This document shows, one piece after another, positions 1-47,168 of a stretch of DNA of 47,168 nt. The notes under the pieces were generated by a model. That model was not told where the DNA came from and made no database searches. It saw only the letters and a program-made list of their open reading frames with translations. Origin of the DNA: Bifidobacterium breve (GTDB taxonomy: Bacteria > Actinomycetota > Thermoleophilia > Solirubrobacterales > Solirubrobacteraceae); contig CAMCUD010000031.1 in the NCBI GenBank assembly GCA_945878865.1, positions 1-47,168 on the forward strand, given 5' to 3'. Each line of letters opens with the position of its first letter. The first letter of the stretch is position 1. Made by a program: the position numbers and the translations under genes.

Positions 1-33
1 GGAAGTGAGGATGCGTTGGGTCAGATGAGGGAG

Positions 34-62
34 CGGCCCGGGCGCATGGGGCGCCCGGGCCG
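34..62 (-). terminator. Hairpin terminator of the sdh operon
   Basis: Perfect 12-bp inverted repeat (34-45 with 51-62) with a 5-base loop, starting 12 bases after the stop codon of the last leftward sdh gene. It is all G and C with no clear U-tract, so it is a candidate terminator and not a textbook intrinsic one. Confidence 0.6.
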
Positions 63-73
63 TCCGAAGCGTC

Positions 74-988
74 CTACCAGCCGGCCGAGCCGACGCCGGC
101 GACCACGGAGGTCGACCAGTCGATCACGGACGTCGGCTTGACGACGTGCTTGGTCAGGCCGAGCTCCTTGGGGTCGAGCCCCAGGGCGAGCCCGACGAGC
201 TGGGGCAGGTGCAGCACGGGCATCTGCAGCTCGCGGCCGACGACCGGACCGGCCAGCGGCTGCTGGAGGTCGAGGTTGAGGTGGCACAGCGGGCAGGGGG
301 TGACGAGGCAGTCCGCGTCGGCGTCCGTCGCGTCGGCCAGGTGCGTGCCCGCCTGCTTGAGCGACGCCTGCTTGTTCATCGTGATGATGGGGAAGCCACA
401 GCACTTCTGGCTGCCGGCGTAGTCGACCGTCGTGCCGCCGAGCGTCTCGATGACCTGCTCGAGGTACGAGTCGCGCGGGTTCTCGCGGTCGATGCCGAGG
501 CGGTCCGTGGGGCGGACGATGTAGCACCCGTAGAACGGGCCGACCCGCAGGTCGGTCAGCGGGCGCTTGACCATCGACTTGAGGTTGTCCAGGCCGATCT
601 CCTCGACGAGGACCCACAGGAAGTTCTTGTTCGTGATCTTCTCGTGGTACGTCAGGCCCTCGGGCTCGAGGTTCGCGTTGATGATCTCGCGGTACTCGGC
701 GCTCGCGTCGAGGCGCTCCTGCGATTCGCTCTGCGCGCCCTGGCAGGTCGAGCAGATGTTCATCATGAGATCCGCGTCGGCGACCTGCTGCGCCAGCGCG
801 AACGTGCGCGCGTTCAGCGAGTCGGCGAGCTCCTGCGAGTGCTCGGCGATCACGCCGGCGCCGGTGCAGCACGCGCGGTCCAGCGGGACGAGCTCGATGT
901 CGAGCAGCGGGGCGACCTTCTCCATGGACCCGTGCAGCTCGGGGGTGAAGCCACGGCTGACGCAGCCGGGCCAGTACGCGACCTTCAT
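74..988 (-). CDS. CCG-domain subunit of a type E succinate dehydrogenase (HdrB/SdhE-like)
   Basis: 304-residue protein that probably accepts electrons from the SdhA/SdhB module and passes them to quinone, in place of classical SdhC/SdhD anchors. It carries two copies of the cysteine pattern of heterodisulfide reductase subunit B: C9, C40-C41, C79/C82, and C155, C196-C197, C232/C235. In HdrB these motifs bind unusual iron-sulfur clusters. I see no transmembrane segment, so membrane attachment would be peripheral, as proposed for archaeal type E enzymes. The ATG overlaps the sdhB stop codon by one base (TGATG), which fixes the start and implies translational coupling; the much longer open frame upstream is only a shadow of sdhB. 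The family name SdhE should not be confused with the E. coli FAD-assembly factor. An HdrB-like oxidoreductase of another pathway is less likely given the operon. Confidence 0.88.
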   Translation of the reverse strand: MKVAYWPGCVSRGFTPELHGSMEKVAPLLDIELVPLDRACCTGAGVIAEHSQELADSLNARTFALAQQVADADLMMNICSTCQGAQSESQERLDASAEYREIINANLEPEGLTYHEKITNKNFLWVLVEEIGLDNLKSMVKRPLTDLRVGPFYGCYIVRPTDRLGIDRENPRDSYLEQVIETLGGTTVDYAGSQKCCGFPIITMNKQASLKQAGTHLADATDADADCLVTPCPLCHLNLDLQQPLAGPVVGRELQMPVLHLPQLVGLALGLDPKELGLTKHVVKPTSVIDWSTSVVAGVGSAGW

Positions 989-2085
989 CAGGCGGACGCC
1001 TCCTCGGTGGCCGGGGCCTCGGCGAGGTCCTCGTCCTTGCCGGAGATGTACAGGTTGAACTCGACGCGCTCCTCGCGGCCCTCGACGGTCTCGTAGATCC
1101 GCTGGACCTGCTTGAGGTCCTCGGCCGGGATGTTGTGCGGCTTCAGCGCGCCCATCGGGGTGACCTTGCCGCGCAGCAGCGCCTTGGTGATCGCCGGCAG
1201 GGAGCTCACGAGCTCGGCGCCGGCCGACGGGTGGAACTTGCCGAACCAGCTGTCGCCGCCGTAGGAGCGGGGCAGCAGCTCGGCCTCCCACAGCAGGCCG
1301 TGATCGCGGATCAGGCTGACGAACGCCCGCTCGTGGCGGTCGCCGTTGTTGCGATCGACGATGTGGTAGTCGTTGCCCGAGATCCGGCGCAGCCGCATGA
1401 TCTGCGACATCGGGGCGACGCCCTTCGGGCAGGCCTCGATGCACTTGAAGCAGTGCGTGCAGTCGTAGATGCCGTGCGGGTCCTCGGCGAGGTCCTTCAG
1501 GCGGATCTCCTGGGCGGCGTCGCGCGGATCGCCGACGAAGCGGTAGCTCTTGGCGAGCGCCGCCGGGCCGACGAACAGCGGGTCGACCTCCATCGAGAGG
1601 CAGTCCGAGACGCAGGCGCCGCACTGGATGCAGGCCATCGTCTGCGTGATGTCGACCATCGACTCGCGCGGCACGACGTACTCGCGCTCGGGGATCGGCT
1701 CCTCGTTGATCAGCCACGGCGTGACCCGCTGGATCTTCTTCCAGTGGACCGCGTCCATGTCGACGATGAGGTCCTTGATGACGGGCATGTTGCCCATCGG
1801 CTCGACGACGATCGTCTCGCCGTCCTTGGCCGTGTGCAGCGCCTCGTCGAGGTGGGTGTGGCACGCCAGGCCAGGCTTGCCGTTGATGCGCACGCCGCAG
1901 GAGCCGCAGATCGCGGCCTTGCACGAGCAGCGCACGCCGATCGAGCCGTCATCACGCGCCTTGGCCTGGAGGATGCCCTCGAGGACCGAGCGGTGCGGCT
2001 CGAGCTCGACGGTGTGCTCCTGCCAGTAGGGCGCGTCGCCGCTCTCCGGGTTGTACCGGCGCAGCTTGAGCTTGAACTCGGCCAT
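988..2085 (-). CDS. sdhB: Succinate dehydrogenase iron-sulfur subunit
   Basis: 365-residue SdhB that relays electrons from the FAD of SdhA. The N-terminal plant-type ferredoxin domain has C55, C60, C63 and C75 as likely [2Fe-2S] ligands. The C-terminal domain has two complete CxxCxxCxxxC motifs (C152/C155/C158/C162 and C209/C212/C215/C219). In the classical enzyme the second motif lacks one cysteine (Ile in E. coli) and holds a [3Fe-4S] cluster; here C212 fills that place, as described for type E enzymes with a second [4Fe-4S] centre. I chose the ATG at 2085 because it forms the TGATG overlap with the sdhA stop; an upstream in-frame start would overlap sdhA by 28 bases. The ~110 residues after the second motif make it longer than E. 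coli SdhB. Function is secure; the cluster type is inference. Confidence 0.93.
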   Translation of the reverse strand: MAEFKLKLRRYNPESGDAPYWQEHTVELEPHRSVLEGILQAKARDDGSIGVRCSCKAAICGSCGVRINGKPGLACHTHLDEALHTAKDGETIVVEPMGNMPVIKDLIVDMDAVHWKKIQRVTPWLINEEPIPEREYVVPRESMVDITQTMACIQCGACVSDCLSMEVDPLFVGPAALAKSYRFVGDPRDAAQEIRLKDLAEDPHGIYDCTHCFKCIEACPKGVAPMSQIMRLRRISGNDYHIVDRNNGDRHERAFVSLIRDHGLLWEAELLPRSYGGDSWFGKFHPSAGAELVSSLPAITKALLRGKVTPMGALKPHNIPAEDLKQVQRIYETVEGREERVEFNLYISGKDEDLAEAPATEEASA

Positions 2086-3782
2086 CAGTACTTGCGCTCC
2101 TCGTTCTGCCACTGGGTGATGGTCACCGGCGAGTAGCTGATCTCCGGCACGTCGTCACCGTTGCGGGTGATGTCGATGTGCTTCTGCCACTCCTCGTCGT
2201 TGCGATCGGGGTAGTCGACCCGGAACTGCGCGCCGCGCGACTCCTTGCGGTCGATCGCCGCGACGACGATGGCCTCGGAGACGTCGAGCATGTAGCCGAG
2301 CTCGATCGCGCCGAGGACGTCCTGGTTGAAGACCGTGCCCTGGTCGTCGACGTAGGCGGTCTTGGCCTCCTCCTTCAGCCGGCGCACCGTCTCGTGCGCC
2401 TTCTGGAGGCCCTCCTCCTCGCGGTACACCGCCACGTACTGGTTCATGGTGGTGCCGAGCTCGTCCTTGATCTCCGAGACGCGGCGGCCGCTCTTGTCGC
2501 GGCCGATGATCTCCTTGATCCGCTGCTCGTCCTCGTGGAGCTTCTCGAGGCCGACCTTCGGCATCTCGACGTGCTTCGCGCGCTCAGCGGCGTGCTCGCC
2601 GGAGCGGCGGCCGAAGATGAGCGTGTCCAGCAGCGAGTTGGCGCCGAGGCGGTTGCCGCCGTGGACGGAGACGCAGGCGACCTCGCCGGCGGCGTAGAGG
2701 CCGGGGATGCCCGGGGCCTGGCCGTCGACGTCGGTCTTCACGCCGCCCATGATGTAGTGCTGGCCCGGGCGGATGAGGATCGGCTCCTTCGTGATGTCCA
2801 CGCCGGCGAAGTCCTTGCCGATGTTGACGATCTCGCGGAGCGCCTCGAGCGTGCGCTTCTTCGGGACGACGGTGATGTCGAGGTAGATGCCCGACTTGTC
2901 GGGACCGACACCGCGGCCCTCGTTGATCTCCGTCTGCTCGGCGCGCGAGACGACGTCGCGCGAGGCGAGCTCCATCTTGTTGGGCGCGTACTTCTCCATG
3001 AAGCGCTCGCCCTCGGAGTTCAGGAGATGCGCGCCCTCACCGCGGGCGCCCTCGGTGATGAGGAACCCGTTCTCCACCAGGGTGGTGGGGTGGTACTGGA
3101 TCATCTCCATGTCCATGAGGCAGGCGCCGATCTCGTACGCCTGCGCGATGCCGTCACCGGTGCAGATGAGGCCGTTCGTCGTCGGCTTGAACGCCTGGCC
3201 GGCGCCGCCGGAGGCGAGGATCACCGACTTCGCGGCGAACACCTCCATGCGCCCGGTGCGGATGTCGCGCGCGACGACGCCGTGGCAGTCGCCGTTCTCG
3301 CCGCGGATGAGTGAGGTGACGAACCACTCCTCGTACCGGTCGACGGTCTCATGGTGCTTCATCAGCTGCTCGTAGAGCACGTGCAGGATGGCCTGGCCGG
3401 TGATGTCGGCGACGTAGGCGGTGCGCTTGACCGAGGCGCCACCGAAGGCGCGGAGGTCGAGCTGGCCGGAGTCGTTGCGGTGGAAGGTGACGCCGATGTG
3501 CTCGAGGTGGAGCACCTCCTTCGGCGCCTCCGAGCACATGACCTCGATGGCGTCCTGATCGCCGAGGAAGTCCGAGCCCTTCACCGTGTCGTAGGCGTGT
3601 GACCGCCAGTCGTCGTCGACGCTGACGGCGGCGTTGATGCCGCCGGCCGCGGCCACCGAGTGCGAGCGCACCGGGTGGACCTTGGAGATGATGGCGACGG
3701 AAGCTCCGGCCTGGGCAGCGGCCAGTGCGGCACGCTGCCCGGCGAGCCCCGCGCCGATGATCAGAACGTCATGAGAAGGCAT
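2085..3782 (-). CDS. sdhA: Succinate dehydrogenase flavoprotein subunit
   Basis: 565-residue flavoprotein that oxidises succinate to fumarate in the TCA cycle. The N-terminus has the dinucleotide-binding motif IIGAGLAG at residues 8-15. It is followed by RSHSVAAAGGIN, in which His41 is the expected site of covalent FAD attachment. The HYIMGGV segment and the GGNRLGANSLLD segment of the capping and active-site region are intact. There is no twin-arginine or other signal peptide, so the enzyme faces the cytoplasm, unlike periplasmic MfrA-type relatives. First gene of the leftward operon sdhA-sdhB-CCG subunit, with one-base overlaps at both joints. The reverse reaction (fumarate reductase) cannot be excluded, but the same window encodes icd and mdh, which favours oxidative TCA use. 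Confidence 0.95.
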   Translation of the reverse strand: MPSHDVLIIGAGLAGQRAALAAAQAGASVAIISKVHPVRSHSVAAAGGINAAVSVDDDWRSHAYDTVKGSDFLGDQDAIEVMCSEAPKEVLHLEHIGVTFHRNDSGQLDLRAFGGASVKRTAYVADITGQAILHVLYEQLMKHHETVDRYEEWFVTSLIRGENGDCHGVVARDIRTGRMEVFAAKSVILASGGAGQAFKPTTNGLICTGDGIAQAYEIGACLMDMEMIQYHPTTLVENGFLITEGARGEGAHLLNSEGERFMEKYAPNKMELASRDVVSRAEQTEINEGRGVGPDKSGIYLDITVVPKKRTLEALREIVNIGKDFAGVDITKEPILIRPGQHYIMGGVKTDVDGQAPGIPGLYAAGEVACVSVHGGNRLGANSLLDTLIFGRRSGEHAAERAKHVEMPKVGLEKLHEDEQRIKEIIGRDKSGRRVSEIKDELGTTMNQYVAVYREEEGLQKAHETVRRLKEEAKTAYVDDQGTVFNQDVLGAIELGYMLDVSEAIVVAAIDRKESRGAQFRVDYPDRNDEEWQKHIDITRNGDDVPEISYSPVTITQWQNEERKY

Positions 3783-3987
3783 GTGATCCGGGTGGCTGCT
3801 CCATGGGGGACTGGCTGTGACTCTATACGTTCACCCCCCTGCTCCGAGGCCACCCCGGACGCGCCGGAACGCCCGTCGTTGCTGGGGAAATCAGACCGCT
3901 GAGGACGGATTTAGACACGCGGTGTGCTCGTTCGGTGTAGGGTCGGCCGGCCCGCCGGGTCGACGGGCAGAGGAGAGGAAGCCGGAG
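3783..3987. promoter_or_regulatory. Divergent intergenic region between sdhA and a secreted-protein gene
   Basis: 205 bases that must hold both promoters. For the rightward gene a plausible pair is TTAGAC near 3910 and TAGGGT near 3947, giving a leader of about 35 bases that includes a purine-rich Shine-Dalgarno site. For sdhA a TATAGA element lies at about 3820 on the minus strand, roughly 35 bases before the start. I see no strong operator palindrome. Confidence 0.3.
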
Positions 3988-5034
3988 ATGTCGCAGACGT
4001 TGCGCAGGTGCCTGCTCGGAGGCCTCGCGGCCGCATGCTGCCTGGGCGGGGCCGCCGCGCCCGCGCTGGCCGAGAGTCCGCCGGCCGTGATCAGCCCCGA
4101 CGATGTGGCCGGGGCGCCTGCGGAGGCGTCGAGCCTCGCCGCGGCGACGAACCTGCCCATCCCTGCGAGCGCGGTTCCCCGTCCGCCCGGCCCGCCGTGG
4201 GCGTTCTCGGTCGGCGTGTCGACGAGCGGGCTGACGGTCCGGGCCACGAGCGGCTACGCCCGCCTGTCCGGTCTGATCCGCTGGAACCGCACCTACTCGT
4301 TCACCGCGAGCATCACGGATGCGCCCTTCAAGGGGGGCCGGCTGAGCGTCGGCGGCACGATCACCGGCCAGGACATCTTCCAGCCCATCCCGATCTCTGG
4401 CCTCACGGGCTACCTCACCGGGCCGATCGCGATCGCGCCGAACACCTCGATCCTCGGTGGCAAGGTCAGCTGGACGTCGGCCGGCATCGGCTTCGACGGC
4501 GGGCTGCGCTTCCAGTGCACGACCGGCTCGATGGATGCCACGGCGAGCGCGCTGTTCGTCGACGAGGACACCTTCGACGTCAAGGCGCTCGGTCAGGCGT
4601 CGGCCTGCACGCTCGGTCGCGCGGGCCGCGTGGACGGTCGCACGTTCTGGGCGAACATCGGCGCGGCGAAGGGCGCGGTCTCGCTCGACGCCGGCATCGA
4701 CATCGATCAGCTCGCGCTGTTCACCGTCAAGACGGGTTCGAGCACGACGTCGACCTCGCTGTCCAACGTCCGCGGCTCGATCGTCAGCCCGGACGGGAAG
4801 TCGCTGACGCTGTCCTTCCGCGGGACCGGCGGCGCGGACCTGCGCACGTCGGGCCTGCCGACGGTGCGCCTGAAGGCCACGGTCGCCGGCGCATTCGGCA
4901 TCCGCGGCACGCAGCTGACGAAGGTCTCGCTCGCGCTCTCGGGCGTGACGGTCAACGGCCTGACGGTGCTCCCGTCGTTTGGGCTGGGCCCGCGCCTGGC
5001 CGACGACGTCACGACCGCGTTCACCACGGCGTAG
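3988..5034 (+). CDS. Secreted beta-rich protein of unknown function
   Basis: 348-residue protein with a clear signal peptide: two arginines, a hydrophobic stretch, and a cleavage site after about residue 28 (ALA before Glu). I chose the ATG at 3988 because a purine-rich GAGAGGAAG Shine-Dalgarno site precedes it; the longer open frame upstream would bury the signal peptide. The mature part is rich in Gly, Ser, Thr and alternating hydrophobic residues, as expected for beta-strands, and has only two cysteines, about 35 residues apart. No lipobox, sorting signal or C-terminal transmembrane helix is visible, so it is probably released or loosely attached. I recognise no family. It is divergent from sdhA and convergent with the site-2 protease gene, so neighbours give no functional clue. 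Confidence 0.7.
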   Translation: MSQTLRRCLLGGLAAACCLGGAAAPALAESPPAVISPDDVAGAPAEASSLAAATNLPIPASAVPRPPGPPWAFSVGVSTSGLTVRATSGYARLSGLIRWNRTYSFTASITDAPFKGGRLSVGGTITGQDIFQPIPISGLTGYLTGPIAIAPNTSILGGKVSWTSAGIGFDGGLRFQCTTGSMDATASALFVDEDTFDVKALGQASACTLGRAGRVDGRTFWANIGAAKGAVSLDAGIDIDQLALFTVKTGSSTTSTSLSNVRGSIVSPDGKSLTLSFRGTGGADLRTSGLPTVRLKATVAGAFGIRGTQLTKVSLALSGVTVNGLTVLPSFGLGPRLADDVTTAFTTA

Positions 5035-5061
5035 CGCCTGCCCGCGGTGGCCGGGGCGGGC

Positions 5062-6228
5062 TCAGGCCCGTCCCGGCAGCGCGGCGGTGAGCGCGCGCTG
5101 GACCTGCTGGATCGTCACGACGCCCCGCAGCCGCCCCTCCGCATCGACGGCCATGAGCGCGCCGAGCTGACGCAGCTCGGGCCGGCCGAGCAGGGATTCC
5201 AGCGGCTCCTCGGCACCGACGCGCCACAGCGCCGCGTCGTCGTCGAGCAGCTCCCCGACCGGGAGCATCGGCTGGCCGGCGGTCACGGCGCCGTCCACGC
5301 GCTCGGCGCGCAGCAGCCCCAGGAACGTGCCGGCGTGGTCGACGACCGGGAACCACGCCCACCGGTAGCGCAGGAACCATTCGTCCTGGGCCCGCAGCGC
5401 CGGCGTGTCTCCGGGGATCGTCACGGGCTCGCGATCCATGATGTCCCCGACGGTGATCCCGTCGATGCGCTCGGTGAACGCGGTGCTCACCACCGCCGAC
5501 CGCGCGGCGCCGGCGAGGAACCACCCCAGCACGGCGAGCCACAGCCCGCCGAACGGGTCGTTCCAGACGACGGCCATCGCGAGGCCGAGGCCGATCATCA
5601 CGTAGGCGAGTCCCTGCCCGGCGTAGCCGGCCGCCCGGGTGGCCTTCGTCCGGTCGTTGGTGATCCGCCACACGAGCGCGCGCGCGAGGCGCCCGCCGTC
5701 CAGCGGGAAGGCGGGGAGGAGGTTGAAGGCGAGCAGGAACGCGTTGACCGCGGCGAGGTAGCCGAGCAGGGCGACCGCCGCGGGCGCGTCCTCGTCGGTG
5801 CTGAAGCTCATGATCTTCGCGGCTTCGTTGGGGTACCCGAGGACGGCGATGAGCCCTGAGCAGACGAGGACGATGATCAGGGTGACCGCGGGCCCCGCGG
5901 CGGCGACGCGGAATTCCTCGCCGGGCGTGTTCGTGTCGCGGCTCATCTTCGCCAGGCCGCCGAAGAACCAGAGGTCGATCCCGACGACCTGAATGCCCTC
6001 GCGGCGGGCGACCAGGGCGTGGCCGAGCTCGTGCAGCGTGAGGCTGACGAAGAAGAGGATCGCGGCGCTGACGGCGAGGAGGAAGCCGCTCGTGGTGTCG
6101 CCGGTGACGTCGCCGAAGTACCCCGACAGCAGCCAGATGAGCAGGAACAGGACGAAGAACCAGCTGTAGCTGGCACCGATCCGGATCCCGAAGAGCCGGA
6201 GGAGCTGGACGGAGGAGCCGCCACCCAT
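5062..6228 (-). CDS. Site-2 protease family zinc metalloprotease with CBS domain pair (M50B)
   Basis: 388-residue integral membrane protease. The zinc site is HELGH at residues 66-70 in a transmembrane helix, and the second family motif NLLPAFPLDGG at 169-179 supplies the third ligand, Asp177. About six hydrophobic segments lie in the first 230 residues. The C-terminal 140 residues form two CBS repeats, usually an adenine-nucleotide sensor. Site-2 proteases of this subgroup cut transmembrane substrates such as anti-sigma factors, and the CBS tail may tie activity to energy state. The gene is monocistronic, divergent from the AbiEi/DUF559 gene and convergent with the secreted-protein gene (27-base gap). 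No anti-sigma factor is adjacent, so the substrate cannot be inferred. Confidence 0.9.
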   Translation of the reverse strand: MGGGSSVQLLRLFGIRIGASYSWFFVLFLLIWLLSGYFGDVTGDTTSGFLLAVSAAILFFVSLTLHELGHALVARREGIQVVGIDLWFFGGLAKMSRDTNTPGEEFRVAAAGPAVTLIIVLVCSGLIAVLGYPNEAAKIMSFSTDEDAPAAVALLGYLAAVNAFLLAFNLLPAFPLDGGRLARALVWRITNDRTKATRAAGYAGQGLAYVMIGLGLAMAVVWNDPFGGLWLAVLGWFLAGAARSAVVSTAFTERIDGITVGDIMDREPVTIPGDTPALRAQDEWFLRYRWAWFPVVDHAGTFLGLLRAERVDGAVTAGQPMLPVGELLDDDAALWRVGAEEPLESLLGRPELRQLGALMAVDAEGRLRGVVTIQQVQRALTAALPGRA

Positions 6229-6338
6229 GGGTGCATGGTCGCAGGTGCGGGAGCTGTGCCGGAAGTGTGGGCATCCTGCACCAACTCTGCGCAGATCGGG
6301 CGGGGCCGGGCCCGGGCGTGGCAGCGTCCCGGACGTGG

Positions 6339-6377
6339 CTGAAGAAAGGTCCGCCCAGCGCCCATTTCCTCAGGAGC
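6339..6377 (+). repeat. 39-bp hairpin repeat, copy 1
   Basis: Identical to copy 2 (7273-7311) at 37 of 39 positions. Its ends form an imperfect inverted repeat (CTGAAGAAAGGT against a pyrimidine-rich arm ending CTCAG), so it can fold into a hairpin with one mismatch and one bulge. One of the two differences falls on the bulge. The AGGAG inside the repeat lies six bases before the GTG start of the next gene and acts as its likely Shine-Dalgarno site. Confidence 0.85.
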
Positions 6378-6382
6378 ATCCG

Positions 6383-7276
6383 GTGGTGCTCCTGGCTCGG
6401 CGCGAGCGCTGGGTGGTCACGACTGCGGAACTTCGGGCCGCGGGCTGCTCTCCGTCGAGGATCAAGCGGCTCTGCCGCGCCGGGTGGCTGACCCGGGTCT
6501 TCCACGGCGTGTACCTCGTGGGCCGCGCCGTCCCCACGCGCGACGAACGCGAGCGCGCCGCGGTGAAGGCCTGCGGGAAGGGCGCCGTCCTCAGCCATCG
6601 CAGCGCCGGGGTCCGCTGGGGCATCCTCCCCGCGTACCGCGGGCCCGTGGAGGTGACGGCGCCGACACAGCGCGCGCCGCGCCGCGGACTGCGGCCGTAC
6701 GAGGCGCGGCTGGACCGCCGCGACATCACGGTCAAGGACGGCGTGCCGATCACCACGCTCGCACGCACGCTCGTGGACCTCGCGATGGTCCTCGACGAGG
6801 AGGGGGTGGAGTTCGCCGTGCACGAGGCCGAGAACCTCCGACGGCTGCGCATCCGCGCGGTCGACGCCGCCATCGCCCGCGCGGGCGCGCGCCGGCACGG
6901 CCTTCCTGCGCTGCGGCGTGCGCTCGACGACCGCCGGCCGAACGCGGGCGGGTTGAAGGCCGGCCTCGAGCGGAAGTTCCACCGCTTCCTGCACCGTCAT
7001 CGGTTCCCGCCGTCGAAGCACAACGTCCTCCTCGAGCTCGCGCCGGGGGAGGTCACCGAGCTCGATGTCCTGTTCGAGGAAGCCGGAGTCGGGGTCGAGC
7101 TCGACGCCGGCCCGCATATGACCGTGCGCGGCTTTCACCGCGACCGCCGAAAGGCGCGCCGGCTCTACGCGCGCCGACGGCTCGTGGTCCTCCGCGTGAC
7201 GCACCGCGACCTCGACCGGCACGAGCAGGAGCTCGCCGAAGACCTCTGGGCCGCCCTCGGCGCCGAACCCTCCTGA
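6383..7276 (+). CDS. Solo AbiEi-type winged-helix / DUF559 (Vsr-like) nuclease-fold protein
   Basis: 297-residue protein. Residues 1-50 form a winged helix of the kind annotated as AbiEi antitoxin domain (TTAELRAAGCSPSRIKRL, then a GVYLVG wing). The C-terminal 100 residues match DUF559, a restriction-endonuclease-like fold: ELDVLF, then VELDAGPH, then FHRDRRKARRLYARRRLVVLRVT. The Asp and Glu-x-Asp of the presumed metal site are present. I chose GTG at 6383 because AGGAG sits six bases upstream; an in-frame GTG at 6335 is the alternative. Such fusions are common as solo genes in actinobacteria, with no known function. There is no AbiEii-like toxin or methylase next to it. A 39-bp hairpin repeat flanks each side, and its stop codon lies inside the downstream copy, which suggests a cassette. 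Confidence 0.75.
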   Translation: MVLLARRERWVVTTAELRAAGCSPSRIKRLCRAGWLTRVFHGVYLVGRAVPTRDERERAAVKACGKGAVLSHRSAGVRWGILPAYRGPVEVTAPTQRAPRRGLRPYEARLDRRDITVKDGVPITTLARTLVDLAMVLDEEGVEFAVHEAENLRRLRIRAVDAAIARAGARRHGLPALRRALDDRRPNAGGLKAGLERKFHRFLHRHRFPPSKHNVLLELAPGEVTELDVLFEEAGVGVELDAGPHMTVRGFHRDRRKARRLYARRRLVVLRVTHRDLDRHEQELAEDLWAALGAEPS

Positions 7277-7311
7277 AGAAAGGTCCGCCCAGCGACCTTT
7301 TCCTCAGGAGC
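7273..7311 (+). repeat. 39-bp hairpin repeat, copy 2
   Basis: Second copy of the repeat at 6339-6377. It contains the TGA stop of the AbiEi/DUF559 gene (7274-7276) and ends two bases before the stop of the convergent PucR gene. Here the stem pairs fully apart from one mismatch and one bulge, and its A-rich and T-rich arms could act as a two-way terminator. Confidence 0.85.
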
Positions 7312-7313
7312 GT

Positions 7314-8537
7314 TCAGCCGCGGCGCCGCTCGGCCCGCACCCCGAGGTCCCGCGCCCGCAGCGCGAGCTCGAACTCGAACCGCGCCTCGGGGTCGTCGAG
7401 GTCATCGCCGAGGAGATCGCGCAGCTGGTTCATGCGGTACCGCACCGTCTGCGGATGGACGTGCAGCTCCTCGGCGACCGTGGGCCGGTGGCCCTGCGCG
7501 CGCAGCCACGCCAGCAGCGTCTCCTGGAGCCGCGCGCGGGTGGTGGGGCGCAGCTCGGCGAACGGGGCGAGGCGCGCGCGGGCCAGCTCGTCGAGCTCGA
7601 GTTCCGCGGCGGCGAGCGTGACGGCGACGCGATGGTCGTCGGCGCTCCACGGCGCCGCGCCCAGGACCCCGCGCCCGCCGAGGCGCAGGCAGCGCCGGGC
7701 CAGCCGCAGGGAACGGTGCGCGTCCGCGGTCGGGACGGCCGGCCCGATCGCCGCTGCGGCAGCGTCGGCGTCTTCGAGCGCGCGGCGAAGCTCGGCCGCC
7801 CGGCCCGGGCCGTCGGGGTCGGGCCAGACGATCACCACCTCGTTGGCCGTGCCGTACCCGGCGACGAGCGTGTCGGGGCCGAGCGCGCGGGCGGCGCGGC
7901 GCGCGGCCGCGTCGTCGATGAGCACTGTGACCGCCACGCGGTCGGGCACGCGCCAGCCCGCCTGCTCGGCGGCCTCCTGGAGCCCGCCGGGGTCCTGCGG
8001 CTCGGCGAGCAGCGCGTGGGCGGCGGCCCGGCGGCGGCGGGCCCGTTCGCCGGCCTGCTCGGCCTGCGCGCCCGCGTAGCCCTCCACCGTCAGCGCGGCG
8101 AGGTCCTCGATGTAGAGGAACAGCGCCTCGGCGAGCCGCTGGACCTCGTCGGGGGCGACGCCCGCGGCACTCGCCACCCGGCCGAGTCGCCGCCACGACA
8201 GGCGCGTGCCGACGCGGTAGGCCGACTGCAGCGCCTCGAGCGGTCGTCCCGCCCGCTGCTCGGCGGCCCCGAGCCTGCGGACGATCTCGTGCATGGCGGT
8301 GACGTCGGCGTCCGGGTCCTCCACGAGGTCGACGAAGCGCTGCAGCGACTGGTCGACGCCCATCCGGATGCCGGCGGCGAACTCGCCCTGCAGCGGGCGC
8401 CGGTAGGCCGGCACCGCCTCGACGATCGCGTCGACCACCTCCGCCGACAGGCTCGGCAGCTCGCGGCGCATCGCCGGCGCGAGGCCGGCGGGCAGTTCGG
8501 GCCAGGTCAGGTCGCCAGCGCGACGGGCGGTCTCCAT
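7314..8537 (-). CDS. PucR-family transcriptional regulator
   Basis: 407-residue regulator. The C-terminal HTH of the PucR family is clear: HRPTVAEELHVHPQTVRYRM, followed by NQLRDLLG. The N-terminal half is a helical sensor region of the type found in RsbRD-like/PucR proteins, and the middle holds a GGDEF-related regulatory fold without catalytic residues. The gene is divergent from the first acyl desaturase with 85 bases between starts, so it probably controls the desaturase pair. Its own start lies inside an inverted repeat (TTTGT-N10-ACAAA) that also covers the -10 element, which suggests autoregulation. The ligand is unknown; fatty acids or membrane state would be a guess from the neighbours. 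Confidence 0.85.
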   Translation of the reverse strand: METARRAGDLTWPELPAGLAPAMRRELPSLSAEVVDAIVEAVPAYRRPLQGEFAAGIRMGVDQSLQRFVDLVEDPDADVTAMHEIVRRLGAAEQRAGRPLEALQSAYRVGTRLSWRRLGRVASAAGVAPDEVQRLAEALFLYIEDLAALTVEGYAGAQAEQAGERARRRRAAAHALLAEPQDPGGLQEAAEQAGWRVPDRVAVTVLIDDAAARRAARALGPDTLVAGYGTANEVVIVWPDPDGPGRAAELRRALEDADAAAAAIGPAVPTADAHRSLRLARRCLRLGGRGVLGAAPWSADDHRVAVTLAAAELELDELARARLAPFAELRPTTRARLQETLLAWLRAQGHRPTVAEELHVHPQTVRYRMNQLRDLLGDDLDDPEARFEFELALRARDLGVRAERRRG

Positions 8538-8556
8538 TTGTCACCCAGCGTACAAA
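8537..8556. promoter_or_regulatory. Inverted repeat over the pucR promoter and start
   Basis: TTTGT (8537-8541) and ACAAA (8552-8556) form a 5-10-5 inverted repeat. The leftward -10 element TACGCT (8547-8552 on the minus strand) lies inside it, nine bases before the pucR ATG, so a bound protein would block transcription. Candidate autoregulatory operator; also about 55 bases upstream of the desaturase -10. Confidence 0.4.
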
Positions 8557-8609
8557 TTTCTTCCCTATGTCGTGCAAACACGCGCAAGACTTACACCAGA
8601 TGCGCGAAA

Positions 8610-8615
8610 TACCGT
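8610..8615 (+). promoter_or_regulatory. -10 element of desaturase 1 (leaderless)
   Basis: TACCGT lies seven bases before the ATG at 8623 and no Shine-Dalgarno is present, which supports that start over an upstream in-frame codon. The same TACCGTTC octamer occurs before desaturase 2. Confidence 0.55.
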
Positions 8616-8622
8616 TCCTGCC

Positions 8623-9591
8623 ATGACTCGCTCGGCTCGCTACGTGAACATCGCCGCCGTCGTCGTCCCGTTCCTCTGCGTGATCGGGGCGATCGTCCTG
8701 TTCTGGAACGACGGCGTGACCGCGCTCGACCTCGCCATCCTCGTCGGCACCTACATCCCGACGGGCCTGGGCATCACGGTCGGCTATCACCGCCTGCTGA
8801 CCCACCGCGCGTTCGAGACGTACAAGCCGCTGCGGTACATGTGGGCGATCCTCGGCTCCCTCGCGCTCGAGGGCCCGGTCATCGCGTGGGTCGCCGACCA
8901 CCGCAAGCACCACGCGTTCACCGACCAGGAGGGCGACCCGCATTCCCCGCACGGCCACGGGGAGGGCGTCAAGGGCGTGCTGGCCGGCCTGTTCCACGCG
9001 CACTGCGGCTGGCTGTGGCACGACCACGGCCGCGCCGACTGGAACCGCTACGCCAAGGACCTCATGGACGACCCGGGCATGAAGCGGATCAACAAGCTCT
9101 TCCCGCTGTGGGCCTTCCTCACCTACGCGATCCCGTTCGCGCTGGGCTACCTCTTCGGCGGCACGATGACGGCCGCGCTGACCGCGCTGCTGTGGGGCGG
9201 CTTCGTCCGCGTCTTCCTCGTGCACCACGTCACGTGGTCGATCAACTCGATCTGCCACGTCTTCGGCGCCCGCCGCTTCGCGGTCGACGAGCACGACCTC
9301 TCGACGAACGTCGCGTGGCTGGCCATCCCGTCGATGGGCGAGGCGTGGCACCACAACCACCACGCGTTCCCGCGCTCGGCCCACCACGGGCTGAAGTGGT
9401 ACGAGATCGACCTCTCTGGCCTGCTCATCGACGGCATGGAGAAGGCGCACCTGGCGTGGAACGTCACCCGGATCGCGCCCGAGCGCCAGGAGGCGCGGCT
9501 GGTCGCCAACGGCGCGCAGCCCGTCTCCCGCCCGCGCGTGGCGGACCCGGCGCCGGCGGCCGAGCCCGAGCGCGAGCCCGCGGGCGTCTGA
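8623..9591 (+). CDS. Membrane acyl-CoA/acyl-lipid desaturase 1 (delta-9 type)
   Basis: 322-residue di-iron desaturase that inserts a cis double bond into fatty acyl chains, using electrons from a redox partner not encoded here. All three histidine boxes are intact: H56-R-L-L-T-H61, H93-RK-H96-H97, and H243-H244-N-H246-H247. Four hydrophobic segments lie around residues 10-28, 33-52, 160-180 and 183-200. The layout matches the short bacterial stearoyl-CoA desaturase group. It is a tandem duplicate of the next gene; the two share long blocks such as AWHHNHHAFPRSA. It is divergent from the PucR gene. A hairpin follows, so each copy may be transcribed separately. The C-terminal tail after residue 295 is proline- and glutamate-rich and probably disordered. 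Confidence 0.92.
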   Translation: MTRSARYVNIAAVVVPFLCVIGAIVLFWNDGVTALDLAILVGTYIPTGLGITVGYHRLLTHRAFETYKPLRYMWAILGSLALEGPVIAWVADHRKHHAFTDQEGDPHSPHGHGEGVKGVLAGLFHAHCGWLWHDHGRADWNRYAKDLMDDPGMKRINKLFPLWAFLTYAIPFALGYLFGGTMTAALTALLWGGFVRVFLVHHVTWSINSICHVFGARRFAVDEHDLSTNVAWLAIPSMGEAWHHNHHAFPRSAHHGLKWYEIDLSGLLIDGMEKAHLAWNVTRIAPERQEARLVANGAQPVSRPRVADPAPAAEPEREPAGV

Positions 9592-9601
9592 CGGATCCCG
9601 G

Positions 9602-9624
9602 CGGCGGGCCTGGCGCGCCCGCCG
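9602..9624 (+). terminator. Hairpin after desaturase 1
   Basis: CGGCGGGC at 9602-9609 pairs perfectly with GCCCGCCG at 9617-9624 across a seven-base loop, 10 bases after the stop. No U-tract follows, so it is a weak terminator or an mRNA-stabilising hairpin. Confidence 0.45.
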
Positions 9625-9629
9625 TCAGA

Positions 9630-9655
9630 CAGAAAAGCGTATGAACAGCTTTCTG
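9630..9655. promoter_or_regulatory. Inverted repeat upstream of desaturase 2
   Basis: CAGAAAAGC (9630-9638) and GCTTTCTG (9648-9655) form an inverted repeat with one bulged A and a nine-base centre. It ends 18 bases before the -10 hexamer TACCGT (9674-9679), that is, over the -35 region, where an activator or repressor of the desaturase could bind. Confidence 0.4.
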
Positions 9656-9673
9656 GAAGGGCCCGACACGGTG

Positions 9674-9679
9674 TACCGT
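9674..9679 (+). promoter_or_regulatory. -10 element of desaturase 2 (leaderless)
   Basis: TACCGT followed by eight bases and the ATG at 9688, with no Shine-Dalgarno. Shares TACCGTTC with the promoter of desaturase 1. Confidence 0.55.
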
Positions 9680-9687
9680 TCGCTGTC

Positions 9688-10674
9688 ATGAGCCGTGGAG
9701 AGAAGCTGCTGATGATGGCGGGCGTCATCGTCCCGTTCCTTGCGACGATCCTCGCGATCGTGCTGATGTGGGGCAACGGGGTCGACTGGCTGGACCTCGC
9801 GATCGCGGCCGGCCTGTACGTCGTCGGGCAGCTCGGCATCACGATCGGCTACCACCGGATGCTCACGCACAAGTCCTTCGAGGCGAAGGAGTGGGTGAAG
9901 GTCTTCTGGGCGTCGGCCGGCAGCCTCGCGCTGCAGGGCGCGCCGTCGGAGTGGGTCGCCGACCACCGCCAGCATCACGCGTACACGGACGTCCCCGGCG
10001 ACCCGCACAGCCCGCACCTGCACGGCGACGGCTACTGGGGCTCGCTGCGCGGGCTCTTCCACGCCCACGTCGGCTGGCTCTGGGACACGCGCGAGATGGC
10101 CGACACCGACCGCTTCGCGCGGGACGTGATGGAAGACAAGTGGCTGCGCCGCGTGTCGCGGTACTACGCCTTCTTCTTCCTGGCGAGCTTCGGTATCCCC
10201 TTCGCGCTGGGCTACATCTTCGGCGGGACGCTCGACGCGGCGCTCACGGCGCTGCTCTGGGGCGGCTTCGTCCGGATCTTCCTCGGCCACCACTTCACGT
10301 GGTCGATCAACTCGATCTGCCACGTCTTCGGCTCGCGGCCGTTCGCGGTGGAGGAGACCGACCTGGCGACGAACTTCCCGCTGCTGGCCATCCCGTCGAT
10401 GGGCGAGGCGTGGCACCACAACCACCACGCGTTCCCGCGCTCGGCCTACCACGGGCTGAAGTGGTACCAGGTGGACCCCTCGAAGTACGTGATCAAGGGC
10501 ATGGAGAAGCTCGGGCTGATCTGGAACGTCGTCGTGATCTCCCCGGAGCGTCAGGAGGAGAAGCTCCTGGCCAACGGCGCGGTGCGCCCGCAGCCGCGGC
10601 ACCGCCCGGCGCCCGAGGCCGAGGAGGCCGCGACGTTCGTGCAGCCCGAGTCCTCGCCGGCCGGCCTGGCGTAG
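9688..10674 (+). CDS. Membrane acyl-CoA/acyl-lipid desaturase 2 (delta-9 type)
   Basis: 328-residue paralogue of the preceding gene with the same reaction expected. The histidine boxes sit at the same places: H56/H61, H93/H96/H97, and HHNHH near residue 246. The region around WGGFVR and WSINSICHVFG is almost identical in both proteins, while the N-terminus and the loop after the second box differ, so the copies may prefer different acyl chains or temperatures. It has its own leaderless promoter and an upstream inverted repeat, suggesting separate control. A hairpin terminator follows. The last 40 residues are Pro/Glu-rich and differ from copy 1. No ferredoxin or reductase partner is adjacent. 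Confidence 0.92.
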   Translation: MSRGEKLLMMAGVIVPFLATILAIVLMWGNGVDWLDLAIAAGLYVVGQLGITIGYHRMLTHKSFEAKEWVKVFWASAGSLALQGAPSEWVADHRQHHAYTDVPGDPHSPHLHGDGYWGSLRGLFHAHVGWLWDTREMADTDRFARDVMEDKWLRRVSRYYAFFFLASFGIPFALGYIFGGTLDAALTALLWGGFVRIFLGHHFTWSINSICHVFGSRPFAVEETDLATNFPLLAIPSMGEAWHHNHHAFPRSAYHGLKWYQVDPSKYVIKGMEKLGLIWNVVVISPERQEEKLLANGAVRPQPRHRPAPEAEEAATFVQPESSPAGLA

Positions 10675-10690
10675 ATCCGCGGAAAACCCC

Positions 10691-10712
10691 GATGCGCCCG
10701 CCGGGGCGCGTC
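10691..10712 (+). terminator. Hairpin terminator after desaturase 2
   Basis: A stem of about nine pairs (GATGCGCCC against GGGCGCGTC, one G-U pair) starts 17 bases after the stop and is preceded by GGAAAACCCC. It lacks a U-tract. Confidence 0.5.
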
Positions 10713-10729
10713 GGTCAGGCTGCGTGGTG

Positions 10730-11194
10730 ATGCTCCGCCGCGCCGTCCTCCTCGCCCTCCTGGGGCTCGCCGTGCTCGCGCCGGCGGCGACGGCGGCGCC
10801 GCGCCTGTCGATCGTGAGCTTCACGCCCGCCTGGCCGCGGGTCTTCTTCTGCGAGGGCTCGGCCTGGCAGTGCGACAGCGACAACCCCGTCATCGTCCTC
10901 GACCTCGCGGCGGACGGGCCGACGACCGTGCGCATGCGCCTGGTCCGCTGGACGGCGTCGGGCCAGCTGCTGACCCCGTCGCGGGGCGACCGGACGCAGG
11001 GCGACCTCGTCCTGGCCCCCGGGCGCAGCACGGTCCGGCTCGGCGACTTCACCGGCGGCGGCGCGTGCAACGTCGCCAACGGCGCGCTCTGCCCGCTGAT
11101 GGGCTCCGGCCTCGACCTGCTCGAGCTGCGTCCGGCCGGCGGCGTGCCCCGCTACCGCTGGTTCTTCGTCGGCGGGACGACCATCCCGCGCTGA
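10730..11194 (+). CDS. Small secreted protein of unknown function
   Basis: 154-residue protein with a signal peptide (arginine pair at 3-4, hydrophobic core, likely cleavage near residue 23 after ATAA). A GTG six bases upstream is an equally possible start, and neither has a clear Shine-Dalgarno. The mature part of about 130 residues contains four cysteines, two near the front (FFCEG, WQCDS) and two in the middle (GACNVA, LCPLM), which could form two disulfides. The pattern of short hydrophobic strands suggests a small beta-sandwich. I recognise no family. It sits between the desaturase terminator and icd, with 87 bases before icd, and is probably monocistronic. Confidence 0.65.
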   Translation: MLRRAVLLALLGLAVLAPAATAAPRLSIVSFTPAWPRVFFCEGSAWQCDSDNPVIVLDLAADGPTTVRMRLVRWTASGQLLTPSRGDRTQGDLVLAPGRSTVRLGDFTGGGACNVANGALCPLMGSGLDLLELRPAGGVPRYRWFFVGGTTIPR

Positions 11195-11281
11195 CGCCGG
11201 ACGTGACGGCACCCGACGCCGGTGCTGCACTAGCCTCCGCGGCGGCCTTTTCAGTCCCACACGGCGTCGCGAAGGAACCTC

Positions 11282-12496
11282 ATGGCGAAGATCAAGGTGC
11301 AGAACCCCATCGTCGAGCTCGACGGCGATGAGATGACCCGGATCATCTGGTCCTTCATCAAGGAACAGCTGATCCTTCCGTACCTCGATGTGGACCTGAA
11401 GTACTACGACCTCGGCATCGAGTCGCGCGACGCGACCGAGGACCAGATCACCGTCGACGCGGCGAACGCCATCAAGCAGTACGGGGTCGGCGTCAAGTGC
11501 GCGACGATCACGCCGGATGAGGCGCGCGTCGAGGAGTTCGGCCTGAAGGACATGTACCGCTCGCCGAACGGCACGATCCGCAACATCCTCGGCGGCGTGA
11601 TCTTCCGCGAGCCGATCGTCATCTCCAACGTGCCGCGCCTCGTGCCGGGCTGGACGAAGCCGATCATCATCGGCCGCCACGCCTTCGGCGACCAGTACCG
11701 CGCCACGGACCTCGTCGTCCCCGGTGAGGGCACGCTCACGCTGACGTACACGCCGAGCAACGGCGACGAGCCCGTCGAGCTCCACGTCCACGACTTCCCG
11801 GGTGGCGGCGTCGCGATGGCGATGTACAACCACGACGAGTCGATCCGCGACTTCGCCCGCGCCTCGATGCGCTACGGCCTGGACCGCGGCTACCCGGTCT
11901 ACCTCTCGACGAAGAACACGATCATGAAGCGCTACGACGGGCGCTTCAAGGACCTCTTCGCCGAGGTCTACGAGACCGAGTTCAAGGACCAGTTCGAGGC
12001 CGCCGGCATCACGTACGAGCACCGCCTCATCGACGACATGGTCGCCGCCGCCCTGAAGTGGGAGGGCGGCTACGTCTGGGCGTGCAAGAACTACGACGGC
12101 GACGTGCAGTCCGACACGGTCGCGCAGGGCTTCGGCTCGCTCGGCCTCATGACGTCGGTGCTCATGACGCCGGACGGCAAGACGGTGGAGGCCGAGGCCG
12201 CGCACGGCACGGTCACGCGCCACTACCGCCAGCACCAGCAGGGCAAGCCCACCTCGACGAACCCGATCGCGTCGATCTTCGCGTGGACGCGCGGCCTGCA
12301 GGCCCGCGGCCGGATGGACGGGACCCCCGAGGTCTCCCAGTTCGGCGAGACGCTCGAGAAGGTCTGCGTCGAGACCGTCGAGGCCGGGCAGATGACGAAG
12401 GACCTGGCGCTGCTCATCGGGCCGGACCAGTCCTTCCTCACCACGCAGGAGTTCCTCGCCGCGATCGACGAGAACCTCCAGAAGGCGATGGGCTAG
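11282..12496 (+). CDS. icd: NADP-dependent isocitrate dehydrogenase, eukaryotic-type homodimer
   Basis: 404-residue enzyme converting isocitrate to 2-oxoglutarate with NADP in the TCA cycle. The sequence matches subfamily II (mitochondrial/cytosolic-like) from end to end: [12 protein letters not shown] at the N-terminus, [12 protein letters not shown] around the substrate serine, GRHAFGDQY, and [19 protein letters not shown] in the cofactor region, where the histidine and arginine are those associated with NADP. Length is normal. A Shine-Dalgarno AAGGAA precedes the ATG, so unlike many genes in this window it has a real leader. mdh follows after 36 bases and is probably co-transcribed. E. coli-type Icd and the large monomeric form are excluded by sequence. 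Confidence 0.95.
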
Positions 12497-13516
<1,020 letters not shown>

Positions 13517-13533
13517 CGGCCTCTTCGCGTGAG

Positions 13534-13571
13534 CGTCCGATCGCCGTCGCCCTGACGACGGTGATCGGACG
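13534..13571. terminator. Strong two-way hairpin terminator between mdh and the AT-hook gene
   Basis: CGTCCGATC-G-CCGTCG pairs with CGACGG-T-GATCGGACG: 15 Watson-Crick pairs and one G-T pair with a six-base loop. It lies between two convergent genes and can serve both strands. Confidence 0.8.
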
Positions 13572-13586
13572 TTCGGCGATTACCGG

Positions 13587-13970
13587 TTAAGCCGCGTCCT
13601 TCGCGTACCACCCACGGTCGCGCTTCTCCACCAGCCCGTCCTGCTCCAGGCCGGGCAGCACGCGGTACAGATAGTTCTGCTTGATGCCCATCTTCTCGGC
13701 GAGATCCGGGATGGTGATGCCCGGCTGGGCGCGCACGAGCTCGAGCGCCTGCGTGCCGCGCGTACCGCTGCCCTTCGGCCGGCCGCGCCGGCCGGAGCCG
13801 CCGCCGGTGCGCCGCCGGCGCGGGGCTGATGGCGCCGCGGCGCCGTTGCTGCCGAGACCGTCGAGCGCTCGGGACGCTGCCTCCAGCCGCTCGTACTCCT
13901 CCACGAGCGGGCGCAGCTCCTCCAGGCGGGCGGCGATCTCCTTCTTCTTCTCCTCCAGGAAATCGGTCAT
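13587..13970 (-). CDS. Coiled-coil, AT-hook and winged-helix DNA-binding protein
   Basis: 127-residue protein in three parts. Residues 3-36 form a charged amphipathic helix likely to be a coiled coil for dimerisation. Residues 50-70 are a basic linker containing RRGRPKGSG, a good AT-hook core (GRP flanked by basic residues) that would bind the minor groove. Residues 73-125 form a winged helix ([20 protein letters not shown], then a [11 protein letters not shown] wing). I chose the ATG at 13970, which opens the coiled coil; the frame extends to 14006. The design resembles small nucleoid-associated or MarR-like regulators of actinobacteria, but I cannot name a family. The SRPBCC and epimerase-like genes lie upstream on the same strand with a 63-base gap. 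Confidence 0.7.
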
Positions 13971-13984
13971 GTGAGTTACTGTCA

Positions 13985-14019
13985 CACCGTTTGCGTCACA
14001 CGTCAAATGTGCAACGGTG
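13985..14019. promoter_or_regulatory. Inverted repeat upstream of the AT-hook gene
   Basis: CACCGTTTGC (13985-13994) and GCAACGGTG (14011-14019) form an inverted repeat with one bulged T. Between and beside the arms GTCACAC occurs twice, 14 bases apart. A TTGACG -35-like box lies on the minus strand at 14001-14006. It may be the promoter and operator of the AT-hook gene or a weak terminator for the SRPBCC gene. Confidence 0.35.
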
Positions 14020-14033
14020 GGATCAGTTTCACA

Positions 14034-14483
14034 TCACTGTTCCAGCAGGGCCTTGAGCTTGCGCAGTGAGGCGTTGGCCTCGTGGTCGGGCACGCCGCCC
14101 ACCAGCACCCGGCTGGCGACCGAGCCGAGCGGCCCGAACGGGGTCTTGAACTCGTTGCGGTACTCCACGTGCGTGCCGCCGTCGCCGTTGGGGCGCAGGT
14201 GATCCTCGATGAGCGCGATCGACCGGGCCGGGCCCTTGCCCACCCAGCGGGCGAACTCGTGCTCGCGGACTTCCTCGAGCGTCCACTTCACGTGAAAGGG
14301 CACGCCGTGGATCGCCAGCGTCTGATCCATGCGAAACCCGGTGCGCAGCGGGCCGTCGTCGACGTGCTTCACCGCGCGCACGATCGTCACCCACTCCAGG
14401 GTGCGGCGGGCGTCCATCATGAGATCCCACACCCGCTCCGGGGGTGCGTCGATGTCGATCGTGGCGGTGACGAGGTTCGACAT
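14034..14483 (-). CDS. SRPBCC-family (START/polyketide-cyclase-like) protein
   Basis: 149-residue protein of the SRPBCC helix-grip fold, which binds hydrophobic ligands in a central cavity. Typical signs are the N-terminal strand VTATIDIDAPPERVWDLMMD, a mid-domain HVKWTLEEV strand, and a long C-terminal helix (VPDHEANASLRKLKALLEQ). Length is normal for the family. The ATG at 14483 follows a leaderless-type TAGGGT element ten bases upstream; the open frame runs further back but is a shadow of the next gene. It lies 29 bases after the NAD(P)-binding protein gene and may belong to one unit with it, although it has its own promoter candidate. Substrate unknown; a second SRPBCC gene occurs at 40102-40563. 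Confidence 0.82.
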   Translation of the reverse strand: MSNLVTATIDIDAPPERVWDLMMDARRTLEWVTIVRAVKHVDDGPLRTGFRMDQTLAIHGVPFHVKWTLEEVREHEFARWVGKGPARSIALIEDHLRPNGDGGTHVEYRNEFKTPFGPLGSVASRVLVGGVPDHEANASLRKLKALLEQ

Positions 14484-14493
14484 GGGGCCGACC

Positions 14494-14499
14494 ACCCTA
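14494..14499 (-). promoter_or_regulatory. -10 element of the SRPBCC gene (leaderless)
   Basis: TAGGGT on the minus strand, ten bases before the ATG at 14483; no Shine-Dalgarno. Confidence 0.4.
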
Positions 14500-14512
14500 T
14501 GGCCAACGCGCC

Positions 14513-15427
14513 TCAGCGCGCGGCGAGGCGCTCCTCGGCCTCCCACAGCCGCAGCGCGCGCTCGATCGCCCGGTCGAGGCGGTGGGTGCGCACGCCGAGG
14601 CGCGATGCCGCGTCGTGGTCGGGGCGCGGCAGGAGGTCCTCGCCGAGCCCCTCCATGAGCGGCGCGATGAGCCCGACGTCCTCGCCCGCGATCGCGGCGG
14701 CGACCGGCGCGGCGATCGGCGTGGCCCGCAGCGGCAGGGGGAGTGCAGGGCGGCCGATGAGCATGGCGTCGCGGATGCGCTCGATGAACCCGGCGTACGT
14801 CACAACGTCGGGGCCGGTCGCGTCGAGCGAGACGCCGCCCCCGTCGGCGTGCGGCGTGGTCGCCGCGGCGACGAGCATCGCGACGATGTCCCGCTCGTCG
14901 ATCGGCTGCGTGCGGTGCGACCGCCACGACGGCAGCGGCGTGACGGGCACGCGCTCGAGCAGGCGCACGAGGAAGCGAAACGACCGCGACCGCGCGCCCA
15001 CGACCACCGATGCGCGCAGGGCCACGGCCTCGGGGAATCGCGCCAGCAGGAGCTCCTCGACGGCCAGGCGGCTGGCGAGGTGGCGCGAGGAGTCCGAGGG
15101 CGGGACGAGGCCGCCGAGGTAGACCACCCGCCGCACCTGCGCCCGGCGCGCCGCCTCGGCGAAGATCGTCGCGATCCGCAGCTCGCGCTCCTCGAAGCCG
15201 GCGGGCGCGCCCTCCATCGAGTGGATGAGGAAGTACGCGACGTCGACGCCGTCCAGCGCCTCGTCCAGGCCCTCGCCGGTCAGCGCGTCGCCGGCGATCA
15301 CGGGCAGCTCCGCGCGGACGCGCGACGGATCGCGGGCGAAGCCCCGCAGCTCGTGGCCGGCGGCGCGCAGGGGCGCGACGAGCTCGGCCCCGAGATAGCC
15401 GCTGACACCGGTCACCAGGATCTGCAT
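14513..15427 (-). CDS. NAD(P)-binding epimerase/NmrA-like protein
   Basis: 304-residue atypical short-chain dehydrogenase. The N-terminus ILVTGVSGYLGAELVAPL carries the GxxGxxG dinucleotide loop. The segment VDVAYFLIHSMEG, followed by RRVVYLGGLVPP and ASRLAVEELL, resembles the group that includes complex I subunit NDUFA9-like and YbjT/DUF2867-linked proteins. The usual Tyr-xxx-Lys catalytic pair is not evident, as in many NmrA-like members that sense or bind NAD(P) without classical catalysis. In known relatives this domain is often joined to or paired with an SRPBCC domain, and here an SRPBCC gene follows after 29 bases, which supports a joint role. Start ATG at 15427 has a TAGACT element ten bases upstream. 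Confidence 0.82.
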   Translation of the reverse strand: MQILVTGVSGYLGAELVAPLRAAGHELRGFARDPSRVRAELPVIAGDALTGEGLDEALDGVDVAYFLIHSMEGAPAGFEERELRIATIFAEAARRAQVRRVVYLGGLVPPSDSSRHLASRLAVEELLLARFPEAVALRASVVVGARSRSFRFLVRLLERVPVTPLPSWRSHRTQPIDERDIVAMLVAAATTPHADGGGVSLDATGPDVVTYAGFIERIRDAMLIGRPALPLPLRATPIAAPVAAAIAGEDVGLIAPLMEGLGEDLLPRPDHDAASRLGVRTHRLDRAIERALRLWEAEERLAAR

Positions 15428-15437
15428 GCGGGGTCGC

Positions 15438-15443
15438 AGTCTA
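15438..15443 (-). promoter_or_regulatory. -10 element of the epimerase-like gene (leaderless)
   Basis: TAGACT on the minus strand, ten bases before the ATG at 15427; no Shine-Dalgarno. Confidence 0.4.
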
Positions 15444-15494
15444 GGTTCGCCGTCCGCGGCGGGACGCGTGCCCGGCGCGGTGGCGCTCGGCCGG

Positions 15495-17630
15495 TCAGGC
15501 TGCCCGCGGGCCCGTGCTCACGACGTAGCCGTCGCGCCCGGCGTCCTTCGCGGCGTACATCGCCCGGTCGGCCGCCGCGACGATCGCGTCCGGATCGCTC
15601 GTGCCCTCCTGCGCGAAGGAGGCAGCCCCGATGGAGAACGTCATGACCGGCTCGTCCTCGCCCAGGTGGCGGGAGGCCTCGTGCACCGCTTCGACAAGCC
15701 GGTTCGCGGTCTCGGCCGCCTCGGCGGGCCCGCCCTTCGGCAGGAGGATCGCGAACTCGTCGCCGCCGATGCGCGCGACGACGTCGGACTCGCGCGTCTC
15801 CGAGCGCAGCAGCCGCGCGGCGCGGACGATGAACTCGTCGCCGGCGGCGTGGCCGAGCGTGTCGTTGATGGTCTTGAAGCGGTCGAGGTCGACGAGCAGG
15901 ACCGACCCCTGCGGCCCGTAGCGCTGCAGCCGGGCGACATGGCGGCCGAGCTCGGTGTCGAACCGGCGGCGGTTCGGCAGGCTGGTGAGGGGGTCGTGGT
16001 CGGCGAGGTGGCGCAGCTCCTGGTCCTGCTGGTGGCGCAGCGTCACGTCACGGCTGACGGAGATGACGCCGGCGACGTAGCCCTCGTCGTCACGGAAAGG
16101 CGCGAGCGACACCTCGTAGATGCGGCCGGTGACCGACGCCTGGGCTTCGAACGTCCGCTCTTCGCCCTGCAGGGCGCGCAGCAGCTCCGGTGCGAGGATC
16201 TCCGCGTCGCCGGGGGAGGCCTCTTCCAGGCGCTTGCCGACGACCTCCGACGGGTCCAGCCCGCGGTCGGACAGCTCGCCGCCGTGCACCGCGAGGATGC
16301 GCAGCTGGTCGTCGTAGACCGTGACGATCGCCTCCGGCAGGTGGTCGAGCACGAGACGGTGCAGCCGCTCGGAGGTGCGCAGCGCGACCTGCGCGTCGAT
16401 CCGTGCCGTGATGTCGCGGCTGCTCGCGACGATGGCGAGGACCTCGCCGTCGGCGGTCCGCATCGGGCTGAGGTTGGACTCCAGCCAGCGCCACTCGTTC
16501 TCGCGCACCACGCGGTAGGCGATGATGACCTCGTCCTCGCCGGTGGCCGCGAACTCGAACGCCCGGCGCACGCGCTCGCGGTCGTCGGGGTGGCACCGGT
16601 CGCCCGCCCAGGTCCCGACGGCCTGCTCGGGGGCGATGCCCAGGACGCGGGAGGCGCTGGGGGAGATGTACGACGCGGTGCCGTCCAGCGCGTGGACGGA
16701 GATGAGGTCGTGCGTGTGGTCGGCGACGAACCGGTACCGGGCTTCGTTCTCGCGAGCGCGCCGGACCACCGCGGCGGCGAGCAGCGTGCACACGACGAGC
16801 ACGGCGATGAACGCCTGCGCGACGAGCATCTCCTGGACCGACGTCAACTCCTCGCGCGAGAACGGTCCGGTGCCGCGCGCTGTGCTGAGCGCGACGATCG
16901 TGACGATCACCGCGAGGTTCAGCACGACGAGCCGGACGGGCAGGCGCAGCGCCGGCACGAGCGCGAACGGCAGGACCAGGAACGAGTAGCGCAGGACGTC
17001 GATCCCGTCGGGGCCCTGCGTGAACACGCCCCAGGTGACGGCCGCCGAGACCGCGAAGGTCGCGATGCGCTCGGCGAGTCCCGCGGGGGCGCCCTGGTCA
17101 CGGTCGAGCGCGAGCAGCGCGATGGGGCCGAGCGCGAGGATGCTCACGGCGTCGGCGATGACCCACTGGATGTAGGCCCGGCCGAAGTCGGCGTCATTGC
17201 CGATGGCGAGCGAGATGGCGCCAACGAGCGCGGTGAGCGCGGGGACGGCGGCGGCGGTCATGAGCGCGCGCACGGTGCGCGGGACGAAGGCGTAGGCCGC
17301 GGTGCCGGCTACGGCGAGGAACACCGCGGAGGCGAGCACGACCTCGGCGGCGTTCGCGGCGGCGAGCCCGAGCACCATCGGCGACAGGCCGTAGGTCACC
17401 GCCTGGGCCACGATGTTGCCCGTGAACACGCCGGCCGTCAGCCACGGCCACCAGCTGCGGTCGATGACCACGAAGGCGGAGAACGCGAGTCCCGTCGCCG
17501 GCCAGATGGCGGCGGTGTGGGTCGCGTCGTCGACGAGTGCGAGCCCCGCGAAGCTGAGCAGGAAGTAGCCGACCGCCATGAGGAGGGCGGCACGGGGTCG
17601 CGCGCGTGGACCGCCGAGGATCGGGGCCAT
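15495..17630 (-). CDS. Membrane diguanylate cyclase, MASE1-PAS-PAS-GGDEF
   Basis: 711-residue sensor that makes cyclic di-GMP. The first ~290 residues are a MASE1-type integral membrane sensor with about eight to nine hydrophobic helices. Two PAS domains follow: the first begins RYRFVADHTHDLISVHALDG and has the W-RWLESN segment of PAS fold 3, the second begins RLHRLVLDHLPEAIVTVYDD. The catalytic domain has an intact GGDEF. An RESD motif five residues ahead of it fits the RxxD product-inhibition site, so feedback control is expected. The TTG at 17669 would add 13 residues; I prefer the ATG at 17630, though neither has a good Shine-Dalgarno. No EAL domain or c-di-GMP receptor is adjacent, so the target is unknown. 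Confidence 0.92.
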   Translation of the reverse strand: MAPILGGPRARPRAALLMAVGYFLLSFAGLALVDDATHTAAIWPATGLAFSAFVVIDRSWWPWLTAGVFTGNIVAQAVTYGLSPMVLGLAAANAAEVVLASAVFLAVAGTAAYAFVPRTVRALMTAAAVPALTALVGAISLAIGNDADFGRAYIQWVIADAVSILALGPIALLALDRDQGAPAGLAERIATFAVSAAVTWGVFTQGPDGIDVLRYSFLVLPFALVPALRLPVRLVVLNLAVIVTIVALSTARGTGPFSREELTSVQEMLVAQAFIAVLVVCTLLAAAVVRRARENEARYRFVADHTHDLISVHALDGTASYISPSASRVLGIAPEQAVGTWAGDRCHPDDRERVRRAFEFAATGEDEVIIAYRVVRENEWRWLESNLSPMRTADGEVLAIVASSRDITARIDAQVALRTSERLHRLVLDHLPEAIVTVYDDQLRILAVHGGELSDRGLDPSEVVGKRLEEASPGDAEILAPELLRALQGEERTFEAQASVTGRIYEVSLAPFRDDEGYVAGVISVSRDVTLRHQQDQELRHLADHDPLTSLPNRRRFDTELGRHVARLQRYGPQGSVLLVDLDRFKTINDTLGHAAGDEFIVRAARLLRSETRESDVVARIGGDEFAILLPKGGPAEAAETANRLVEAVHEASRHLGEDEPVMTFSIGAASFAQEGTSDPDAIVAAADRAMYAAKDAGRDGYVVSTGPRAA

Positions 17631-17669
17631 GCTCCGGTGATCGGTCGATCGGGGCTGCGACTGGAGCAA

Positions 17670-17886
17670 TGGGATGTCTCAGTTGGCGTGTCGCCGCTCA
17701 CCGTCTGTGCTCCCCGGCAGAACTCCTTCAGGACCCCCGCGAAGATTTTTCCGGCGTTTGCGGGGTGGCGTGCGCAGGACCTGCGCGATTTGCGGGAATG
17801 ACCCCGACGAGGCCCTTGTGTCGTCCCGCCGGCCGTGGTCTGATGCCGCCCTCCCAACCACCCGAGAGGCGAGGTGCAGCAGACGG
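17670..17886. other. Divergent intergenic region with palindromes
   Basis: About 220 bases between the diguanylate cyclase and the small four-cysteine gene. It contains GCGCAGG-A-CCTGCGC, a near-perfect 15-base palindrome at 17772-17786, and CCCCGC/GCGGGG arms at 17735-17740 and 17760-17765 around an AT-rich centre. I looked for a GEMM-type cyclic di-GMP riboswitch on the minus strand and did not find its conserved core. The region probably holds both promoters. Confidence 0.35.
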
Positions 17887-18114
17887 ATGACGGCGACGAG
17901 GACGACGGCGAAGGTGACGTGCGAGGACTGCTTCTTCCAGCGCAACGGGCTGTGCGCGCTGAGCCTCGGCGAGCCGTGTGCCACGTTCCGGCCGGATCAT
18001 CCCGACGGCCTGCGCCCGCCGCGCCAGCTGCGGTTCACCTTCCGGCAGGAGCGCCGCACGCGCTCGGCCTGGGCGTTCCCCAGCGCGCAGGAGCAGGCGG
18101 CGCTGCACGGCTGA
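17887..18114 (+). CDS. Small four-cysteine protein, probable zinc or disulfide knuckle
   Basis: 75-residue protein with C12-xx-C15, C23 and C31 in the first third (TCEDCFFQRNGLCALSLGEP then CATFRP). The spacing would suit one zinc ion or an iron-sulfur cluster. The rest is basic and arginine-rich, which could bind nucleic acid. A good Shine-Dalgarno (GAGAGGCGAGG) precedes the ATG at 17887; the longer upstream frame is unlikely to be coding. It is convergent with the secreted repeat-protein operon, with six bases between stops. I recall similar short cysteine proteins as conserved hypotheticals in actinobacteria, but I cannot name a family. Confidence 0.65.
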   Translation: MTATRTTAKVTCEDCFFQRNGLCALSLGEPCATFRPDHPDGLRPPRQLRFTFRQERRTRSAWAFPSAQEQAALHG

Positions 18115-18120
18115 CGCGGC

Positions 18121-21033
18121 TCAGCGCCGCGTCGGCCTGACCTTCAGCGTCAGCGTCGTCGGCAGGCCCGATGTCGGCGTGGCGCGGACCCGCACGCCGA
18201 CCCGGCGGGCGCGCCGCACCTTCGGCGTGGTCCGCAGCGCGCCGGCCTTCAGCCGCAGCTGCGCCTTCTTCGCGCCGCGCGCGCCGAGGTCGAGCGTGAC
18301 CGTGCGGCCCTTGGCCTTCAGCGCCTTCCGCCCCCGCGAGGTACCGCGCACGGTCGCCAGCCGCGAGAGCTTCGCGCGGTTGACGGTCACTCCGGCGGGG
18401 AGCGTCACCCGCACCGTCCTCAGCGGCGCGTCGCCGGCGGTGGCTGTCAGGCGCAGCGAGGGGCGGCCGCGCGTCAGCGGGCCGAGCGCCACGGTCACCT
18501 TCGCGCCGCCGGTGCCCGCGCGGCATCCTTCGACCGCGGGCTCGACCTCCGCAGTGCGCTTCGCGCCGGAATGGGCGAGCAGGGTGGCGTCCACCTCGGG
18601 GGCACGACCGGCGCACAGGTCGCGGCTGCTGGTCAGCACGCCGCGCCGGCCGCCGGCGAGCGCGAGCTCGAAGCGCTCGAGCGGGACGTCGGGCATCCCC
18701 GCGAACGTCACGAGGCTCCGGCCCTTCTCGAAGGAGACCTTGCCGAGGAGGTCGATCTGCGCGGGCCCGCCGAGGCGGATGAGCAGCTGCGGCAGCGGCG
18801 CGCCCGGCGCCATGACGAAGTACACCGGGCCGCGCAGCTCGTCGGCCAGCGCGGGCGTCTCGGCGGACGCCTCGCCGATCCGCGCGGCAGCGGGGCACCT
18901 CCCCTCCAGCGCGGAGGCCAGCGCGCACGCGTTGCGCAGCCGCTCGGAGTCGGGCGCGAGGCCGTCAGGGAGCAGCAGGGAGACCTGCTGGGTGTTGGCC
19001 TGGCCGGCGCTCACCGTCAGCTGCGCGGTCACCGCAGGGTGGCCGTTGCGCGCGGTCTCCCCGGTGAGGCCCATGCGCAGACGCGGGCTGTAGGCGAGGC
19101 TCCCGCAGCCGGTCGCCGCGAACGGCGCGGTGACGGTGGCCGTGGCGCCGAGGTCGCTCGTCAGCGTCGCGCCCAGCGGGCGGCTCACGCACGAGGTGGG
19201 ATTCAGGATGAAGTCGGGCCGGTCGATCGTCATCGCGATCGCCCGCAGGTCGAGCGGGATCCCCGACAGCCGGCGGGGGATGTCGGCGACCGTGACGTCG
19301 ATGCCCTCGGCGGCCGCGCGCAGGCGCAACTCCATCGGGACGGCGACGCGCCCGAGATCGAGCGGGCCGACCTGAGCGTTCATGAGCAGCACGAGGCCTG
19401 CCAGACCACCGTCGGCAGGGGGCGTGAGATAGAGGTCGCCGGGCAGCGTGAGTGGCGAGGCCCCGGCCCCGACGGTGGCGCTCGCCGAGCCGACCTTCGA
19501 CGATGCGGGGCAACCCGCCGCGCGCGCGTCGGCGAGCGGGCACTGGGGCACGCCCGCGATCTTGCCGAGCAGCCCTGCCGGCAGCGAGAGCCGTGCCCCG
19601 GCGAGCCGGGCGTCGCCGTCGGGCCGCGTGATCGTCATCTGCAGGGCCGAGGACGCGCCGGCCTGGGACGGCGACGCGGCGATCGACACGGCGGGGGAGA
19701 AGCGGGAGGCGTCGCCGCAGTCGCGCAGCGTCAGCGACGCCGACGGCGTGGCCGCCGCGTTGCCGCTCCACGGGACGAGCGAGGTCGCCAGCGTGCCCGG
19801 CGTGCATGTGCGCGCCGTGCGCAGGATGGCGTTCGCCCCGCCGCGCAGCCGCATCGTCATCGAGCGGAACGGCACGCGCGGGATGCCGTCGATCTGCGTC
19901 GTCACGCGCCCGGTCTGCGCGTCGGCGCTGACCGACCCGGTGAGCTTGACGCGGACGTCGTCGGCGGCACCGCTGCGCTGCGCGAGGATGAACAGGCGCA
20001 GCAGCTGGCCCGGCTGCGGCGTTGCGACGTACACGCCGCCGCTGAGCGTGCCCAGCTGCGCGTTGTCGATGCTGACGTCGCCGACCGCCGAGCTGTCGGG
20101 GCAGGCGGCGGGGTCGCCGCTGCCCAGGCCGAAGCTCGCGTCGCTGCACGCCGTCAGGCCGCTGGACGCCGCCGCGGGACTGACCTCCATGCCCTCCGGC
20201 AGGGCGATCGTCGCCGAGCGCAGATGCGACTGCACGCGGGGGGTCCCGGTCGAGGGGAACGTGAGCGTGATGCTCGTCTGCGCAGGGCTGTCGGGCACCG
20301 CCGGGTCGACGGCGATCGACGCACTGGGCGCGAACGGCACCGCCGCGCAGTTCGACGGGGTGTACGAGGTCTGCGCCGACTTCGTCTGCCCGTCGTCGTA
20401 GGCGAGGACCTCGACCCGCGTGACGGCGGCGTCGCAGCTCGTCGGCGCGCTGATGAACGGCGTGCCGCCGCTCGCGCTGCCCACGAGGGTCATCGACATC
20501 TGCGTGATGCGGATCGAGAGCCCGCTGTGCGTGCGGGGGAGGTTGTCGATCGTCGCGCGCAGCCCGTAGTCCGATGCGCGCACGCGCACCGGCGCCGTGA
20601 GGTAGACGTTGCCGAGCAGGCCGGAGAGCGGGCGCAGGACGACACCCATGCGCGCCGCCTCGGTGCCCTGCGCGGGGAGCAGGTAGATGTCGCCCGGCGC
20701 GCTGATCGGCAGGCCGAGGGCGGTGACGCTCGAAGCGACGTCGCCGATGTCCGTGGCCGCCGGGCAGTTGTCGCCGCCGAACTGCGAGGTCGTGCACTTC
20801 GCGATCGCCTGCACGTCGCCCATGAGCCCGGGCGGCAGGTCGATCGTCAGCTTCTTCGGGTCGTCACTGCCGGGGCTCGACGACATCGAGAAGCCGACGG
20901 TGAAGTTCGGCCGGGTCGCCGCGCCGCCGTTCGACGCGGTCGTCGTCAGCCCCGACGGGGTCACCGACGCATGCGCGGGGGCGGCGGCGGCGAGCGCTGC
21001 CGCCGCGATCAGGAGCGAGAGCAGGCGGCGCAC
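18121..21033 (-). CDS. Large secreted modular protein, four-module form
   Basis: 970-residue exported protein: signal peptide 1-22 (MRRLLS, hydrophobic core, AHA-S), then four modules of roughly 200 residues in the order B-A-B-A', then a basic C-terminal domain. Each module starts with a strand like LPxGL, a cysteine, a second cysteine in a CP pair about 15-20 residues on (CPASSKVG), and a GxLYLT or GxVYxxT strand. B modules open with ITRPDGDARL and end with a DIPxRLxGIPL segment and NPTSC. A modules have GxVTTQIDGIPxVPF and GGANAILRT. No anchor, lipobox or sorting signal is seen. The start is GTG with a perfect AGGAGG five bases upstream; that AGGAGG overlaps the stop of the larger paralogue, so the two are translationally coupled. 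Function unknown. Confidence 0.82.
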   Translation of the reverse strand: MRRLLSLLIAAAALAAAAPAHASVTPSGLTTTASNGGAATRPNFTVGFSMSSSPGSDDPKKLTIDLPPGLMGDVQAIAKCTTSQFGGDNCPAATDIGDVASSVTALGLPISAPGDIYLLPAQGTEAARMGVVLRPLSGLLGNVYLTAPVRVRASDYGLRATIDNLPRTHSGLSIRITQMSMTLVGSASGGTPFISAPTSCDAAVTRVEVLAYDDGQTKSAQTSYTPSNCAAVPFAPSASIAVDPAVPDSPAQTSITLTFPSTGTPRVQSHLRSATIALPEGMEVSPAAASSGLTACSDASFGLGSGDPAACPDSSAVGDVSIDNAQLGTLSGGVYVATPQPGQLLRLFILAQRSGAADDVRVKLTGSVSADAQTGRVTTQIDGIPRVPFRSMTMRLRGGANAILRTARTCTPGTLATSLVPWSGNAAATPSASLTLRDCGDASRFSPAVSIAASPSQAGASSALQMTITRPDGDARLAGARLSLPAGLLGKIAGVPQCPLADARAAGCPASSKVGSASATVGAGASPLTLPGDLYLTPPADGGLAGLVLLMNAQVGPLDLGRVAVPMELRLRAAAEGIDVTVADIPRRLSGIPLDLRAIAMTIDRPDFILNPTSCVSRPLGATLTSDLGATATVTAPFAATGCGSLAYSPRLRMGLTGETARNGHPAVTAQLTVSAGQANTQQVSLLLPDGLAPDSERLRNACALASALEGRCPAAARIGEASAETPALADELRGPVYFVMAPGAPLPQLLIRLGGPAQIDLLGKVSFEKGRSLVTFAGMPDVPLERFELALAGGRRGVLTSSRDLCAGRAPEVDATLLAHSGAKRTAEVEPAVEGCRAGTGGAKVTVALGPLTRGRPSLRLTATAGDAPLRTVRVTLPAGVTVNRAKLSRLATVRGTSRGRKALKAKGRTVTLDLGARGAKKAQLRLKAGALRTTPKVRRARRVGVRVRATPTSGLPTTLTLKVRPTRR

Positions 21034-21042
21034 GGCGGCCTC

Positions 21043-24000
21043 CTAGCGCGTGACCCGGAGCGTCACCGTCTTCGTCACCGCGCTACCCGTCACCGGGGTC
21101 AGCCGGACCTTCACCGCGACCTTCTTGCTCTTGCGTGCCTTGGCGGTCACCTTCAGCGCGCCGGCCTTCAGGGTCATCGTCGAGGTCTTCGCGCCAGTTG
21201 AAGGCAGCCGCAAGGTGAACGCGCTCGAGCTCCACGCGATCGCCTTGCGGCTGAGCTTCAGCCGACCGCCCTTGGCCGCGGTCGCGGCCGTGGAGGTCTT
21301 CTTCGCGGCGGCGCTGCGGTTGACGGTGAAGCCCTTGGGGAGCGCCACCCGCACCGAGCGCAGCGCCGTGCCGGCCGCCTTGGCCGTGACCTTCAGCGTC
21401 GGCTTGCCGCTCTTGACGCCGGTCAGTCGCACCGTGGCCGTGGGCTGCGCCGTCGCCGCGCACCCGGTCGTCGGCGGGTTGATCTGCAGCGTCTTCGACG
21501 GGCCGGCGTGCGAGGCGATGACCGCCGTCATCGTCGGGTTGTCGCACGTGTCGCCGCTGACGACGAGCGCGCCCTTGTCTCCGCCGGTGAGCGACAGCTC
21601 GAAGGCGGAGAGCGGCACGTCCGGGATCCCGTCGAACGTCGTGATGAGGCGGTTGCCCGCGCCGAGCGAGACGTTGCCGACGAGGTCGACGTTGACCAGG
21701 CCGCGGAGCTTGACGCCGAGGTCGGGAAGGGCCGAGCCGGGCTTCTTCAGCAGCGTCACCGGGCCGGTCAGGGCGCCCGAGATCGCCGGGCTCGTGGCCT
21801 TCGCGGTGCCGATCACCGAACCGGCGGGGCAGCCGCCGGCCTCGTACGTGTCCTTCGCGCACATGTTGCTGAGCGCCGCGATGTCCGCGCCGATGCCGCT
21901 CGGGAGCGTGAGCTGGACGCGCTTGACGTTCGCGTTGCCGGCGGGCACCGACATCCGCGCGAGCACGCCGGGCTTGCTGTTCTTCTTCACGCCGCCGGTG
22001 AGGTCGACGTCCATCTTCGGGTTGAACGCCATGCCGGAGCAGCCCGTCGTCGTCAGGGACGACCCGGCGTCCGCCGACGAGCCGACGTCGGAGACGAGCG
22101 TGGCCCGTGCCGGGGCGGTGCCGCAGCTCGTCGCGTTGAACAGGAACCCGCTGCGGTCGATCTTCAGCGTGATCGTCTTCAGGGTCAGCGGGACGCCCTG
22201 CAGTCGCGTGGGCATGTCCTCGGACTCGATGTTGATCCCGCTCGCGCTGCCGCGGACGCTGACCTTCATCATCACGACCGCGCGCCCGAGGTCGATGGGG
22301 CCCGCCTTGGCGGCGACGACGACCGCCAGGCCGGCGACCGACCCGTCGTAGCCGTCGGTGAAGTACACGTCGCCGGGCAGCGCGATGGTGCTGTCCCCGC
22401 TGCCGCTGACCGTCGTGGCCGACCCGACGCGTGAGGCCGCCGGGCAGTCCCCGACGCGGGCAGAGGCGACCGCGCACTTCGGCACGCCGTCGAGGCGGCC
22501 GAGCAGGCCGTCGGGCATCTGCACGGAGACCCGCGACAGGCGGGCGTCGCCGTCGGGGCGCGAGATCGTCGTCGTCAGGGCGACGTCGGCGCCGGCGGCG
22601 GTCGTGCTCGTCTGCAGGTCGATCGACGGGGAGAAGCCGTCGGCGCACCCGGCGCCAAGCGAGAGGCTCGCGCTGGGCGCGACGGTGCCGCCGCCGCCGT
22701 AGGGCACGAGCGAGCCGTCGGCCCGGTAGGTGCCGCAGCTGCGCGGCGTGCTGAGCACCGCGCGGTTGCCGCCCTGCAGGTCGAGCTTGAACTGCGAGAA
22801 CGGGGTCTGCGGCAGGTTGGTGAACGTCGTCGTGATCTGGCCGTTGGCCGGGTTGACGTCGACGTCGCCGATGAGCTTGATCCGCAGGCCGTCACCGGCG
22901 CTCTGCTGCGCGACGACGAACATGCGCATCAACTTGCCCGCGGGCGGGTCGCCGAAGTACACGGCGCCGGTCAGCGTGCCGATGAGCGGCGAGGTGACCG
23001 TCGCGTTGCCGATCTTCGAGGACGCGGGGCAGCCGTCGGGCAGCGACGAGCTCGGGGCGAACTGCGCGGCGGAGCAGCCGGCCAGGCCGTCACCGGCGCC
23101 CGGGTTGATCTCGACGCCCTCGGGCAGCTTCACCGTGACGTCCTTGACCTGCGCCTGCCCGGAGGAGGGCAGGTTGACCGCGAGGCTCATCGCTGCCGCG
23201 GAGTCGGCGACCGCCGGCGACGCGGCGATGGCGAGCGTCGGGGTGAAGCTCAGCGAGGCGCAGCCGGTCGCCTGGTAGGCGGTGCTCGCGGACTTCGTCG
23301 TCGACGCGTCGCTGGTGAGCTGCGTCGTGATGCTCGTCGCGTCGCACACCGAGCGGTTCGTCAGGAAGCCCGACTTGTTCACCTGCATGGTGATCTGACG
23401 CATGAGCAGCGGGACACCCTTGAGGTACGTGGGGATGTCGCCCTCGATGGTGAGGCCGGCGTCGTCGGGGCGCATGACGATCTTCAGCTGCACGACCGCG
23501 TTGCCGAGGTTGACGTCGCCGACTTGGGCGGGGACGACCATCGCCAGACCCGCGATCGCCCCGGTGGGCGGCGCCGTGAGGTAGACCTTGCCGCTCAGCG
23601 GCACGGTCGAGCCGCTGTCGCCGGACTGCGTGGAGACGGTGCCGACCTCGCTCGAGCTGCCGCAGCCGGCCGCGGCGGCGGTCGCCAGCGGGCACTGGTC
23701 GGCGATCGTGAGGTTGCCGAGCAGGCCGGGCGGCATGACCACTTGGACCTTCGCGATACGCGCGTCGCCGTTGGCGCGCGTGATCGAGGTCGTGAGGTTC
23801 GTCGACGCCGCCGCGACCGACGAGGACACGCTCGTCGAGATGGTCGGGGTGAAGCGCGTCGAGTCGCAGTTGCCGCCGGCGACGTTCAGGGAGGCGGTCG
23901 GCGTGCGGTTCGCGCCGCCGGCCTGCGACACGATCGTGGAGGTCAGCGCGTTCGCCCCGCACGTGCGCGGCGTGCGCAGCGCGGCGGTGGCGCCGCCCGG

Positions 24001-26631
24001 GAACGCCAGCGTCATCTGGGTGAACTGGACGGCCGGCAGATCCGTGAAGCGGGTCGTCATCTGCCCGGTGGTCGCGTTGAGGTCGACGTCACCGGCGAAC
24101 TTGATGCGGATCGCGTCCGTGCCGCTGCCGGCCTGCGCCATGACGAACAGCCGCAGCACCTGGCTGCTGTTCGCGGGCGCGCCGAAGTACGCGTAGCCGG
24201 TGAGCGTCCCGACGCTCGGCGTGACGATGCTGACCGTGGCCAGCCGCGACGCGGTCGGGCACGTGTCCGGCGCGAGCGAGCCGACGTTGAACTGCCCGGC
24301 CGAGCAGTACTGCAGCGCGGTGGCCGAGTACGGGTTGAGCTCGACGCCGGGCGGCAGTGCGAGGGTGAGGTTCTTCACCGCGGCGTTCGCGGCCGGGATG
24401 GAGACGCCGATCGTCATCGCCGACGCGGCGTCGGGCGCGGCGTTCGCCGTGGGCGTGAGCGACGTCGACGGGTTGATCGACAGCGACGGCGTGAAGCCGA
24501 TCGTCGAGCAGCTCGACGGCTGGTAGGACGCGGTCGGCGCGGCGCTCGAGGACTTGTCGCTGACGAGCGACGCGGTGATGCTGCGCGCCGAGCAGTTCGT
24601 CGCGTTGATCATGAACGGGTTCGCCGTGTTGCCGGCGGTCCGGTCGATGACGATCTTCATCTGCCGCAGCAGCAGCGGGACGCCCTGCAGGCGGGTCGGG
24701 ATCGAGTCCGCGACGATGTTCAGGCCGTAGTCGCTCGGGCGCAGCTGGATCTTCATCGGCACGATGACGTTGCCGAGGTTCACCGGACCGACCACCGCGG
24801 GCACCTTCATCGAGAGGCCGGCGATCGCACCGCTCGGCGCGTCGGTGAGGTAGAGCTGGCCGTTGAGCACCGCGGCGCCGGTGGCGCTGTCGCCGGACTG
24901 CGTCTCGACCGTGCCGATCTGCGAGCTCGTCGGGCAGGTGCCCGCGTTCGCGTTCGCCGTCGAGCAGGGGGTGACGCTCGCGAGCTTGCCGACCAGGCCG
25001 GGCGGCAGCGCGACGTTCGCGCTGGAGAAGCGCGCGTCGCCCTGCGGACGGGTCATCGTCAGCGTGAGGTTCGTCCCGGCGCCCGCCGCCGCGACCGATG
25101 CGCTCTGCGCGACGGTCGGCGCGAACCGGCTGTCGTTGTGGCAGTCACCGGTGATCGACAACGCGGCTGACGGGGAGGAGGTCGACGGCGTGCCGTCGCC
25201 GTACGCGGTCATCGACGAGGTGAGCTGGTGCGCGGTCGTGCTGCACGATCGCGGCGTGCGCAGCATCGCCGTGCTCCCGCCGTTGAAGGTCAGCGAGAAC
25301 TTCGAGAACGGCGTCTGCGGGATGTTGTCGAACGTCGTGGTGATCTGGCCGGTCGTGTCGTCGACGTCGACGTCGCCGATGACCTTCACCCGCACGCCGT
25401 TGAGGCTGACGGACACGAAGATGCGCAGGAACTCGCTCGTGCTCCCGGTGGTGTCGCCGAAGTAGACGTTGCCCGAGAGCGTGCCGCCGTTGCCCAGCGA
25501 CGTCAGCAGCGGAGAGGTGATCGCCGCGCTGCCGATGATCGACGTGCTCGGGCACGTCTCCGCTGCGCTCGAGGTCGCGGCGAACTGCGCGTTCGAACAT
25601 GTCGTCAGCGGCGCGGCGCCGGGCGGGTTGAACTCGACACCGTTCGGCAGCGTGACGACGACCTTCTTCGCGAACGCCTTGACGTTGCCGCTGGCGGGCA
25701 GCGGATCGTTGACGTTGACGTCCACGGTCATGCCCGTGCCGGTGTCCATGTTCGGCGACACCGACGTCATCGCCGTGGTCGGCGCGAAGGTCAGGGCGTC
25801 GCAGCCCGTCGGCGTGAAGCCGCTGCTGCTGCCGCTGCCCGGCAGGAGCTGGGCGACGAGGCCGCCCACGGAGTTCAGCAGGGCCATGCCCGGCTTGACC
25901 GCGCCCGTGCACGTGCCCGGGTTGTTCATGAACGGCTTGCCGTTGACCGTGCCGAACAGCGTCATGTCGACCTTGGTCATGTCGAAGTTGACGGTGCTGC
26001 CCTTCGGGTAGATCAGCATCCCCGGGAAGCCGGAGGAGACGACCTTCGCGGAGGTCGGCAGGGTGGAGATCGTCGCGCGCAGCCCGGCCTGGTCGGTGGC
26101 ACCCGCTGACGCGTCGCGCAGCGTCGCGCTCGCGATGATCGAGAGGTCCTCGGCCTGGACGGCGAGCAGGCTGTCGGGGTGCAGCCAGATGCCCATCCGC
26201 GCGACCTCGCCGCTCGTCGCGGCGGCCAGGCGGTAGATGTTGCCGTTGGCGCCGCCTGAGAGGAGGTCCAGGACGGTGATGTCCGCCGAGATCGTTCCGA
26301 TCTGGCTGGTGGACGGGCAGGTGTTGGCGGCGAAGTTCGTGGACGAGCACACCGTCGCCGCACTGACGTCGGCGAGCATGCCGGCCGGGAAGTCGATGCG
26401 CATCCCCTGCGGCTGACCGCCGCCCGTGATGTCGGCCTGCAGGCGCACGTTGCTGTGCGCGCCGGCGACGGTGGAGGAGGCGCTCAGCGAGAGGTTGTCC
26501 AGTCCCAGCGCCGCGTGCGCGGACGCGGGCGCGAGGGCGAGCAGCACGAGCGACATGGCGGCGACCAGCCACGCCGCGTGCGACGTTCTCCGTGCGTTCA
26601 GGACCCCTGCGGTGACGACATCCATGTGCAT
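21043..26631 (-). CDS. Giant secreted modular protein, eight-module form
   Basis: 1862-residue paralogue of the following gene, with the module order B-(A-B)x3-A' and the same C-terminal domain. Relative to the four-module protein it has two extra A-B pairs. A hydrophobic export signal spans about residues 20-41 (ending ASAHA). Typical A blocks: LPEGVEINP, then CSAAQF, GCPASSKIG, GAVYFGDP, QITTTFTNLPQTPFSQFKLD, and RSC. Typical B blocks: SRPDGDARL, PAASRVG, GDVYFTD, DMPTRLQGVPLTL, FLFNATSC. Each module holds conserved cysteines that probably form disulfides. The protein is rich in Thr, Ser, Ala and Gly with many predicted strands. ATG at 26631 is three bases from a GGGGGG tract; ATG at 26625 is better spaced (nine bases) and equally possible. 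A surface or matrix structural role is inference only. Confidence 0.82.
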   Translation of the reverse strand: MHMDVVTAGVLNARRTSHAAWLVAAMSLVLLALAPASAHAALGLDNLSLSASSTVAGAHSNVRLQADITGGGQPQGMRIDFPAGMLADVSAATVCSSTNFAANTCPSTSQIGTISADITVLDLLSGGANGNIYRLAAATSGEVARMGIWLHPDSLLAVQAEDLSIIASATLRDASAGATDQAGLRATISTLPTSAKVVSSGFPGMLIYPKGSTVNFDMTKVDMTLFGTVNGKPFMNNPGTCTGAVKPGMALLNSVGGLVAQLLPGSGSSSGFTPTGCDALTFAPTTAMTSVSPNMDTGTGMTVDVNVNDPLPASGNVKAFAKKVVVTLPNGVEFNPPGAAPLTTCSNAQFAATSSAAETCPSTSIIGSAAITSPLLTSLGNGGTLSGNVYFGDTTGSTSEFLRIFVSVSLNGVRVKVIGDVDVDDTTGQITTTFDNIPQTPFSKFSLTFNGGSTAMLRTPRSCSTTAHQLTSSMTAYGDGTPSTSSPSAALSITGDCHNDSRFAPTVAQSASVAAAGAGTNLTLTMTRPQGDARFSSANVALPPGLVGKLASVTPCSTANANAGTCPTSSQIGTVETQSGDSATGAAVLNGQLYLTDAPSGAIAGLSMKVPAVVGPVNLGNVIVPMKIQLRPSDYGLNIVADSIPTRLQGVPLLLRQMKIVIDRTAGNTANPFMINATNCSARSITASLVSDKSSSAAPTASYQPSSCSTIGFTPSLSINPSTSLTPTANAAPDAASAMTIGVSIPAANAAVKNLTLALPPGVELNPYSATALQYCSAGQFNVGSLAPDTCPTASRLATVSIVTPSVGTLTGYAYFGAPANSSQVLRLFVMAQAGSGTDAIRIKFAGDVDLNATTGQMTTRFTDLPAVQFTQMTLAFPGGATAALRTPRTCGANALTSTIVSQAGGANRTPTASLNVAGGNCDSTRFTPTISTSVSSSVAAASTNLTTSITRANGDARIAKVQVVMPPGLLGNLTIADQCPLATAAAAGCGSSSEVGTVSTQSGDSGSTVPLSGKVYLTAPPTGAIAGLAMVVPAQVGDVNLGNAVVQLKIVMRPDDAGLTIEGDIPTYLKGVPLLMRQITMQVNKSGFLTNRSVCDATSITTQLTSDASTTKSASTAYQATGCASLSFTPTLAIAASPAVADSAAAMSLAVNLPSSGQAQVKDVTVKLPEGVEINPGAGDGLAGCSAAQFAPSSSLPDGCPASSKIGNATVTSPLIGTLTGAVYFGDPPAGKLMRMFVVAQQSAGDGLRIKLIGDVDVNPANGQITTTFTNLPQTPFSQFKLDLQGGNRAVLSTPRSCGTYRADGSLVPYGGGGTVAPSASLSLGAGCADGFSPSIDLQTSTTAAGADVALTTTISRPDGDARLSRVSVQMPDGLLGRLDGVPKCAVASARVGDCPAASRVGSATTVSGSGDSTIALPGDVYFTDGYDGSVAGLAVVVAAKAGPIDLGRAVVMMKVSVRGSASGINIESEDMPTRLQGVPLTLKTITLKIDRSGFLFNATSCGTAPARATLVSDVGSSADAGSSLTTTGCSGMAFNPKMDVDLTGGVKKNSKPGVLARMSVPAGNANVKRVQLTLPSGIGADIAALSNMCAKDTYEAGGCPAGSVIGTAKATSPAISGALTGPVTLLKKPGSALPDLGVKLRGLVNVDLVGNVSLGAGNRLITTFDGIPDVPLSAFELSLTGGDKGALVVSGDTCDNPTMTAVIASHAGPSKTLQINPPTTGCAATAQPTATVRLTGVKSGKPTLKVTAKAAGTALRSVRVALPKGFTVNRSAAAKKTSTAATAAKGGRLKLSRKAIAWSSSAFTLRLPSTGAKTSTMTLKAGALKVTAKARKSKKVAVKVRLTPVTGSAVTKTVTLRVTR

Positions 26632-26701
26632 AAACCCCCCGGCGTCCTATCCCTGGACGCTCGGACTCCCCATCGGCCGGTAGGGGTGGGGACCTGAGCG
26701 A

Positions 26702-26739
26702 ATGGCCGGATATCGACAAATTGGCCATCCGGGTAAAGT
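26702..26739 (+). promoter_or_regulatory. Interleaved inverted repeats and possible promoter
   Basis: ATGGCC (26702-26707) with GGCCAT (26723-26728), and CCGGAT (26706-26711) with ATCCGG (26727-26732), make two overlapping inverted repeats. TCGACA at 26713-26718 and TAAAGT at 26734-26739 are possible -35 and -10 boxes for the rightward hydrolase gene, though the 15-base spacer is short. It lies between the divergent giant-protein operon and that gene. Confidence 0.35.
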
Positions 26740-26774
26740 CACAGCGGTCACGAACTGGGAGTGGTCGGAGCAGC

Positions 26775-27569
26775 GTGCGCATCACCGTCTTGGGAAAGTC
26801 ACCGGCCTGGCAGGACGCCGGGGGTGCCTGTAGCGGCTATCTCGTCGAGGAGGACGGGACGACCGTCCTGCTCGACTGTGGCAACGGCGTGTTCAGCAAG
26901 CTCCGGCGCTACGCCGACTACGTCGACATCGACGCGGTGGTCATCACGCACATGCACGCGGACCACTTCCTCGATCTCGTCCCGTTCTCGTACGCCCTGA
27001 TCTACGCGCCGCGCCAGCAGCCGGTCCCCGTGGACCGCTGGCCGGGCACCGACACCCCCGCGCGCCCGCGGCTGCTCGTGCCGCCCGGGGGCAAGGACGT
27101 CCTGCGCCGCGTCGTCGGCGCATGGGGCAACGAGGACCTCGTCGAGCAGGCGTTCGCCGTCGAGGAGTACCAGCCCGACGACGAGTTCCAGTTCGGCACG
27201 CTGCACGTCCGCTTCCATCCGGTGCCGCACTACCTGCCGACCAACGCGGTCGACGTCTCCTCGACGAACGGCGGCGGCCGGTTCACCTTCGGCGCCGATC
27301 ACCGCCCGTGCGAGGAGCTCGCGCACTTCGCGTCCGGGACCGATCTGCTGATGCTCGAGGCGACGCTCCCGCGGCCCGAGCGCAACGGCGTCCGTGGCCA
27401 TCTCACGCCCGGCGAGGCCGGCGAGCACGGCCAGATCGCGGGGGCGGCCCGGCTCGTGCTCACGCACATCTCCGACGAGATGGACGAGGAGTGGGCCTCG
27501 CAGGAGGCGGCGCGCAGCTTCGGCGCGCCCGTGCACGTGGCGCACGAGGGCGACATCTACGAGGTGTAG
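26775..27569 (+). CDS. Metallo-beta-lactamase-fold hydrolase (RNase Z-like)
   Basis: 264-residue MBL-fold protein. The metal motif HMHADH is at residues 59-64, preceded by LLDCGNGV. Later ligands are expected in HPVPHYLPT, in the FGADHRP segment (normally SGDT in this group), and in LVLTHIS. The block GHLTPGEAGEHGQIAGAARL is typical of the RNase Z/ElaC-like and related hydrolases of actinobacteria. It is shorter than true RNase Z (about 300 residues) and I see no flexible exosite arm, so tRNA 3' processing is uncertain; the substrate is best left open. GTG at 26775 is four bases after GGAG. Hsp20 and lon lie downstream, but Hsp20 has its own promoter. Confidence 0.85.
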   Translation: MRITVLGKSPAWQDAGGACSGYLVEEDGTTVLLDCGNGVFSKLRRYADYVDIDAVVITHMHADHFLDLVPFSYALIYAPRQQPVPVDRWPGTDTPARPRLLVPPGGKDVLRRVVGAWGNEDLVEQAFAVEEYQPDDEFQFGTLHVRFHPVPHYLPTNAVDVSSTNGGGRFTFGADHRPCEELAHFASGTDLLMLEATLPRPERNGVRGHLTPGEAGEHGQIAGAARLVLTHISDEMDEEWASQEAARSFGAPVHVAHEGDIYEV

Positions 27570-27592
27570 GCCTCCCGCCCCTCGCGGGCGGG

Positions 27593-27598
27593 TACGGT
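27593..27598 (+). promoter_or_regulatory. -10 element of hsp20 (leaderless)
   Basis: TACGGT, seven bases before the ATG at 27606, with no Shine-Dalgarno. Just upstream, CCCGCC and GGCGGG arms (27574-27591) form a hairpin that may end the hydrolase transcript. Confidence 0.5.
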
Positions 27599-27605
27599 TG
27601 TCGGC

Positions 27606-28049
27606 ATGGCTCCACAGCGCGATCTCTTCGCGAGCTTCGAGCGCATGCGCCGCGAGATGGACGAGCTGTTCGGCGAGGCGGTCGCGCCGCCGCGCCGGGC
27701 CGGCTTCGCCCCGCGGGTCGACATCGTCTACGCCGAGGACCCGCCCCGCGCGATCGTCCTCGCCGAGCTCGCCGGCATCGACATGGACACCCTGACGCTG
27801 CAGGTCGAGGGGCGGACCCTCGTCTTGGCCGGGCGCCGCCCCGCCCCCGCCGCGGAGGGCAAGCTCTACCAGCAGCTCGAGATCCAGCACGGCCCGTTCC
27901 GCCGCGTCGTCGAATTGGGCGCCGACGTCGACTCCGACGCGGCGAAGGCCACCTACACCGACGGGATCCTGCGCGTCGAGCTGCCGCTCAAGCGGCCCGA
28001 GCGCACCACGCGATCCGTGCCGGTCGAGCGCGGGGACGGCGCGTCGTGA
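27606..28049 (+). CDS. Hsp20/alpha-crystallin family small heat-shock protein
   Basis: 147-residue chaperone that holds unfolding proteins. The alpha-crystallin domain spans about residues 35-132: PRVDIVYAEDPPRAIVLAEL, then GRTLVLAGRR and FRRVVELGADVD, with the conserved A-x-Y-x-D-G-I-L-x-V-x-L-P signature as ATYTDGILRVELPL. A short amphipathic N-terminus begins FASFERMRREMDELF, common in the class A family. The C-terminal I-x-I/V motif is replaced by SVPV. The stop overlaps the lon start (GTGA), so holdase and protease are translationally coupled, which suits a unit that holds and then removes damaged protein. I see no HAIR or CIRCE element directly at its promoter. Confidence 0.92.
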   Translation: MAPQRDLFASFERMRREMDELFGEAVAPPRRAGFAPRVDIVYAEDPPRAIVLAELAGIDMDTLTLQVEGRTLVLAGRRPAPAAEGKLYQQLEIQHGPFRRVVELGADVDSDAAKATYTDGILRVELPLKRPERTTRSVPVERGDGAS

Positions 28050-30463
28050 TCGATCTCGGAGAGCTGGCGGGCAACGGCGGCGGCGCCGTTCCGCTCGGGC
28101 CGGGAAACCTGCCCGGCACGCTGCCCGTCTTGCCGCTGCGCGACACGGTGCCGTTCCCGGACACCGTGATCCCGCTCGCGGTCGGCCAGGAGCGCTCGAT
28201 GGAGCTCGTCAACGACGTGCTCGCCGGCTCGCGGATGCTCGTCATGCTCGCCAGCCGCGCCCCCGAGGTGGAGGCGCCCGGCCCCGACGAGCTCTTCGAC
28301 GTGGGCGTCGTCGGCGTCGTCACGCGGATGCTGAAGGTCCCCGACGGGACGCTGCGGATCCTCGTGCAGGGCGCGCAGCGGGTGCATGTCGACCGCTGGG
28401 TCGGCACCGAGCCCTACCTCGTCGCGGAGATCAGCGAGCGGCCGGACGTCGTCAAGGAGTCCGCGGAGCTGACGGCGCTCATGCGCAACGTCGAGCAGAC
28501 GTTCGGCCACATCGTCGAGGCCGTGCCCTACCTCCCGGAGGAGCTGCGGCTCGCCGTCGCCAACCTCGACGACCCCAGCGCGCTGGCGAATCTCATCGGC
28601 GCCTCGCTGCGCATCGGCAGCGAGGAGCGCCAGTCGCTGCTCGAGGAGGCCGACGTCGCCCGGCGCCTGCGCCGCGTCGCCGAGCTGCTCGCCCACGAGC
28701 TCGAGGTCGTCAACGTCGGCGCGAAGATCCAGGAGCAGGTCGCCGAGACGCTCACCCAGGGCCAGCGCGAGATGGTGCTGCGCCAGCAGCTGCGCGCGAT
28801 CCAGGAGGAGCTCGGTGAAGGCGAGGAGGGCGCCGCCGAGGTCGAGGAGCTCCGCGACCGCCTCGACGCGATCGAGCTGCCCGGCGAGGTGCGCCGGCAG
28901 GCCGACCGCGAGCTGTCCCGGCTGCAGTCGCTGCCCGCGGCGGCGGCCGAGTTCGGCGTCATCCGCACCTACCTCGAGTGGATCGCCGACCTGCCGTGGG
29001 ATCAGCAGTCGGTCGACAACCTCGACCTCACGCACGCGCGCAAGGTGCTGGAGACCGATCACTACGGGCTCGAGCAGGTCAAGGACCGGATCCTCGAGTT
29101 CCTCGCGGTGAAGAAGCTCAACCCCGAGGCGCACGGGAGCATCCTGTGCTTCGTCGGCCCGCCCGGCGTGGGCAAGACGTCGCTGGGGCGCTCCATCGCG
29201 TCGGCGCTCGGCCGCGAATTCGAGCGCATCAGCGTGGGCGGCGTGCGCGACGAGTCGGAGATCCGCGGCCACCGCCGCACGTACGTCGGCGCGATGCCCG
29301 GCGTGATCCTGCGCGCGCTGCGCGACGCGGGCACCCGCAACCCGCTGTTCATGGTCGACGAGATCGACAAGATGGGCGCGGACTACCGGGGCGATCCGGC
29401 CAGCGCCATGCTCGAGGTGCTCGATCCGGAGCAGAACGGCACGTTCCGCGACCACTACCTCGACCTGCCGTTCGACCTGACCGGCGTGATGTTCGTCTGC
29501 ACGGCGAACGACATCGACCGTGTGCCGGGCCCGCTGCGCGACCGCATGGAGATCATCTCCATCGCGGGCTACACCCAGGACGAGAAGCTGCAGATCGCCA
29601 AGCGCTACCTCGTCCCGAGGCAGCTGGAGCGCAACGGGCTGAAGCCGTCGCAGCTGGGGATCAGCGACGCCGCGCTGAAGGCGATCATCAGCGACTACAC
29701 GCGCGAGGCGGGCGTCCGTCAGCTCGAGCGCGAAATCGGCGGCGTGTGCCGCAAGGTCGCCCGTCAGGTCGCCGAGGGCAAGGCGAAAAAGAAGGTCAGC
29801 GTCGGCGTGGACAAGGCGCACGAGCTCCTCGGCCGCCGCAAGTTCACCGCCGAGCAGCGGCGCCGCACGAAGGAGCCGGGGGTGGCGACGGGCCTGGCGT
29901 GGACGCCGGTCGGCGGCGACGTCCTCTTCATCGAGGCGACCTCATATCCCGGGAGCGGCAAGCTCGTGATCACGGGCCAGCTCGGTGACGTCATGCGCGA
30001 GTCCGCGCAGGCCGCGCTCTCGTGGGTGCGCGGGCACGTCGACGAGGTCGCGCCCAAGCTGCCCGACGACTGGTTCGCCACGCACGACATCCACGTCCAC
30101 GTGCCCGCGGGCGCGATCCCCAAGGACGGGCCGAGTGCCGGCATCACGATGGCGACCGCGCTGGCGTCGCTGCTGAGCGGCCGCCCGGTCCGCGACGACG
30201 TGGCCATGACCGGGGAGATCACGCTGACCGGACAGGTGCTGCCGATCGGTGGCCTGAAGGAGAAGGCGCTCGCCGCGCAGCGATTCGGGATCAAGCACGT
30301 TCTGGCGCCGGCGCTGAACGCCGAGGACATCGAGGACATCCCCGAGCATCTGCGAGCGAAGTTGCAATTCACGTTCGTGGAGCGCATCGAGGAGGTCCTC
30401 GACAAGGCGCTTCGGGCCCGCGCCGTCCGGCCAGCGACGAGGCCGGGCGCGCGTGCGGTATAG
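28046..30463 (+). CDS. lon: ATP-dependent protease Lon
   Basis: 805-residue LonA protease of the cytoplasm. The N-terminal substrate domain spans about 25-220 (LPVLPLRDTVPFPDTVIPL). The coiled helical region includes GQREMVLRQQLRAIQEELGE. The AAA+ module has Walker A GPPGVGKT near residues 371-378, Walker B LFMVDEIDK, and the sensor segment CTANDIDRVPGPLRDRMEII. The protease domain has the catalytic dyad Ser697 (KDGPSAG) and Lys740 (GGLKEK; spacing matches E. coli Ser679/Lys722). The start is GTG at 28046 in a GTGA overlap with hsp20; the open frame extends far upstream but is out of register with known Lon. Length is normal. Co-operonic with hsp20; a small membrane protein follows after 41 bases. 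Confidence 0.97.
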   Translation: MIDLGELAGNGGGAVPLGPGNLPGTLPVLPLRDTVPFPDTVIPLAVGQERSMELVNDVLAGSRMLVMLASRAPEVEAPGPDELFDVGVVGVVTRMLKVPDGTLRILVQGAQRVHVDRWVGTEPYLVAEISERPDVVKESAELTALMRNVEQTFGHIVEAVPYLPEELRLAVANLDDPSALANLIGASLRIGSEERQSLLEEADVARRLRRVAELLAHELEVVNVGAKIQEQVAETLTQGQREMVLRQQLRAIQEELGEGEEGAAEVEELRDRLDAIELPGEVRRQADRELSRLQSLPAAAAEFGVIRTYLEWIADLPWDQQSVDNLDLTHARKVLETDHYGLEQVKDRILEFLAVKKLNPEAHGSILCFVGPPGVGKTSLGRSIASALGREFERISVGGVRDESEIRGHRRTYVGAMPGVILRALRDAGTRNPLFMVDEIDKMGADYRGDPASAMLEVLDPEQNGTFRDHYLDLPFDLTGVMFVCTANDIDRVPGPLRDRMEIISIAGYTQDEKLQIAKRYLVPRQLERNGLKPSQLGISDAALKAIISDYTREAGVRQLEREIGGVCRKVARQVAEGKAKKKVSVGVDKAHELLGRRKFTAEQRRRTKEPGVATGLAWTPVGGDVLFIEATSYPGSGKLVITGQLGDVMRESAQAALSWVRGHVDEVAPKLPDDWFATHDIHVHVPAGAIPKDGPSAGITMATALASLLSGRPVRDDVAMTGEITLTGQVLPIGGLKEKALAAQRFGIKHVLAPALNAEDIEDIPEHLRAKLQFTFVERIEEVLDKALRARAVRPATRPGARAV

Positions 30464-30504
30464 GATGCACAGGACGCCAGCGAGCGACTCTTGAGGTGAG
30501 GTGC

Positions 30505-30963
30505 ATGGCAAAGAAGGCCACCAAGGGGGCCACTGCCGCGGATGCGGTGGCGGCGGTGCGGGAGAACCCCTACGTCCAGCGGTTCGTCGACGACGACGAG
30601 CTGCGCAACAACGTGCTCGTCGCGTTCGAGTCGGGCCGTTCGGCCTACGGTCGGCTGACCAACGGCAAGCCGGCGCAGAAGGTCCTGTTCGACGACAAGA
30701 AGTTCCACAAGGACATCACGAAGGCCGCGGACGCCCTGAAGGACGTCGGCGAGGCTCTGAAGGAAGGTCCGAAGAAGAAGCGCAAGGGCGGCATCGGCCG
30801 GCTCGTGCTCATCGCGATCCTGGGCACGATCATCGCCCTGGCCGTGAGCGAGGACCTGCGCAACAAGGTGCTGGATCTCCTGTTCGGCGCCGAGGAGGAG
30901 TTCGAGTACACCTCGACCACCACCCCCGCGCCCGCGCCGCAGCCGGCGGCGACAGGCTCCTAG
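30505..30963 (+). CDS. Small single-pass membrane protein of unknown function
   Basis: 152-residue protein. Residues 1-95 are soluble, charged and mostly helical (RENPYVQRFVDDDELRNNVL and a lysine-rich KKKRK patch at 90-94). One transmembrane helix spans about 97-115. A short acidic tail and a Pro/Ala/Thr-rich end follow. The basic patch before the helix suggests the N-terminal part stays in the cytoplasm. A strong GAGGTGAGG Shine-Dalgarno sits before the ATG at 30505, and TATAGGAT over the lon stop may be a separate -10 element. An intrinsic terminator follows. I know similar small proteins in actinobacteria only as hypotheticals; the partial likeness to membrane-anchored stress proteins is too weak to use. 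Confidence 0.72.
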   Translation: MAKKATKGATAADAVAAVRENPYVQRFVDDDELRNNVLVAFESGRSAYGRLTNGKPAQKVLFDDKKFHKDITKAADALKDVGEALKEGPKKKRKGGIGRLVLIAILGTIIALAVSEDLRNKVLDLLFGAEEEFEYTSTTTPAPAPQPAATGS

Positions 30964-30995
30964 GCCCGCACGCTCACCACTCCAGCTGCACGGCG

Positions 30996-31020
30996 AAGGC
31001 GTCCCGTTTCGGGGCGCCTT
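30996..31020 (+). terminator. Rho-independent terminator
   Basis: AAGGCG-T-CCCG pairs with CGGG-G-CGCCTT around a TTT loop (11 pairs, one T-G), followed by TTTCGTCTTTCT. This is the only textbook intrinsic terminator in the window and closes the hsp20-lon-membrane protein unit. Confidence 0.85.
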
Positions 31021-31029
31021 TCGTCTTTC

Positions 31030-31043
31030 TGGCTGGCCAGCCA
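31030..31043. promoter_or_regulatory. Perfect 14-bp palindrome, probable TetR operator
   Basis: TGGCTGGCCAGCCA reads the same on both strands. It ends one base before the -10 element TAGTGT (31045-31050) of the TetR gene and 17 bases before its ATG, so it covers the promoter spacer. This is the expected place for an autorepressor. Confidence 0.6.
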
Positions 31044-31060
31044 GTAGTGTTCCCGCCTGC

Positions 31061-31678
31061 ATGGGGGCGGAGGCGAGCACGCGGAAGGACCTTCCGGGAG
31101 AGAAGGCCGAGCGGATCATCGAGGCGATGCGGCGGTCGGTCGCCAGCCGCGGTGTGGCCGGGTCCACGTTCGACCACGTCGCCCGCGAGGCCGGCGTGTC
31201 GCGGGGCCTCCTGCACTACTACTTCGGGACGAAGGAACGGCTCCTCGTCGAGGTCGTCCGCCGCGAAGCCGACCTGCGGTTCGACCGCCTCGACGCGCAG
31301 CTCGCCGAGGCCCAGGACGCCGACGCGTTCCTGCGCCTGCTGCAGACCAGCGTCGACGAGATGCTGCGCACCGACCCGACCTTCGTCACCCTCACGTTCG
31401 AGCTCTTCACGCTGGCCAACCGCAACGAGGAGGTCGCCGAGGGCTACCGCGACCTCGTCCAGCGCACGCGCAAGCACCTCGCGGACTCGCTGCGCGCGAA
31501 GGAGGCCGAGGGCGTCCTGCACCTCACGGCCGACCCGGAATCCGTGGCCGACGTCCTCTTCAGCATGGGTGACGGCCTGACCATGCGGGTCATGGCCGAG
31601 CCCGAGCGCGACTTCGGCCCGGCGATCGCCGCGGCGATCCGCAGCCTGCGCGGCCTGCTCGAAGACGTCGCACCGTAG
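31061..31678 (+). CDS. TetR/AcrR-family regulator
   Basis: 205-residue repressor. The N-terminal HTH is clear: ERIIEAMRRSVASRGVAGST, then VAREAGVSRGLLHYYFGTKE with the typical Y-Y-F-x-x-K-E end. The C-terminal ligand domain is helical and fits the group with TetR_C-like dimer helices; the inducer is unknown. The ATG at 31061 is ten bases after TAGTGT, so the mRNA has almost no leader. The LmeA-like gene follows after ten bases but shows its own -10 element. A perfect palindrome over the promoter suggests autoregulation. Confidence 0.9.
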   Translation: MGAEASTRKDLPGEKAERIIEAMRRSVASRGVAGSTFDHVAREAGVSRGLLHYYFGTKERLLVEVVRREADLRFDRLDAQLAEAQDADAFLRLLQTSVDEMLRTDPTFVTLTFELFTLANRNEEVAEGYRDLVQRTRKHLADSLRAKEAEGVLHLTADPESVADVLFSMGDGLTMRVMAEPERDFGPAIAAAIRSLRGLLEDVAP

Positions 31679-31681
31679 GCT
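31676..31681 (+). promoter_or_regulatory. -10 element of the LmeA-like gene (leaderless)
   Basis: TAGGCT, seven bases before the GTG at 31689. Its first three bases are the TAG stop codon of the TetR gene. Confidence 0.45.
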
Positions 31682-31688
31682 TCCGCGG

Positions 31689-32366
31689 GTGCCCACCCGC
31701 TCGCGCTCGGTGCGCCCCGTCCTCATCGGCGGCGCCGCCGTCCTCGTCCTCCTGCTCGCCGCCTCGCAGTTCGTCCTGCCGCTGCTGGCCGAGCGGCGTC
31801 TCGCCGACGAGCTCGAGCGCTACGGGCCTCGGCCGGAGGTCGAGGTCTCGGCCTTCCCGGCGTTCAAGCTCCTGTTCGGCCGGGCCGACCGGGTCGAGGT
31901 CCACGCGGACATGGCGCGGGTGCAGCCCGGGTCGCTCGTCGACGAGCTCAGCACCCGCGCGGACGTCGACGACGTCGAGGTCAGCATCGGCGAGCTGCAG
32001 GTGGGCGCGCTCCAGCTCGCCGATGTCCGCATCACGAAGGACGGCGACGACGCGCGGGCCGCGGCGACCGTCACCCTGCAGGGGCTGCAGCTCGCGCTGC
32101 GCGACCTGGCGAACATCCGGGTGCTGCCCAGCGACGACGGGATCCTCATCGGCGGTGAGGTCACGGTCTTCGGCCGCACCATCGGCGGGCGTGCGCGCGT
32201 GCGCGCGCAGGACGGCAGGCTCGTCGTCGGGGTCGAGGGGCTGCCCCTCGGGACGGTCACGCTGCTCGACGACGACCGCCTGCGGGTCACGGGCGTCGGC
32301 GCCCGGGAGGTCCCGGGCGGCTACCGCCTGTCCATCGGCGGCGTCCTGACGGACGCCGCCGGCTAG
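31689..32366 (+). CDS. DUF2993/LmeA-like exported lipid-binding protein
   Basis: 225-residue protein with an N-terminal hydrophobic signal or anchor (about residues 11-33) and a periplasmic DUF2993 domain. The repeated pattern of EVEVSAFPAFKLLFGRADRV, DVEVSIGELQVGALQLADVR and DGILIGGEVTVFGRTI matches this actinobacterial family. Its mycobacterial member LmeA binds phosphatidylinositides and supports lipomannan synthesis and envelope integrity. Here a general envelope-lipid role is a fair inference; a lipomannan role is not, since no mannosyltransferases are nearby. Convergent with the R2lox-SCP2 gene; their TAG stop codons share the sequence CTAG. Confidence 0.82.
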   Translation: MPTRSRSVRPVLIGGAAVLVLLLAASQFVLPLLAERRLADELERYGPRPEVEVSAFPAFKLLFGRADRVEVHADMARVQPGSLVDELSTRADVDDVEVSIGELQVGALQLADVRITKDGDDARAAATVTLQGLQLALRDLANIRVLPSDDGILIGGEVTVFGRTIGGRARVRAQDGRLVVGVEGLPLGTVTLLDDDRLRVTGVGAREVPGGYRLSIGGVLTDAAG

Positions 32367-33637
32367 CCGAAGAGCGTCGGCAGCTTCACGAGCGTGCGCA
32401 GGTCGCCGCTGGGGCGCAGCTTGCGGCGCAGCAGGAGCATCCGCGGGTCGGCGCGGCCGGCGATGAGATCGACCCAGTCGTCGAAGCGCAGTTCGAGAGT
32501 CAGGGTCGGCGACGGCGCGCGGCCCTGGCGCGCGGCGGTCGAGCCGTTGTTGAGCTCGACGTACCAGGGGGTGGCGTCGGCGAACGACCATTGGATCGTG
32601 CTGCCGGCCGGCAGCACGTCCTTGTTCGCGCTGCGCGCGACCTCCTCGAACAGCAGGGACATCGAGTGCTCATCGCGCGCGGCCTTGCCCTCCTTCGGCC
32701 CGATGTATCCGGCGCGATACATCGCCACCGCCCGCGCGGCGCGCTCTTCGGGCGACGTCTCCGGGTCCCAGGGGACGAGGTCGCCCATCTCGTCGATCGG
32801 CAGCCCGATCGCGCGGAGCTTCGCCTCGTTCGAACGGGCGGCCTCGGCGATGAGGTCCTCGATCGAGAAGCCCCAGCTCTCGGTGTACGACGGGTCGAGG
32901 CCGGGCGGCATCGCCACGCCGATGCCCCACGCCGCGCACTCCATGACCATCCCGAGGATCGCGTCGCGGATCGGCTCGGGGTCCTCGGCGTGCAGATCGG
33001 CGAGCAGGCGGACGCCGAACGCGATGTGGCGCTGCTCGTCCATCGCGACGTGGCGCATGCCTTCACGGAAGCCAGGGAGGATGTCGAGGCGCTCGAGCGC
33101 ATCCTCGATGATGTGCTGCCCGGGCTGGGCCAGCGAGGCCTCGACGAGGATGTGGTAGAGCGTCACCGCGCGCGCGAGCATGGTCTTCGACTGGTCGCGG
33201 CGGAGCTCCGCCGCGGTCTTGTCGAGGTGGGCGAAGAGGTTGCGGTGCCCCCACGTGAGCTGCGCCTCGGTCGCCGCGAGACCGCCCCCGGGCGTGCCGT
33301 CGCCGACGCCGACGACCTCGTGCATGAAGCGATGGAAGAAGACCGAGTGCCGGGCCTCGTCGACCTGCTGGGTCGTCAGGAAGTACGTCTGCTCCTCACG
33401 CGGCGCGGCGTCGACGTAGGGCGAGAGGTTGTCGGCGACCGCGTCCTCGCCGTGGAAGAACAGCGTGAAGAACCACAGCATCCCGCGGCGCTGCTCCTCG
33501 GTGAGGCGCTCGTGCCAGTCGATGCGGTCCTGCGTGAAGTCGATCGTGGTCGCCGACCAGTTCCCCGCCTCCCAGCGGGCGTACAGATCCGTGTACCTGA
33601 TCTGCTCGGTCGCGCTCGGAATCGCAACGGTCGCCAT
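32363..33637 (-). CDS. R2-like ligand-binding oxidase fused to an SCP2 sterol-carrier domain
   Basis: 424-residue fusion. Residues 1-300 are a ferritin-like metal oxidase with ligands E64, E94, H97, E166, E201 and H204. The pair V67 and Y161 keeps the exact spacing to E64 and E166 (E-x-x-V and Y-x4-E) that in M. tuberculosis Rv0233 (E68/V71, Y162/E167) forms the Val-Tyr ether crosslink of R2lox. That marks a Mn/Fe ligand-binding oxidase, which holds a fatty-acid-like ligand, and not a ribonucleotide reductase R2. Residues ~325-424 match an SCP2 lipid-transfer domain (RFDDWVDLIAGRADPRMLL, then RPSGDLRTLVKLPTLF). No large RNR subunit is near. The domain pairing suggests lipid substrates handed over within one chain; that is inference. 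Purine-rich leader GAGGGGGGAAG precedes the ATG. Confidence 0.88.
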   Translation of the reverse strand: MATVAIPSATEQIRYTDLYARWEAGNWSATTIDFTQDRIDWHERLTEEQRRGMLWFFTLFFHGEDAVADNLSPYVDAAPREEQTYFLTTQQVDEARHSVFFHRFMHEVVGVGDGTPGGGLAATEAQLTWGHRNLFAHLDKTAAELRRDQSKTMLARAVTLYHILVEASLAQPGQHIIEDALERLDILPGFREGMRHVAMDEQRHIAFGVRLLADLHAEDPEPIRDAILGMVMECAAWGIGVAMPPGLDPSYTESWGFSIEDLIAEAARSNEAKLRAIGLPIDEMGDLVPWDPETSPEERAARAVAMYRAGYIGPKEGKAARDEHSMSLLFEEVARSANKDVLPAGSTIQWSFADATPWYVELNNGSTAARQGRAPSPTLTLELRFDDWVDLIAGRADPRMLLLRRKLRPSGDLRTLVKLPTLFG

Positions 33638-33814
33638 CGCGTCAGACTTCCCCCCTCGACACCCCGCGGCCGGCCCCCGCCGCCCCGGTTCGGATTCGTG
33701 TGCTGCAGCGGCCGCGCTCGGGTGAGCGCTGACAGGTGGCCCTGCAGGAACTCAACCGTACCACCGGACGGCCGTCAGGCCCAACGCCGCAGGCGATGGC
33801 ACACTTCCGGCGCA

Positions 33815-35509
33815 ATGGTTGCGGCACCGGGCGGGACGGGCACCGGGCCCGTCCTCCTGGCGGGTGATGACGGGCTGTCCGTGCGCGTGCGCGAGGAGCT
33901 CGCCGCGGTGGATGTCCCGTCGGTGACGGTGACGTCGGGGCCGGGCACGCTCGCAGCGCGCACCGCAGAGGCCGCCGGCGCGGAGATCGTCGTGGGCGAC
34001 CCCACGGACCCGCAGACCTGGGAGCGGGCGGGGATCGCCGACGCGCGCGCCGTCGGCCTCCTCGGCCCGTCGGATGTCGGCAACCTCCACGCCGCGCTCC
34101 TCGTCGAGGAGCTGCACCCCGAGGCGACCGTCGTCGTCCGGATGTTCCAGGCCGACCACGACGGCGGGATCGAGGATCTGCTCGGCGACCGCGGCCGGGT
34201 CCTCTCCGACGCGCAGGTCGCTGCGCCGGCGTTCGTCCACGCCGCGCTGTCGGGAAACACCGGCCAGCGGATCACGATCGCCGGGCGGCCGCTGGAGGTC
34301 GCCGAGGTCGACGTCCACCACCCGGCGCTCATGGTCGCGCTCTGCGAGGCCGACACGCCGACCGAGGTCCTGCCTGCGCGCGAGGAGATCAGCGGAAACG
34401 TCCTGGCGCTCATCGACCCGTACGCGGCGAGCAGCGCGCGAGGCATGCTGCCTGTGGCGGTGCAGCAGGCGGCCGAGCAGCGCGCGGCTCGACAGGCTGA
34501 GGCGCGCGCCCGGCGGCGCTCGGCGATCCGCCGCTGGCGTCATCGCTTCGCCCTCGTGCCCAAGCGCGCGTTGTGGCTGCTCGGGGTGATGTTCGTCGTC
34601 ATGCTCGTCAGCGCGACGATCTTCAACTTCGGCACGAGCGTGAAGATCGACGAGCTCGACGCGATCTACTTCACCGTCACGACGATGGCGACCGTCGGCT
34701 ACGGCGACGTCAACCTCATCGGCGAGCCGGACTGGGTGAAGATCTACGACATCGGGCTCATGGCGCTGTCGGCGGTGCTCGTCGGCCTGTTCCTCGCGAC
34801 GCTCACCGAGGCGCTGGTCTCCACGCGCATCGATCAGGCGCTCGGGCGGTTCCCGCGTCCGTCACGCGATCACGTCGTGGTGTGCGGGCTGGGGCAGGCC
34901 GGCACCGAGGTGCTCATCAAGCTTCACGAGGCCGAGGTCCCGTGCGTGGCGATCGAGCGCAGCACCGAGGCGGCCGGCCTGGTCACCGCCCGCGCGCTGG
35001 AGATCCCCGTGATCATCGGCGACGCCCGCAATCCCGGGACGCTGGAGGAGCTCAACCTCGATCGGGCGCAGGCCCTGATGGCGCTGACCACGGACGACCT
35101 GGCGAACATCCAGTGTGCGCTGAAGGCCCGCGAGCTCAACCCGGACCTGCGAGTCGTGCTGCGCTGCTTCGACCAGCAGCTCGCCGAGCGCCTGGACCGC
35201 ACGATCGATCTGGATCTGACCCGGTCCGTCGCCGATCTCGCGGCCCCGCAGTTCGCCGCCGCGCTGCTGGAGCGCGAGCTGGCCGAGACGCTGCCGGTCA
35301 GCAACGTGCCGCTGCGCCTCCTGGAGACCGTCGTCTCGGCGGAGTCGCCGCTGGCGGGCAGCACGGTCGGGGCGGTCGAGCGCGACGGCGGGCTGCGCTT
35401 CCTGCACTGCGACGGGCGCTGGCGCCCGCGGCCGGACTACCCGATCTCGGCGGGCGAGCCGATCGCGGTGGTGGGGACGCGGGAGGCGTGTGACGGCCTG
35501 ATCCGCTAG
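33815..35509 (+). CDS. Two-RCK potassium channel (RCK-TM-pore-TM-RCK)
   Basis: 564-residue channel. An N-terminal TrkA-N-like domain spans about 10-150, but its nucleotide loop is degenerate (LLAGDDGLS in place of GxGxxG). A basic linker leads to TM1 (251-271), the pore helix and filter TVTTMATVGYGD (287-298), and TM2 (310-331). A second RCK domain starts VVCGLGQAGTEV (355-366), with an intact GxGxxG, and ends in a TrkA-C domain. The filter GYG predicts K+ selectivity, and the C-terminal RCK predicts gating by nucleotide or ion. An RCK domain on each side of one pore is unusual, since MthK-type channels have one RCK after the pore. ATG at 33815; the longer upstream frame is antisense to the R2lox gene. 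Convergent with glycyl-tRNA synthetase through a shared CTAG. Confidence 0.9.
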   Translation: MVAAPGGTGTGPVLLAGDDGLSVRVREELAAVDVPSVTVTSGPGTLAARTAEAAGAEIVVGDPTDPQTWERAGIADARAVGLLGPSDVGNLHAALLVEELHPEATVVVRMFQADHDGGIEDLLGDRGRVLSDAQVAAPAFVHAALSGNTGQRITIAGRPLEVAEVDVHHPALMVALCEADTPTEVLPAREEISGNVLALIDPYAASSARGMLPVAVQQAAEQRAARQAEARARRRSAIRRWRHRFALVPKRALWLLGVMFVVMLVSATIFNFGTSVKIDELDAIYFTVTTMATVGYGDVNLIGEPDWVKIYDIGLMALSAVLVGLFLATLTEALVSTRIDQALGRFPRPSRDHVVVCGLGQAGTEVLIKLHEAEVPCVAIERSTEAAGLVTARALEIPVIIGDARNPGTLEELNLDRAQALMALTTDDLANIQCALKARELNPDLRVVLRCFDQQLAERLDRTIDLDLTRSVADLAAPQFAAALLERELAETLPVSNVPLRLLETVVSAESPLAGSTVGAVERDGGLRFLHCDGRWRPRPDYPISAGEPIAVVGTREACDGLIR

Positions 35510-36879
35510 CGCAGTTTCGGCGTCGTCCAGTCCGCCGCGAGCTTCTCCGTCAGCAGCGCCGGCAGCTCGTCGATCGCCACGCGCTCCTGCGCGAGCGAGT
35601 CACGGTCGCGCACGGTCACCGTGCGGTCTTCGAGCGTCTGGTGGTCGACGGTCACGCCCCACGGGGTGCCGATCTCGTCCTGGCGGCGGTAGCGCTTGCC
35701 GATCGAGCCGCCCTCGTCGTACTCGACCTGCATCCGCCCGCGCAGTGACGCGACGATCTCCTTGGCGACCTCGGGCTGCCCGTCCTTCTTGACGAGCGGC
35801 AGGACGGCGACCTTGACCGGCGCGAGACGCGGGTGCAGGCGCAGCACGGTGCGCGTCTCGCCGTCGACCTCCTCCTCGTCGTAGGCGTCGACGAGGAAGG
35901 CGAGGGTCGCGCGGTCCGCCCCGGCGGCCGGCTCGATGACGTGCGGGACGTAGCGCTCGCCCGTCGCCCCGTCGAAGTACTCGAGCTTCTCGCCCGAGTG
36001 CTTGGCGTGCGCGCTGAGATCGAAGTCGCCACGGTTGGCGATGCCCTCGAGCTCGGACCAGCCGATCGGGAAGAGGTACTCGACGTCGGCCGTACCGGAG
36101 CTGTAGTGGCTGAGTTCGTCGGCCTCGTGCTCGCGGAGCATGAGGTGGTCCGGGCGGATGCCGAGCCGGACGTACCAGTCGTAGCGGGCCTGCTTCCAGT
36201 ACTCGTACCACTGCGGCGCGTCGGCGGGCGGGACGAAGAACTCCATCTCCATCTGCTCGAACTCGCGCGTGCGGAAGATGAAGTTGCCCGGCGTGATCTC
36301 GTTGCGGAACGACTTGCCGACCTGCGCGATGCCGAACGGCGGCTTCTTGCGGCTGAACTGCAGGACGTTCTTGAAGTTGATGAAGATGCCCTGGGCCGTC
36401 TCGGGGCGCAGGTAGGCGACCGAGCCGGAGTCCTTCACGGGGCCGACGGTCGTCTCGAACATGAGGTTGAACTCGCGCGACTCGGTGAGGTCGCAGTCCG
36501 GGCCCTGGCCGGCGAGCTTGCTCGGCTTCTTCGGGCAGACGAGGTCGGGCTTGCCCTCGGCGAGGTGGTCGGCGCGAAAGCGCGTCTTGCACGTGCGGCA
36601 GTCGACGAGCGGGTCGGTGAAGCCGGCGAGGTGGCCCGACGCCTCCCACACCTTGGGGTGCTGGAGGATGGCGCTGTCCAGGGCGACGATGTCGTCGCGC
36701 TCCTGGAGCATCGTCTTCCACCACGCGTCCTTGACGTTGGTCTTCAGCAGGACGCCGTAGTGGCCGTAGTCGTAGGTCGATCCGAGCCCGCCGTAGATCT
36801 CCGAGGAGGGGAACACGAAGCCGCGGCGCTTGGCCAGCGCGACGATCTTCTCCATGGTGACGGCGTCGGTCTCGGGCAT
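35506..36879 (-). CDS. glyQS: Glycyl-tRNA synthetase, homodimeric class II
   Basis: 457-residue single-chain enzyme of the eukaryote/actinobacterium type. Class II motifs are visible: GLGSTYDYGHYGVLLK near the N-terminus, motif 2 FRNEITPGNFIFRTREFEQME, and motif 3 in the GADRATLAFLVDAY block. The insertion CRTCKTRFRADH with CPKKP may bind zinc. Charges tRNA-Gly in the cytoplasm. Length is normal. A TAGGCT element seven bases before the ATG indicates a leaderless mRNA; no T-box leader is seen. It is the terminal gene of its strand block, 72 bases downstream of a TetR gene that ends in its own hairpin. Confidence 0.96.
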   Translation of the reverse strand: MPETDAVTMEKIVALAKRRGFVFPSSEIYGGLGSTYDYGHYGVLLKTNVKDAWWKTMLQERDDIVALDSAILQHPKVWEASGHLAGFTDPLVDCRTCKTRFRADHLAEGKPDLVCPKKPSKLAGQGPDCDLTESREFNLMFETTVGPVKDSGSVAYLRPETAQGIFINFKNVLQFSRKKPPFGIAQVGKSFRNEITPGNFIFRTREFEQMEMEFFVPPADAPQWYEYWKQARYDWYVRLGIRPDHLMLREHEADELSHYSSGTADVEYLFPIGWSELEGIANRGDFDLSAHAKHSGEKLEYFDGATGERYVPHVIEPAAGADRATLAFLVDAYDEEEVDGETRTVLRLHPRLAPVKVAVLPLVKKDGQPEVAKEIVASLRGRMQVEYDEGGSIGKRYRRQDEIGTPWGVTVDHQTLEDRTVTVRDRDSLAQERVAIDELPALLTEKLAADWTTPKLR

Positions 36880-36886
36880 CCCCGCC

Positions 36887-36892
36887 AGCCTA
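36887..36892 (-). promoter_or_regulatory. -10 element of glyQS (leaderless)
   Basis: TAGGCT on the minus strand, seven bases before the ATG at 36879, with no Shine-Dalgarno between. Confidence 0.5.
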
Positions 36893-36919
36893 GATGACCG
36901 TCCCGATCCCGGGGGTGAT

Positions 36920-36952
36920 GCCGAGACCGGTCGAAATCGGACCGTTCTCGGC
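36920..36952 (-). terminator. Hairpin terminator of the TetR gene
   Basis: GCCGAG plus a CCGGTC segment pairs with GACCG plus CTCGGC (about 11-12 pairs with one internal mismatch) at the very end of the leftward TetR gene; the arm includes the last base of its TAG stop. It separates TetR from glyQS. Confidence 0.5.
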
Positions 36953-37431
36953 TACACCCCCGTCAGCCGCGCGATGGCGGCGACGACGGGTGCGGGGTCG
37001 GATCGCCCGCGGACGAGCGCGTCGAGGACGATCCCGTCGATGGCGGCCAGCACCGCGGGCGCGCGGTCCTCGCCGACTGCGGGCGCGAGCTGGGCGACGA
37101 AGCGGTCGCGGGCGGCGACCAGTGGCGCGCGCAGCTCTTCGTCGCGGGCGGCGAGGAGGAAGAGCTCGTATCGCGCGAGGGTGATCGTGCGGCCCGGTCC
37201 GAGCCACAGCGTGATGGCCTCGGGAAGCCCTCCGGCCGGCGCTTCCACCGTGGCAAGGTGGTCGAACAGCGCCCGCAGCAGCCCGCGCTGGCCGCCGAAG
37301 TGATGGCGGATCGAGCCGTGCGGCACGCCCGCGCGGTCCTCGGCCGCCCGCACGGTGAGCGCCTTGCCGCCCTCCGTCCCGAGGATCTCCAGCGCGGCGT
37401 CGAGCAGCCGCTCCTTTGTCGATTTCTCCAC
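36952..37431 (-). CDS. TetR-family regulator paired with a methyltransferase
   Basis: 159-residue regulator with the HTH KERLLDAALEILGTEGGKAL, then AAEDRAGVPHGSIRHHFGGQ, and a compact helical C-terminal domain. I choose GTG at 37431: a TAGTCT -10 element lies seven bases upstream, and the codon falls in the centre of one of two identical operators. An ATG at 37464 would add 11 residues but would overlap the start codon of the divergent gene. The methyltransferase on the other strand is the obvious target, together with the regulator itself. The inducer is unknown; a product or toxin removed by the methyltransferase is a possibility. A hairpin follows the stop. Confidence 0.85.
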   Translation of the reverse strand: MEKSTKERLLDAALEILGTEGGKALTVRAAEDRAGVPHGSIRHHFGGQRGLLRALFDHLATVEAPAGGLPEAITLWLGPGRTITLARYELFLLAARDEELRAPLVAARDRFVAQLAPAVGEDRAPAVLAAIDGIVLDALVRGRSDPAPVVAAIARLTGV

Positions 37432-37439
37432 ACGGAGAA
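37424..37439. promoter_or_regulatory. TetR operator 1 (TTCTCC-N4-GGAGAA)
   Basis: Perfect 6-4-6 inverted repeat TTCTCC-ACAC-GGAGAA. It contains the GTG start of the TetR gene (37429-37431) and touches its -10 element, and it covers the -35 area of the methyltransferase promoter. Identical arms to operator 2, 33 bases away (about three helical turns). Confidence 0.8.
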
Positions 37440-37455
37440 GACTACGTGCTACGTT
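37439..37455. promoter_or_regulatory. Face-to-face leaderless -10 elements
   Basis: TAGTCT on the minus strand (37439-37444) is seven bases from the TetR GTG. TACGTT on the plus strand (37450-37455) is seven bases from the methyltransferase ATG. Both lie between the two operators. Confidence 0.6.
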
Positions 37456-37456
37456 C

Positions 37457-37472
37457 TTCTCCATGTGGAGAA
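37457..37472. promoter_or_regulatory. TetR operator 2 (TTCTCC-N4-GGAGAA)
   Basis: Perfect 6-4-6 inverted repeat TTCTCC-ATGT-GGAGAA that contains the ATG start of the methyltransferase (37463-37465). Mirror arrangement of operator 1, so one dimer on each site would block both promoters. Confidence 0.8.
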
Positions 37473-38089
37473 TTGAGACCGCGCTCGACGACGCCGGCTC
37501 GCCGTACGACCGCCGCGCGGCGGCGTACGACCGGCTCGTCCGCAGCCGCACCTACAACCGCGTGCTGTGGGGCACGCGCCCCGACGACTACGAGGCCTTC
37601 GCCGCCGCGGCGATCGCCGAGGACGACGGGCCGCTGCTCGACGTCGGTGCAGGCAGCGCGGCCGCGACCGCGCCGCTGCACGCCGCCTCGGGCCGTCCCA
37701 CGACGCTCGTCGACACCTCGACGGCGATGCTCGAGCGCGCCGCCGAGCGCATCGGCGATGACGCGGCGCACGTGCGCTACCTCCAGGCCGATGCGCTCGC
37801 GCTGCCCCTCGACGGCGGCTTCACCACCGTGATGTGCATGGGCTGCCTGCACCTGTTCGAGGAGCCGGGGCTCCTGCTCGACGCCCTGCTTGCGCAGGTG
37901 GGGCCGGGCGGCATGGTGCACGTCACGGCGCTCGTCGCCGAGACGGCGATCGGCCGGCGGTATCTCGGGGTGCTGCATCGCGCCGGTGAGGTGGCGACGC
38001 CCCGAAGCGCGACGGAGATGGCGGAGGCGCTCGGCGGCGTCGAGCTGGACGTACGCGGGAGCATGGCCTACGCGTCCATCCGACATTGA
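37463..38089 (+). CDS. SAM-dependent methyltransferase (class I, small)
   Basis: 208-residue class I methyltransferase. Motif I is LLDVGAGSAAATAPL, followed by the acidic strand TTLVDTSTAMLERA, the adenine-contact region YLQADALALPLDGGFTTVM and a GPGGMVHVTAL strand. It resembles UbiE/Methyltransf_11-type enzymes that act on small molecules. The ATG lies in operator 2 directly after a TACGTT element, so the mRNA is leaderless. Divergent from the TetR gene and probably its only partner. The acceptor is unknown. The segment HLFEEPGLLLDALLAQVGPG is typical of the family and rules out a DNA or rRNA methylase. Confidence 0.85.
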   Translation: MWRIETALDDAGSPYDRRAAAYDRLVRSRTYNRVLWGTRPDDYEAFAAAAIAEDDGPLLDVGAGSAAATAPLHAASGRPTTLVDTSTAMLERAAERIGDDAAHVRYLQADALALPLDGGFTTVMCMGCLHLFEEPGLLLDALLAQVGPGGMVHVTALVAETAIGRRYLGVLHRAGEVATPRSATEMAEALGGVELDVRGSMAYASIRH

Positions 38090-38094
38090 GTCGT

Positions 38095-38121
38095 TTGGCA
38101 CTCCTATACTGCGAGTGCCAT
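38095..38121. promoter_or_regulatory. CIRCE-like HrcA operator overlapping a leaderless promoter
   Basis: TTGGCACTC-N9-GAGTGCCAT matches the HrcA operator TTAGCACTC-N9-GAGTGCTAA at 15 of 18 arm positions and has perfect 7-bp inverted arms. The nine-base spacer holds TATACT (38105-38110), the best -10 element of the window, nine bases before the ATG at 38120. A repressor here would cover the -10, the transcription start and the start codon. Confidence 0.75.
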
Positions 38122-38440
38122 GCCGTTCTACGAGTATCGACGCCCGGACGGAACCACGTTCGAGGTCATGCAGAAGATGAGCGACGACCCGCTGACGAAG
38201 GACCCCGAGACGGGCGTCCCCGTCGAACGAGTCCTCAGCGCGCCCGCGATCCACTTCAAGGGCAAGGGCTTCTACAACACCGATTACGGGACGAAGCGGC
38301 GCAACCGCGAGAAGGCGGCCAAGAGCGACGGCGCCTCCTCGTCAGGTGACGCTTCCTCGAGCGCCAGCGGCTCGACCAGCGACAGCTCGTCGTCGTCCTC
38401 GGGCGACGCCAAGGGCTCGTCGTCCAGCAGCGACTCCTAG
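38120..38440 (+). CDS. FmdB/Ruc-family small protein without the zinc-ribbon cysteines
   Basis: 106-residue protein. The N-terminal half aligns with the FmdB family: MPFYEYR, TFEVMQKMSDDPL, VERVLSAPAIHFKGKGFYNT and DYG. Family members have CxxC and CPxC knuckles; here the places read RRPDG and DPETG, and the protein has no cysteine at all. The last 40 residues are a disordered serine-rich tail with a basic patch before it. The M. tuberculosis member Rv0991c (Ruc) is an oxidation-activated chaperone co-regulated with hsp60 and hsp70. The CIRCE-like element at its start supports heat-shock control here too, but redox switching through cysteines is impossible, so it may be constitutively active or changed in role. 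Convergent with the 2TM-SHOCT gene, one base between stops. Confidence 0.82.
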   Translation: MPFYEYRRPDGTTFEVMQKMSDDPLTKDPETGVPVERVLSAPAIHFKGKGFYNTDYGTKRRNREKAAKSDGASSSGDASSSASGSTSDSSSSSSGDAKGSSSSSDS

Positions 38441-38441
38441 G

Positions 38442-38870
38442 TCAGGGCGTCCCGAGGAGCTCCGCCTTCGCGGCGGTGAACTCGTCGTCGCTCAGCGACC
38501 CGGAGCGGTGCAGGTCGGCCAGGCGCGCCAGCTCGTCCGCCTTGGACGGCGCTGACGGCGCGGCATCCGCGCGGGTGCTCCCGTGGAGGTGGTGGCGCAC
38601 CGCGGCGTAGTGGGCGGCGAGGCCGATGCCCCAGCCCAGGAGCGGCCACAGGAACCACGGGTAGCTCGTGCCGTCGAGGAGCTGCCACGTCGTCAGCCAG
38701 ATGAGGAACAGCAGCAGGTTGACGCTGAGGAACACCGTCGCGTGCGTGCGAAATGCCGTCCGGTTGCCCGACGACCACTGCTCCTGGCGCCGACGGCGCG
38801 CGGCGGCCTGCTGCGCGTCTTCGGCGGCCTGGGCGCGCTCGACCGCGCGGGCGAACGGGTCATCCTGCAT
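38442..38870 (-). CDS. 2TM domain protein with C-terminal SHOCT motif
   Basis: 142-residue membrane protein. A charged helical N-terminus (residues 1-37, Arg- and Gln-rich) precedes two transmembrane helices (about 43-66 and 71-91), which fit the 2TM domain. A linker follows, and the C-terminal 30 residues are a SHOCT motif: KADELARLADLHRSGSLSDDEFTAAKAELL. SHOCT motifs are thought to mediate oligomer or membrane contacts. The ATG overlaps the end of the PadR gene by 11 bases, so the cyclase-PadR-2TM genes form one tightly packed leftward operon. It may be the PadR-controlled target. Function is otherwise unknown. Confidence 0.82.
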   Translation of the reverse strand: MQDDPFARAVERAQAAEDAQQAAARRRRQEQWSSGNRTAFRTHATVFLSVNLLLFLIWLTTWQLLDGTSYPWFLWPLLGWGIGLAAHYAAVRHHLHGSTRADAAPSAPSKADELARLADLHRSGSLSDDEFTAAKAELLGTP

Positions 38871-39330
38871 GGTGCCTCCTGCTCGTCGTGGTGGGAATGT
38901 TCGCCAGCTGCTCGATCTCGACGGCTGCCCGGTCGAGGACCGCGGCGGCGGCGTGCGGATCGACCCGTCCGGAGAGCGGGGAAAGCCGGGCCTTGAAGCG
39001 CGACAGCAGCGCCTCGAGCGACTCGCCGCGCAGCCGCACGCCGACGCGCAGCTCGAGTGCGGCGAGCATCTCCGCGCGGTCGCGCAGCGCCTGCTCGCCG
39101 GTGGCCGTCGTCGCGTAGACGACCTTGTCGGCGACCTGCCGGCCCTCGATCAGGCCCTCGCCCTGCAGCGCCTCGATCGCGGGGTAGATGCTGCCGGGGG
39201 AGGCGCGGTAGCGCGGCCCGAACAGCCGGTTGAGCTCGGCCATGACCTCATAGCCGTGCCGCGGTGACGCCGAGAGCAGGGCGAGGAGGACCAGCGGCAG
39301 CTCTCCGTGGCGGAAGAACCGGGGCGGCAT
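38860..39330 (-). CDS. PadR-family transcriptional regulator
   Basis: 156-residue regulator. The winged helix is typical of PadR: LPLVLLALLSASPRHGYEVM, then RYRASPGSIYPAIEALQGEG and a wing with LIEGRQVADKVVYATTATG. A C-terminal helical region (residues 80-150) mediates dimers. The ATG follows the stop of the cyclase gene without any gap (TAGATG on the minus strand), and its own stop lies 11 bases inside the next gene, so all three are translationally coupled. PadR proteins usually repress a neighbouring gene, here most likely this operon. The ligand is unknown. Confidence 0.9.
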   Translation of the reverse strand: MPPRFFRHGELPLVLLALLSASPRHGYEVMAELNRLFGPRYRASPGSIYPAIEALQGEGLIEGRQVADKVVYATTATGEQALRDRAEMLAALELRVGVRLRGESLEALLSRFKARLSPLSGRVDPHAAAAVLDRAAVEIEQLANIPTTTSRRHHAG

Positions 39331-40047
39331 CTACGCGACGGCCGCGTACGCGGCGACGGGGTCGGGAAGTCCGTCGAGTGCGATCTCGCCGAGGGCGCGG
39401 ACGGGCTGCTCGCCCGCGTCGTCGCTGAGCGTGTGTGTCGCGTCGGACACGATGGTCTCGCCGGCGGCCGCGCGATCACAGAGTCGGGCGGCGACGATGA
39501 CGGTCGTGCCGTAGAAGTCATCGCCGTCGCGCAGCAGCTCACCGGTGTGCACACCGATGCGCAGGCCGAGCCGGTCGGCGTCGGTGGCCACGGCGCGCTG
39601 CATCTCGGCGGCGCAGGCGGTCGCGTCGGCCGGGTCAGCGAAAACGGCCATCACGCCGTCGCCGAGCCGCTTGACCTCGCGGCCGCGATGCTCGGCGATC
39701 GCGCGGCCGAGCAGCGCGAAGTGGCGCTGGCGGCGCTCGTGGGCTCCGGCCTCACCGAAGGTCGAGATGAGCTCCGTCGATCCGACGATGTCCGTGAAGA
39801 GCACGGTTCCGGTTCCCGGGACGCGCCCCCTCCGCTCGAGTGCGGCCATGCCCGCAGGAGTCGTGCGGTACTGCAGGGCCCCGTCCTCGGCGGTCGAGCT
39901 GATGAGCCCCTCGGCCTCCAGCGTCGCCAGTGCCGTGCGCACGCGCTTCGTGCGGTCCAGGTGCGCGAAGGTCGTCGGCCCGAGGCTTGCGACCTCGAGG
40001 AGGTCGAGCAGCTGGTCGGCGGTGGATGTGGGGCGGCGGAACGGCAT
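39331..40047 (-). CDS. Class III adenylate/guanylate cyclase with N-terminal winged helix
   Basis: 238-residue protein. Residues 8-75 look like a winged helix (DQLLDLLEVASLGPTTF, a recognition helix near 34-48, and a GLISSTAEDGALQYRTT wing). The cyclase domain spans about 78-235: LFTDIVGSTEL with metal ligand D86, VKRLGDGVMAVF with K126 and metal ligand D130, and RIGVHTGEL. The usual transition-state Asn is replaced (TTVIVAARL), as in some actinobacterial cyclases; the arginine is present. Activity is plausible but not certain. HTH plus cyclase in one soluble protein suggests DNA binding tied to nucleotide turnover. Four phased CGAA boxes lie just upstream. First gene of the operon with PadR and 2TM-SHOCT. 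Confidence 0.85.
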   Translation of the reverse strand: MPFRRPTSTADQLLDLLEVASLGPTTFAHLDRTKRVRTALATLEAEGLISSTAEDGALQYRTTPAGMAALERRGRVPGTGTVLFTDIVGSTELISTFGEAGAHERRQRHFALLGRAIAEHRGREVKRLGDGVMAVFADPADATACAAEMQRAVATDADRLGLRIGVHTGELLRDGDDFYGTTVIVAARLCDRAAAGETIVSDATHTLSDDAGEQPVRALGEIALDGLPDPVAAYAAVA

Positions 40048-40058
40048 CTGCGTCGGCG

Positions 40059-40099
40059 TTACGAAGCGCCTACGAAGAACGTATCGAAACCCTTACGAA
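40059..40099. promoter_or_regulatory. Four helically phased TACGAA boxes before the cyclase operon
   Basis: TACGAA, TACGAA, TATCGAA and TACGAA have their CGAA cores at 40062, 40073, 40085 and 40096, that is, 11, 12 and 11 bases apart, on one face of the helix. The array starts 15 bases upstream of the cyclase ATG (40047). It may be the binding array of the winged helix of the cyclase or of PadR. Confidence 0.6.
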
Positions 40100-40101
40100 T
40101 G

Positions 40102-40563
40102 TCAAGCGGCGCGTCCGCTAAACCGGCGCTGAAGGCGCCGGTGGCGATGGTCGAACGTCAGCGCCACCAGCCGGCGTGTCACCGAGCCGGGGATGCCGGC
40201 GCGAGGGGTGAACGCCACCCGGTCCGTGACGAGCGCGCCTTCCTCGTGAGGCGCCACGGTCCGCTCGTGCTCCCACACCTTCTGGGTCAGCATCGACGAG
40301 CGTTCGAGGAACCGGCCCGGTTCGACCTCCACGAGCGTCAGGTCGTCGAACTCCACCGGCAGCACCCCGCCGAGCAGCAGCCACGGCCGGCACGCCCGGG
40401 TCCCGATCGGCGCGGCGTCGAGCCCGCCCTCGCGCAGCTCGCGCGGCGCGGTCATGCGCATGAGCGGACGGAACTCGTCGTTGATGCCCGCGAACGTCGT
40501 CACGCGCGCCCACACCGCGTCGGCGGGTGCGCGCAGCACCGAGGCGCGGATGATCTCAGGCAT
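40102..40563 (-). CDS. SRPBCC-family protein
   Basis: 153-residue helix-grip-fold protein: N-terminal strand IIRASVLRAPADAVWARVTT, the FAGINDEFRPLMRMT helix, then strands VEFDDLTLVEVEPGRFLERS and ALVTDRVAFTPRAGIPG, and a final helix with many His and Arg. It probably binds a small hydrophobic ligand or acts as an aromatase/cyclase-like protein. Its start overlaps the end of the deoxyribosyltransferase-like gene by eight bases, so the two plus the LCP gene form an operon. It shares only fold-level similarity with the SRPBCC protein at 14034-14483. The substrate cannot be read from the sequence. Confidence 0.8.
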   Translation of the reverse strand: MPEIIRASVLRAPADAVWARVTTFAGINDEFRPLMRMTAPRELREGGLDAAPIGTRACRPWLLLGGVLPVEFDDLTLVEVEPGRFLERSSMLTQKVWEHERTVAPHEEGALVTDRVAFTPRAGIPGSVTRRLVALTFDHRHRRLQRRFSGRAA

Positions 40564-41008
40564 CGCGCAGCGCGGCGACGAGGTCGTCCAGCGAGGTGGC
40601 GATCCGGCCGCCGGTCTCGAGGATGAACGCCTCGACCTGGAGGTTGACCGCGACGCCGAGCTCGCCGCTCTGGCGCAGGTCGGTGCGCAGGCCGAAGCAC
40701 CGCAGACCGAGCGCGGCGCCGTACCCGATCTCCGCCACCGTGCCCGCGTCGGCCTCCTGCCCGTCGAGGTGCGCCGCGAGCAGCGTGCACGAGCGGATCG
40801 CCTCGCCGTTGCGGCGCCCGATCTCCAGCGCGATCTCGCGCTCGCGCCCGGCCGCCAGCGCCTCTTCGACCTCGCCGGAGGACGTCAGCGACCACGGGTC
40901 GACCACCTCGACGACCTCGCGCAGCGCGGGCAGGTAGACGTGCTCGTAGTAGTGGCGCCCGGCCTCCGTGAAGCCGAGCGGGCTCGCGACGTAGCAGCGC
41001 TCAGCCAT
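40556..41008 (-). CDS. Nucleoside 2-deoxyribosyltransferase-like protein
   Basis: 150-residue protein of the nucleoside 2-deoxyribosyltransferase fold. The N-terminus CYVASPLGFTEAGRHYYEHV is the phosphate/nucleoside-binding loop, and ADAGTVAEIGYGAALGLRCF contains the family glutamate (AE) used as nucleophile. FGLRTDLRQSGE fits the substrate lid. The usual DGxxxDxGT is kept as DGQEADAGT. Such enzymes swap bases on deoxyribonucleosides or hydrolyse modified nucleotides. It overlaps the LCP gene upstream and the SRPBCC gene downstream by eight bases each, so it is co-translated with both. No purine or pyrimidine genes are near, so its physiological substrate is open. Confidence 0.82.
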   Translation of the reverse strand: MAERCYVASPLGFTEAGRHYYEHVYLPALREVVEVVDPWSLTSSGEVEEALAAGREREIALEIGRRNGEAIRSCTLLAAHLDGQEADAGTVAEIGYGAALGLRCFGLRTDLRQSGELGVAVNLQVEAFILETGGRIATSLDDLVAALRDA

Positions 41009-42122
41009 CGAGGAACTGCTCCACGCGCCGCTGCTTGAGCTCGGGCGGCACGACGCCGCTCGGCGTGCCGAGGACGTGGGCCTCCGGCGAGCCGACCGCC
41101 ATCGCCGCGAACAGGCCGAGCATCGTCGGGCCGCTCATGTCGCTGCGGAACGTCTTGGGCAGCTGCCAGGCGATCATCGGCATCCGGATGAACCCGGCGG
41201 GCGAGAGCGCACGGCTCTTCATCGAGGAGATGATCCGCTGCTGGCGGCGCGCGCGCGTGAGGTCGTTCTCGTTGCTGTTGCAGAGGTTCTTCCGCGTGCG
41301 GGCCAGCGCGAGCGCCTGGTCGCCGTTGAGGTGGGTCTTCACGCCGGCGCGCACGCGCACGGTCACGCCGCCGTTGGCGTAGCCGCCATTGACCTTGCCG
41401 ACGACGCAGCCGCCCTTGTAGTTGATGCCGCCCATCGCGTCGATGAGCTTGGGGAAGTCCTCAAAGCTCACCTCGATGAGGTGGTTCACGTCGACGCCGG
41501 TGTACTGCTCGACGGTCTTGATGGCCAGCGGCGCGCCGCCGTAGGCGTAGGCGGCGTTGATCTTCTGGATCCCCACGCCGGGGATGTCGACGAGCGTGTC
41601 CCGCGCGATGGAGAGGCGGCTGTTGTGCCCGCCGCCGATGCGCATGAGCATGATCGAGTCCGACCGGCTCGGCCCGGTGGTCGAGGCGCCTGGCTCCTTG
41701 GAGCCCGAAGGCCGCTGGTCGGAGCCGAGGACGAGCACGTTGTTCGGCGACCAGAGCGGGTAGCCGGCTCCGCCGAGCAGTGCGCTGACGTCCGAGTCGA
41801 CCTTCGTCTGCTGGATCTGCGCGCTGATGAGGAACGCGACGAGCGAGATCCCGATCCACGCGCCCACGGCGAGGGCGAGCCACTTCAGGACCCGGCCGAA
41901 CGTGATGCCCTTCTTTGGCCCGCTCGGACCCCGGCTGCGCCGCCGCCGGGGCAGGCGCGGCCCGCGCCGGCCGCCGCCGTCGTCATGGGGTTCGCGCAGG
42001 CGGCCGAGCTCGTCGCCGCTGTCGCGGGAGAAGAACTTCGGCCGCGACCGGTAGACGCGGTACTCGGGCTCCGGTTCCGTGCCGGACCCGCCGCTGCGCG
42101 GGGGCTGAGGCTCCTGGCGCAT
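41001..42122 (-). CDS. LCP-family (LytR-CpsA-Psr) cell-wall glycopolymer transferase
   Basis: 373-residue membrane protein. The first ~85 residues are cytoplasmic, basic and disordered (RRGPRLPRRRRSRG), followed by one transmembrane helix (about 97-118). The extracellular LCP domain follows: NNVLVLGSDQRPS, SRSDSIMLMRI, RLSIARDTLVDIPGVGIQKI and ALALARTRKNLCNSNENDLT. The catalytic arginines and aspartates of the polyprenyl-phosphate site are in these segments (SD-R, R-SDS, R-D). Family members move teichoic acid, arabinogalactan or capsule chains from lipid carriers to peptidoglycan. The ATG at 42122 is chosen because TACTCT lies seven bases upstream. First gene of the operon with the deoxyribosyltransferase-like and SRPBCC genes. 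Confidence 0.92.
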   Translation of the reverse strand: MRQEPQPPRSGGSGTEPEPEYRVYRSRPKFFSRDSGDELGRLREPHDDGGGRRGPRLPRRRRSRGPSGPKKGITFGRVLKWLALAVGAWIGISLVAFLISAQIQQTKVDSDVSALLGGAGYPLWSPNNVLVLGSDQRPSGSKEPGASTTGPSRSDSIMLMRIGGGHNSRLSIARDTLVDIPGVGIQKINAAYAYGGAPLAIKTVEQYTGVDVNHLIEVSFEDFPKLIDAMGGINYKGGCVVGKVNGGYANGGVTVRVRAGVKTHLNGDQALALARTRKNLCNSNENDLTRARRQQRIISSMKSRALSPAGFIRMPMIAWQLPKTFRSDMSGPTMLGLFAAMAVGSPEAHVLGTPSGVVPPELKQRRVEQFLDG

Positions 42123-42129
42123 CGGAATC

Positions 42130-42135
42130 AGAGTA
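42130..42135 (-). promoter_or_regulatory. -10 element of the LCP gene (leaderless)
   Basis: TACTCT on the minus strand, seven bases before the ATG at 42122, with no Shine-Dalgarno. Supports this ATG over one 39 bases upstream. Confidence 0.5.
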
Positions 42136-42175
42136 CGGGTCGGCCCATCCGGCTCCTGCACGCCGCGTCACGGAC

Positions 42176-42181
42176 TACCGT
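42176..42181 (+). promoter_or_regulatory. -10 element of the ROK kinase gene (leaderless)
   Basis: TACCGT, nine bases before the ATG at 42191; no Shine-Dalgarno. Only 40 bases separate it from the divergent LCP -10 element. Confidence 0.45.
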
Positions 42182-42190
42182 TCTGCGCCT

Positions 42191-43147
42191 ATGGCCCCGC
42201 CCGCGATGATCGGCGTCGACCTCGGCGGCACGAAGCTCTTGGCGGGCGTCGTCGACGCGGACCTGCAGGTGCACGCGCGGGCGCACCGCGCCGCGCAGGC
42301 GCTCACCCTCAACGAGGTCCTCGACACGGTCGTCTCGGCGATCGACGAGGTGCGCGCGGCGGCGCCGGGCGAGGTCGGCGGCGTAGGGCTCGGCATCCCG
42401 TGCCTCATGGACCGCACGCGCGGCGTGGCGATGATGAGCGTCCATCTCCCGATTGCGGGGGTGCCGTTCGGCGATCTCGTCGCCGAGCGTGTCGGGCTGC
42501 CCGTGGCCGTCGACAACGACGCGAACGCCGCGATGCTCGCCGAGTGGCAGGCGGGAGCGGCGCGCGAGACGACCGACGCCGTGCTGCTGACCGTCGGTAC
42601 CGGGATCGGCAGCGGCATGGTCGTCGAGGGCCGGCTGGCGCGCGGTGCGTTCGGCGCCGGACCGGAGATCGGCCACATGGTCGTCGACGCCGACGGGCCG
42701 GAGTGCGGCGGCGCGTGCCCGAACCGCGGATGCCTGGAGGCCGTCGTCTCGGGGCCCGCGCTGGCGCGCGAGGGCCGCGAGCTTGCACGCGAGCGGGCCG
42801 ACAGCGCGCTTGGACGCGCGCTGGCCGCCGGCCGGGAGATCACCGGCGCGCTCGTCACCGAGCTCGCCCACGACGGCGACCCGGCGGCGCAGGAAGCCGT
42901 CGCGCGCATCGGCCGCTGGCTCGGCGTCGGGATCGCCAACGTCGTGAACATCTTCAACCCGCAGGTCGTCGTGGTCGGCGGCGGGGTCATCGGCGCGGGC
43001 GAGCTGCTGCTCGCCCCGGCCCGCGAGGTCGTCGCGGCGCGGGCGCTGCCGCCGATGCGCGACGCGGTGCGCATCGTCCCGTCGACGTTCGGCGCGGAGT
43101 CCGGGATGCTCGGCGCGGCGCTGCTGGCCGCGGGCGCGGACCGATGA
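42191..43147 (+). CDS. ROK-family sugar kinase, probable glucokinase
   Basis: 318-residue kinase. The ATP phosphate loop is IGVDLGGTKLLAGVV near the N-terminus, the catalytic Asp is in VDNDANAAMLAEW, and the second phosphate loop is TVGTGIGSGMVV. The ROK zinc motif is present as ECGGACPNRGCLEAVVSG, with the histidine in EIGHMVVD. ROK proteins without a DNA-binding domain are glucose, fructose or N-acetyl-sugar kinases; glucose is the commonest in actinobacteria. The ATG is preceded by a leaderless-type TACCGT. The stop overlaps the rsmI start by four bases (ATGA), a frequent style in GC-rich genomes and no sign of a shared pathway. Confidence 0.9.
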   Translation: MAPPAMIGVDLGGTKLLAGVVDADLQVHARAHRAAQALTLNEVLDTVVSAIDEVRAAAPGEVGGVGLGIPCLMDRTRGVAMMSVHLPIAGVPFGDLVAERVGLPVAVDNDANAAMLAEWQAGAARETTDAVLLTVGTGIGSGMVVEGRLARGAFGAGPEIGHMVVDADGPECGGACPNRGCLEAVVSGPALAREGRELARERADSALGRALAAGREITGALVTELAHDGDPAAQEAVARIGRWLGVGIANVVNIFNPQVVVVGGGVIGAGELLLAPAREVVAARALPPMRDAVRIVPSTFGAESGMLGAALLAAGADR

Positions 43148-43953
43148 GCGCTGGGCGGCTCGTCGTCTGCCCGACGCCGATCGGGAACCTCGAGGACGTC
43201 ACGCTGCGGGTCCTGTCGGCGCTGCGCGAGGCCGACGTCGTCGCGTGCGAGGACACGCGCCGCACCCGCGTGCTGCTCGACCGCTACGGCGTCGACGCCA
43301 AGCTCGTCAGCTACCACGAGCACAACGAGCGCGGGCGGGCGATGGAGCTCGTCGATCGCATGCGCGAAGGCGCGACGGTCGCCCTGGTCTCCGATGCGGG
43401 GATGCCGCTGGTCTCCGACCCCGGCTACGTGCTGGTGCAGGCGTGCGTCGCCGCGGGGCTGGCCGTCGAGGTCCTGCCCGGTCCCAGCGCGGTGCTCAGC
43501 GCGCTGGTCGCCAGCGCGCTGCCGGCGGACCGCTGGAGGTTCGTCGGCTTCCTGCCGCGGAAGGCGGGCGAGCTGCGGGAGCTGGCCAGCGCGCAGGAGA
43601 CGACGGTCGCGTTCGAGTCGCCGGGCCGCGTGGCGGCGTCGCTGAAGGTGCTCGCCGAGGTCGATCCCGAACGCCCGGTCGCGGTGTGTCGTGAGCTCAC
43701 GAAGGTCCACGAGGAGATCGCCCGCGGGACGGCCGCCGAGCTGGCGGCGCGCTACGGCGAGGCTCCGCCCAAGGGCGAGGTCGTCGTGGTGTTCGCCGGC
43801 GCACCGGAGGAGGAGGGGGACCTCGAGGCGGCCGTCGAGGCGCTGCGGGCGCTCGTCGACGCGGGGGCGAAGGCGCGTCCCGCAGCAGGGGTCGTGGCGC
43901 AGCTCACCGGGGTCAGCGCGAACGCGCTGTACCGCGCGCTGACTGCGCGGTGA
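43144..43953 (+). CDS. rsmI: 16S rRNA (cytidine1402-2'-O)-methyltransferase
   Basis: 269-residue SAM-dependent enzyme of the tetrapyrrole-methylase fold that methylates the ribose of C1402 in the ribosomal decoding centre. Typical blocks: VVCPTPIGNLEDVTLRVL, ACEDTRRTRVLLDRYG, SYHEHNERGRAMEL, VSDAGMPLVSDPGYVLVQ, LPGPSAVLSALVASALP and FVGFLPRK. The C-terminal 50 residues are a small helical domain. The ATG overlaps the ROK stop. The gene ends in a convergent 41-base overlap with the secreted BMP-like gene. Its usual genomic neighbour in other bacteria, metG, lies 3 kb downstream here. Confidence 0.95.
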   Translation: MSAGRLVVCPTPIGNLEDVTLRVLSALREADVVACEDTRRTRVLLDRYGVDAKLVSYHEHNERGRAMELVDRMREGATVALVSDAGMPLVSDPGYVLVQACVAAGLAVEVLPGPSAVLSALVASALPADRWRFVGFLPRKAGELRELASAQETTVAFESPGRVAASLKVLAEVDPERPVAVCRELTKVHEEIARGTAAELAARYGEAPPKGEVVVVFAGAPEEEGDLEAAVEALRALVDAGAKARPAAGVVAQLTGVSANALYRALTAR

Positions 43954-45445
43954 GCACGGCCTGCACGGCCTGCAGGACGGGCGCCCGGCGACCCGCGGTC
44001 GCCACCCCGGTGCCCCCGGTGCGCACGTCCTCGATCCAGTCGAGCACGCCGTTCTGACGGGTGCGAACCCGCGTGCGCTGGATCGCCTTGAACACCGCCA
44101 GGTCGATCCGGTCGATCACCGTGCCCGCCTCGCCGCGGGCGGCGGTGCGCCGGCCGTTGACGATGGTGCGGACCCCGGGGACGCGGGCGGCGGCCGCGGC
44201 GCAGCGCGGGCCGGAGAGCACGAAGACGGTGCGGGCGCCCGCCCGGCCGTGGCGCGCGGCCTGCGCGGCACAGCTCGACGCCGGCGCGCCCGCGCGCAGG
44301 GTCGCCCCCAGGACCCGCACGTCGGAGCGCGCGGTGAGGGCACCCTCGCGGAACCCGCGGCGCAGGCGCCCCGCGGCGGGGTCGTCGGCCCCGACGCCGA
44401 TGGTCGCGACCGCCGCGGGCCGGCCGGCGGGCAGCGCCTTCGCGGCGAGGTAGCCGGCGACGCGGCCGGCGCCGCGCTGATCGAAGCCGACGGTGGAGAC
44501 GTTCGCGGGCCCCGCCGGCCGGCGGCCGAGGTCATCGCCGATGACGACGACCCGGGTCGCGGGCGCCGCCCGTGCGACGGCGACGGCATCGCGGAGCAGC
44601 GACGCCCCGACCGCGACGACGGTGGCGCTGGTGCGCGCCGCGGCGCGCAGCGCCGCGCGGGCCTGCGCGCGGGTGACGGGGACCGCGCGGGTGGTCACGC
44701 CGAGCTCGCGCTCTGCGGCGTAGGCGCCGAGCGCCGCCATCGCGGCGTCGATGGGCCGCGCGTCGGAGAGCAGGGTGACGACGGTGACCTGCGGCGCCGA
44801 GGATGCCTGCTGGGCCTGGCTCTGGGCCTGCTGGATGCCCAGGAGCTGCTGCATGAGCTGCGAGAGCTCCTCGAGCGTGCCCTGCGGCGTGGTGACTGCG
44901 GTCGCGAGCTGCTGCTGGAGCGCGGTGATCGTGGCGATCTCCTTCTGGGTCGCCTGGCTCAGCGCGTCCAGCATCACCGTGATGGCCTGGTCTGGGACAT
45001 CGTCGAGGCAGATCGCCCACGGGGTGCAGGGCGCCGTGCCGCCCAGGGTCGACGGGGGGCACGCCTGGGCGATCGCCAGCCCCAGCTCCGGTCCGGCCCG
45101 GGCAGGGCTCGCGACGTCGGTGATCTGCGAGAGGACGGTGGTGCAGGTCTGCAGCGCCGTGACTTCCGCCTCTGCGCTGTCGATTTGGTCGGTGAGCCCG
45201 GCGACGATCCCGCCGTTGACGACCTGGTCGGCGTAGCTGCCGGTGCACGTCGTGATGCCGCCGAACAGCGAGGCGATCCCGGCTTCGATGTCGTCGAGGG
45301 TCGAGCAGGTCGCCTGTGCCTGGGCGCCGGTGGGCGCGACGGCGAGTGCCAGCGTCATGGCGACAAGGGTGAAGAGGAGTCGCAGGGGCGAGCGCACGCC
45401 CGACGTGGTCGGCTGCGCGAGACAGCGCTTGAGACGAGGGGACAC
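43913..45445 (-). CDS. Secreted protein with coiled coil and BMP-like substrate-binding domain
   Basis: 510-residue exported protein. Signal peptide: basic N-terminus, hydrophobic core at about 19-38, cleavage near AQA at 42-44. Residues 45-225 contain several cysteines and a long helical region rich in Gln (ITALQQQLATAV, then LMQQLLGIQQAQSQAQQA) that looks like a coiled coil. From about 232 to 470 the pattern VTVVTLLSDARPIDAAMAAL, then ATVVAVGASLLRDAVAVARA, RVVVIGDD and GRVAGYLAAKALPAG resembles the BMP family of periplasmic nucleoside-binding proteins. No lipobox and no ABC transporter genes are near. The match is moderate. The start is GTG at 45445; a GTG 48 bases later is possible. Overlaps rsmI by 41 bases at the 3' ends. 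Confidence 0.65.
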   Translation of the reverse strand: MSPRLKRCLAQPTTSGVRSPLRLLFTLVAMTLALAVAPTGAQAQATCSTLDDIEAGIASLFGGITTCTGSYADQVVNGGIVAGLTDQIDSAEAEVTALQTCTTVLSQITDVASPARAGPELGLAIAQACPPSTLGGTAPCTPWAICLDDVPDQAITVMLDALSQATQKEIATITALQQQLATAVTTPQGTLEELSQLMQQLLGIQQAQSQAQQASSAPQVTVVTLLSDARPIDAAMAALGAYAAERELGVTTRAVPVTRAQARAALRAAARTSATVVAVGASLLRDAVAVARAAPATRVVVIGDDLGRRPAGPANVSTVGFDQRGAGRVAGYLAAKALPAGRPAAVATIGVGADDPAAGRLRRGFREGALTARSDVRVLGATLRAGAPASSCAAQAARHGRAGARTVFVLSGPRCAAAAARVPGVRTIVNGRRTAARGEAGTVIDRIDLAVFKAIQRTRVRTRQNGVLDWIEDVRTGGTGVATAGRRAPVLQAVQAVLTAQSARGTARSR

Positions 45446-45522
45446 CTGCCGGTCCCGTGAGGCCTTCCACGACCATCGCTGGGAACGGTTGGGACACGGG
45501 CGGGCTCCGTATGACTGCGTAG

Positions 45523-45547
45523 GTAGTGACTACGACGGTAGTTCTAC
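45523..45547. promoter_or_regulatory. Two GTAG-CTAC palindromes, candidate TetR operators
   Basis: GTAG-TGA-CTAC (45523-45533) and GTAG-TT-CTAC (45538-45547) stand 15 bases apart. The second overlaps the -10 element TACAGT (45545-45550), which is six bases before the TetR ATG at 45557. Position fits autorepression and possibly control of the divergent BMP-like gene. Confidence 0.5.
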
Positions 45548-45556
45548 AGTTCCGGC

Positions 45557-46132
45557 ATGCCTCGATCCGCATCCCTCCTTGGGTCTGACCGCCGGCGCCT
45601 GCTCGCCGAGGGTGCGGTCGACCTCCTTGCCGAGGAGGGGGCGCACGGCCTCACCCACCGGCGCCTGGACCGCAAGCTCGGGCTGCCGGAGGGGTCGACG
45701 TCCAACGTGTTCTCCAGTCGCGACGAGCTGCTCGCGGGCGCGCTGGCCGCGCTCGTCGACATCGACCTCGGCGCGATGGGGCTGGACGCACCGCCCGAGG
45801 TGCGCACGCCACGTCAGGCGGCGGTGGTGTTCGGGGACGTGGTCTCCGGATGGCTGGCGCCGGCCGCGCGCACCCGGCTCGTCGCGCGCTACGAGCTGCT
45901 GCTGGAGTCCAGCCGCCGCCCGGCGCTGCAGGAGGTGTTCCTGGCGTATCGCGTCCAGTTCGCGAGCCTCGCCGAATGGCTGGCCGAGGCCGCGGGCTGC
46001 GACGACCCGGGGCGGCGTGGGGCCGAGCTCGTCGCGTGGGCCGACGGCGTGCTGCTCGACCATGTGGCGGGACCTGGCTCGGAGCTCGACCGCGACGCGA
46101 TCGTCGACGCGGTCCGCCGGCTCCTGACCTGA
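45557..46132 (+). CDS. TetR-family regulator
   Basis: 191-residue regulator. HTH region: RRRLLAEGAVDLLAEEGAHG, then LTHRRLDRKLGLPEGSTSNV and FSSRDELL, the group in which the usual YYxF is replaced by SNVF. The C-terminal domain is helical and resembles the TetR_C domain of PaaX-unrelated actinobacterial regulators; I cannot assign a ligand. The leaderless-type TACAGT precedes the ATG by six bases. Candidate operators lie between it and the divergent secreted BMP-like gene, which may be its target. The M23 peptidase downstream has its own promoter. Confidence 0.88.
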   Translation: MPRSASLLGSDRRRLLAEGAVDLLAEEGAHGLTHRRLDRKLGLPEGSTSNVFSSRDELLAGALAALVDIDLGAMGLDAPPEVRTPRQAAVVFGDVVSGWLAPAARTRLVARYELLLESSRRPALQEVFLAYRVQFASLAEWLAEAAGCDDPGRRGAELVAWADGVLLDHVAGPGSELDRDAIVDAVRRLLT

Positions 46133-46206
46133 CACGCGGTGCGGAGTCTTCGCGCAGGCTTCGCGACGATTCAGCGGACATCATGGGTCTCCGGCCGAGG
46201 CGGGCG

Positions 46207-46212
46207 TACGGT
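46207..46212 (+). promoter_or_regulatory. -10 element of the M23 peptidase gene (leaderless)
   Basis: TACGGT, six bases before the GTG at 46219, and no Shine-Dalgarno. Confidence 0.45.
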
Positions 46213-46218
46213 CGGTAG

Positions 46219-47168
<950 letters not shown>

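What the first reader, a model, noticed from the sequence alone, without database searches (positions are those of the whole stretch)
38095..38440. Cysteine-free FmdB/Ruc-type protein under a CIRCE-like heat-shock operator
Seen: TTGGCACTC-N9-GAGTGCCAT, 15 of 18 arm positions as in the HrcA operator, with TATACT in the spacer and the ATG in the second arm. The gene encodes an FmdB-family protein in which every zinc-ribbon cysteine is lost. Known: the M. tuberculosis homologue Rv0991c (Ruc) is a chaperone switched on by cysteine oxidation and co-regulated with hsp60/hsp70. Inference: a lineage of Ruc-like chaperones that kept heat-shock control but dropped the redox switch, leaving the serine-rich tail as the active or client-binding part.
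Basis: partly seen in the sequence, partly recalled or inferred. Interest (0 to 1): 0.78.

Follow-up and report, generated by a model that had tools for sequence, protein, structure and literature searches.

The report
Heat-shock chaperone relative without redox switch
A small relative of a known oxidation-activated bacterial chaperone sits under the standard heat-shock repressor site, but across a whole bacterial family it has lost every zinc-binding cysteine that works as the redox switch, which makes it a natural test of how much that switch matters.

Summary
The CIRCE operator (38095-38121) is real: about 0.03 matches are expected by chance, and it is the genome's best site. TATACT fills its spacer and the ATG lies in its second arm. 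The 106-aa FmdB-family protein has no cysteine.
Comparison with other genomes extends it. The compound CIRCE/-10/ATG element occurs in 26 of 399 class genomes, always at this gene. It precedes cysteine loss: 14 carriers in a sister family have a Cys3-His site, and all 12 in the window's family have none. At the ligand positions 33/33 cysteine-free proteins share R8, T/S12, D28 and T/S31, and the N-domain is under purifying selection. The replacement is therefore specific, not decay. Balneolaceae, another phylum, show a near-identical replacement and keep only C28.
Best reading: an HrcA-repressed, metal-free, redox-insensitive Ruc-type holdase. Published Ruc Cys-to-Ser mutants are active without oxidation. 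Heat induction and chaperone activity are untested. New variant of a known kind.

The parts
38095..38121 (+). CIRCE / HrcA operator (TTGGCACTC-N9-GAGTGCCAT)
   Evidence: same core before groES in this genome; conserved at the same place in relatives
38105..38110 (+). TATACT, -10-like promoter element inside the operator spacer; predicted start of transcription 0-5 nt before the ATG (leaderless mRNA, inferred)
   Evidence: TATAMT in the spacer in 9 of 9 loci of this class and at this distance from the start codon also where CIRCE lies further upstream or is lost
38120..38440 (+). cysteine-free FmdB/Ruc-family protein, 106 aa
   Evidence: dN/dS of codons 1-64 about 0.035-0.19 within its genus
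38120..38239 (+). N-terminal ribbon domain (residues 1-40); the Cys/His ligands of relatives are replaced by R8, T12, D28, T31
   Evidence: AlphaFold2 pLDDT 91-93 for residues 1-40
38246..38293 (+). motif following the ribbon, AIHFKGKGFYNTDYGT, shared with cysteine-bearing relatives (K47, G48, G50, T54, D55 invariant in 53 sequences)
38312..38437 (+). Ser-rich low-confidence tail (residues 65-106; 52% Ser), variable in composition among relatives
37355..38089 (+). upstream class I methyltransferase-like gene, ends 5 bp before the operator; neighbour, not part of the system
35506..36879 (-). glycyl-tRNA synthetase gene, the conserved syntenic neighbour in most relatives; shows orthology of the locus

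Best explanation
The gene is the HrcA-repressed Ruc/FmdB gene of this bacterium. HrcA bound to the CIRCE covers the -10 element and the start of a leaderless message, so the gene should be silent until heat or misfolded protein inactivates HrcA, together with groESL. Step shown: operator, hrcA, groES sites and their conservation (sequence only). The protein is a Ruc-type holdase whose zinc site was exchanged in steps: Cys4, then Cys3-His, then none (R8/T12/D28/T31). It keeps a metal-free ribbon, cannot be switched by thiol oxidation, and is therefore controlled by its amount (transcription) rather than by redox. Steps inferred: folding without zinc, chaperone activity without oxidation, client hand-over to DnaK.
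For: CIRCE at 0.03 expected per window, and the genome's best site. hrcA present with dnaJ next to it. Two CIRCE sites before groES-groEL. The pattern GGCACTC-N-TATANT-NN-GAGTGCC occurs in 26 of 399 genomes of the class, zero in the reversed-pattern control, and 26 of 26 are at the fmdB start codon. hrcA found in 57 of 58 non-Balneolaceae genomes checked by locus handle, mostly Thermoleophilia. Ligand table: C8, H12, C28 and C31 in 20/20 of the three-Cys set; R8, D28, P29, G32 in 33/33 cysteine-free proteins. Low dN/dS. AF2 gives the ribbon at pLDDT above 90 without Cys and the same in a four-Cys relative. Literature: HrcA represses ruc, groES, groEL1 and groEL2 in M. tuberculosis; zinc-free C-to-S Ruc variants are active without oxidation (PMC7448276).
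Against: No expression or binding data. In the published work, loss of zinc switched Ruc on, but this protein has replacements that seem to keep the domain folded, so it may not be permanently on. AF2 had cysteine-bearing sequences in its alignment, so the fold is not independent evidence. Half of the cysteine-free relatives have lost the operator, so repression is dispensable for them. The tail that Ruc needs for activity differs widely in composition here.
Confidence: 0.55

Rival explanations
1. The metal-free ribbon is a lock that replaces zinc: R8, D28 and the T12/T31 pair hold the domain closed, as zinc does in reduced Ruc, and heat rather than oxidation opens it. The protein is then a heat-gated holdase under a heat-gated promoter.
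For: 33/33 identity at R8, D28, P29 and G32 and near identity at T12/T31, with low dN/dS, show that the altered knuckles are maintained; a domain that only had to be unlocked would drift. Ribbon predicted with high confidence.
Against: No test of stability or thermal opening; side-chain contacts in the model could not be checked here; AF2 may copy the fold from relatives.
Confidence: 0.22
2. The N-domain has a binding role of its own (for example DnaK or RNA polymerase/sigma contact) and the protein is not a holdase; cysteine loss shows that the redox switch was never the function selected in this lineage.
For: The most conserved part is the ribbon plus KGKGFYNTDYG, shared with cysteine-bearing relatives. 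Weak fold matches to the RbpA core domain (Z 2.9, 1.8 A over 38 residues). Ruc captures DnaK even without stress (PMC7448276).
Against: Fold matches are weak and common for ribbons; co-regulation with groESL favours proteostasis.
Confidence: 0.15
3. The gene is a decaying Ruc copy that has lost function along with its cysteines.
For: All metal ligands are gone; many relatives have lost the operator.
Against: dN/dS of 0 to about 0.19; fixed, specific replacements; retained promoter; a gene of this kind in every genome of the set.
Confidence: 0.04
4. The palindrome is not an HrcA site in this organism but a chance inverted repeat or a site for another regulator.
For: Arms differ from the classical consensus at three positions; one arm end coincides with coding sequence.
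Against: 0.03 expected; same GGCACTC/GAGTGCC core before groES; conserved at this gene across the class; hrcA present.
Confidence: 0.04

Closest known systems
Ruc (Rv0991c), redox-regulated chaperone of M. tuberculosis (PMC7448276)
   Same: FmdB/TIGR02605-type N-terminal domain, hydrophilic disordered tail, HrcA operator upstream, regulon shared with groESL
   Different: No cysteine and so no zinc switch; TATA-type promoter within the operator in place of a SigH promoter; activity not measured
FmdB-family zinc-ribbon proteins (TIGR02605 CxxC_CxxC_SSSS; Pfam PF09723 Zn_ribbon_8)
   Same: Scores above both curated cut-offs; begins at the initiator Met; Ser-rich tail
   Different: Both CxxC motifs absent; ligand positions carry R, T, D, T
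HrcA/CIRCE heat-shock operon control
   Same: Inverted repeat with N9 spacer, hrcA in the genome, sites before groES
   Different: The -10 hexamer lies in the spacer and the ATG in the right arm; in other relatives the operator lies about 27 nt further upstream
Hsp33 (HslO)
   Same: Zinc-site, oxidation-activated holdase used as analogy for Ruc
   Different: Unrelated fold; absent from all 37 non-Balneolaceae genomes checked, so it does not take over the redox role
Balneolaceae FmdB proteins
   Same: Same replacements R8, DG(T/S), P-x-T-G
   Different: Keep C28; no hrcA in the two genomes checked; one of these two was tested for Hsp33 and has it

Membership tests
FmdB family (TIGR02605 / PF09723) | profile score above curated cut-off | tested here: met
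FmdB family (TIGR02605 / PF09723) | two CxxC motifs of a zinc ribbon | tested here: not met
   zero Cys in 106 aa
Ruc redox-regulated chaperones | zinc-coordinating, oxidisable cysteines | tested here: not met
   so it is a Ruc homologue, not a redox-regulated chaperone
Ruc redox-regulated chaperones | disordered hydrophilic C-terminal tail | tested here: met
   pLDDT 50-60 beyond residue 60, Ser-rich
Ruc redox-regulated chaperones | HrcA operator shared with groESL | tested here: met
   by sequence
Ruc redox-regulated chaperones | prevents protein aggregation and feeds DnaK | not testable with these tools
   needs purified protein
HrcA/CIRCE regulon | 9-9-9 inverted repeat near promoter, above chance | tested here: met
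HrcA/CIRCE regulon | hrcA in the genome and the same sites before groES | tested here: met
HrcA/CIRCE regulon | HrcA binding and heat induction | not testable with these tools
   needs gel shift and transcript measurement
RbpA-type RNA polymerase-binding proteins | RbpA core fold | tested here: inconclusive
   Z 2.9 over 38 residues, no Foldseek match with E below 0.001

The most novel reading that the evidence does not exclude
Ruc-type chaperones have lost their metal and redox switch in at least two phyla, along a readable path (Cys4 to Cys3-His to a metal-free R/T/D/T knuckle), turning an oxidation-gated holdase into one controlled by transcription or temperature alone, with the operator fused to the -10 element and start codon.
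Probability: 0.4. Interest if true: 0.7.

Novelty: new variant of a known kind. Interest (0 to 1): 0.55.

Why it matters
Ruc is known mainly from one 2020 study, and the switch model rests on Cys-to-Ser mutants of one protein. A family of bacteria that lost all ligands while keeping the gene, its promoter and often its heat-shock operator is a natural long-term version of that mutant. It offers a direct test of whether zinc release or the altered N-domain makes the chaperone active, with Cys4, Cys3-His and metal-free orthologues at hand. The similar loss in another phylum suggests that redox gating is an add-on to a more basic function. The compound operator/-10/ATG element, found in 26 genomes, is also a clean example of an operator relocated over a promoter.

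Tried and rejected
Second, Cys-bearing FmdB in this genome as holder of the heat-shock role: none over cut-off; the best sub-threshold hit is an FHA-like protein with a zinc ribbon. Cys-bearing paralogues in other genomes belong to other FmdB subfamilies without the HFKG motif and without CIRCE. Compensation by Hsp33: absent from all 37 genomes other than the Balneolaceae one. Strict single loss: the HrcA+GlyS tree nests two three-Cys genomes (L047, L049) among the Cys-free ones and an AU test rejects one clade (p 0.015), but not when either is left out (p 0.43, 0.38). The group codes separate the two states by family, so tree error or gene replacement is as likely as parallel loss. GlyS as outgroup marker failed, as the outgroup genomes lack this type. 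No solved relative by sequence. A -35 hexamer at good spacing was not found in the window. Side-chain contacts of R8 and D28 could not be read, as model coordinates are not given. A paper search for RbpA zinc ligands as a precedent gave nothing usable.

Full report
Observation. The sequence at 38095-38121 is TTGGCACTC-CTATACTGC-GAGTGCCAT. Dinucleotide shuffles of the window give 0.03 matches of this quality, and in the whole 4.96-Mb genome no other place lies within three mismatches of the classical consensus. TATACT is at 38105-38110 and the ATG starts at 38120 within the right arm. The ORF 38120-38440 encodes 106 residues without cysteine and passes the curated cut-offs of TIGR02605 and Pfam Zn_ribbon_8.

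hrcA is present with a dnaJ-like frame next to it. With the local form of the operator, two further clean sites appear, both CTGGCACTC-N9-GAGTGCCAG, 79 bp apart, before groES-groEL. So the groEL sites share the core GGCACTC-N9-GAGTGCC. A weaker fourth match on contig 37 lies near an acyltransferase-like frame and is within what the reversed control gives. No second FmdB protein passes the cut-off in this genome. Heat induction cannot be tested here.

Relatives and synteny. Eighty loci from other genomes show that the gene stands next to a divergent glyS in most members of the order, so these are orthologues at one locus. In the window a TetR-like and a methyltransferase-like gene sit between glyS and fmdB; a similar gap separates the two genes in its nearest relatives L019 and L039.

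Cysteine loss. Of the proteins read, deep relatives have four ligand cysteines (CxxC ... CxxC). A second group of 20 has C8, H12, C28 and C31 in 20 of 20; C11 is deleted and a histidine is fixed at the same knuckle, which suggests a Cys3-His zinc site (inferred). In 33 cysteine-free proteins (two of them with one Cys at a non-ligand position) the four positions are R8 (33/33), T or S12 (33/33), D28 (33/33) and T or S31 (33/33), with P29 and G32 also invariant. Codons 1-64 show dN/dS between 0 and about 0.19. This is a specific exchange under selection, not decay.

History. A tree of HrcA plus GlyS puts the cysteine-free genomes together except that two three-Cys genomes (L047, L049) fall among them. 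The AU test rejects a strict single clade (p 0.015), but not when either exception is left out. A tree of the short gene itself, ligand columns left out, needs only two changes between the states, but is poorly resolved. In an independent sample of 399 class genomes, carriers of the compound operator follow the family code: 12 of 12 in the window's family are cysteine-free and 14 of 14 in family f3 are Cys3-His. One main loss with one or two gene replacements or tree errors is the simplest reading; parallel loss is not excluded. Outside the phylum, 24 of 24 Balneolaceae proteins read have R8, DG(T/S) and P-x-T-G and keep only C28. This is convergence or old transfer, not resolved here.

Operator anatomy. 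A -10-like hexamer sits about 10-16 nt before the start codon in nearly all orthologues, with or without an operator, so the message is probably leaderless (inferred). The CIRCE has two main places. In nine loci it lies at -25, with TATAMT filling its spacer and the start codon in or next to its right arm. In fifteen it lies at -50 to -71, upstream of the same -10, over the -35 region in several. In the first place the pattern GGCACTC-N-TATANT-NN-GAGTGCC is almost a name tag: 26 of 399 genomes, one site each, none in the reversed control, and all 26 at the fmdB start. Since it occurs with Cys3-His and with cysteine-free proteins, this control came before the loss. In all, 17 of 33 cysteine-free genes keep a CIRCE and 16 have lost it. 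In the small-genome group L008-L018 the -10 remains while the arms are gone, and most of those genomes still have one CIRCE elsewhere.

Function. In M. tuberculosis HrcA represses groES, groEL1, groEL2 and ruc. Ruc is inactive with zinc bound and active when oxidised, and zinc-free C8S/C11S and C29S/C32S variants are active while reduced. The disordered tail is required (PMC7448276). The natural cysteine-free proteins are the evolutionary counterpart of those mutants, with a difference: their ligand positions carry fixed replacements, and AF2 builds the ribbon at pLDDT above 90 much as in a four-Cys relative, although the alignments mixed both kinds. So the N-domain is probably folded without metal. 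Whether that makes the protein always active, or closed until heated, is the main open point. Hsp33 was not found in the 37 genomes of this set outside Balneolaceae, so no Hsp33-type redox holdase replaces it.

What is shown and what is inferred. Shown by computation: operator, hrcA, groES sites, single FmdB gene, cysteine loss across a family, specific replacements, purifying selection, operator older than the loss. Inferred: HrcA binding, heat induction, leaderless start, Cys3-His zinc, metal-free fold, holdase activity. Another hint of a thiol function in cysteine-bearing FmdB proteins is a predicted selenoprotein form with CxxU (PMC2398784).

Noticed in passing
L168-L192 (Balneolaceae genomes): 24 of 24 FmdB proteins read have lost three of four ligands with the same R8 / DG(T/S) / P-x-T-G pattern, keeping C28; a second phylum with the loss.
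   Followed up: partly
L020, L023, L026 (Patulibacter and relatives): Tandem duplicate cysteine-free fmdB genes behind one CIRCE; the first has a Ser-rich tail, the second a charged K/R/E/A-rich tail.
   Followed up: partly
L008, L009, L011-L015, L018 upstream of fmdB: CIRCE arms eroded while CTATACTTC with the -10 remains in place; the operator is lost in this small-genome group although hrcA and, in most, another CIRCE remain.
   Followed up: partly
L106 (G000:C27) 1195-1300: Two CIRCE sites 79 bp apart before groES, with a TTGACG...TATCGT promoter-like pair between them.
   Followed up: no
window 36952-38089: A divergent TetR-like / methyltransferase-like gene pair stands between glyS and fmdB; in most relatives glyS and fmdB are direct neighbours.
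   Followed up: no
L009, L013, L015: Public records titled Bifidobacterium breve (MAGs) whose HrcA and GlyS group with the Solirubrobacterales; the organism names look wrong.
   Followed up: no
37 genomes: Hsp33 absent throughout, including genomes whose Ruc homologue has no cysteine.
   Followed up: yes
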